From a virus: DNA of 29,441 nucleotides. Both the position numbers and the translations under genes were made by a program. The DNA lies in IMG/VR virus record IMGVR_UViG_3300025154_000322, positions 1 through 29,441 of that record; one strand, written 5' to 3'. Positions 1 through 29,441 of the stretch are shown piece by piece; the stretch's first letter is position 1, and each line of letters begins with the position of its first letter. The notes beneath the pieces are model-generated. The model had not been told where the DNA came from. It worked only from the letters and a program-made list of their open reading frames with translations, and searched no databases.

Positions 1-205
1 GTTTGGTCGAAGTATGCAATATGTCAGACTCTTTTGTATTGCGGTCGGAACTGACACCACATACGTTAAAGATTTTGTTACTGCTGGTGGGGTGTATAGG
101 ACACGGTACGTAAGAGATTTGACAGTCGCAGCTATAGAAATCACTAAGTACTTAAGACTCTTAATTACAGCAGTTTGTACGACCACCACGTAACGGAGTG
201 ACTTA
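1..205 (-). repeat. Coding tandem repeat, 14-residue KSL-x-Y units
   Basis: At least five in-frame units of about 42 bp encode a core of Lys-Ser-Leu-x-Tyr followed by hydrophobic beta-like residues and an Ala/Pro/Thr turn. The spacings are 14, 14, 15 and 14 residues. The array runs off the left edge, so its copy number is unknown. Confidence 0.75.
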
Positions 206-840
206 GTCAAGACGTATGTGTCAGGACCTGCAGCAACTATTCCCTGAATGGCAATCGTCACTGATTTATTTTGAAGCGCTCCTGCAAACGAGCCAGGGTC
301 TTCTGTTGCAGCATTAAGTTCTCTGTCGGCTGTCGATGCGACGTTGTTAGTTGTTAGTGTACTAGGTGAATACTCAACTAAAAAATTACTATAGTCTACT
401 GGTGCTCCTGTAGTAATCACATTTGAGCCACCCACTCTGTTAGCGGCTGCAATCCAAAGAGTATCCGCTGCTCCCCATGACGGGCTAAGAGAAGGCGGGT
501 CGCCACTTACACTTGCCGCGACTTCAGGAAATCCAGTATAGTCTCTGACAACATACTTAATCGTACTTGAGTTACCTGTTGTCCCAAAAGTAAATGGAAT
601 TGTTGCCCCCTCTGTGCCGTCCATCACTCTCGCGATGACAATATTCCAGTTATAAGCTGAGTTTGCAAGAACAGTCCAGCCACTTGGGCTAGAGGTTGTA
701 TCTTGACGTGACGCCATAAACATTATCACCAAATCACCTATCTCGTGAGTTGGAACTGATACGTTGTGGGTTGTCCCTCCGTAAGACGTCCCGTCTCCTA
801 TACGTTGTTTTGTCCTTGATACTACAGTAGGGAATGACAT
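1..840 (-). CDS. Tail-fibre/adhesin-like structural protein, C-terminus cut by window edge
   Basis: The frame is open from ATG at 840 to the left edge, giving 280 residues with no stop, so the gene continues outside the window. Residues 1-200 are Thr/Ser/Gly/Ala-rich and beta-strand-like, with a GWTVLA segment and an ARVMDGTEGAT segment of the kind seen in phage receptor-binding or fibre proteins. From residue 213 it becomes a tandem repeat: KSLRY, KSLKY, KSLTY, KSLTY and KSLTY start at residues 213, 227, 241, 256 and 270, a period of 14-15. It is the last visible gene of the structural operon, 5 bp after the stop of its neighbour. No SD site is visible. Structural role is inferred from position and composition. 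Confidence 0.7.
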   Translation of the reverse strand, partial: MSFPTVVSRTKQRIGDGTSYGGTTHNVSVPTHEIGDLVIMFMASRQDTTSSPSGWTVLANSAYNWNIVIARVMDGTEGATIPFTFGTTGNSSTIKYVVRDYTGFPEVAASVSGDPPSLSPSWGAADTLWIAAANRVGGSNVITTGAPVDYSNFLVEYSPSTLTTNNVASTADRELNAATEDPGSFAGALQNKSVTIAIQGIVAAGPDTYVLTKSLRYVVVVQTAVIKSLKYLVISIAATVKSLTYRVLYTPPAVTKSLTYVVSVPTAIQKSLTYCILRPN

Positions 841-845
841 GGTTG

Positions 846-1304
846 TTAAATAGTTAACTTAAACTTTGTGAGGTCGATATTTTCACAATTAGATTGAACA
901 ATACGGTCATCAGGCAAAATGAAATTGTAGACTACTCGCCCACCTTCTCCCTTGTCTTTCCAACCGTAAGTATAAATGTGACTGAAGTTGTTGAGGCCGT
1001 TATACCAAGCATTAGTATTGGTGTAGTAGTAGAACATCTGCATTTCTGGTTGAACCACTATATCAATACGCTCTGTGTCAGCGCCTTCAGGTTTGAAGAT
1101 GCAGAAGAGTGCCACGTCTTCCCAGGCAATTTCTTTTACTTGGTGAAAGATACCTTGAGCATCGAACTGATGCAGTTCAGAGCCGTTCTTGTAGACCACT
1201 CCCCAGGCCCATCGTTCGAGCTTCACATCTTCTGGTACACCATTCCTAAAGAATGTCCATATCCGCTCTGTCTTGGCCTTTCCAAGTATCTGTTGACTGT
1301 TCAT
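846..1304 (-). CDS. Hypothetical phage protein, 152 aa
   Basis: The protein is rich in aromatic residues (a YYYTNTNAWYNG run near residue 93), acidic and without membrane segments. I do not recognise a named domain, although its style resembles short conserved proteins among phage tail genes. It starts 16 bp after the hairpin terminator at 1320-1351, so it may be transcribed by readthrough. The gene for the KSL-repeat protein starts 5 bp downstream. No SD site precedes the ATG. The function is unknown; tail or fibre association is inferred from position only. Confidence 0.6.
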   Translation of the reverse strand: MNSQQILGKAKTERIWTFFRNGVPEDVKLERWAWGVVYKNGSELHQFDAQGIFHQVKEIAWEDVALFCIFKPEGADTERIDIVVQPEMQMFYYYTNTNAWYNGLNNFSHIYTYGWKDKGEGGRVVYNFILPDDRIVQSNCENIDLTKFKLTI

Positions 1305-1319
1305 GTTAGTTGGTTATGC

Positions 1320-1351
1320 AAAAGCCCCCTGTGGCAATACAGAGGGCTTTT
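1320..1351. terminator. Intrinsic terminator hairpin, probably bidirectional
   Basis: AAAAGCCCCCTGT pairs with ACAGAGGGCTTTT across a GGCAAT loop, with one mismatch. Both strands end in a short T run. It lies between the capsid-side genes and the last two tail genes, so it could reduce rather than abolish their expression. Confidence 0.65.
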
Positions 1352-1357
1352 GAGCGA

Positions 1358-1394
1358 CATTGTATTGCCTGGGAGCTATGCAGCATTGTATTGC
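1358..1394. repeat. Direct repeat CATTGTATTGC, two copies
   Basis: The 11-mer occurs at 1358-1368 and 1384-1394. A partial inverted copy (GCAATAC) lies in the terminator loop at 1334-1340. The repeat sits in the gap between two minus-strand genes. It could be a protein-binding site or chance. Confidence 0.4.
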
Positions 1395-1414
1395 TGATTT
1401 GTAATGCGTCTGGA

Positions 1415-1768
1415 CTATTTAGCGATACCGCTGACGGTGGCCTCTGCTGGTGTATCAGCTACGGTACTTTTTACTTGCACCTTGTAGTAACGATACGCAG
1501 CTTGGGTGACAGCGTAGCTATCAACTGCCGCTTCTTGCACAGTCGATTCAGCATCAACGACCACAAAACTATCGTTGTCATTTGAAGCAACTACCTGCCA
1601 ATCGAGGTCATTTGCTACATCAGAGTTTAGAATCGTATAGGCAATGCTCTTTTGGAATAGAGTGTCAATGAGAGACCCATCAACGTCTGCGTAGGAGTTA
1701 GTGGTGGCCTGGGCTGTAGGGTTCACCACTTCAACTACGATTGAATCATTTTTTCGAGTTTCAATCAT
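1415..1768 (-). CDS. Small structural protein, 117 aa (hypothetical)
   Basis: An acidic Val/Ala/Thr-rich protein with alternating hydrophobic residues, for example the YYKVQVKSTV segment near residue 94, as in an all-beta domain. It contains no cysteine and no membrane segment. It is 1 bp from the stop of the upstream gene and is the last gene before the terminator at 1320-1351. Its place after the major capsid gene suggests a decoration, head-completion or tail component, but no family was recognised. Confidence 0.6.
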   Translation of the reverse strand: MIETRKNDSIVVEVVNPTAQATTNSYADVDGSLIDTLFQKSIAYTILNSDVANDLDWQVVASNDNDSFVVVDAESTVQEAAVDSYAVTQAAYRYYKVQVKSTVADTPAEATVSGIAK

Positions 1769-1769
1769 G

Positions 1770-2321
1770 TTAGGCAGTTTCGTTATACTGATAATTCATG
1801 TTACTAGTTGAGCCAACAGTGTCGGCCGCATCGGTCTGAATCTGGTGTACTAGGTAGTCAGAGTAGCCGACATCTATGAGCTGACCAGCGAGACTACCCG
1901 CAATACCTAGGTTTGCGCCCGTAGGCTCTTCTTCAGGCATTGCTTGAGTCGCTACAGTTGAGTTTGTGACGATAGGTGTCGCATATGTTGCTGCACCAGC
2001 GTATGAAGTCTCACGTGCGTTTGTAACGTGCGTAGCGGCTCCACCTAGTGCACCGTCGCGCCACACCTTCAGAACATCAATGACTGATGCACCCCCCATA
2101 TCAGTCAAATGAAAGCGTTGCCACTTTTCAACTGTGTTCTCTCCAGCAACAACTGGGTTGGCTGCAGGGTCAAGGTTTGCAGCATCAGTGCTACCCATAT
2201 CAGAATCAGTGATGTTGTGGGTGATTGTTTCACCAGCACCATTTGACTCACATATTTCAACAACGGCCACTCTTCCGTCAACGCCGTGGATGATGGTGTT
2301 GGTAGTGATGACTTGAGTCAT
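1770..2321 (-). CDS. Structural-type hypothetical protein, 183 aa
   Basis: The start MTQVITTNTIIHG is followed by a low-lysine sequence rich in Ala, Gly, Thr and Asn, typical of virion beta proteins. A KWQRFHLTD segment near residue 65 precedes an Ala-rich stretch. It lies between the 273-residue repeat-type protein and the 117-residue protein, with gaps of 11 bp and 1 bp. No SD site is visible. A virion component is the most likely role by context; no domain was identified. Confidence 0.6.
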   Translation of the reverse strand: MTQVITTNTIIHGVDGRVAVVEICESNGAGETITHNITDSDMGSTDAANLDPAANPVVAGENTVEKWQRFHLTDMGGASVIDVLKVWRDGALGGAATHVTNARETSYAGAATYATPIVTNSTVATQAMPEEEPTGANLGIAGSLAGQLIDVGYSDYLVHQIQTDAADTVGSTSNMNYQYNETA

Positions 2322-2332
2322 AGGTGTGTAAG

Positions 2333-3154
2333 TTAAGCTGCTGCTTCTACCTTTACAACGTCACCATCTGCATCCATGTAGTAGCCCTTCCAAGCAGTAG
2401 CTGAAACACAAGTCATGAATAGAGTTGAGTTTGCAGGGATAGCAGATTCAACCGCAGCTCCACCAGCTCCACCGTTAATGAGGACTGTCTCTGGTGCACT
2501 TGAACGAAGCTCGAAGCCTGTCGCTCCTACATCAATGCATAGTGTCTGACCAACTACAGGGGCAGGGAGTACAACAATATGGTTCGCATCTGCTGAAGTC
2601 ACAGTGACGTGAGTCTTGTCTGCAGGGATGATACCAGTAGTAAGACCGTCGGCAGTCGCGGTGACCGCTGCAACGTTGATTGTCTTAGCTGGGGTAACTG
2701 CACCATCAGTAATCTTTGCAGTTGTAACTGCATCGGCAGCAAGTTGAGTTGTGTCGATACCGCCGTCTTTCACGTGTATCTCATCAGCAGTCACTTCAAT
2801 AGTAACTTCGTCGGCAACCACGTCAAGAGTCGCTGCACCAGAAGTTGCGCCACCCGTAAGACCAGCACCTGCAACAACTGAAGAAATATCACCTGAAACA
2901 AGTGAGGTGTTGAAGTCTGCACTAGTTTCGTCCCCTTCGTTGGCAAGCATCACTGCGCCAGCATCAGCATTGGTGTCGATAAAGATACATCCTTTAGAGT
3001 AACCAATTTCAGCATCGGCTGGAACTGTTGCGCCGTAGGCAAGTAAGATACCTCGTGTGTCTCGTAGAACTACAGTTACTTCAGCTGTGTCTGGGGTCTC
3101 TACTCGTCCGTCTAGTTGAAGACTATTGCGTAGTCTTGATGATTGTCTGTCCAT
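2333..3154 (-). CDS. Fibre- or decoration-like structural protein, 273 aa
   Basis: The N-terminus (VVLRDTRGI, then TNADAGAVM) is followed by a region around residues 90-170 in the style of phage fibre shafts: AGAGLTGG, then IHVKDGGIDTTQLAADAVT and ITDGAVTPAK. Such segments are common in trimeric tail-fibre and head-fibre proteins. The C-terminal 100 residues are Ala/Val/Gly-rich with a WKGYYMDADGD ending. It lies two genes downstream of the major capsid gene, so a head fibre is as plausible as a tail fibre. The start at 3154 leaves a 37 bp A/T-rich gap without an SD site. Confidence 0.65.
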   Translation of the reverse strand: MDRQSSRLRNSLQLDGRVETPDTAEVTVVLRDTRGILLAYGATVPADAEIGYSKGCIFIDTNADAGAVMLANEGDETSADFNTSLVSGDISSVVAGAGLTGGATSGAATLDVVADEVTIEVTADEIHVKDGGIDTTQLAADAVTTAKITDGAVTPAKTINVAAVTATADGLTTGIIPADKTHVTVTSADANHIVVLPAPVVGQTLCIDVGATGFELRSSAPETVLINGGAGGAAVESAIPANSTLFMTCVSATAWKGYYMDADGDVVKVEAAA

Positions 3155-3191
3155 GGTAATGGTTGAAAATTAAATTTTGTGTAAGACAGAT

Positions 3192-3701
3192 TTAGTACAG
3201 CGTAGGGGTGGTCAAAAGCACACTGAGTAGCTCTTCGTCATTCTTGTGCTTTTCTGGATTCACACCGAACCATTCAGCAATCTTGGTGAGGTCTCGTGTC
3301 GGCACTTCTTCACCGTACACAATACATTCGTTCTTAGATACTTGTCGCAAGCGTGGGTACTCATTGAGGTCAATGTGGTAAAAACCGCCACCAACTCGCT
3401 TCTCTCCTGCCGCGTCAACATATGCAGCCGACTTCAGGAATACGTATACCTTAGCTGCTGTGGTTGCTACAGCACTACCGCCGCCAATAGTCTCCCCGCT
3501 TGCTGCAGCGGCTTTGGCCGCAATCTTCTCGTCAATCTTGGTCTGAGCTTCACCTACTAGCTTCTGAAGCGCCTGGTAGCCTTCTGTGCCGTTAAGAGGT
3601 GCGAGGCCAAGCTCGTACTTCTTATTGATTTTATCGTAGTGACTAGAGAGGTCTTTTGCGCTCTTACCGATTACAGTAATTTTGTCATTTGTAGTGCTCA
3701 T
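3192..3701 (-). CDS. Hypothetical protein after the capsid gene, 169 aa
   Basis: A lysine-rich N-terminal half with a helical KIDEKIAAKAAAASGE segment is followed by a beta-rich C-terminal half (KVYVFLKSAAYVDA, then GFYHIDLNEYPRL) ending in an acidic helical tail. This position in tailed phages often holds a head-completion or DNA-end-binding protein. I see no motif that proves this. The gap to the major capsid gene is 81 bp and no SD site is present. Confidence 0.55.
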   Translation of the reverse strand: MSTTNDKITVIGKSAKDLSSHYDKINKKYELGLAPLNGTEGYQALQKLVGEAQTKIDEKIAAKAAAASGETIGGGSAVATTAAKVYVFLKSAAYVDAAGEKRVGGGFYHIDLNEYPRLRQVSKNECIVYGEEVPTRDLTKIAEWFGVNPEKHKNDEELLSVLLTTPTLY

Positions 3702-3782
3702 TTTGAATTGAAATTATTGATTGATAGATTCTTTGATAGAGCAAGAGGCTGGGGGTTACCCAGCCTTTGCTCTACTTACCGA

Positions 3783-4979
3783 TTAAGTGAGGCCTGTGAG
3801 CAAACTGTGAGTGCGTCCGATTCCCTCTACAGAAAGTCCAGCCTTACCTGCAAGCAGGTCCTTCTTCTCACGTGGGTTCGTGTTAGTGAACGGCACGAAT
3901 GAGAGTTGGTCGTCTACCTTCCATCCCTTCTCCATGAAGTTTGAGTTCACGAGAGCCACCTTGTCAGTTGGGAAGTCAATGTCAACAACGAAAGGAATTT
4001 GTCCATGTCCATCAGCTTCGTAGAAGTCAAGAATTTGTCCGCCGACCTTGTCTTGACGTGTAGTCACTACAGAGTCAGAACCAGTGAAGCCGTTAGCAAC
4101 TCGCTTCTGTGATACAGAGAGCACGATTGCGTTTACAGTACCACCAGCAGCACGGATTGTGTCTAGTTCATTCTTCAATACGGTTTCTGTGAAAGCTCCA
4201 CTTACTGCAGTCTTTAGTCCACCAGAAACGTCATTGAGGTAACTGATGAGACCACGAGTCATCGCTGGGATGCTTGCAGTTGCAGCACGGGCAGTTCCGT
4301 AGATGGCTGTTCGAGCAAGGTCTTGGAAGACACGTTGCATCGCTTCAGTCTTCAGTGCGGTCTCTGTTCGTCCAGTCTTACGAGCTTGGTCACTGTCTGC
4401 CTTTGAAAGGTCAATTGTTTCTTCAAAGAGTTGGCAGTAGTTGGTGACCTTACCAGTAGTTTCTGCCATTGCTTCTGCGTTGGCAGTTCCTTCAACGTGA
4501 GCAGAACCAATGATTTTCGCAACAGTCGCTGAAGTGTGGGTAGCACCTGAAGTGTCACCAGCACCACGTTCGTACACGTCGATGGTATTACCAGAACGGT
4601 CTACTGCAGATACTACGACAATTTCGTCATCTACGAGCAGAATGTCTCCGACTGTAATACGGTCGATTGTGCCTGAAGTGATTGGAAGGGCACTAGCATC
4701 TGAAGTTGAGTTCCAATCAGTACCTGAACCTACAGTACCAAGTGTTACAGATGGTGCAGTGTAGTTTCGAGTGAGCACATCATACACTTCAGTTGTGAAT
4801 GGTGTCTCACGAGTTGTGAAGAGGTCCCAAACCTTTCCGAACTCTTTTGCTTGAGCTGGGGTGATGCGTTCTGCAACAGCAATCACTTCAGGGTCAAGGA
4901 TAGAGTTTGTGTCGTCGAGGGTGGTGTGAAGTCCTAAGTCCATAATAAATTTAGAGGTTAAAGTCTTTGCTAAAACCAT
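3783..4979 (-). CDS. Major capsid protein (SU10/DUF5309-like, HK97 fold)
   Basis: The 398 residues fit a major capsid protein. The segment around 178-250 (NYCQLFEETIDLSK, then a long helix, then AIYGTARAA and MTRGLISYL) matches the layout of the DUF5309/SU10 capsid family, where a capture-related helix precedes an aromatic hairpin. A Gly/Thr/Ser-rich insertion at about 80-155 contains a VGDILLVDDEIVVVSAV strand pair. It directly follows the scaffold-like gene with a 13 bp gap, the usual order. It is expected to form the procapsid shell with that scaffold, perhaps helped by the phage GroES-like protein. Family assignment is by eye. Confidence 0.8.
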   Translation of the reverse strand: MVLAKTLTSKFIMDLGLHTTLDDTNSILDPEVIAVAERITPAQAKEFGKVWDLFTTRETPFTTEVYDVLTRNYTAPSVTLGTVGSGTDWNSTSDASALPITSGTIDRITVGDILLVDDEIVVVSAVDRSGNTIDVYERGAGDTSGATHTSATVAKIIGSAHVEGTANAEAMAETTGKVTNYCQLFEETIDLSKADSDQARKTGRTETALKTEAMQRVFQDLARTAIYGTARAATASIPAMTRGLISYLNDVSGGLKTAVSGAFTETVLKNELDTIRAAGGTVNAIVLSVSQKRVANGFTGSDSVVTTRQDKVGGQILDFYEADGHGQIPFVVDIDFPTDKVALVNSNFMEKGWKVDDQLSFVPFTNTNPREKKDLLAGKAGLSVEGIGRTHSLLTGLT

Positions 4980-4992
4980 CTAGGTAGTCAGT

Positions 4993-5721
4993 CTATGATT
5001 TCTTTGTTCGCTCTGTTTTGATGAGCTTACCGAGTTCAGCCATGCGGGTGAAGTCAGATGCTTTCTTCCCTTCCTTCTTCTGCAGTGTTTCAAACTCTGC
5101 CTGATACTTCTGCAAGTCAGTAGTATTCGGGTCATCTTCGTTAGGTGGAACGCCACCGCCTTTACCAGTGCCAACTTTGACACCTAGCAGCTTCGCGTTC
5201 TTGGTGATGTACTCAAGTTTCTCACGTGGTGAAAAGCTTTCAGGGATAAGTCCGATATTGTCCTTCGGAATATCCTTTAGCACTTGCTCAAGTACCTGCT
5301 TAACGCTACCGACATACTTTTCAAGTATCTCCCCCTTAGTACCTAGCTCTTTTTTCAACTTATCAATCTCAGCGTCTTTCGACTTGATGACTTCTTCGTG
5401 CTTACCAGCAGCTAGGTCGGCGTCTTGTTTTGCTTTCGCATCAGCCGCTTCTCTGTCTGCCTTTTCCTGCAGCAATTTCTTGACTTCAGGATTTAGGTTG
5501 GCAATCTCTTCAGTTGTCATCTTCGATAGGTCTGGCGCATCGTCCTTCTTCGGTGGTACTGGTGCTACGTACTCAACCTTCTTGCCGTCTACTTCTTTGG
5601 CCTTGGTCTTGTCAGTATCATCAGGGATATACTTCTTGCCATCAATTTCGACAAACTGTACATCGTCCTCTTTACCGTTGAACTTGTGAACTACTACTTT
5701 CGTTTCAATTTTGTGAAGCAT
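4993..5721 (-). CDS. Scaffolding-like protein, 242 aa
   Basis: A highly charged Lys/Glu/Asp/Ala-rich protein. Residues about 70-150 form a predicted long coiled coil (ADREAADAKAKQDADLAAG, then KSKDAEIDKLKKELG), and a KLIKTERTKKS basic tail closes it. A basic tail after a helical region is typical of phage scaffolds that bind the capsid protein through the C-terminus. It lies immediately upstream of the major capsid gene. No SD site precedes the ATG, and a leader of about 95 nt with a hairpin (5750-5780) lies in front of it. Confidence 0.7.
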   Translation of the reverse strand: MLHKIETKVVVHKFNGKEDDVQFVEIDGKKYIPDDTDKTKAKEVDGKKVEYVAPVPPKKDDAPDLSKMTTEEIANLNPEVKKLLQEKADREAADAKAKQDADLAAGKHEEVIKSKDAEIDKLKKELGTKGEILEKYVGSVKQVLEQVLKDIPKDNIGLIPESFSPREKLEYITKNAKLLGVKVGTGKGGGVPPNEDDPNTTDLQKYQAEFETLQKKEGKKASDFTRMAELGKLIKTERTKKS

Positions 5722-5749
5722 ATATTTTTTGGTGCGATGACCGTTATTA

Positions 5750-5780
5750 CCGACTTGCTGTGCAGGGCACTAGGTGTCGG
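5750..5780 (-). other. Symmetric hairpin in leader of the capsid operon
   Basis: CCGAC/GTCGG and GTGC/GCAC form two stacked stems separated by a symmetric 5x5 internal loop and closed by a 3-nt loop. It lies in the leader between the -10-like box at 5823-5828 and the scaffold start at 5721. A translational or RNA-stability role is possible but unproven. Confidence 0.4.
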
Positions 5781-5822
5781 CTGACCTGTTTATCAAACAA
5801 AGCACATCACGCTTGTATTGAC

Positions 5823-5828
5823 ATTATA
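5823..5828 (-). promoter_or_regulatory. Putative -10 box (TATAAT) for the scaffold/capsid operon
   Basis: A perfect TATAAT on the minus strand lies about 100 bp upstream of the scaffold start and just after the tmRNA 3' end. No good TTGACA lies 16-18 bp upstream; the best is TGCCAA. A promoter here would uncouple capsid expression from the tmRNA. Confidence 0.4.
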
Positions 5829-5872
5829 CACAATGTTTGCCTTCTTTGGCAGTCCCTGTGCACAACTTGAGT

Positions 5873-6241
5873 TAGTGGAAGTGAGCGGAATTGAACCGCC
5901 GTACCACACTTGGATTGAAAAACGTCTACGAGACCTATCTGCTTGTGAAGCAGCAACTTTGATATGACTATCGCATCCCCGCCCCACTTTTTTTGACAGT
6001 GAGAGCAGTGGGCATCTCCACCAACACCTGTGTATGACAACACTGCAGATACTAGGTGTATCTTTCCGCGTGTTGGACGTTAGGCTGGTACTAGACCTGC
6101 GTGAACGTCTTGCGCTGTAGCAAAGTACGGCGACTTCATTGATGCGCGTGCACGTATCGGGTGTACCACTTTTAAGAATGTAGTACGGTTTCTGTCTCGC
6201 AGTTTTTCAATGAACAAATGTGGGCGAAGCCTGGCACTCCC
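5873..6241 (-). ncRNA. ssrA: Transfer-messenger RNA (tmRNA), phage-encoded
   Basis: The 5' end GGGAGTG (6241-6235) pairs with CACTTCC (5883-5877) in a 7-bp acceptor stem whose third pair is G-U, the alanyl-tRNA synthetase identity element, with discriminator A at 5876. The T-arm GGCGG-TTCAATT-CCGCT is at 5900-5884. The 5' segment AGGCTTCGCC matches the tmRNA D-loop pattern GGxTTCGAC. Helix P2 is long: 6223-6215 pairs with 5912-5904, 6211-6202 with 5923-5914 (10 perfect pairs) and 6199-6194 with 5934-5929. A 7-bp stem (6186-6180 with 6169-6163) fits PK1. The tag frame runs from GCA at 6151 to TAA at 6080-6082, in a hairpin closed by GACGTT/AACGTC. The 3' end reads ACTA, so CCA is not encoded. 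In cells tmRNA with SmpB releases stalled ribosomes and tags the nascent chain. Confidence 0.92.
6080..6151 (-). CDS. tmRNA tag-peptide reading frame, 23 codons
   Basis: Resume codon GCA at 6151-6149 follows TACGT, which keeps the T(-5) and A(-4) seen before known resume codons. The frame encodes 23 residues starting ARASMK and ending HAGLVPA, then TAA. The next frame hits a stop after four codons and the third stays open far past the hairpin, so this is the only sensible frame. The end differs from the usual hydrophobic-Ala-Ala. Confidence 0.65.
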   Translation of the reverse strand, partial: ARASMKSPYFATAQDVHAGLVPA

Positions 6242-6315
6242 AGGTGGTCTGTGTATGACGGTCTAAAATTTGGTGAAAGCTATCCTAGTGTGTACCGCTA
6301 CAACTGACCTCTTTT

Positions 6316-6321
6316 ATTATA
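6316..6321 (-). promoter_or_regulatory. Putative -10 box (TATAAT) for the tmRNA
   Basis: A perfect TATAAT lies between the terminator hairpin (6330-6361) and the tmRNA 5' end (6241). The only -35-like hexamer is TTGTGC with a 15-bp spacer, inside the terminator stem. It would give a 5' leader of about 65 nt, to be removed by processing. Confidence 0.45.
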
Positions 6322-6329
6322 TCAAATAA

Positions 6330-6361
6330 AAAAGCTGCACAATAGTAGTTGTGCAGCTTTT
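6330..6361. terminator. Intrinsic terminator, 13-bp perfect stem
   Basis: AAAAGCTGCACAA and TTGTGCAGCTTTT form a perfect 13-bp stem with a 6-nt loop, and the T run continues on the minus strand. It ends 10 bp downstream of the secreted-protein gene and closes the three-gene cassette. It also insulates the tmRNA. Confidence 0.85.
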
Positions 6362-6371
6362 GCCTGGATAT

Positions 6372-6683
6372 TCAAATGGTGAGTTCAGGGTGCGTCCAGC
6401 GAACACGATGTGCCCCTTCTTTCATCTCGACAACCTGGTACAGCACGCCTTCGTTATCGAAGAGCAGCATCCAGTAGGTGTTGGCCGCTTCGTCATAGCC
6501 GACCATGCAGAGCACTTGACCTTTTGGTGTAGGACAAATGCCTTGGTGGATGGTCACGGCGTTGATGGCTTCTTGAGCCAGGGAGTCAGGTGTCGGAGTT
6601 GGTGTGAGCGCCCAGGCTTTGGCAATCCAGCCAATGAGGGCCAGCACCAGAGCAAACTTGATGTAGAACATGAGGTTTTTCAT
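6372..6683 (-). CDS. Putative secreted or periplasmic protein, 103 aa
   Basis: The N-terminus MKNLMFYIKFALVLALIGW is a clear signal peptide with probable cleavage after AKAWA (about residue 25), followed by a Thr-Pro stretch and a roughly 75-residue domain with two cysteines (CPTPKGQVLC) that could form a disulfide. The start is supported by a strong SD, GGGAG 7 nt before the ATG. It overlaps the stop of the preceding gene by ATGA and is followed by the terminator at 6330-6361. It looks more GC-rich than its neighbours. Such exported proteins on phages can act in exclusion or envelope change, but no family was recognised. Confidence 0.65.
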   Translation of the reverse strand: MKNLMFYIKFALVLALIGWIAKAWALTPTPTPDSLAQEAINAVTIHQGICPTPKGQVLCMVGYDEAANTYWMLLFDNEGVLYQVVEMKEGAHRVRWTHPELTI

Positions 6684-6877
6684 GACGTACTCCCAGAAGA
6701 AGTTTCCCTGACGTACCGAAGCACGAAAGGTGGAACGATAGCGTGCAGCTTGAACTGCGCGACATCGGTAGAGACATTGGCATCGCTGCCAAAACAGTAG
6801 ATATGGGCCAGGCGGAAGAATGTTTGCTCGTCCACCTTCGACCGTGTCATGGCCTCAACCACTTCTTGCGTTTGCAT
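6680..6877 (-). CDS. Hypothetical protein, 65 aa, SD-led cassette
   Basis: The start at 6877 was chosen because GAGGAG lies 7 nt upstream; the open frame continues further upstream, but without a comparable signal. The protein starts MQTQEVVEAMTRSKVDEQ and is a small mixed helix/strand protein without clear motifs. The start lies inside the end of the upstream zinc-finger gene (23 bp overlap) and its TGA overlaps the next ATG. The three genes therefore form one translationally coupled unit. The function is unknown. Confidence 0.6.
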   Translation of the reverse strand: MQTQEVVEAMTRSKVDEQTFFRLAHIYCFGSDANVSTDVAQFKLHAIVPPFVLRYVRETSSGSTS

Positions 6878-7046
6878 CGTAGCTCTCCTCACATTTTTTG
6901 CTACATGAGCCTGAGTCACCATGACGGCCATAGTAACCCTCGCAGTTCCGCTGACAAACGCAGCAGGTAGGTTGCTTAATCCAAGCAGCCAAGTCGTCCT
7001 CTCTTTTCTTTTGCTGAGCCTCATGAAGCTTAAAGCTTTGTTTCAT
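6855..7046 (-). CDS. Cys-rich zinc-finger-like protein, 63 aa
   Basis: The start at 7046 is preceded by GGAGG about 7 nt upstream, one of the strongest SD sites in the window. The N-terminal half is helical and charged (EAQQKKREDDLAAWIKQ). The C-terminal half has CCVCxxxC, a His, and CSKKC, which could bind one or two zinc ions. It is the first gene of the three-gene cassette that ends at the terminator at 6330-6361. No family was recognised; small zinc proteins of this type are often regulators or inhibitors. Confidence 0.6.
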   Translation of the reverse strand: MKQSFKLHEAQQKKREDDLAAWIKQPTCCVCQRNCEGYYGRHGDSGSCSKKCEESYDANARSG

Positions 7047-7094
7047 TGTAACCCTCCATAAAAATGGTTGTAAGGTTGTTGTAAGGAACATGGC

Positions 7095-7153
7095 GAGCGG
7101 TAGCTGGTTCTCACAGCATCAGCGTTTAGGCACCGCTCCTAACTTTTATCATA
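7095..7153 (-). promoter_or_regulatory. Candidate promoter -10 and leader hairpin of the cassette
   Basis: TATGAT at 7148-7153 could be a -10 box, although no good -35 is seen. Just downstream, ACCGCTC (7132-7138) and GAGCGGT (7095-7101) can pair as a 7-bp stem enclosing about 30 nt. It lies in the leader of the cassette that starts at 7046. Confidence 0.35.
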
Positions 7154-7189
7154 GCACCAGCGTGAAGAATTTATTGGTGACGAGGTGCA

Positions 7190-7606
7190 TTACTTATTCA
7201 GAGCGCGGTAGCCTTTAATGGCGATACGAGCGATGCGCTCAGTCTCTTGTTCTCGTAGTCGCTGCAGGTGAGTATTTTCTTGTGGTGAGGCGTTATCAAT
7301 GGCCGACTGATACATCGGTTCGGTGATGATGTGGCACAACTCATGCATCAAGGTTTCCTCTAGCTCCTCTTCAGTGCACTTACATGCTGGGTCGAAGGCT
7401 TGAATGGTTGCTCTCAGGTAATTGATTTGAACTGTGCATACCATTGTGGTACTTCTCTCACTGTTGAGAAACAGACCATCAACTATGCAGGTGGTAATCT
7501 CCCACTCTGCTAGATTTAAAAAGTCGCGCATCTTCCTTGTGTGTGTATCAAAGAGCTTCTTAATGGGCAACTGCTTCGGTGTGAATTTTGAGTTTTTCTT
7601 TGTCAT
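7190..7606 (-). CDS. HExxH zinc metallopeptidase-like protein, 138 aa
   Basis: The motif HELCH (residues 88-92) in the context LEETLMHELCHIITEP is a classic HExxH zinc-binding helix, and a later ETERIARIA helix could supply a third Glu ligand. The preceding strand pair (TTMVCTVQINYLRATIQ) is the edge-strand arrangement seen in short SprT-like and other phage zincin proteins. The gene stands alone, 84 bp after a TTGACA-containing region and about 140 bp before the next cassette, within the accessory block that splits the head genes. No signal peptide is visible, so it should act in the cytoplasm. The substrate is unknown. Confidence 0.75.
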   Translation of the reverse strand: MTKKNSKFTPKQLPIKKLFDTHTRKMRDFLNLAEWEITTCIVDGLFLNSERSTTMVCTVQINYLRATIQAFDPACKCTEEELEETLMHELCHIITEPMYQSAIDNASPQENTHLQRLREQETERIARIAIKGYRALNK

Positions 7607-7628
7607 TTTTTCTTCATCTTAGCGGCAT

Positions 7629-7660
7629 AGTATAGAGGTGTCGAATGAAGTTATTGTCAA
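7629..7660 (-). promoter_or_regulatory. Candidate promoter for the metallopeptidase gene
   Basis: TTGACA (7655-7660) on the minus strand is followed by TCTATA with an 18-bp spacer or TATACT with a 20-bp spacer. It lies in the divergent gap between the metallopeptidase gene and the plus-strand ORF at 7675. Confidence 0.4.
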
Positions 7661-7674
7661 CCTAAATTGTAACT

Positions 7675-7839
7675 ATGTCTGTATCAAATAATCAGTTGGA
7701 ACTGTGGCGCAAAGAGCTGGGTGATGTTCAGTTCGAGCGTCAACTTAGTCTTGGTATGTTCGATGTACCAGATGACGTTGGGAGTGTGATTGAAGCGACC
7801 CTGGCTGAAGCAACAAACGTACCTATCGACTACTATTAG
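7675..7839 (+). CDS. Small acidic protein on the opposite strand, 54 aa (putative)
   Basis: This is the only plausible plus-strand gene. It begins MSVSNNQLELWRKELGD, continues with an acidic helix-rich sequence (MFDVPDDVG, then VIEATLAEA) and ends in DYY. It fills a gap of about 230 bp that has no minus-strand frame, and its TAG interlocks with the TAA of the convergent minor head gene (7836-7839). That tight fit favours a real gene. No SD site is visible. The length is short and no family was recognised, so this remains tentative. Confidence 0.5.
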   Translation: MSVSNNQLELWRKELGDVQFERQLSLGMFDVPDDVGSVIEATLAEATNVPIDYY

Positions 7840-8699
7840 CTCAAGTCTGGTCTAGGTAGTAGAGAGTGCTTGCAGTTCGGGTGGTAAGGCGGTAAGTCCT
7901 CGGGTTGTGCCCTTGGGTAGTTTTTACTTTTACCCGACATCGAGTATATCTCTCCCTCTTGCGGCATACAGAGGTCGTCTGTTGCGCCGTGGGTTGATAC
8001 CTGAACAATATCAATGTCGTACTCTTTCATGCGAAGCAGAGTAGCTTCGTTGTTGGCTTTGATGAGGTGAGTACGGGTGACCATCTCACTGTAGCGTTCT
8101 AGTGTCCATTGGCGGCCGCCTCTATCCAGTAGAGCGCGAAGTCCATTTTTTTGAATAATGCTGACTACATCCTTTTTGATAATCCTGGCCGCCTCACCTG
8201 CGAGTCTGCCTTCAGCAATCCTCGACTGTATCTGCTGACGCATGACATCAGACAGAACACGCTCATTGCCTCTCACCCACCCAGTCATGCCGCCAGCGAT
8301 GTCACCGTAGGCATCACCAATCAATAGATTCACTACCTGAAGGTGTGGTGCGAAGTCTTCAACAGTGCGAAGGATATCGACGGTAAGTACTCCGCTCTTC
8401 AGTTTGATATCAAATGTCTTTAGTATCTCGTCAGTGTAATTGAACCCTGCGATGTAGGCGCCAGCCATTGCTGGTGACAGCCACGCCTTGACCTGTGCAT
8501 CAGCTTCAGCAACAGCTCCCTTAATTTCGACCATCACAGCTCTCTTACGGGCCTCTAGCAACTCTATGCTGGTTGCAGCCTCAATACTGTTCTGACCCTT
8601 TTCTTCTAGCTCACCGAGGATGGTGCGTAGTTCAGAGACCTCTTTGTCGAGAAGTCTACCAAGTTCTTCTTCACGCTTCTTTTGGTCTTTAGGGTTCAT
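7836..8699 (-). CDS. Minor head protein, Mu gpF-like, 287 aa
   Basis: The start at 8699 gives an ATGA overlap with the upstream membrane-protein gene; upstream in-frame Met codons would read through that gene. Residues 1-70 are coiled-coil-like (KREEELGRLLDKEVSEL). The C-terminal signature of phage minor head proteins is clear: RTHLIKANNEATLLRMKEY, then DDLCMPQEG (Cys about 244) and PPYHPNCKH (His 273, Cys 276, His 278) near the end. Proteins of this family are made after the portal and sit inside or near the portal vertex. Here it follows the portal by two small genes, as usual. Confidence 0.8.
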   Translation of the reverse strand: MNPKDQKKREEELGRLLDKEVSELRTILGELEEKGQNSIEAATSIELLEARKRAVMVEIKGAVAEADAQVKAWLSPAMAGAYIAGFNYTDEILKTFDIKLKSGVLTVDILRTVEDFAPHLQVVNLLIGDAYGDIAGGMTGWVRGNERVLSDVMRQQIQSRIAEGRLAGEAARIIKKDVVSIIQKNGLRALLDRGGRQWTLERYSEMVTRTHLIKANNEATLLRMKEYDIDIVQVSTHGATDDLCMPQEGEIYSMSGKSKNYPRAQPEDLPPYHPNCKHSLLPRPDLS

Positions 8700-8893
8700 A
8701 TAATTTTTAGGGCTAACTTCACTACTACGATGAGAGCGAAAACAGAAACGAGCAGCATGGTAAATGCTGCTGCGTAGACGGTGGCGAACCATCGCCAATC
8801 CACTCGTTTCATCTTGTCTTCAAGCAAGGCGACATTCTCGCCAAAGCCTTCATTGATGTCTTGGTGCACTTTGTTGCCAGTTGGGAAACGCAT
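8696..8893 (-). CDS. Small membrane protein with N-terminal helix, 65 aa
   Basis: An amphipathic N-terminal segment with a coiled-coil look (EGFGENVALLEDKMKRVDW) leads into one strong transmembrane helix at about residues 38-62, with a short Lys-containing tail. This layout resembles small XhlA-like or holin-accessory proteins, but these are normally near lysis genes, whereas this one lies between portal-side genes. Its stop overlaps the next start by ATGA. The function is unresolved. Confidence 0.6.
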   Translation of the reverse strand: MRFPTGNKVHQDINEGFGENVALLEDKMKRVDWRWFATVYAAAFTMLLVSVFALIVVVKLALKII

Positions 8894-8898
8894 ACAGA

Positions 8899-9201
8899 TT
8901 ATTTATTGAGACCATTATCAGCGAGCACCTTTGATATTGCCGCACCGAGACTCATGCCTGCCATGTCAGACAATTCACTTGGGTTTTCAACTTCACTCTT
9001 CATCTCATTCAACATCTTGAGGTAATCGTATGTTGCTGCCATTACACCCTCAATAAACCTACGCTCTTGTAGAGAGTCATCGACGTTCTTACTCACTTCG
9101 ATTTGTGGGTCATCGGTGTACACATAGCCAGGCGTATCGTAGTCCACGACTTTGACTGGTACCTTGCGATTGCCGATTGTGATTGATTTAGGGAAGTTCA
9201 T
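8899..9201 (-). CDS. Hypothetical protein, 100 aa
   Basis: The N-terminal half is beta-rich (SITIGNRKVPVKVVDYD, then PQIEVSKNVDD) and is followed by an amphipathic helix (RRFIEGVMAATYDYLKML). The order of strand, strand and helix loosely resembles small zincin-type phage proteins, but the helix lacks HExxH, so any link is speculative. It lies 17 bp after the portal gene. No SD site is visible. Confidence 0.55.
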   Translation of the reverse strand: MNFPKSITIGNRKVPVKVVDYDTPGYVYTDDPQIEVSKNVDDSLQERRFIEGVMAATYDYLKMLNEMKSEVENPSELSDMAGMSLGAAISKVLADNGLNK

Positions 9202-9218
9202 AGATATCTCGTTAATAA

Positions 9219-10625
9219 CTAAAGGGTCGGTGCACTACCTACTGAGCCTAGACCCGCGATGGCATCCTCATTCTTGATGCGGGCCAGCTCTTCGTCGGCC
9301 GCTTCGTCATCAATGTTTTCAATTCGCTTGAGTGATGAATGGCGTGAACTGATACCTGATGTGATTTTCTGTGCCTCTACGTTGACTTGTACTTGTTCGT
9401 CTACTGGCAAAGCATCAGAGAACTTGATGATGCAGTCATTCTTCTGCAGCTCTTCTGAAGAAGAAGTCATCTTGGCCCCGATACGAAGCATGTCGAGTAC
9501 TCCGCGTCGTAGCTTCGCTCGCTTCTTCGATGTCTTACGCATAGCAGGGAAGAGTTGGATGCGAAGAGACTCTACACTCTGCGGCGCTGCAGTACGTGTT
9601 AACGCCCACATTGGTATACCTGTCATGAACTCAATGAACTTCATCATTGAGAGGATGTGCTCGCGTGCATCATTAAGCAAGGGATTGGTGTTGATGATGT
9701 ACTGCGGCATTGGGTCTTCTTTGCTCTCAAGTATAAATGCCTCACTGTGTTTGACTTTAGTGCTGCCCTCTTCTTCATCCTCTTCAAGTGAAGATGCAGG
9801 TATTGCCAGCTTGGCGTCCATGTTCTTCAGGAACTGGGTTGCTACCTGTGTGCTACGCTCATTGATTTCAGCGAGTTGAGGCACGATGTCTGCGTAGTCA
9901 CTCTTGCCGTAGCCTTCTTTACTGCGGCGGCCGTTGTCAATTTGACGTACAGGTATCTCATCAATATCAAGGGTTTCACTTTCTACCAGGGTGCGGCCGA
10001 CAAGTGCACTCATTGCCTCAAGTGGATATGCTTCGATGACTACACCTGTCTGGTTACATCGCCAAGCTTGGTGCTCGATGAATACATTACCGTTTCCTTT
10101 CTGGTAGTGCTGTGTGTGGGCTAGTAGTTTCTTACTTGTCGGATTGGCTGGGTCCTTTCGGTAAGTAATAAAAACAACAGAGCCGTCACTCTGTGGGAAG
10201 TATTGGTCTGCAGGTACCGACATCATGTGGTACTGGTTCTCATCGTCCTTGTAGCCGAGCAGTACTACGAAGCCGAACTCACTCTGGTCTTCAGCAAAGT
10301 CGCTCATGCGCTCTTTGAGGTCGTTCTCATAGACAACACCCTCTACCCACGCTTGGTCATCCTCTGAAGCGCCTGCAGGGGCTTGTATGACCAGACGCTC
10401 GACATCACCTAGCACAAAATCACCGTAGACTTCGGTGATTCTTGCAGGGATGCCGTGAGCTAGATATACCAGGTCGGCCAGGTTCTTGTACTGCTTCTTG
10501 ATGAGTTCGTGCAGTTTGAGAATAGACAGTTGCTCACTGGTGTCGTAGAGCTTGTGATACTGCTTGAGAGCGTTCACTCGCTGAATCTCTTTGCTAGATG
10601 GAAACTCGTTGATTTTGACGGACAT
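9219..10625 (-). CDS. Portal protein (SPP1 gp6-like), 468 aa
   Basis: The portal forms the dodecameric ring through which DNA enters the head. Length and segment order fit the SPP1-type family: an N-terminal helical part with LADLVYLAHGIPARI, a central SEFGFVVLLGYKDD and MSVPADQYFPQSDG region, then a long helical stem around KFIEFMTGIPMWALTRTAAP and SVESLRIQLFPAMRK. The C-terminus is acidic (IDDEAADEELARIKNED). It follows the large terminase by two short genes and precedes the minor head gene, the usual packaging-module order. The start at 10625 has an A/T-rich leader without an SD site. Confidence 0.85.
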   Translation of the reverse strand: MSVKINEFPSSKEIQRVNALKQYHKLYDTSEQLSILKLHELIKKQYKNLADLVYLAHGIPARITEVYGDFVLGDVERLVIQAPAGASEDDQAWVEGVVYENDLKERMSDFAEDQSEFGFVVLLGYKDDENQYHMMSVPADQYFPQSDGSVVFITYRKDPANPTSKKLLAHTQHYQKGNGNVFIEHQAWRCNQTGVVIEAYPLEAMSALVGRTLVESETLDIDEIPVRQIDNGRRSKEGYGKSDYADIVPQLAEINERSTQVATQFLKNMDAKLAIPASSLEEDEEEGSTKVKHSEAFILESKEDPMPQYIINTNPLLNDAREHILSMMKFIEFMTGIPMWALTRTAAPQSVESLRIQLFPAMRKTSKKRAKLRRGVLDMLRIGAKMTSSSEELQKNDCIIKFSDALPVDEQVQVNVEAQKITSGISSRHSSLKRIENIDDEAADEELARIKNEDAIAGLGSVGSAPTL

Positions 10626-10640
10626 ATGTTTTGATAAAAA

Positions 10641-11006
10641 TTAAAGCTGAAACTTTCTACGCTGTTCAAGTCCAGTCTCTCCTACATGCTCGGTATTCTT
10701 CTGACTCGCCACTGCTATCTCTGCAACGCGCTGAATCTCTTTGGCTTCTGCGTGATGCTTCTTTGCCAGTATATCCTTCTCGTACACATCAACGTCCTGG
10801 CGAATGATGTTGGCGTACTTGCTGCCCTTGAGTATACGGCATCGAGCACAGATGGGTTTGCCTTGATGAAGATAGAGACGGCCACCCGCTTCGTTCTGCT
10901 TAAAGATAACGTAGTCACAGAAGGCACACTCTACTCCGACAGGCAGTGCACTTGTCGGAACCATGATGCCGCTCTGGGATTTGTGAAAATCATTTGTCTT
11001 TGTCAT
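10641..11006 (-). CDS. Zinc-binding protein with CxxC pairs, 121 aa
   Basis: Read from MTKTNDFHK at 11006, the protein has CAFC and CARC pairs separated by about 25 residues, a standard four-cysteine zinc site with a VIFKQNEAGGRLYLHQGKP linker. A charged helical tail follows (YEKDILAKKHHAEAKEIQ). This start overlaps the upstream gene by 17 bp; an internal Met at 10964 just before the zinc site is an alternative. It lies between the terminase and portal genes. The function is unknown. Confidence 0.6.
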   Translation of the reverse strand: MTKTNDFHKSQSGIMVPTSALPVGVECAFCDYVIFKQNEAGGRLYLHQGKPICARCRILKGSKYANIIRQDVDVYEKDILAKKHHAEAKEIQRVAEIAVASQKNTEHVGETGLEQRRKFQL

Positions 11007-11259
11007 TGCCGTTGGATTTATTATACATCTCTTCAAGGGTCAATACGTCCTGTATCAACTTTTCTGTGATGTGGGAGTAGTCAAAGACTGGTGGCTTCTT
11101 CATCACTGGGGTGCCGAGCTGCCTGGATGCCTCAATAGAGAAAACAATGTGCTCACCAAACTTGGTGAGGAAATCTGACAGAGCGTGACTCATTCTAGGC
11201 ACGTGTATCTGGTTAACAATATGCCGTATGGCAAGTTCTCTCTGTTTAGGCGTAAGCAT
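10990..11259 (-). CDS. Hypothetical helical protein between terminase and portal, 89 aa
   Basis: I chose MLTPKQREL at 11259, which begins 7 bp after the large-terminase stop. A Met at 11292 would overlap the terminase by 26 bp and cannot be excluded. The protein is mainly helical (AIRHIVNQIHVPRMSHALSD), with a conserved-looking GEHIVFSIEASRQLG segment and a basic tail (KSNGNDKDK). No motif was recognised. Confidence 0.55.
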   Translation of the reverse strand: MLTPKQRELAIRHIVNQIHVPRMSHALSDFLTKFGEHIVFSIEASRQLGTPVMKKPPVFDYSHITEKLIQDVLTLEEMYNKSNGNDKDK

Positions 11260-11266
11260 GGGGTGA

Positions 11267-12718
11267 TTATATTCTATCAGGTCGCTCAACATTTTTGAAT
11301 GTACGACGCTTGAGCATCCCCATAATGAGGTACACAAGCGCATCTACGAGGTCGTCGTGTTCTTCAGAGCCAAAGCCCAGCAATTGCTGCAGCAGCTCTT
11401 CACAGCCGAACTCAGGGAACAATACGGTGCCGTCAATGATGAATGGTGAGATGGTCTCAAGTCGGGCCTTCTTGTCACTGATTGCTCGCATCGGATATAC
11501 CGCCAAGCCCTTTCGCTTCATCGTCTGTAGTGCAGCCTTTTGAAAACCAACGTCTTCTACGAACCACTTAGTGCCTACTGGCATGGTGTCATTGAGACGG
11601 ATAGCTTCCTTCATTGAGTCATCGAAGCCAACACGCTTGTTGACTGGATTTGGTCGAATGAAGATATGGTCTTTGTCATCGAGTGTGATGCGATACCCTG
11701 CGACCATTGCGGTACAGTCGGCACTCTGCTTCTCACTGATGGCAAGGTCTTCACCAACACCTGCATCTTTGGGCTTCCACTTCAGTTTGCCATCTTCGTC
11801 TCGCTCATCGAGCATCTTGTTAGGGTAGAAGTGTATATCTTCTTCCTTCACTGGTTGGTCTTCTTCAGCAACGATTTTGAGAAGGTACTCGCGCGCCCAC
11901 GTGATGTGTGAACGCACCTTTGCTTTCTGTTTGTCGATAGCTGCTTGGTTTGGGTACTTCCCTGCCCATTCAATTACCCCAGTCTTCTTGTTGATGAGAG
12001 GGAACTCAAGGGTAGTGAAGAGTAGGGAACCGTCTGGCTTCTTTGATTTGCGTACTCGCATCATCAGCGCATCTTTGTGCAGTAGGTTTCCAATGAGTAC
12101 GAGCTTGCTCTTGTCCTCTTGCTGCGCTGGGATGACTTCGTTGTTGAACCAGCTCTCAGTCTTATCGCGGTTCTCTTTCTTCTTCACCCACACAAGGTCC
12201 TCAACGTCGTCACAGAGTACCACTTGTGGTCGGTACTGGCGGTGTCGAAGTCCGCGCATCTTCTGCCCCCGTGAACGTCCCATGATGAGACACCCATTGG
12301 CAAGCATGAGCTTTTCTGAAGACCAGTTGCGAGCTTTATCGAAAGTGATGCCGTAATCTTGCTGCAGCCACTTGTTCTCTTCCAACTCATACCGCAAGTT
12401 TGCGATGGTGAGCTTTGTCTGTGTGGTGGTATCACCTACAGGGATGATGAACTTTGCTTTGCCTTCAAGGCCAAGATACAAAGGTGCGCCGATTGTGGCG
12501 TATGTACTCTTTGCACCACCTCGGTGTCCAATGATTTCAACCAACTCTTCGCTAGGGTCCTCAAGTACGTGAGAAAGAACGTAGTGGTAGTCAGCAGGCT
12601 CTACTGTGAAGTAGTGGCGAAGGTACACCATACACCAGCCGAGTAGACCACCTTGTTTGACGATGTACTTGCGTACTGCAGGGTCTTCAAGATTGATTCC
12701 TTCACTGATGTATTTCAT
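11267..12718 (-). CDS. terL: Terminase large subunit
   Basis: This is the ATP-driven DNA-packaging motor and nuclease. The ATPase domain has Walker A GHRGGAKST (residues 64-72) and Walker B VVLCDDVED (166-174) with catalytic acid nearby. The C-terminal RNase H-like nuclease domain is marked by DLAISEKQSADCTAMVAG (about 324-341), FVEDVG (386-391) and the final HDDLVDALVYL (454-464), which supply the acidic metal ligands. Its 483 residues match the usual family length. Its ATG overlaps the small-terminase stop (ATGA), indicating translational coupling. Confidence 0.92.
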   Translation of the reverse strand: MKYISEGINLEDPAVRKYIVKQGGLLGWCMVYLRHYFTVEPADYHYVLSHVLEDPSEELVEIIGHRGGAKSTYATIGAPLYLGLEGKAKFIIPVGDTTTQTKLTIANLRYELEENKWLQQDYGITFDKARNWSSEKLMLANGCLIMGRSRGQKMRGLRHRQYRPQVVLCDDVEDLVWVKKKENRDKTESWFNNEVIPAQQEDKSKLVLIGNLLHKDALMMRVRKSKKPDGSLLFTTLEFPLINKKTGVIEWAGKYPNQAAIDKQKAKVRSHITWAREYLLKIVAEEDQPVKEEDIHFYPNKMLDERDEDGKLKWKPKDAGVGEDLAISEKQSADCTAMVAGYRITLDDKDHIFIRPNPVNKRVGFDDSMKEAIRLNDTMPVGTKWFVEDVGFQKAALQTMKRKGLAVYPMRAISDKKARLETISPFIIDGTVLFPEFGCEELLQQLLGFGSEEHDDLVDALVYLIMGMLKRRTFKNVERPDRI

Positions 12719-13437
12719 ACGTCGCTTTCTACTACGACATAGTCAACCTTAGACGCCAGGGCTTTACGCTCAAACAGTGCAAACACTTTATCGACTGCCT
12801 CTTTCGCTTCAGGCGAGACTTCTACTGTCTCAGTCATATTGGCGTTGAGTTCAATCTTTGGTGAGAACTCTTGTTTGTTCTTCACTGCAGCGTACTTGAG
12901 AGCGTTGTCGAAGTTACTCATTGCCCCTGTCACCAGTACCTGTCTGATGAGTGTCATTGGTATATGGCGTAGTATGGCAACCGTATTACTAAATTCAGGG
13001 TACTTCTTGATGAAGCGGTAATATGTTACTGGATTGATACCAGCTAAAATACATGCTTCTTCTACAGTAGAGTCAAATGCAAAAGCGTACTCTAATTTTG
13101 AAAGAGTACGGTCGTCAATCTCTGCTGGCCGACCTGCCCCTTTGGGGTTGCTCTTTGTCTTCTTCTTCTCTGGTGGAATCTCAAAGTGAAACACCTCGCA
13201 GGCTTGTGCGATGAGCACAGCTTCTCTTCTGTGTGTCAAAGGACTGAAGACAACATCGTCTACCATCTTATCGACAGCACGACCTTCACTCACTGCTATG
13301 GCAGCAACAGGGGCAGCTACGGGCTTACTCTTGCGAGTAGCTTTTGTTTTCTTCTTTTTGACCTTGTCGATACCCTTCTGGATATTAATGAGTTTTTTTG
13401 AAGTTCTTTTTTTTGTAGGTGCTTTTCTTGAAGCCAT
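12715..13437 (-). CDS. terS: Terminase small subunit with Lys-rich N-terminal tail
   Basis: The protein directly precedes the large terminase. Residues about 105-150 form an HTH unit (STVEEACILAGINPVTYYRFIKKYPEF) typical of small terminases that recognise the packaging site. An oligomerisation helix and an acidic C-terminal region follow. The first 50 residues are unusually basic (RKAPTKKRTSKK, then KVKKKKTKATRKSKP), like a histone H1 tail, and probably bind DNA without sequence preference. The 85 bp in front of the start hold no convincing gene or SD site. Confidence 0.8.
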   Translation of the reverse strand: MASRKAPTKKRTSKKLINIQKGIDKVKKKKTKATRKSKPVAAPVAAIAVSEGRAVDKMVDDVVFSPLTHRREAVLIAQACEVFHFEIPPEKKKTKSNPKGAGRPAEIDDRTLSKLEYAFAFDSTVEEACILAGINPVTYYRFIKKYPEFSNTVAILRHIPMTLIRQVLVTGAMSNFDNALKYAAVKNKQEFSPKIELNANMTETVEVSPEAKEAVDKVFALFERKALASKVDYVVVESDV

Positions 13438-13522
13438 AGTGTGTGGTGTTTGTCATACAGACGCTCGGCCATTGCATCGAAGTGCGGCGGCCATTTTCAT
13501 CAAGCTAGGTGAATGGTCTCTA

Positions 13523-13825
13523 CTATGCGGTTTCCTTCTGTTGGTAGTCAAAGTGGTTGCGAGGTATGCGAGGTGCGTCAATCTTGACGTACACTCTCTT
13601 CTCAATTTGCTTGAACGCGATGAGTCCGATGACTTTGCGTATAGCCTCTGCAGTTGTGCCCTTTTGACCGATACACATACCGACATCTTCTTTGTGAAGC
13701 TTGACGTTGATGATAACAAGTTCGCCCTGTTCGTCAGCGTCGGCTGTTGTATGTAGCTCTACTGCTTCAGGATGGTCAACAAAACCCTGTACCAGTTCGA
13801 GCAATATCTTTTCTAGTCTGTCCAT
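13523..13825 (-). CDS. KhpA-like KH-domain RNA-binding protein
   Basis: The 100 residues match the bacterial KhpA/YlqC layout: an N-terminal helix (ILLELVQGFVDHPEAVEL), a beta strand (LVIINVKLHKEDVG), the GxxG loop of the KH fold (G53-QK-G56 in CIGQKGTTAEAIRKVI) and a final strand (RVYVKIDAP). KhpA binds RNA, often with a partner KH/R3H protein, and affects small RNAs and cell growth. A short unrelated tail (NHFDYQQKETA) follows. It sits just upstream of the terminase genes. A TATAAT box lies about 75 bp upstream. Phage copies of this protein are not something I know to be common. Confidence 0.85.
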   Translation of the reverse strand: MDRLEKILLELVQGFVDHPEAVELHTTADADEQGELVIINVKLHKEDVGMCIGQKGTTAEAIRKVIGLIAFKQIEKRVYVKIDAPRIPRNHFDYQQKETA

Positions 13826-13896
13826 GCTGTAATTTTTTTATTATTAAACAGCGTGGTGCTTTGTTTGATTGCAGAGACTTACGCCTCTATACCAGT

Positions 13897-13902
13897 ATTA
13901 TA
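13897..13902 (-). promoter_or_regulatory. Putative -10 box (TATAAT) before the KH/terminase operon
   Basis: A perfect TATAAT lies in the 91-bp gap before the KH gene, one of the larger gaps in an otherwise packed operon. The -35 side is poor (TTCTTT at 17 bp). It could start late transcription of the packaging and head genes. Confidence 0.4.
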
Positions 13903-13916
13903 GCACCCCGTCTACG

Positions 13917-14189
13917 TTAAAGAATGTCAGTCTGTGCAGACTGTGCAATTTCCTTCTTCGCCTTGAGATGCCCAGCAGTGTGGTTCTGGCAGAAGTCGGC
14001 AATCTCCCGAAGGCAGTGATGGTCGCACCAACTGTCAGCCTGAAAGTAACAGACGTATTTTCGCCAACCGCCATACCACTTGATGATGGCGAAGGGTACT
14101 CCACCTTTATCGAGCACGTACCACCGACGAGTCTTTGCTCCCCTCTGGTTTGGCAGCTCTTTGAAGGTGATGTATGTGTCCTTGCCCAT
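13917..14189 (-). CDS. Hypothetical protein with His/Cys cluster, 90 aa
   Basis: The N-terminal half is beta-rich with several Trp and Tyr residues (RRWYVLDKGGVPFAIIKWYGG). The centre has WCDHHCLREIADFCQNH, which could form a metal site with Cys and His ligands. It lies 2 bp after the stop of the HTH gene and is the last gene before a 91-bp gap with a TATAAT box. No family was recognised. Confidence 0.55.
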   Translation of the reverse strand: MGKDTYITFKELPNQRGAKTRRWYVLDKGGVPFAIIKWYGGWRKYVCYFQADSWCDHHCLREIADFCQNHTAGHLKAKKEIAQSAQTDIL

Positions 14190-14191
14190 GT

Positions 14192-14764
14192 CTAGATTTT
14201 ATACTTCTCGTATAACGACTTTAGGTGAGCGAACGGCACTGCAGGAAACGCTAGTTCCATTTCTGAAAAAGATAATCCTTGGCCCACCATGTCTCTGACC
14301 CGCTCTTCAATTGTCGGAGTCGATGCTGGTGGCCTGTTAGCTCTGTCTTGAGCTTTCTGACCATAGCTCGTGAGTCCTGGCGTCTTCGGCTCTTGTAGTG
14401 GTTCGTCTATCTCACCAGTCTCAGTATTGAGTCTATGTCTTTGGCTGTAGACCGTCTGCACAGTGACATCGTATTTGGTTGCTATCTCAGCGGGTGTGAG
14501 TTCGTCGGCTTTGATATCTTCAATCATTGCTTCTTTGTCGTACTTAGTTCGGCGCTGCTTGTTTTCGGCTGGGATATTTGAGACGGGCGTCTTTGGTTTT
14601 TTCTCTTCCTCTTCCTCAACTTCAACCTCTACTTCTTGGTAGATGACTGCTGGGTCAGCAATGAGCATGTCAATCACTTGCTCGGCCGTCACTTCTTTTT
14701 CTAGGATTTCATCTACCTCACCATCGTCACCGTGTTTGAATACACTGATTGTAAATTTTGCCAT
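14192..14764 (-). CDS. Helix-turn-helix protein with acidic linker, 190 aa
   Basis: An N-terminal domain of about 45 residues is followed by an acidic stretch (EVEVEVEEEEEKKPK). A recognisable HTH follows at about residues 72-110 (KEAMIEDIKADELTPAEIA, then KYDVTVQTVYSQRHRLN), as in small transcription factors and transposase-type HTHs. A Pro-rich linker leads to a second helical unit (TIEERVRDMVGQGLSFSEMEL) that looks like another HTH. It may regulate the late genes that begin two genes downstream (inference). Confidence 0.6.
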   Translation of the reverse strand: MAKFTISVFKHGDDGEVDEILEKEVTAEQVIDMLIADPAVIYQEVEVEVEEEEEKKPKTPVSNIPAENKQRRTKYDKEAMIEDIKADELTPAEIATKYDVTVQTVYSQRHRLNTETGEIDEPLQEPKTPGLTSYGQKAQDRANRPPASTPTIEERVRDMVGQGLSFSEMELAFPAVPFAHLKSLYEKYKI

Positions 14765-14765
14765 T

Positions 14766-15026
14766 TTATATTTTTAACTTTTCAAGTGCGTGGGTGATTT
14801 CATATGACGCATACTCATTAAGTGTCTGTGACATAAACATTTTCAAATTTTCTTTTTGAGATGACGGGACAATAGAGGTGACGAGGCATCTCTCTCGCAC
14901 TTTGTTGTTTACGGTTTGTGTTTGACGTAAGACAGAGTAGTGGCACTGTCCAGTCTCTGGATTTTTCCAATAGATTAATCTATAAGTTGAGTTACCCAAT
15001 TCGATTGTGATTTGCTGCTGGTACAT
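14766..15026 (-). CDS. Hypothetical protein, 86 aa
   Basis: A small protein with an N-terminal beta hairpin (QITIELGNSTYRLIYWKN) and a C-terminal helix (LNEYASYEITHALEKLKI). It lies 12 bp after the metallophosphoesterase stop and 1 bp before the HTH gene. No SD site and no known motif are visible. Confidence 0.5.
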   Translation of the reverse strand: MYQQQITIELGNSTYRLIYWKNPETGQCHYSVLRQTQTVNNKVRERCLVTSIVPSSQKENLKMFMSQTLNEYASYEITHALEKLKI

Positions 15027-15038
15027 AATTTATATTAT

Positions 15039-15635
15039 TTATCGTGGTTTATATTCTTTGCCTGGCTCTAGTGGCTTGGTCATATCTGCACGTCGCTCAA
15101 GTGTGTTCATTACCTCATCAAGACTGATGGGTCGGTAGCCTCTGATGTCTGGCGCAGCATCGTAGTGATAGGAAAGTTGGTAACCCACAGCTTCAGCTTC
15201 GTCTCGCCTGTGGTCGTTATCAATCATCGTGAGTATTCTACGCTCACCGTCACCATGAAGGTGGCCGTGTACGTTGGCATAGAGCCCAGGCAGTACGCCT
15301 ACTGGTGCATGAGTAAACAAAATCATCTTCTTTCGTACCCGCATAACTATCTCTTCGCAGACAAAGTCCCAACCGTGTGAGAGGTACCATGAGTATGATT
15401 TGTTGTCGTGGTTGCCTCTGACCAGTATCTTCTTGCAGCGTAGATTTTTGATTAGCGCATGTACTCTTTCATCGGCACCGATACAGATGTCACCCAAGTG
15501 TATGAGGGTGTCGCCTTCGTCTAGGAGAGCTATTGAGTCCCAAAGTCTTTGCTCATAGTCATCTGGCCGACCAGCGCCCATCTCTTTGATGCGCTCATGA
15601 TTAAAGTGGGTGTCTGTGATGATGTAAGTTTTCAT
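15039..15635 (-). CDS. Calcineurin-like metallophosphoesterase, 198 aa
   Basis: All five metal-site motifs are present: DTHF (residues 8-11), GD (48-49), GNHD (74-77), TH (108-109) and HGHLH (123-127). A two-metal phosphoesterase acting on phosphodiesters or nucleotides is therefore expected, and its length fits the single-domain YfcE-like group. The substrate cannot be read from sequence. It begins with an ATGA overlap to the preceding 56-residue gene and belongs to the same operon as the GroES-like gene. Confidence 0.88.
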   Translation of the reverse strand: MKTYIITDTHFNHERIKEMGAGRPDDYEQRLWDSIALLDEGDTLIHLGDICIGADERVHALIKNLRCKKILVRGNHDNKSYSWYLSHGWDFVCEEIVMRVRKKMILFTHAPVGVLPGLYANVHGHLHGDGERRILTMIDNDHRRDEAEAVGYQLSYHYDAAPDIRGYRPISLDEVMNTLERRADMTKPLEPGKEYKPR

Positions 15636-15802
15636 ATACGGTCTGCAAATGGTGAGTCTGCAAAATCTTCTGTGACCTTGCCTCTTCCCATGTTATTAAG
15701 TTCAAAGTCTCGTTCTGCTTGAGAGAGTGCAGTTGTTTTTCGATACTTTTTTTCTTCAGGTGGTTTATAGAGTGGCACGTAGTCGTCGTCGAGTAGTCCC
15801 AT
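15632..15802 (-). CDS. Small hypothetical protein, 56 aa
   Basis: This short frame (MGLLDDDYVPLYKPPEEKK at the N-terminus, FADSPFADRI at the end) exactly fills the space between the GroES-like and phosphoesterase genes: 2 bp after one stop and overlapping the next start by ATGA. It is charged, Pro-containing and probably unfolded in part. Position is the main support. The function is unknown. Confidence 0.6.
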   Translation of the reverse strand: MGLLDDDYVPLYKPPEEKKYRKTTALSQAERDFELNNMGRGKVTEDFADSPFADRI

Positions 15803-15804
15803 AT

Positions 15805-16077
15805 CTATTTTTTAGTAGCAATGACCTCTGCAAACTTCACAAAGTATAGTTCGTCCTCACCATCTTTAAAGGTGAGCATCGAGAAATCTTGAAAGAAAAC
15901 TGTGTCGCCTACTACTACGTGCATACCTTCAGTATGCGGGTCTGTTGCAATGACCTCGGCACTTGTAGGGCGCTGCTTCTTCTTTGAAGCATCTGGAATA
16001 TAAATACCTGATGCGGTCGTCTCTTCTTCCTTCTCAGGTTGTTTAACCTGAATATAGCCGTTGAGTGGAAATATCAT
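15805..16077 (-). CDS. GroES-like co-chaperonin, 90 aa
   Basis: The start at 16077 overlaps the TM2 gene stop by ATGA; the longer upstream frame is a shadow of that gene. The sequence follows GroES: an opening strand (FPLNGYIQVKQPEK), a mobile loop (EEETTASGIYIPDASKKKQ, residues 17-35) with the Gly-Ile-x-x-Pro core that docks on GroEL, then SAEVIATDP, VVVGDTVFF and a final strand (LYFVKFAEVIA). It lacks the long roof hairpin of phage T4 gp31-like proteins. A phage co-chaperonin would cap host GroEL and help fold the capsid protein, as known for T4 gp31. Confidence 0.88.
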   Translation of the reverse strand: MIFPLNGYIQVKQPEKEEETTASGIYIPDASKKKQRPTSAEVIATDPHTEGMHVVVGDTVFFQDFSMLTFKDGEDELYFVKFAEVIATKK

Positions 16078-16307
16078 TTGGTGTGAGTTAAGTCGTAGTG
16101 CAGGTTGTACTTCGCATTGAATCTTTCTTTTGAAGTGAAGACCATGACCCAGAACTCGATTGTAGCAATAAAAGCTGGGATAAGTGTCCAGCAAAAGAGT
16201 GCGTACATGGTGCCTGCTACTGTGTTGCCTAGATAAAATTTGTGGCCACCTACCCATCCTAGAAAGAGGGTGAGTATAAGTGCGGTTGTTTTACTTTTTC
16301 GGTTCAT
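16074..16307 (-). CDS. TM2-domain membrane protein, 77 aa
   Basis: A short basic N-terminus (MNRKSKTTA) is followed by two hydrophobic helices, LILTLFLGWVGGHKFYLG and TMYALFCWTLIPAFIATIEF, with the Gly-Gly-His-x-F-Tyr-Leu-Gly turn diagnostic of the TM2 family. A basic cytoplasmic tail (ERFNAKYNLHYDLTHTK) closes it. TM2 proteins are small membrane proteins of unclear function. The gene starts after a 93-bp gap with two hairpins, so it may head a separate transcript with the co-chaperonin. Confidence 0.8.
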   Translation of the reverse strand: MNRKSKTTALILTLFLGWVGGHKFYLGNTVAGTMYALFCWTLIPAFIATIEFWVMVFTSKERFNAKYNLHYDLTHTK

Positions 16308-16335
16308 TTTAAGTGTGCTTATATTTACAATTTTT

Positions 16336-16389
16336 GAGCAATCTATGCGTGCTCATCACTATGGCCGTTGTTTGATAACAGCCATAGTG
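16336..16389. other. Two adjacent hairpins in a gap of the operon
   Basis: GAGCA/TGCTC (16336-16354) and CACTATGGC/GCCATAGTG (16357-16389, a 9-bp perfect stem) lie side by side in the gap between the 99-residue protein and TM2 genes. Neither is followed by a long T run on the minus strand, so a simple terminator is not supported. An attenuator or RNA-processing site is possible. Confidence 0.5.
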
Positions 16390-16400
16390 TGAGAAAACAA

Positions 16401-16700
16401 TTAGTCAGCTACAGTCTCTTCAAACGACTCATCCTCATCCTCTGCCAACTTAACTTCTGTGAAGTCTACGTAGAACTGTTGGCCGACACTGAACTTGCCG
16501 TGAAGCGCAGGGTTTGCAATCAAAATCTCGAACGTGGCTGAAGGCGAGAAGTGTGCATACGTGTTGTTCTCATCACTACCATCTTCTGGGTAGGTATCTT
16601 CGCGTGAAACTGCACGCATCTTTAATGCTTCAGAGTCACCATTTGCTTCTACTGACTCAACGACGAGCTTTGCTCGCATTGTTACTTCTTCTGTATTCAT
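16401..16700 (-). CDS. Conserved phage hypothetical protein, 99 aa
   Basis: The core MRAKLVVESVEANGD, then NTYAHFSPSATFEILIANPAL, then FSVGQQFYVDFTEVKLAEDED resembles a widespread small phage protein of unknown function (from memory of its typical sequence). The family usually starts at the Met of MRAKL (16679); the 16700 start adds seven residues. It is a beta-rich acidic protein and the last gene before the hairpin gap. Confidence 0.6.
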   Translation of the reverse strand: MNTEEVTMRAKLVVESVEANGDSEALKMRAVSREDTYPEDGSDENNTYAHFSPSATFEILIANPALHGKFSVGQQFYVDFTEVKLAEDEDESFEETVAD

Positions 16701-16732
16701 AGTGGTAATTTATTGGATAATGCGACCATCTT

Positions 16733-17110
16733 TCAACCTATACATTTTACCATTTTACGTTGTCTTTGTGTGTACAGACTGTGGTATGTGTTGATGAAGT
16801 CGATGTCGATTTGCTTGAGTGTGTAGTCCATTTCAACCAGTGCCTCAAGAGTTTTGCCCAGCAGATTGATTGTGCCGCCATCAGAGTTCAGATATGCCTC
16901 ATTGCCGATGTGACAACCAAAGTTATGAATGGGACAACTGTTGAAGACTGACTCGTTGTGTTTACCATCAATGTAGTGCCGAGTGCTCGGTGACATGATG
17001 TGGTGAAGCACGTCTTGTTGGTTTCTGCCGCATATCATGCATGAGTACCAGTAGAGCCAAACGTGTCTGGTCTCATTGCTGAAGCGGTTACGAAGTCCCG
17101 ACTGTTTCAT
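16733..17110 (-). CDS. HNH-endonuclease-like zinc protein, 125 aa
   Basis: Read from MKQSGLRNRF (17110), residues 24-67 contain CMIC, HH (36-37), an HNESVFNSCPIHN segment and CHIGN, a Cys/His arrangement like a zinc-stabilised HNH nuclease core. The rest is helical. The start overlaps the preceding 44-residue gene by 23 bp. HNH proteins in phages serve packaging, recombination or homing; no intron or terminase neighbour points to one of these here, so the role is open. Confidence 0.6.
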   Translation of the reverse strand: MKQSGLRNRFSNETRHVWLYWYSCMICGRNQQDVLHHIMSPSTRHYIDGKHNESVFNSCPIHNFGCHIGNEAYLNSDGGTINLLGKTLEALVEMDYTLKQIDIDFINTYHSLYTQRQRKMVKCIG

Positions 17111-17222
17111 TTTTTGTTTTGTTAAATGCATCGAATATCTTTGCAAAGTTGTGCATCACCTCTGGTCGGTCCCCATATCTTTTTTCAATAGACTTGGCGA
17201 GTTCTTCTGTTTCTTTGCTCAT
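17088..17222 (-). CDS. Small helical protein, 44 aa
   Basis: The frame (MSKETEELAKSIEKRYGDR at the N-terminus, NETVGTS at the end) starts with an ATGA overlap to the His-rich gene and ends within the start of the HNH gene. Its composition is normal and charged. Coupling to the upstream gene is the main reason for calling it. The function is unknown. Confidence 0.5.
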   Translation of the reverse strand: MSKETEELAKSIEKRYGDRPEVMHNFAKIFDAFNKTKNETVGTS

Positions 17223-17554
17223 GGTCTTGGGTCACTTAGCTCTTCGCCGCTCTCATTGTTATGAGTCTTGTCAATCTCTACGAGGGCTAGGTCATCTTCT
17301 TGATGATGATGTGAGTCACTGTGATGCTCACAGCCGCACTCTTTGCCAAGAAACTGACCCATCCTATCAACTGGTTTAATTCCGTGCTTGTGAGCGATTT
17401 TTTGGATGTCTTCACCCAGTTCATGCATAGCTTCTTCAACTGAGCAATTGCGTTCCACTGGTGTCGAGCCTTCCATCTCAAAGCTTGAGTAGGCTACAAG
17501 CTCAAGAATCTCACCGACCATCTGATTCATTCGATTTGCGTCTTCAATTTTCAT
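17219..17554 (-). CDS. Acidic protein with His/Cys-rich stretch, 111 aa
   Basis: Helical segments (MNQMVGEILELVAYSSFEME, then VEEAMHELGEDIQKIAHKHG) are followed by ECGCEHHSDSHHHQEDD, a dense possible metal-binding patch of two Cys and five His residues, and an acidic tail. The helical part could be a small all-alpha domain. It lies between the lipoprotein-like gene (1 bp gap) and the 44-residue gene. No family was recognised. Confidence 0.55.
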   Translation of the reverse strand: MKIEDANRMNQMVGEILELVAYSSFEMEGSTPVERNCSVEEAMHELGEDIQKIAHKHGIKPVDRMGQFLGKECGCEHHSDSHHHQEDDLALVEIDKTHNNESGEELSDPRP

Positions 17555-17555
17555 G

Positions 17556-17846
17556 TTACCGACTTAGATAGATTGATAATGCCTCAATCGAACTCTCGGC
17601 CTGGATGTCACCCTTATCACTGACATACCAGTATGCGTCTTCAAGTTGGAACTTCTGCAGTCGAGTGAGGTCGTTTACTACATTGACCTGAGTAAACTGT
17701 ACGCCCGATGTTAAGTAGCCAAAGGCTTCACCGTTATGTCGGACGACAAAGTGCTCTACTGGTGCAGTGCATCGAGGTGAGTGCTGGTAGTTCAGATTAG
17801 TGCAGGCAATGACTGCGCTGATTACGACCGTTAGTGTGGGTATCAT
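17556..17846 (-). CDS. Possible lipoprotein or membrane-anchored protein, 96 aa
   Basis: The start at 17846 overlaps the upstream stop by ATGA. The N-terminus MIPTLTVVISAVIAC is hydrophobic and ends in a V-I-A-C lipobox-like site at residue 15, though it lacks the usual basic residues. The rest is a soluble beta-rich domain (FVVRHNGEAFGYLTSGVQF, then AYWYVSDKGD). Envelope localisation is therefore possible but not certain. The function is unknown. Confidence 0.5.
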   Translation of the reverse strand: MIPTLTVVISAVIACTNLNYQHSPRCTAPVEHFVVRHNGEAFGYLTSGVQFTQVNVVNDLTRLQKFQLEDAYWYVSDKGDIQAESSIEALSIYLSR

Positions 17847-18085
17847 ATGTTGTGTGATTGTTTTTGGCCGTTCTTGCCGACCAGTGAATAAAATAACCAG
17901 AGGTCTTTGGTACGCATCCTGTGCTGGCATTTTCTATTGTCCAGTCTGACTGTGTGTACGTAGTCACTGCCCTTGGTACCCGTGACTAGCAAAGCGATAA
18001 TTTCGCCCTGTCGGTTTGGTTCATTGTGCTGCCATATCTGGCCGCGCTTTATTTTATGTCGTTCTGAAGGTGGTGGTAATTTCAT
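17843..18085 (-). CDS. Hypothetical protein, 80 aa
   Basis: A basic small protein with an IKRGQIWQHN strand and GEIIALLVTGTKGSDYVHTV, suggestive of a small beta barrel such as an SH3-like fold. It has ATGA overlaps on both sides, so it is firmly embedded in the operon. No motif was recognised. Confidence 0.55.
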   Translation of the reverse strand: MKLPPPSERHKIKRGQIWQHNEPNRQGEIIALLVTGTKGSDYVHTVRLDNRKCQHRMRTKDLWLFYSLVGKNGQKQSHNI

Positions 18086-18366
18086 AGCAAGGGTTTGTTG
18101 ATATATCCTTTCTTGGTATGCACTCTAGGGTTGTCAAAGATTTTTTCAAGAAGTTCGATATCGACACTCTTGCGCGTCAGTTGGGTGCGTCCCTTCTTTG
18201 GGTGTTTCAACATTGTCTGTACCGTCATACGGTTGTGCCAGACAATCAGTAGCACTCCGTCTCTTTTGAATAATAGCTGTGAAAATTCTGGCCTGTGCTT
18301 GTATAGTTCCCAACCGTACGAAGCGGCCAGGAAACTAATGTCTTCAGCGCATAGGTTCTTTGTCAT
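18082..18366 (-). CDS. Hypothetical protein, 94 aa
   Basis: The segments EDISFLAASYGWELYKHRP and LLFKRDGVLLIVWHNRMTVQTMLKHPKKG, followed by a helical VDIELLEKIFDNPRVH, look like a small alpha/beta domain; the HPKKGRTQL part is seen in short phage early proteins. Its 3' end overlaps the next gene by ATGA and its 5' end overlaps the upstream gene by 23 bp. The function is unknown. Confidence 0.55.
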   Translation of the reverse strand: MTKNLCAEDISFLAASYGWELYKHRPEFSQLLFKRDGVLLIVWHNRMTVQTMLKHPKKGRTQLTRKSVDIELLEKIFDNPRVHTKKGYINKPLL

Positions 18367-18712
18367 GGTCTTGCCATTCGTGAGGTCGCATGATGCGACT
18401 TGCTGCTGCCAATTCTGTAAAACCTTTTTGCATCTCTTCTAGCTCAGCGCGGTCAACGTACACCGACCAGTACGATACGACCTTGTCTTCTGTTTTCTTT
18501 CTGAAGCAGAAGAACCCATACTCGTCTTTGTACTTCGGACTACTTGGTGCTGGTAGGCCAAAGATGAAGTCATACGATGGGTACTGGACCCAAAGAGTGA
18601 CCATGATGTCCTCACCTTCTACTGGTGTATACACCATCGTCTCGCCAGTAGTTACGCTGGGTTCGACGGTACCTTCAACGTATGTTTGAACTGTAGTGGG
18701 TATAGTCTTCAT
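18344..18712 (-). CDS. Hypothetical protein, 122 aa
   Basis: A beta-rich N-terminal part (VQTYVEGTVEPSVTTGETM, then DIMVTLWVQYPSYDFIFGLP) is followed by YGFFCFRKKTEDKVVSYWSV and a C-terminal helix. It starts with ATGA overlap to the 152-residue gene. No family was recognised. Confidence 0.5.
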   Translation of the reverse strand: MKTIPTTVQTYVEGTVEPSVTTGETMVYTPVEGEDIMVTLWVQYPSYDFIFGLPAPSSPKYKDEYGFFCFRKKTEDKVVSYWSVYVDRAELEEMQKGFTELAAASRIMRPHEWQDHDKEPMR

Positions 18713-19167
18713 GTACTAATCATTTTAACATCAATTAGTTTCTTCTCTAATAAATAGCTGAGTAGCTTGGCTAAAGCGTTAGCAAGGTTTTCGTCGCGCG
18801 ACTGACTATCGACATGAGTGTATCCACCATCGTTGGTGATGTAGCAAAACCAATACTTTTTTGGTTGGTTAAAACTTATGTGTAGATTTTTATATGTGAA
18901 GTGCCTCTCAAGTCGGTGTGAACCTTTGTAGTAGAAAGAGATATTATTCAACATCTCCCCCAGCTCAGCTACGGTGTAGGCGGGTATATCATCAACCATG
19001 GCTTCCTCATCATAGCCGCCCTCAATTGGCTCAAAATATTGGAGATAGTGAGTCTCATTTCCGAACATGTTTGAGTATGTCCAATAAAACAAACTCTTCT
19101 GCTTCACTCCCAACTCATCCAACTTCTTTGCTAGCTCTAGTGAGCAAACTAGGTCTTCTGATTTCAT
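18709..19167 (-). CDS. Conserved phage hypothetical protein, 152 aa
   Basis: It begins SLELAKKLDELGVKQKSLFYW, has a central AYTVAELGEMLN and ends LANALAKLLSYLLEKKLI. This layout is shared by a common phage protein of unknown function in early regions (recognised from memory, not searched). ATGA overlaps on both sides link it to the flanking genes. A regulatory or accessory role cannot be specified. Confidence 0.65.
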   Translation of the reverse strand: MKSEDLVCSLELAKKLDELGVKQKSLFYWTYSNMFGNETHYLQYFEPIEGGYDEEAMVDDIPAYTVAELGEMLNNISFYYKGSHRLERHFTYKNLHISFNQPKKYWFCYITNDGGYTHVDSQSRDENLANALAKLLSYLLEKKLIDVKMIST

Positions 19168-19736
19168 ATCGAACCTTGATTATTCTGCAACCGTGCTGAT
19201 TGGTAGCGTTCACCCTCTTTCACACGTATTGCCGATTGAATAAATGAGACCATCTTTTCGTTAGCGTCAGTGATGTTCTCCCACTGATTTTTGACCACGT
19301 CCTTCTCAAGAACAAAGTCAGCTAATTGTACCACTTCGCCCGCAACTGCTGCACGTGCCTCGGTGACTTTTACACCAGAGTGCATCAATGCAAGCAATCT
19401 TTCTTTTTCGACCTCGTCCAGCTTCTGTGTGTACACATCGCGTTCTGCGCGTGCGCGAGCTGACTTCTGGCCGAGGTAGACGTATGCACCAGTGAGCTTA
19501 CCCCCTGTGCGTATCATCTCATCAAGGTTTTGCTTATCTAGTGGCACATCGAAGAGTTTGCGGCCAACTAAGAATACATAGTCCACCATCTTGTCCTCGG
19601 CTCTGAACTGGGCAATGTCTTTGATTTGGGCGAGAGCGGCTTCACACTTGGCTCGGTAGATGCGAACGATGTCACTATCGTTATCACTGGTTGGGGTGCT
19701 GAAGTCGTCAGTCTTGGCCTCTTTCTTTTTTGCCAT
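19164..19736 (-). CDS. Hypothetical helical protein, 190 aa
   Basis: A charged, largely alpha-helical protein with IVRIYRAKCEAALAQIKD, an Arg-rich SARARAERDVYTQKLDEVEK helix and a coiled-coil-like end. The GGKLTGAYVYLGQKSARA segment is typical of a group of small phage early proteins, whose function I cannot name. It shares an ATGA overlap with the downstream gene and lies 2 bp after the HTH gene. Confidence 0.6.
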   Translation of the reverse strand: MAKKKEAKTDDFSTPTSDNDSDIVRIYRAKCEAALAQIKDIAQFRAEDKMVDYVFLVGRKLFDVPLDKQNLDEMIRTGGKLTGAYVYLGQKSARARAERDVYTQKLDEVEKERLLALMHSGVKVTEARAAVAGEVVQLADFVLEKDVVKNQWENITDANEKMVSFIQSAIRVKEGERYQSARLQNNQGSI

Positions 19737-19738
19737 AG

Positions 19739-19978
19739 TTAGATGATATCAATTTTAGGCTTATTGGATGGGCGGTAGTAGAAGTTTTTATGCATGGTCG
19801 GCTCTTCACCAAGCTCTTTGCCGTATGCTGCTTCAAACTCCCAGCCTTCTTCTTTCAAGTCGTGAATAATTGCACCGAGTCGAAGAATGTAGTGATGGAA
19901 CGCCCAAAAGTTGAAGGAAGATCCAACTTCGTTGATGCGTTCGATGACTCTTTCTTTTTGGGTTTTCTTTTCACTCAT
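19739..19978 (-). CDS. Small HTH-like (winged-helix type) protein, 79 aa
   Basis: The stretch KERVIERINEVGSSFNFWAF, then HHYILRLGAIIHDLKEEGWEFEA, has the helix order of the HTH_39-type domain found in many phage early proteins, with the recognition helix ILRLGAIIHDLK and a short wing. It may act as a small DNA-binding regulator. It lies 12 bp downstream of its neighbour. Confidence 0.6.
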   Translation of the reverse strand: MSEKKTQKERVIERINEVGSSFNFWAFHHYILRLGAIIHDLKEEGWEFEAAYGKELGEEPTMHKNFYYRPSNKPKIDII

Positions 19979-19990
19979 GTTGTTTGCTGA

Positions 19991-20188
19991 CTATTCGGCC
20001 TCTTCCTTGTCTGCTAACCGCTTCATAGCTTCGCCCTTCAATGCTTTGACTACTGGTTCGTACTCTGCCTTCAGTTGCTCATTCATGCCTGTGAGCTTCG
20101 CATACTTTGCAATTGAGTGGATGAGGCGGCACTTGTCCATCTCTGCGATTACTACTACTTCACCACTGTCGTTTGTGAATGATTCCAT
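19991..20188 (-). CDS. Hypothetical protein, 65 aa
   Basis: The start MESFTNDSGEVVVIAEMDK at 20188 is preferred over an upstream in-frame Met that would overlap the previous gene. A helical core (CRLIHSIAKYAKLTGMNEQL) is followed by a charged tail. No motif was recognised. Confidence 0.5.
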   Translation of the reverse strand: MESFTNDSGEVVVIAEMDKCRLIHSIAKYAKLTGMNEQLKAEYEPVVKALKGEAMKRLADKEEAE

Positions 20189-20207
20189 ATTTTTGTATTG
20201 ATTATAT

Positions 20208-20441
20208 TTAATTTTCTTTAGGCCATTTGTCACACAAGGCCTCTAGCATAAAGACTACATTTTCAAGTCCAAGCTGACCCTTCTTTAGTTCACGCTCGTC
20301 CAGCCTGTTCTCTAGTGAGCCATGGTCTTTGTAAGAACCGCCACCGCCATAACTCATGTCAATTGCGGCATGGTCTATAAAGACTTTGATTGCCTCGATG
20401 TCTTTCTTGTTTGCTTTTACTCGACCGCTATGTGTGTACAT
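20208..20441 (-). CDS. Hypothetical protein, 77 aa
   Basis: The start MYTHSGRVKANKKDIEAI at 20441 lies 1 bp after the upstream TAG. A longer frame exists but would overlap the preceding gene. A Gly-rich loop (SYGGGGSYKDHG) sits between two helices. The function is unknown. Confidence 0.5.
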   Translation of the reverse strand: MYTHSGRVKANKKDIEAIKVFIDHAAIDMSYGGGGSYKDHGSLENRLDERELKKGQLGLENVVFMLEALCDKWPKEN

Positions 20442-20442
20442 A

Positions 20443-21060
20443 CTAGTTGGCTGAAATTGATACCTGCACGTCTTCGTAGATGCGTACACCCTTGATGTCA
20501 CGAGCGCCTGCGTTCACTGCGTTGCGGATGAGCTTGTCTACTGGCTCACAGTATTCACGAGGCACCTCTGATGCCTTGATGACTTCAAACTTCCAAACCT
20601 TTTTGGTCGTTGTTCGACCTGCTGCAGTTGCTACTGTAGGCGCTGCACGTTCGACTGACTTTACTGGGTCGAGTATGAGACTCTTGCCAGCTTCTTCACG
20701 AGCCGCGTTGGCCTTGTCTCTACGAGCCTGGGCAATTGCTTCTTTTCTCTGCGCTTCTGCTTCTTGCTCAAGCGTGTATGTACTAATGGCGGCCTTTACG
20801 GTACGTATCGCTTTGTCGAGCGGGTCGGTCTGACCCTTGAACATCAGGTTGATGTTTTTTACTTGGTCATTGAGCGGCTTAACAAAAAAAGTGCGCATAG
20901 TTTCAGCGCCATCGTACTTCGTTTTGAGTCGAGCCAAAAAGTCAGTAGCAGTACTCACATCAGCTTCGGTCTTGATGACCAGACTCTCTGCTTGTTGCTG
21001 TAATGACACTACCTCTTTGGCAATAACTGCGACTTCTTGTTCTGGTGTCTTCTTCGCCAT
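20443..21060 (-). CDS. Coiled-coil phage protein of the recombination region, 205 aa
   Basis: Residues 1-120 are a long charged helical region rich in Glu, Gln and Ala (EVVSLQQQAESLVIKTEADV, then AISTYTLEQEAEAQRKE). A compact C-terminal domain follows (VWKFEVIKASEVPREYCEP, then VNAGARDIKGVRIYEDVQV). Phage proteins of this layout are commonly found beside recombination or replication genes, as here next to an SF2 helicase. An ssDNA- or nuclease-associated role is plausible but not shown. Confidence 0.6.
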   Translation of the reverse strand: MAKKTPEQEVAVIAKEVVSLQQQAESLVIKTEADVSTATDFLARLKTKYDGAETMRTFFVKPLNDQVKNINLMFKGQTDPLDKAIRTVKAAISTYTLEQEAEAQRKEAIAQARRDKANAAREEAGKSLILDPVKSVERAAPTVATAAGRTTTKKVWKFEVIKASEVPREYCEPVDKLIRNAVNAGARDIKGVRIYEDVQVSISAN

Positions 21061-21089
21061 AAATGTTTCAAATTAGGTGACGAACTGCG

Positions 21090-22502
21090 CTAAAACGGCA
21101 GCTCTGTATCTATACTACTATTTCGGTCATCATTGTCAATACTGTCAATGTTGTCAGGTGTGAACAACTGCCCTTTACGGCGGAGTATTTCTTTTCTGAA
21201 GTTGTCACGCCACACACCATCAGCAAAGTTCTCAGCACACCATTCAATGTAGCCCTGCGGTAGTTCATGGATGTGGGTACCTTCATGTTTACCAAACGAT
21301 ATCACCCCCTCGGGGTAGCTTTCACCTTCAGTGCGTTTTTTGGGAGCAACAACGCCACTCTTGCCTGCAGTAAGTTTGCCTACATTGCTGTGCAGCTCGT
21401 GCAGTCTTGGCTTCGGTTCTTTAATGACAAACTCTTCGATGTGGCCGAAGGTATCTACGTTGCCACAAATGTCGATTAGCTTGCAGTTCTCTTTGCCTTC
21501 AGCGATACGTACGCCTCGGCCGACCATCTGGTAATAGAGGATTAGCGAGCGAGTTGGTCGAGCGAGAATAACACAATCAAGTTCTGGAAAGTCAAAGCCC
21601 GTAGTGAGAACACCGACGTTGGTCATTACCTTAATTGCACCACTCTTGAAGTCGGCCAGCAGCCTTTCACGCTCTCTCTTTGGTGTGTTTGCCGATACTG
21701 TTGCAGCACTGATACCAAGGGCACGTAGCTCAGCACTCAAGTCTTCAGCTTCAGCCACGAACACGCAGAAAATTAAAGTGTGTTTTGCTTCATGCTTAAT
21801 GATTGAACGTGCCACCTCACCGACCAAACCAAACTGCTCGTTGTACTTCTTCAGAGCATCCTGGTCGAAGTCCATACCCGTGCTGTTCAACTTAATGTTT
21901 TGCGGTAGGTAGCCTGTCGATTGATGATAATCAAGAGGGCAGAGGTAGCCCTGGTCGTAGAGGTCTTTCACTTGCGTGATGTGTACGATGTCATCGAAGA
22001 TACGCGGCTTCGTTCGATGCAAAAATCTAGCTTCAGCGTGGCCGAAACTAGAGTGCATACGATACGGTGTTGCTGACATACCTAGGACCCGACAACCTTT
22101 GCGGCTGAAGAAATCCAAGTACATGCCGCCCTTCGCATTAGCGGCGTGGCACTCGTCCATGATGATGTTCTTGAAGTGGTCAAACAGCTCTGGCTTATTG
22201 TTCACGCTGCCGATAGTTGCGAAGGTAATGTGCCCGATATCTTTGCGGCCTGCTGACGCACTGAATACACCGACATCATGAAAGCCGAAGCCGTGGGTCT
22301 TCTCGACGTTCTGCTCAAGTATTTCTTTGCTTGGCTGAAAGACCAGAGTCGGCTCTGACAGTTGGGTTGCAATCGAAGCAATCACCAGGCTTTTGCCACT
22401 ACCTGTGGGTAGTACTGCCAGGCCGTTGCGGTCTTTCTTTTGTGTAAAGATTTCAATACCTGCAGACACTGCATCTTGTTGATATTCACGCAGTTCGTAC
22501 AT
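21090..22502 (-). CDS. SF2 DNA/RNA helicase (DECH-box), 470 aa
   Basis: The motifs are complete: Walker A PTGSGKS (32-38), DECH box (116-119), SATP motif III (143-146) and motif VI QMVGRGVR (325-332) in the second RecA-like domain. The C-terminal part contains a segment ending in EEFVIKEPKPRL and a basic tail. This is the COG1061/UvsW-like group that unwinds branched DNA in replication and recombination. It lies in the replication/recombination region. Its C-terminal codons carry the iteron-like repeat at 21133-21162. Confidence 0.9.
   Translation of the reverse strand: MYELREYQQDAVSAGIEIFTQKKDRNGLAVLPTGSGKSLVIASIATQLSEPTLVFQPSKEILEQNVEKTHGFGFHDVGVFSASAGRKDIGHITFATIGSVNNKPELFDHFKNIIMDECHAANAKGGMYLDFFSRKGCRVLGMSATPYRMHSSFGHAEARFLHRTKPRIFDDIVHITQVKDLYDQGYLCPLDYHQSTGYLPQNIKLNSTGMDFDQDALKKYNEQFGLVGEVARSIIKHEAKHTLIFCVFVAEAEDLSAELRALGISAATVSANTPKRERERLLADFKSGAIKVMTNVGVLTTGFDFPELDCVILARPTRSLILYYQMVGRGVRIAEGKENCKLIDICGNVDTFGHIEEFVIKEPKPRLHELHSNVGKLTAGKSGVVAPKKRTEGESYPEGVISFGKHEGTHIHELPQGYIEWCAENFADGVWRDNFRKEILRRKGQLFTPDNIDSIDNDDRNSSIDTELPF
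21133..21162. repeat. Three 9-bp TGTCAAT-type repeats inside the helicase gene
   Basis: TGTCAATAC, TGTCAATGT and TGTCAGGTG follow each other with 9-bp spacing. The same kind of block, again followed by AGGTGTG, occurs in the intergenic region at 29054-29085. Within the helicase gene it also encodes Asp-Ser-Ile-Asp residues, so it may be chance. Confidence 0.4.
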
Positions 22503-22503
22503 G

Positions 22504-22734
22504 CTATTTTTGTTCAGGTCGGCGAGTACCGTTGATGATGTCTTCTAGCTTCTGAAGGTCAACAACTTTGTTTGCCCACCAACGCCAAAGGAATTGAGGC
22601 CAGTACTTCGGTCTCTGCTTCAGACATTCATCGAACGCCTGGAGACGCTGCATGAATTGTTCACGGTAGCCTTGTGAGTACTTCTTTGCTTCTTTGCGAG
22701 CTTCGCTTCGCAGCTTCTTACCAATACTAGACAT
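22504..22734 (-). CDS. Hypothetical basic protein, 76 aa
   Basis: A lysine/arginine-rich N-terminus (KKLRSEARKEAKKYSQGYR) is followed by an aromatic segment (PKYWPQFLWRWWANKVV) and a short helical end. It lies 1 bp upstream of the helicase start and 3 bp after the previous stop, so it belongs to the same operon. The function is unknown. Confidence 0.5.
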   Translation of the reverse strand: MSSIGKKLRSEARKEAKKYSQGYREQFMQRLQAFDECLKQRPKYWPQFLWRWWANKVVDLQKLEDIINGTRRPEQK

Positions 22735-22737
22735 ATA

Positions 22738-23241
22738 TTATTTTTGTGTTTTATCTGGTTCAAATGACACTACGTAAAATGAAAGTAGTGTCTTTTTTTC
22801 GTTGATGTCGGTAACTACAGCGTCAGGTACGGACATGTCAATCATCGTCTTACCACCAGACCACTTCACTGACATCACTGTTGCGTGGAACTCAATCGGT
22901 GGGCACTCATCCCGCTTCTGCTGCCACTCTTGCTTCGCATCTTCAATTTGCTTTCTGATACGTCTGACCTTCTCGTCCTTCAGGTCGTTGAGTAGTGACG
23001 GCTCGTTAACCACCACTTCGATGCGACCAATAAGAGATTCGATTCGATTTGAGTAGGTCTCGTCATTAAAGAGTAGCTGCACAAAGTATGCTCGGTGCGA
23101 CTGGTCGATGACTGCGTCTACCTTCATCTTCATTGACCAAAACATATCCTTTAGAGTGAGTACGTTGAGTGAAAAAGGTTTGCTTCCCTTTTTGTTGGTG
23201 ACCCTCTTGAATGAGATACCTGATGTTGATTTCTTTGCCAT
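22738..23241 (-). CDS. Hypothetical protein, 167 aa
   Basis: A basic N-terminus is followed by a helical central region (IRKQIEDAKQEWQQKRDE) and C-terminal strands (IEFHATVMSVKWSGG, then LLSFYVVSFEPD). No domain was recognised. It lies between a zinc-ribbon protein and a small basic protein upstream of the helicase, in the replication region. No SD site is visible. Confidence 0.5.
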   Translation of the reverse strand: MAKKSTSGISFKRVTNKKGSKPFSLNVLTLKDMFWSMKMKVDAVIDQSHRAYFVQLLFNDETYSNRIESLIGRIEVVVNEPSLLNDLKDEKVRRIRKQIEDAKQEWQQKRDECPPIEFHATVMSVKWSGGKTMIDMSVPDAVVTDINEKKTLLSFYVVSFEPDKTQK

Positions 23242-23247
23242 TTTATA

Positions 23248-23424
23248 TTAGTTATCGAATAGATTGGTTTGTCCTACATCCTGCGCTTCTGGTTCACACG
23301 TGGTGCAGACCTCTTTGAGCATACGCTCGTGGTCTACAGTGGTGCGTTTCATGTGGCACAGGTTGCAGATATAGTTGTACCGTCTGCGCCATTTGTGTGG
23401 TACGAATGGTTTGCGCTTAGCCAT
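23248..23424 (-). CDS. Zinc-ribbon protein, 58 aa
   Basis: Two CxxC pairs (CNLC at about residues 20-23 and CTTC at 40-43) flank a His-containing linker, giving a single four-Cys zinc ribbon. The N-terminus is basic (KRKPFVPHKWRRR). It overlaps the upstream gene by 8 bp and ends 6 bp before the next ATG. The role is unknown, possibly nucleic-acid binding. Confidence 0.6.
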   Translation of the reverse strand: MAKRKPFVPHKWRRRYNYICNLCHMKRTTVDHERMLKEVCTTCEPEAQDVGQTNLFDN

Positions 23425-23761
23425 ATACCAGTTTGCCTACTGCTGCAGGCGAATGTTTACCCCTCGGCGTTCGATGATACCTAGGGTCGCTTTCTATAAG
23501 ACTGAGAGCGAAGCGGCAGATTTTGGTGGCAACATCTTCGTCTTCAGGGAATTTGCCGAGTTTTATCATTTTAGTATCTTGGCCGTCGTTGATGTCGGCT
23601 ATCAAGGTACCTTGTGTGTGGTACCAGTTAAAATATGCACGAAGCTCTGGATGGACGATGCGTAGGTGGTACTCGTTAACTACCTCACTCTTGAGGCCAT
23701 AGGCTTTGAAGAGAAAAGTGCGGGACTTCGGTACGTCAATAAAGTTTTTTCTTCGACTCAT
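23417..23761 (-). CDS. Hypothetical protein, 114 aa
   Basis: A mixed alpha/beta protein with YGLKSEVVNEYHLRIVHPEL, GTLIADINDG and EDVATKICRFALSLIESD, and a basic end (RGKHSPAAVGK). It overlaps the 81-residue gene upstream (ATGA) and the zinc-ribbon gene downstream. No family was recognised. Confidence 0.5.
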   Translation of the reverse strand: MSRRKNFIDVPKSRTFLFKAYGLKSEVVNEYHLRIVHPELRAYFNWYHTQGTLIADINDGQDTKMIKLGKFPEDEDVATKICRFALSLIESDPRYHRTPRGKHSPAAVGKLVYG

Positions 23762-24003
23762 ATCACACGTATCGTCTTAACGTCTTTTTCTTTCCAGAAT
23801 GAATTGTCACCACCTGTTGCTGCCCGCAGGTGTGCCAAGAACTCTCTGCGTTGTTTCACAGCTTCTCTTCTAGTGCTTGCAGCAGTCCATTTTGGGTACC
23901 AACACAAGTGCCACCCACCATCACGCATACGCACGAAGTTTGCATATAACCTCTCATACTTTGAGAGTGACATCAGTATTGCTTTGTCTAGTGGCTTTGG
24001 CAT
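23758..24003 (-). CDS. Hypothetical protein, 81 aa
   Basis: A small basic protein with many Arg, Trp and Tyr residues (YERLYANFVRMRDGGWHLC, then RREAVKQRREFLAHLRAAT). It lies 6 bp after the membrane-protein stop and overlaps the next start. No motif was recognised. Confidence 0.5.
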   Translation of the reverse strand: MPKPLDKAILMSLSKYERLYANFVRMRDGGWHLCWYPKWTAASTRREAVKQRREFLAHLRAATGGDNSFWKEKDVKTIRVI

Positions 24004-24009
24004 ATGTGT

Positions 24010-24153
24010 CTAATCTTTAAATCTCATTAGAAATAAATAGCTGAGTAAGAACCACCAACCAGAGTGCCCTAGCCAAAATACGATATAGGCAGTGCCACTC
24101 ATGATGATGAGGTTATAGACGGTGACGGCGATTATTGCTGTTGTTTTATGCAT
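24010..24153 (-). CDS. Small membrane protein, 47 aa
   Basis: The start MHKTTAIIAVTVYNLI at 24153 overlaps the end of the nuclease gene by 8 bp. Two hydrophobic segments cover most of the length, separated by a short GHSG turn, which suggests a two-pass protein. The function is unknown. Confidence 0.55.
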   Translation of the reverse strand: MHKTTAIIAVTVYNLIIMSGTAYIVFWLGHSGWWFLLSYLFLMRFKD

Positions 24154-24823
24154 ATACTTTTTTAGTCCAATTTTCTGCTTCAATACCTGCAATGACCGCC
24201 TCGACCCTGCGCTCAAAGTTCTGCAGGTTTTTTGTACTGCGGGTGGTCTTGAATTGATGCAATGCTTTCTTTGAAGATGGTCTTGTATCAACCCAGTTGA
24301 GCAGTATGCGTTTTGGTATGACGTTCACTAGATGCCAGTGCACCCACGCTTGAAAAGTGAGCTGGTCATCGAAGTTCACACGCTCTTGAGTCCAGCCATC
24401 AGGGTGAGCCATAGTCGCACCACCAGTTTTGTTCTCAATGATGGTGAGCTGGTCATACACATACCCATCAAGGGTTGCTCTGAAGCGCCAGCCTTTGAAC
24501 TCACAGACCTGCACAACTTCTGCAGGGGTCACTGGTAGTTGCTTTATTACTCGTTCGAAGAGTCCCCCTAGTCGGCTGCCCGAAGGCACCTTTTTACCAA
24601 CTAGAAACTGAGTGATAGGGAAGTCACGAAACTGGTATAGATACGAGAACGCGGAACCTGCGAGCATCTTTACATTTTGCGTGCGGCGTACCCCGAGCAC
24701 GTACTCGATGTAGAACGCTGGCGGGTCTTTCTCATACAGTAAAAACTGTGATGATGAGAGTGTCTTTGTATACGGGTACAGACTCTTGCTGTCGTATTCT
24801 GGTAGTGTCAGTTCAGTAGTCAT
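24146..24823 (-). CDS. PD-(D/E)XK nuclease (Cas4/RecB-like), 225 aa
   Basis: Residues 111-132 show the active-site pattern of a PD-(D/E)XK nuclease: an Asp in RFRATLDGYV (D119) and an ENK pair (E130, K132). A downstream Gln (QLTFQAWVHWHL) fits the QxxxY-like motif of RecB-type exonucleases. Such enzymes resect DNA to feed an annealing protein in phage recombination modules. The candidate annealing protein is the adjacent upstream gene. No Cas4-type iron-sulfur Cys cluster is obvious. Confidence 0.75.
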   Translation of the reverse strand: MTTELTLPEYDSKSLYPYTKTLSSSQFLLYEKDPPAFYIEYVLGVRRTQNVKMLAGSAFSYLYQFRDFPITQFLVGKKVPSGSRLGGLFERVIKQLPVTPAEVVQVCEFKGWRFRATLDGYVYDQLTIIENKTGGATMAHPDGWTQERVNFDDQLTFQAWVHWHLVNVIPKRILLNWVDTRPSSKKALHQFKTTRSTKNLQNFERRVEAVIAGIEAENWTKKVYA

Positions 24824-24824
24824 G

Positions 24825-25733
24825 CTATTTGTTTTGAAGGGTGTCTACACGGGCGGCCGCCAGCTTTCTCACCTCGGCTTTGAAGTCCTTACCGAAGCGC
24901 TTGTCTTCTTGCGTCTTACGGTCAAACTCTAGCACACGGTCAATCTCATTGCTGTGGGCAATGGCGCTGCGAATTAGTTGCTGCACCTCTTCTTGTGTTG
25001 AAGGTTTGGGTGGGGCCGCTGCAGTGACACGCGCTTGTGAGTTGGGTGTCTGCAGTGCCCTGACGCCCTCTGGGTTCTTCAGCATGAGCTGTATCATCTT
25101 GAGGGCCATTGTCTCAGGGATAAGCTTACGCTTAGCGTTGCGCTCTGCCTTTGATAGAGCTTTCTCAGCGGCAAATTCATTCTTGTAAGAGCTACCGTCT
25201 CTCTTCAGTTTGTTGTATGGTTCAAACTTGATACCCCAGGCACTGTTACCATCAACGAGGTTCTCTGCATAGACTGACACCTGCACACCCTTCACACCTT
25301 CTTCATCGACGTTGTGCTCAATCTTCATGTGTGTTGGATTGATGCGGATGGTCACACCACTGTCTTTCTTTTTGTTGAGATTACGGACTACCTCATTCAC
25401 TCCCTTCACTGTCATGCCAACAGTTTTCTTGTGGGAACACTTACCCGCTTCGACGTCGGCTGGTTTGCAGCCACTTTCACAAAATTGGTAGATGTAATAC
25501 GGTAGCACCTCACCCATCAGCTCGCGCTCAATCATCTCGTCGTCGGCCAGCTCACTTGCTATTGTGATGCGACTGTTTGGGTCTACTGGTGAGACGATAA
25601 CAATTTCTTTTGGCTTAACAACCTTCTTGGCTTTCTTCACTACAGCTTTCTTAGCCGCAACCTTCTTTGGTGCGACTTTCTTGACTGTATTCTTGGTCAC
25701 TTTCTTGGTGGTCTTTTTAGGTGATTTTCTCAT
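24825..25733 (-). CDS. Candidate single-strand annealing protein with Lys-rich tail, 302 aa
   Basis: Residues 1-42 are a histone H1-like Lys/Ala/Val tail (KKTTKKVTKN, then KKVAAKKAVVKKAKK). A possible zinc site follows (C85, C89, C99, H101) in a GMTVKGVNEVVRNLN context. The central domain has VQVSVYAENL and SAWGIKFEPY strands and ends in a helix with KALSKAERNAKRKLIP (191-206), a helix common in annealing and Rad52-like phage proteins. Next to a RecB-like nuclease this points to strand annealing in recombination, but the family is not certain. Confidence 0.5.
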   Translation of the reverse strand: MRKSPKKTTKKVTKNTVKKVAPKKVAAKKAVVKKAKKVVKPKEIVIVSPVDPNSRITIASELADDEMIERELMGEVLPYYIYQFCESGCKPADVEAGKCSHKKTVGMTVKGVNEVVRNLNKKKDSGVTIRINPTHMKIEHNVDEEGVKGVQVSVYAENLVDGNSAWGIKFEPYNKLKRDGSSYKNEFAAEKALSKAERNAKRKLIPETMALKMIQLMLKNPEGVRALQTPNSQARVTAAAPPKPSTQEEVQQLIRSAIAHSNEIDRVLEFDRKTQEDKRFGKDFKAEVRKLAAARVDTLQNK

Positions 25734-25740
25734 ATAAAAA

Positions 25741-25992
25741 TTAGAGGTTGTACGTTGATTTAAGATAAGCCTTGAGGTTCTTTACCTTCACGAAGTATCT
25801 TGAAGCCTTCCCTGTGCTGATATTGATAGCATCGAGCTTCTTGTTTTTGATGAGACGGTAGAGGGTGAATTGTGATGGTTGAAGTTTAGTATCAACAATC
25901 ACGCCCATCTTCATGATTTCATCAGAGCCAAGCATATCGTCTGGCTTCTTTGTTTCCAATAATTTAAGTGCTTTTTTTACTTTCTGAATCAT
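25741..25992 (-). CDS. Excisionase/MerR-like HTH protein, 83 aa
   Basis: The segment PSQFTLYRLIKNKKLDAINI, then STGKASRYFVKVKNLKAYLKS, is a winged HTH of the HTH_17 (excisionase-like) type: helix, recognition helix, then a hairpin wing. It could be a local regulator of the recombination genes downstream, from the promoter-like region at 26001-26027. Confidence 0.65.
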   Translation of the reverse strand: MIQKVKKALKLLETKKPDDMLGSDEIMKMGVIVDTKLQPSQFTLYRLIKNKKLDAINISTGKASRYFVKVKNLKAYLKSTYNL

Positions 25993-26000
25993 GTTTTAAG

Positions 26001-26027
26001 TTTATATGTTTGTGTAAATAGTGTCAA
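26001..26027 (-). promoter_or_regulatory. Candidate promoter in front of the HTH gene
   Basis: TTGACA (26022-26027) is followed by TATAAA (26001-26006) with a 15-bp spacer. The spacing is short, but both hexamers are good. It lies in a gap of 39 bp, before the HTH, annealing and nuclease genes. Confidence 0.5.
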
Positions 26028-26031
26028 TACT

Positions 26032-26661
26032 TTAAGACGGGGATATCTCGCCATTCTGGGCGGCCAGCATACAACTGCCGCTGCAGTACTCTCTCAAGTT
26101 TCCCTTCAGCTCAGTGCCGCACTTCTTGCATTTGAGGCCGTTGGCGACAGCCTTGTCTTCTGTGCTCATCTTCTTTGCCAAACCCATGCGTGAGACGCTC
26201 TTGTCTGTCTTAGGTGGGAGCAGGTCTTCAAAGGCTTTGACTGAGGCGTGAAGTTCATTGGGGTTCTCAGTGAAATATACGGTGAGGGCCTCGACGACTT
26301 TCTTCAGTAGTGCCTCTGGTGGTTGTGCTTTCAGGACACCGATACGCATTGCGTACTGCAGCTTGAAGAGTCCAGTGCGTTGCCTGGCCTTCTCTGCTGG
26401 GTCGAGCTTCAAGAACTTTGCCTCTGCTTCAGCTTCTTTCTGTTTTGCCAGGTCTTCGACAGTCGCAGGTTCGTGACGCTTGGGTATGATGATTTCAACT
26501 ATACGGCCGTATTCACCCGCCCACTCACCAAGGTCAACCAGCTCAAGCGGGTCAGCCTTTGCCGTGTTGTTGAGACCGAACTTTCTATTCTTCAAGTTCT
26601 GTCCTCTGACGTTGTCGAGTTCGATTGTATCTATTCGACCTCTGATTTTTACGGTAGCCAT
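26032..26661 (-). CDS. Protein with C-terminal zinc ribbon, 209 aa
   Basis: The main domain has strands such as RIVEIIIPKRHEP, then a long helical region (EDLAKQKEAEAEAKFLK, then LFKLQYAMRIGVL). The end carries a zinc site CKKC and CSGSC (about residues 182-200). The order suggests a nucleic-acid-associated protein. No family was recognised. Confidence 0.5.
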   Translation of the reverse strand: MATVKIRGRIDTIELDNVRGQNLKNRKFGLNNTAKADPLELVDLGEWAGEYGRIVEIIIPKRHEPATVEDLAKQKEAEAEAKFLKLDPAEKARQRTGLFKLQYAMRIGVLKAQPPEALLKKVVEALTVYFTENPNELHASVKAFEDLLPPKTDKSVSRMGLAKKMSTEDKAVANGLKCKKCGTELKGNLREYCSGSCMLAAQNGEISPS

Positions 26662-26678
26662 ACAGATGATGTTAATGA

Positions 26679-27032
26679 TTAAATTTTGCAGTTTTTCTTA
26701 CTTCGATGTCGATAGTCTACTTGAACGTCACCATCAAGAGTAAATCTCTTTCCCATAGCATGACACTTCAAACAGCGATATTGGTCATGCGGCCCAGGCT
26801 TCATGATAGTGACGTTATTTAGTTTGTACCAGTTGTGTTCGATGGTGACTTGTGCGTCTGGTGCTAACCTAACGCCAGTAACAGTTCTCGCTTTTTCTCC
26901 TGGATAAAGAGTGTCGTTGAAGTGTTGAACGATTCTTTCAGCACACTGCTCGGGTGTCTCACCCTCGTTTGTGATAGCTGGCTCCCAGTAGTCACCATAG
27001 CCATTGCATTGAAATTCAATTTTTTGTCTCAT
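26679..27032 (-). CDS. Hypothetical protein with Cys pairs, 117 aa
   Basis: The start MRQKIEFQCNGYGDYWEPA at 27032, 2 bp after the previous stop, is preferred; the longer frame overlaps the upstream gene. The C-terminal part has CLKCHAMGKRF, and a lone Cys near the end could complete a zinc site. Strands IEHNWYKLNNVTIMKPG and VQVDYRHR suggest a beta-rich fold. The function is unknown. Confidence 0.5.
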   Translation of the reverse strand: MRQKIEFQCNGYGDYWEPAITNEGETPEQCAERIVQHFNDTLYPGEKARTVTGVRLAPDAQVTIEHNWYKLNNVTIMKPGPHDQYRCLKCHAMGKRFTLDGDVQVDYRHRSKKNCKI

Positions 27033-27034
27033 GA

Positions 27035-27208
27035 TTATTCTCGGTTTAATTCTAAATGTACCAGCCTCGCATCTTTGAACCTGTCCATCAATCGCTGCGC
27101 TTTTATCTCGGCCGACTTTTGTGAATCGGCGTATAGGAACTGAGCGAGCCACAATCTCCCTTTTTCTTTATCGTGACAGGCGTAGGTGAAGTGAATGTGG
27201 TATCTCAT
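27035..27208 (-). CDS. Hypothetical basic protein, 57 aa
   Basis: A small protein (MRYHIHFTYACHDKEKGR at the N-terminus, RLVHLELNRE at the end) with a strand, helix, strand pattern and a Lys/Arg-rich helix (SAEIKAQRLMDRFK). ATGA overlap with the tiny upstream frame and a 2-bp gap to the next ATG make it part of the operon. Confidence 0.6.
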   Translation of the reverse strand: MRYHIHFTYACHDKEKGRLWLAQFLYADSQKSAEIKAQRLMDRFKDARLVHLELNRE

Positions 27209-27261
27209 TGTGCTTGTGCTACTTCGCAGTGTCGGCAGTTCTCATCTTGTTGTGATGTCAT
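27205..27261 (-). CDS. Very small frame with CxxC, 18 aa (tentative)
   Basis: The frame MTSQQDENCRHCEVAQAQ starts 4 bp after the membrane-protein stop and overlaps the next start by ATGA, so it is placed exactly like an operon gene. It is too short for sequence-based confidence and may only serve to couple translation. Confidence 0.35.
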   Translation of the reverse strand: MTSQQDENCRHCEVAQAQ

Positions 27262-27265
27262 GGTG

Positions 27266-27406
27266 TTAAATAATTAGATATTTAATGAACTCAATAACAA
27301 CAAATGCTGCAACGACCCATAGAACAATTGCGAACGGAATAACCAAGGCGACTAGTACTGTCTCATAACCGTACCTTTCAAAATGTCTTACTATTTGATA
27401 CAACAT
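27266..27406 (-). CDS. Small membrane protein, 46 aa
   Basis: After a short charged N-terminus (RHFERYGYE) almost the whole remaining sequence is hydrophobic (VLVALVIPFAIVLWVVVAA and onward), giving one long or two short transmembrane helices and a KYLII tail. It lies 3 bp after the zinc-ribbon gene. The function is unknown. Confidence 0.6.
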   Translation of the reverse strand: MLYQIVRHFERYGYETVLVALVIPFAIVLWVVAAFVVIEFIKYLII

Positions 27407-27409
27407 ACA

Positions 27410-27562
27410 CTATTGTTTACTTACCTCGCTAGTAACGTTTTCGACCTTCGGCTTGCCTGTTTCGATGTCAATACAATCGTAGCAGTAGTCATCGTTGTAG
27501 CTGTCTTTATGGCTGTTTAAGGCTCCACACTGCTTGCATCTATACCATGTTTCTTTTGCCAT
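27410..27562 (-). CDS. Zinc-ribbon protein, 50 aa
   Basis: CKQC (residues 9-12) and CYDC (27-30) form a compact four-Cys zinc ribbon. A KVENVTSEVSKQ tail follows. It lies 4 bp after its upstream neighbour. The zinc fold resembles rubredoxin-like ribbons, but the function is unknown. Confidence 0.65.
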   Translation of the reverse strand: MAKETWYRCKQCGALNSHKDSYNDDYCYDCIDIETGKPKVENVTSEVSKQ

Positions 27563-27566
27563 AAAT

Positions 27567-27899
27567 CTAACTAATTGCTGCTAAGCTATCTTCGATAGTC
27601 TTGCCCATGGCAAGACCATTGACAACATGGTGCATGTAGAATCGCCAGTCTATTGCCATTGTGTACTGACAAGCAGGGCAAAAGTCTCTACCACCCTGGT
27701 TCCAGTTTCGTGTTCTGCTGGCGGCTTTCCAAGCAAGAGGGTCCAGCAAAATTACTTCTATAGCCAAAGGCCCACACCAATCGCCGTCATCGTTTACGAT
27801 GTAGCAGAGACCATGAATTTCACTAAATACCACAATACGTCCGTTGTATCGCCATCCACCCTGTGTGACATCTTCAATAAATTGTTTTTGCTGAATCAT
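27567..27899 (-). CDS. Hypothetical protein with CxxC, 110 aa
   Basis: Strands WRYNGRIVVFSEIHGLCYI and CGPLAIEVILLD are followed by FCPACQYTMAIDWRFYMHH, a CPAC pair that may bind metal or be redox active. It belongs to the early operon right after the replication genes. No family was recognised. Confidence 0.5.
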   Translation of the reverse strand: MIQQKQFIEDVTQGGWRYNGRIVVFSEIHGLCYIVNDDGDWCGPLAIEVILLDPLAWKAASRTRNWNQGGRDFCPACQYTMAIDWRFYMHHVVNGLAMGKTIEDSLAAIS

Positions 27900-27922
27900 A
27901 TGTTTCTATTTAGGTAATTAAG

Positions 27923-28243
27923 TTAGTCAGCGAAGAAGGCGAATGTTTGCCGACCCACTTGCTGTATCTGGTCGTTGCACTCTATGCAGATATTCTCATC
28001 GCCGATGGTACTCACACCACATTTTTTACAAGTGTAATACCGCATCGGTTTGACAGTGAGATTGGTGACTGTGTTTGGGTCATACCCTTGATTGGGGCAT
28101 TTCTGCCACATGTCTGGTGCGAGTGATTGTTCATGTAGCGCATACTCGCGCATTGCAACAACCGCATCATCGAAACTTCTTGTGCCTTTGGTGTACATGC
28201 CGCGACCCTCACTAAACTCATACACACAGATTCTCTTTGTCAT
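27923..28243 (-). CDS. Zinc-ribbon protein, 106 aa
   Basis: The N-terminal 65 residues are a mixed domain (EFSEGRGMYTKGTRSFDD, then helical AVVAMREYALHEQ). CKKC and CIEC pairs (about residues 73-76 and 88-91) form a terminal zinc ribbon. ATGA overlap links it to the replication initiator upstream, so it may work with it. Confidence 0.55.
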   Translation of the reverse strand: MTKRICVYEFSEGRGMYTKGTRSFDDAVVAMREYALHEQSLAPDMWQKCPNQGYDPNTVTNLTVKPMRYYTCKKCGVSTIGDENICIECNDQIQQVGRQTFAFFAD

Positions 28244-28989
28244 ATGACATCGGTCTTATTCGTCACTTCACCAGTAGCGCTCACCTCATCGGACCAGCGT
28301 TCTTGATTGAGCCAAGTGGCAGGGTGCGGCACGTAGGCACCACCATCTTTCTTCCACTGCTTAGACTCGACCTGTATCTGTAGTCCCTTCATTAAGTCGG
28401 CAAAGAGTTCATCAGTCATCTCAATCTTTGCCCAGCTCTCTTGTGCTTTTTTCTTTGCCTTCTTGTTTGGGTAGATGGCCCAGAACTCATCGAAGCGAGT
28501 ATCAGCGCCGCTTGGTTTCTTCTTCACCTTACTTCTTTTTACTTCACTTCCCTTCTCTTCAGCATCCTCTTGGGACGTACTGTCTTCCAATTGAATACCA
28601 CAATTCGCCAGGATGGAATTGACAGTGTTCCAAGTCTCTTTGGGGTCTTTAGAAACTTTGATGCCGAGCCGTGTTTGTGGCTGTCGGTCTTTCTTCAAGG
28701 TCTGATGTCCTTGAAACTTTGTGAGTATATAAAACTGCTCACCACTGTACTCGAATGGTTGCCACAACTTCTGCTTGACTATCTCTGCCACAAAGCCATC
28801 GAAGTCTTTGCTGCCGTATTCCCACATTGGAACGATGGCCGCCTTCAGTGTGCGGTGTGAGCGAGGTAGTAGGCCGATGTCATCTGTGTGTGGTATAGAC
28901 CACGTAAATAGTAGGGCTGCTGGAATAGAGAGGTCGGCGACCTGCTCTGACAGCGATATCTTTTTATCGAGCATACGTTTTTGTGCCAT
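28240..28989 (-). CDS. Phage replication initiator-like protein, 249 aa
   Basis: The N-terminal part (VADLSIPAALLFTWSIPHTD, then GLLPRSHRTLKAAIVPMWEY) resembles the winged-helix domain of phage replisome organisers. A basic, low-complexity linker follows (KGSEVKRSKVKKKPSG). The C-terminal part has the order common to phage initiators of the DnaD/lambda O kind: FDEFWAIYPNKKAKKKAQESW, then VPHPATWLNQERWSD. It is the first gene after the regulatory region at 29032-29090, as expected for an initiator. Confidence 0.75.
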   Translation of the reverse strand: MAQKRMLDKKISLSEQVADLSIPAALLFTWSIPHTDDIGLLPRSHRTLKAAIVPMWEYGSKDFDGFVAEIVKQKLWQPFEYSGEQFYILTKFQGHQTLKKDRQPQTRLGIKVSKDPKETWNTVNSILANCGIQLEDSTSQEDAEEKGSEVKRSKVKKKPSGADTRFDEFWAIYPNKKAKKKAQESWAKIEMTDELFADLMKGLQIQVESKQWKKDGGAYVPHPATWLNQERWSDEVSATGEVTNKTDVI

Positions 28990-29031
28990 CTTAAGTTTAC
29001 AATTTTAGTTATAAAGGGGATGTATGGTTCT

Positions 29032-29090
29032 TTAGTATTAAGCGTATACGCTCTTGTCAATGTTGTCAATACTGTAAGGTGTGTATACGC
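29032..29090 (-). promoter_or_regulatory. Early-operon regulatory region with palindromic operators
   Basis: GCGTATACGC (29042-29051) is a perfect palindrome. A second copy with one mismatch (29081-29090) lies 39 bp away, flanking two TTGACA boxes (29055-29060 and 29064-29069). The -10 positions (TACTAA or TACGCT) are weak, as expected for an activated or repressed promoter. A dimeric repressor binding both palindromes would block early transcription. Three 9-bp TGTCAAT-type repeats lie in the same region. The initiator gene starts 43 bp downstream. Confidence 0.55.
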
Positions 29091-29107
29091 TGTGTAAAAG
29101 TCTTGCG

Positions 29108-29441
29108 TTATAGCTGCACGTGTGGTGACCAGCACTTGTATGAACCCCAATCGGTGTAGGCGGTGCCCCAGTGTGAAAGCTTGCCTTCAGCGATAAGTCT
29201 GGTGCCGCAGTTGATGTTGTCTTCGATGTCCCATACGTCACCTTCACAAAGCACATCGAAGGTGGACTGAATGAACTGATAGATACCCTGGCCGTACATT
29301 GCACCATTGGTGTTTGGTACGTTTTGCAGCTCGCTTTCACATTGAGCTATCCAATATGCTTGGTCATGGGGTGCGCCATTGATATCGGCATACCACTCTA
29401 TTAGACCCTTGACATCAGTTGGCTTAGTTGGTGCTATAGAG
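29108..29441 (-). CDS. Lysozyme/lytic transglycosylase-like domain, 5' end cut by window edge
   Basis: The 110 visible residues end at TAA 29108. The motif AYWIAQCESELQNVPN holds the probable catalytic Glu, and YGQGIYQFIQSTFDVLC matches the glycine-rich second motif of SLT-type muramidases (GLFQFxxSTW). A NINCGTRLIAEGKL helix and AYTDWGSYKCW end complete the fold. It would cleave peptidoglycan at entry or lysis. The N-terminus, and so any signal or anchor, lies outside the window. Confidence 0.75.
   Translation of the reverse strand, partial: SIAPTKPTDVKGLIEWYADINGAPHDQAYWIAQCESELQNVPNTNGAMYGQGIYQFIQSTFDVLCEGDVWDIEDNINCGTRLIAEGKLSHWGTAYTDWGSYKCWSPHVQL

Follow-up and report, generated by a model that had tools for sequence, protein, structure and literature searches.

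The locus analysed here raises the question of why a tailed phage would carry a complete tmRNA (ssrA) gene among its head genes, and whether this gene works for the phage or is a relic of a host. The window, i.e., the whole stretch of DNA that was analysed, corresponds to an IMG/VR virus record 29,441 bases long that lacks end repeats, and is a fragment of the genome of an uncultured tailed phage. Phage tmRNAs as such are established: a survey of 2021 counted 402 among 18,146 genomes (PMC9004378), and further cases are Stenotrophomonas phage Marzo (PMC8928761) and phages of Bradyrhizobium elkanii (PMC12656738). Like these, the window tmRNA is a complete gene on a phage genome, presumably dependent on host SmpB.

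The tmRNA gene and its setting

The initial annotation, made from the letters alone, had proposed a complete tmRNA gene inside a phage structural operon and suggested the Rfam model and ARAGORN as checks. Both were positive. ARAGORN called one tmRNA in the window (5875-6241, minus strand), and RF00023 matched 5873-6241 on the same strand over model positions 1-374 of 374, with 61.9 bits compared to a curated cut-off of 47 bits, and with an E-value, computed for the whole window, of 4.2e-22. The permuted (two-piece) tmRNA model scored only 20 bits at this site; thus, the gene is of the one-piece type. We note that the score is modest, 62 bits versus up to 172 bits in Patescibacteria genomes.

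The elements that had been named in support of the call, i.e., an acceptor stem with G3-U70, a T arm, UUCG in the D region, a long P2 and a tag frame, were all found (Table 1; RNA position n equals 6242 minus the window position). All seven pairs of the acceptor stem are standard, the third being the G-U pair that confers alanine identity; the T stem has 5 bp and the loop TTCAATT. When the 5' and 3' ends were joined and folded without constraints, the 7-bp acceptor stem and the T arm formed along with a P2 of 26 pairs; together, these make up the tRNA-Ala-like domain characteristic of tmRNAs. CCA is absent from the gene and the RNA 3' end reads ACUA; therefore, CCA must come from a host enzyme. 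PK1 lies upstream of the resume codon, with two crossed stems, and the outer stem of PK2 (CAACAC/GUGUUG) is present; the PK3-PK4 region is aligned to RF00023 at low confidence. A short tag frame, as is typical of tmRNAs, runs from GCA to UAA. The gene thus resembles the one-piece tmRNA of RF00023 in its full model length, tRNA-like domain, P2, PK1, UAA-ended tag and AlaRS identity pair, and differs in its divergence, the lack of encoded CCA, the 23-codon tag and the location in a phage head operon.

The late genes around the tmRNA (terminase, portal, minor head and major capsid) are all on the minus strand; to the initial annotation we can add that the tmRNA is on this strand as well, so that the head operon reads in the same direction. 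Lying among viral genes on a viral genome, the gene is phage-encoded. Its proposed placement between the minor head and scaffold genes holds on one side, where a scaffold-like gene without Pfam or PHROG matches is directly downstream, whereas the minor-head gene is separated from the tmRNA by three ORFs and a terminator-like hairpin. This hairpin is weak evidence (one found versus 1.3 expected in shuffles), and the counts of promoter-like and terminator-like sites in the window are no better than in shuffled sequence.

Two further observations concern other genes of the window. A KhpA/KhpB-type KH RNA-binding protein (13523-13825, minus strand, PF13083) is encoded directly before the terminase genes; many relatives have its gene in this position too, and the protein had no match among annotated phages. 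A GroES-like co-chaperonin ORF (PF00166, 15805-16257) overlaps a TM2-domain ORF (PF05154, 16074-16307), both on the minus strand; the listed ORF probably begins ahead of the true start of the GroES-like gene.

Table 1. Features of the window, and the tmRNA genes of two related records
Feature	Position	Strand	Evidence or remark
Small terminase	12715-13437	minus	
Large terminase	11267-12718	minus	
Portal	9219-10625	minus	
Minor head protein	7836-8744	minus	PF06152, 68 bits (longer ORF to 8798); phrog_4611, 135 bits
SprT-like ORF	7190-7606	minus	weak SprT-like / phage metallo-protease match
Two ORFs without assigned family, minor-head side of the tmRNA	6680-7024, 6372-6683	minus	
Terminator-like hairpin with T tail	6330-6361	minus	between ORF 6372-6683 and the tmRNA
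TATAAT after the hairpin	6316-6321	minus	without a good -35
tmRNA (ssrA), one-piece, full length	5873-6241	minus	RF00023, 61.9 bits; ARAGORN
Acceptor stem P1, 5' strand GGGAGUG	6235-6241	minus	pairs with CACUUCC; holds G3 of G3-U70
PK1: AGAA/UUCU crossed with GUACUAC/GUGGUAC	6163-6193	minus	RNA positions 49-79
Tag frame, 23 codons and UAA, ARASMKSPYFATAQDVHAGLVPA	6080-6151	minus	ARAGORN; RNA positions 91-162
11-mer GUUGGUGGAGA, PK3 region	6015-6025	minus	exact in the window, L014 and L068 tmRNAs
T arm GGCGG-UUCAAUU-CCGCU	5884-5900	minus	Rfam alignment, free fold
Acceptor stem, 3' strand CACUUCC	5877-5883	minus	Rfam alignment; followed by ACUA (5873-5876)
Promoter-like site CTGCCA-18-TATAAT	5823-5852	minus	between the tmRNA and the scaffold gene
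Scaffold-like protein, downstream of the tmRNA	4993-5721	minus	position and conservation before the major capsid gene (relatives)
Major capsid protein, SU10 type	3783-4979	minus	PF17236, 104 bits
L014 tmRNA (on L014)	8376-8772		RF00023, 57.8 bits
L068 tmRNA (on L068)	13217-13595		RF00023, 66.2 bits

Relatives and the minor-head/scaffold slot

When IMG/VR was scanned with TerL or portal as single proteins, no relatives were returned, and alignments were needed; those of the capsid, portal, minor-head and terminase proteins yielded approximately 100 related records. Two of these have a tmRNA above the RF00023 cut-off, L014 (IMGVR_UViG_3300022707_000552) and L068 (IMGVR_UViG_3300030397_000159), in both cases in the minor-head/scaffold slot. 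Their portals are 43-44% identical to that of the window (L068, 43%). The gap between the end of the minor-head gene and the tmRNA is approximately 12-14 bases in the two records; L014, with a gap of approximately 12 bases, differs from the window also in that a tRNA-Ile follows the tmRNA. Both tmRNAs share with that of the window the slot, the lack of encoded CCA, a tag of exactly 23 codons followed by UAA, and the 11-mer in the PK3 region.

We compared 20 minor-head/scaffold junctions, those of the window and 19 relatives (two of them nearly identical), and found a tmRNA in three; 17 relatives have none, and most of the remaining junctions are 110-190 bases long. RF00023 produced no match above the cut-off, and two weak sub-threshold matches, in the records of 83 further relatives, many of which are fragments. 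A search of IMG/VR with a tmRNA-specific DNA pattern found L068 again and nothing else; the window tmRNA DNA had no match, near or distant, in 50,697 annotated phage records, and the window portal had no match among annotated phages. Because the nearest relative, L058, and most of the others lack a tmRNA, the gene is dispensable to this phage group.

Other cargo is found in the same slot. In L062, the slot (12674-16626) is occupied not by a tmRNA but by a large fibre-like ORF together with a XerC-like tyrosine recombinase, and in L007 it holds an HNH-like ORF, as judged by eye. From its gene content, the minor-head/scaffold junction is a site of accessory-gene uptake in these phages, and this variety of cargo weakens the case for capsid timing as the reason for the placement of the tmRNA. 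A tRNA-Gly(CCC) gene is located upstream of the terminase genes in L002 (1569-1640), the slot of which has no tmRNA.

The initial annotation knew of no phage tmRNA in such a gene setting. The two relatives with the same slot show that the window is not alone in this respect; however, in a partial search of the literature we recognised no published case of a phage tmRNA next to the genes for scaffold or capsid. The tmRNA of OM43 phage Melnitz (PMC9004378) is a permuted two-piece gene adjoining a transcription coactivator, in contrast to the one-piece gene in the minor-head/scaffold slot described here. That of Marzo (PMC8928761) belongs to a cluster of tRNA genes and is similar to the ssrA of the host, whereas for the window tmRNA no close host match was found.

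As for the host, one of the few clues for this phage group comes from a related phage, L017 (JARGGI010000015.1): its 25-kb contig is binned in a Patescibacteria MAG that has its own smpB and tmRNA on another contig. Among 380 Patescibacteria genomes, only this MAG and one weak match were recovered. Since binning errors are possible, Patescibacteria are a weak lead and not a host assignment. A tmRNA above the cut-off was found in 129 of 145 Patescibacteria; if these are the hosts, the phage copy would supplement the function and not supply it. No SmpB gene was found on the phage records, which fits the use of host SmpB.

Selection and descent of the phage tmRNAs

Across the window, L014 and L068, acceptor pairs 4-5 are changed on both sides with the pairing kept, while G3-U70 is constant. 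The PK1 stems likewise differ on both sides with the pairing kept: at matching positions, L068 has UGAA/UUCA and GUCACGC/GUGUGAC, and L014 has CGAC/GUCG and GCCCC/GGGGC. The tmRNA of the window shares 69% identity with that of L068 across 353 aligned bases, with z of approximately 17 above shuffles; by comparison, the portals of these two phages are only 43% identical. We used as bacterial comparison set 30 Patescibacteria tmRNAs, MAG G007 and the E. coli ssrA; the best match in this set had z of approximately 7 for the window, against 31 bacterial tmRNAs, and 10 for L068. A comparison with phage and bacterial tmRNAs, along the lines recommended in the initial annotation, placed the window tmRNA closest to that of a phage relative and not to any bacterial tmRNA sampled. 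A host tmRNA as the source was rejected, none in the set being close. The compensatory changes and the phage nearest match point to a long-selected phage gene, as opposed to a recent host capture or an att-site scar.

In a tree built from the concatenated portal, minor head, scaffold and capsid proteins, the three carriers fall in three clades, each with a tmRNA-less sister, and L014 is nearer to the window than L068 is. Given the discrepancy between the phage tree (L014 nearer) and the tmRNA likeness (L068 nearer), along with the shared 11-mer, we infer an old phage tmRNA lineage with a history of frequent loss, of transfer between phages, or of both. The common descent of the L014 tmRNA with the other two is indicated solely by the 11-mer and the slot. 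That the window and L068 acquired their tmRNAs independently from hosts is not supported by these comparisons.

The gene might instead be a functionless passenger, a host ssrA captured by imprecise excision of a temperate ancestor that had integrated there. It is well established that ssrA is a common integration site (discussed in PMC9004378), and the XerC-like integrase in the same slot of L062 leaves room for an ancient integrase-linked origin of the tmRNA. However, tyrosine integrases and resolvases (PF00589, PF00239) gave no hit in the window, which is a fragment record, or in the L014 and L068 records. The window gene is complete, unlike the partial ssrA 3' end beside an integrase that an att remnant would leave, its best bacterial z is below that to L068, and its structure has been maintained through compensatory change. 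With no integrase found in the window and no close match among the bacterial tmRNAs sampled, the gene is not an att-site scar, in agreement with the initial annotation. We consider the passenger explanation improbable, and capture as a recent event is unlikely.

Less probable still is an altered purpose, in which the tag would be non-degradative, or the RNA would compete with the host tmRNA for SmpB and ribosomes, giving the phage control over stalled chains. Phage and bacterial tmRNAs have diverged, and the phage tags have different ends: VPA (window), VLA and AVV. The L014 and L068 tags (ANAFLIACDEAVEGVKTPELVLA and AKQSIVSPFYPTKASLDRDFAVV) differ from that of the window, and a pattern S-x-x-S-P-aromatic-aromatic-x-T, noticed by eye, is common to the window and L068. 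In addition, the 11-mer is unique to the three phage tmRNAs, its core (TTGGTGGAG/TGGTGGAGA) being absent from the bacterial comparison set, and its sequence is the complement of UCUCCACCA, with which mature tmRNAs usually end at 3'. Conversely, tags of Patescibacteria vary widely, with ends that include AVV (MAG G007), AVA and ALA, so that the phage ends are within the bacterial range, and the 11-mer is explicable as, and may merely be, a PK3 strand. Finally, a chance cluster of hairpins, despite the lack of an ARAGORN call on the L068 copy, is refuted by the covariance-model match across the full model (E of 4e-22) and is contradicted by the same-slot copies with compensatory changes.

Proposed function

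The reading that we prefer, with a probability of approximately 0.8, is that the window encodes a working, phage-owned tmRNA, which a group of uncultured tailed phages carries as an accessory gene in the variable minor-head/scaffold slot. Most likely, and in line with one of the roles raised in the initial annotation, it would feed ribosome rescue by way of host SmpB while the late genes are being expressed. The following steps can be envisaged: (i) the tmRNA would be transcribed along with the late head genes or close to them, and trimmed, and the host CCA-adding enzyme would complete its 3' end; (ii) host AlaRS would charge it, and host SmpB would load it onto ribosomes stalled on broken mRNA; (iii) alanine and the 23-residue tag would be added, the ribosome would be released, and the tagged failed chain would be marked for host proteases. 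Their degradation is not assured, however, as the window tag ends in VPA and not in the common AA. Under high mRNA breakage and heavy capsid synthesis, the phage would benefit from the added capacity for rescue. In some systems, host tmRNA is needed by or useful to phages, as for the lambda-P22 hybrids cited in PMC12656738, and this precedent makes a supply role reasonable. For the earlier proposal that the phage tmRNA replaces a host tmRNA disabled by the phage, we have no evidence.

We give little credence to a more far-reaching version, in which a phage group, possibly on Patescibacteria, would maintain its own tmRNA lineage in a fixed head-operon slot, either tuned to late capsid expression or changing trans-translation in the host by means of its own tag and a conserved element complementary to the tmRNA 3' end.

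What this analysis adds, on comparative sequence evidence for selection, is a diverged one-piece phage tmRNA that recurs in a head-operon slot. Three diverged carriers in one slot, together with many tmRNA-less relatives, form a comparative set, and with the compensatory changes this set makes it easier to ask how a ribosome-rescue RNA of its own benefits a phage. The three phage tags are ready material for the question of which degrons are tolerated.
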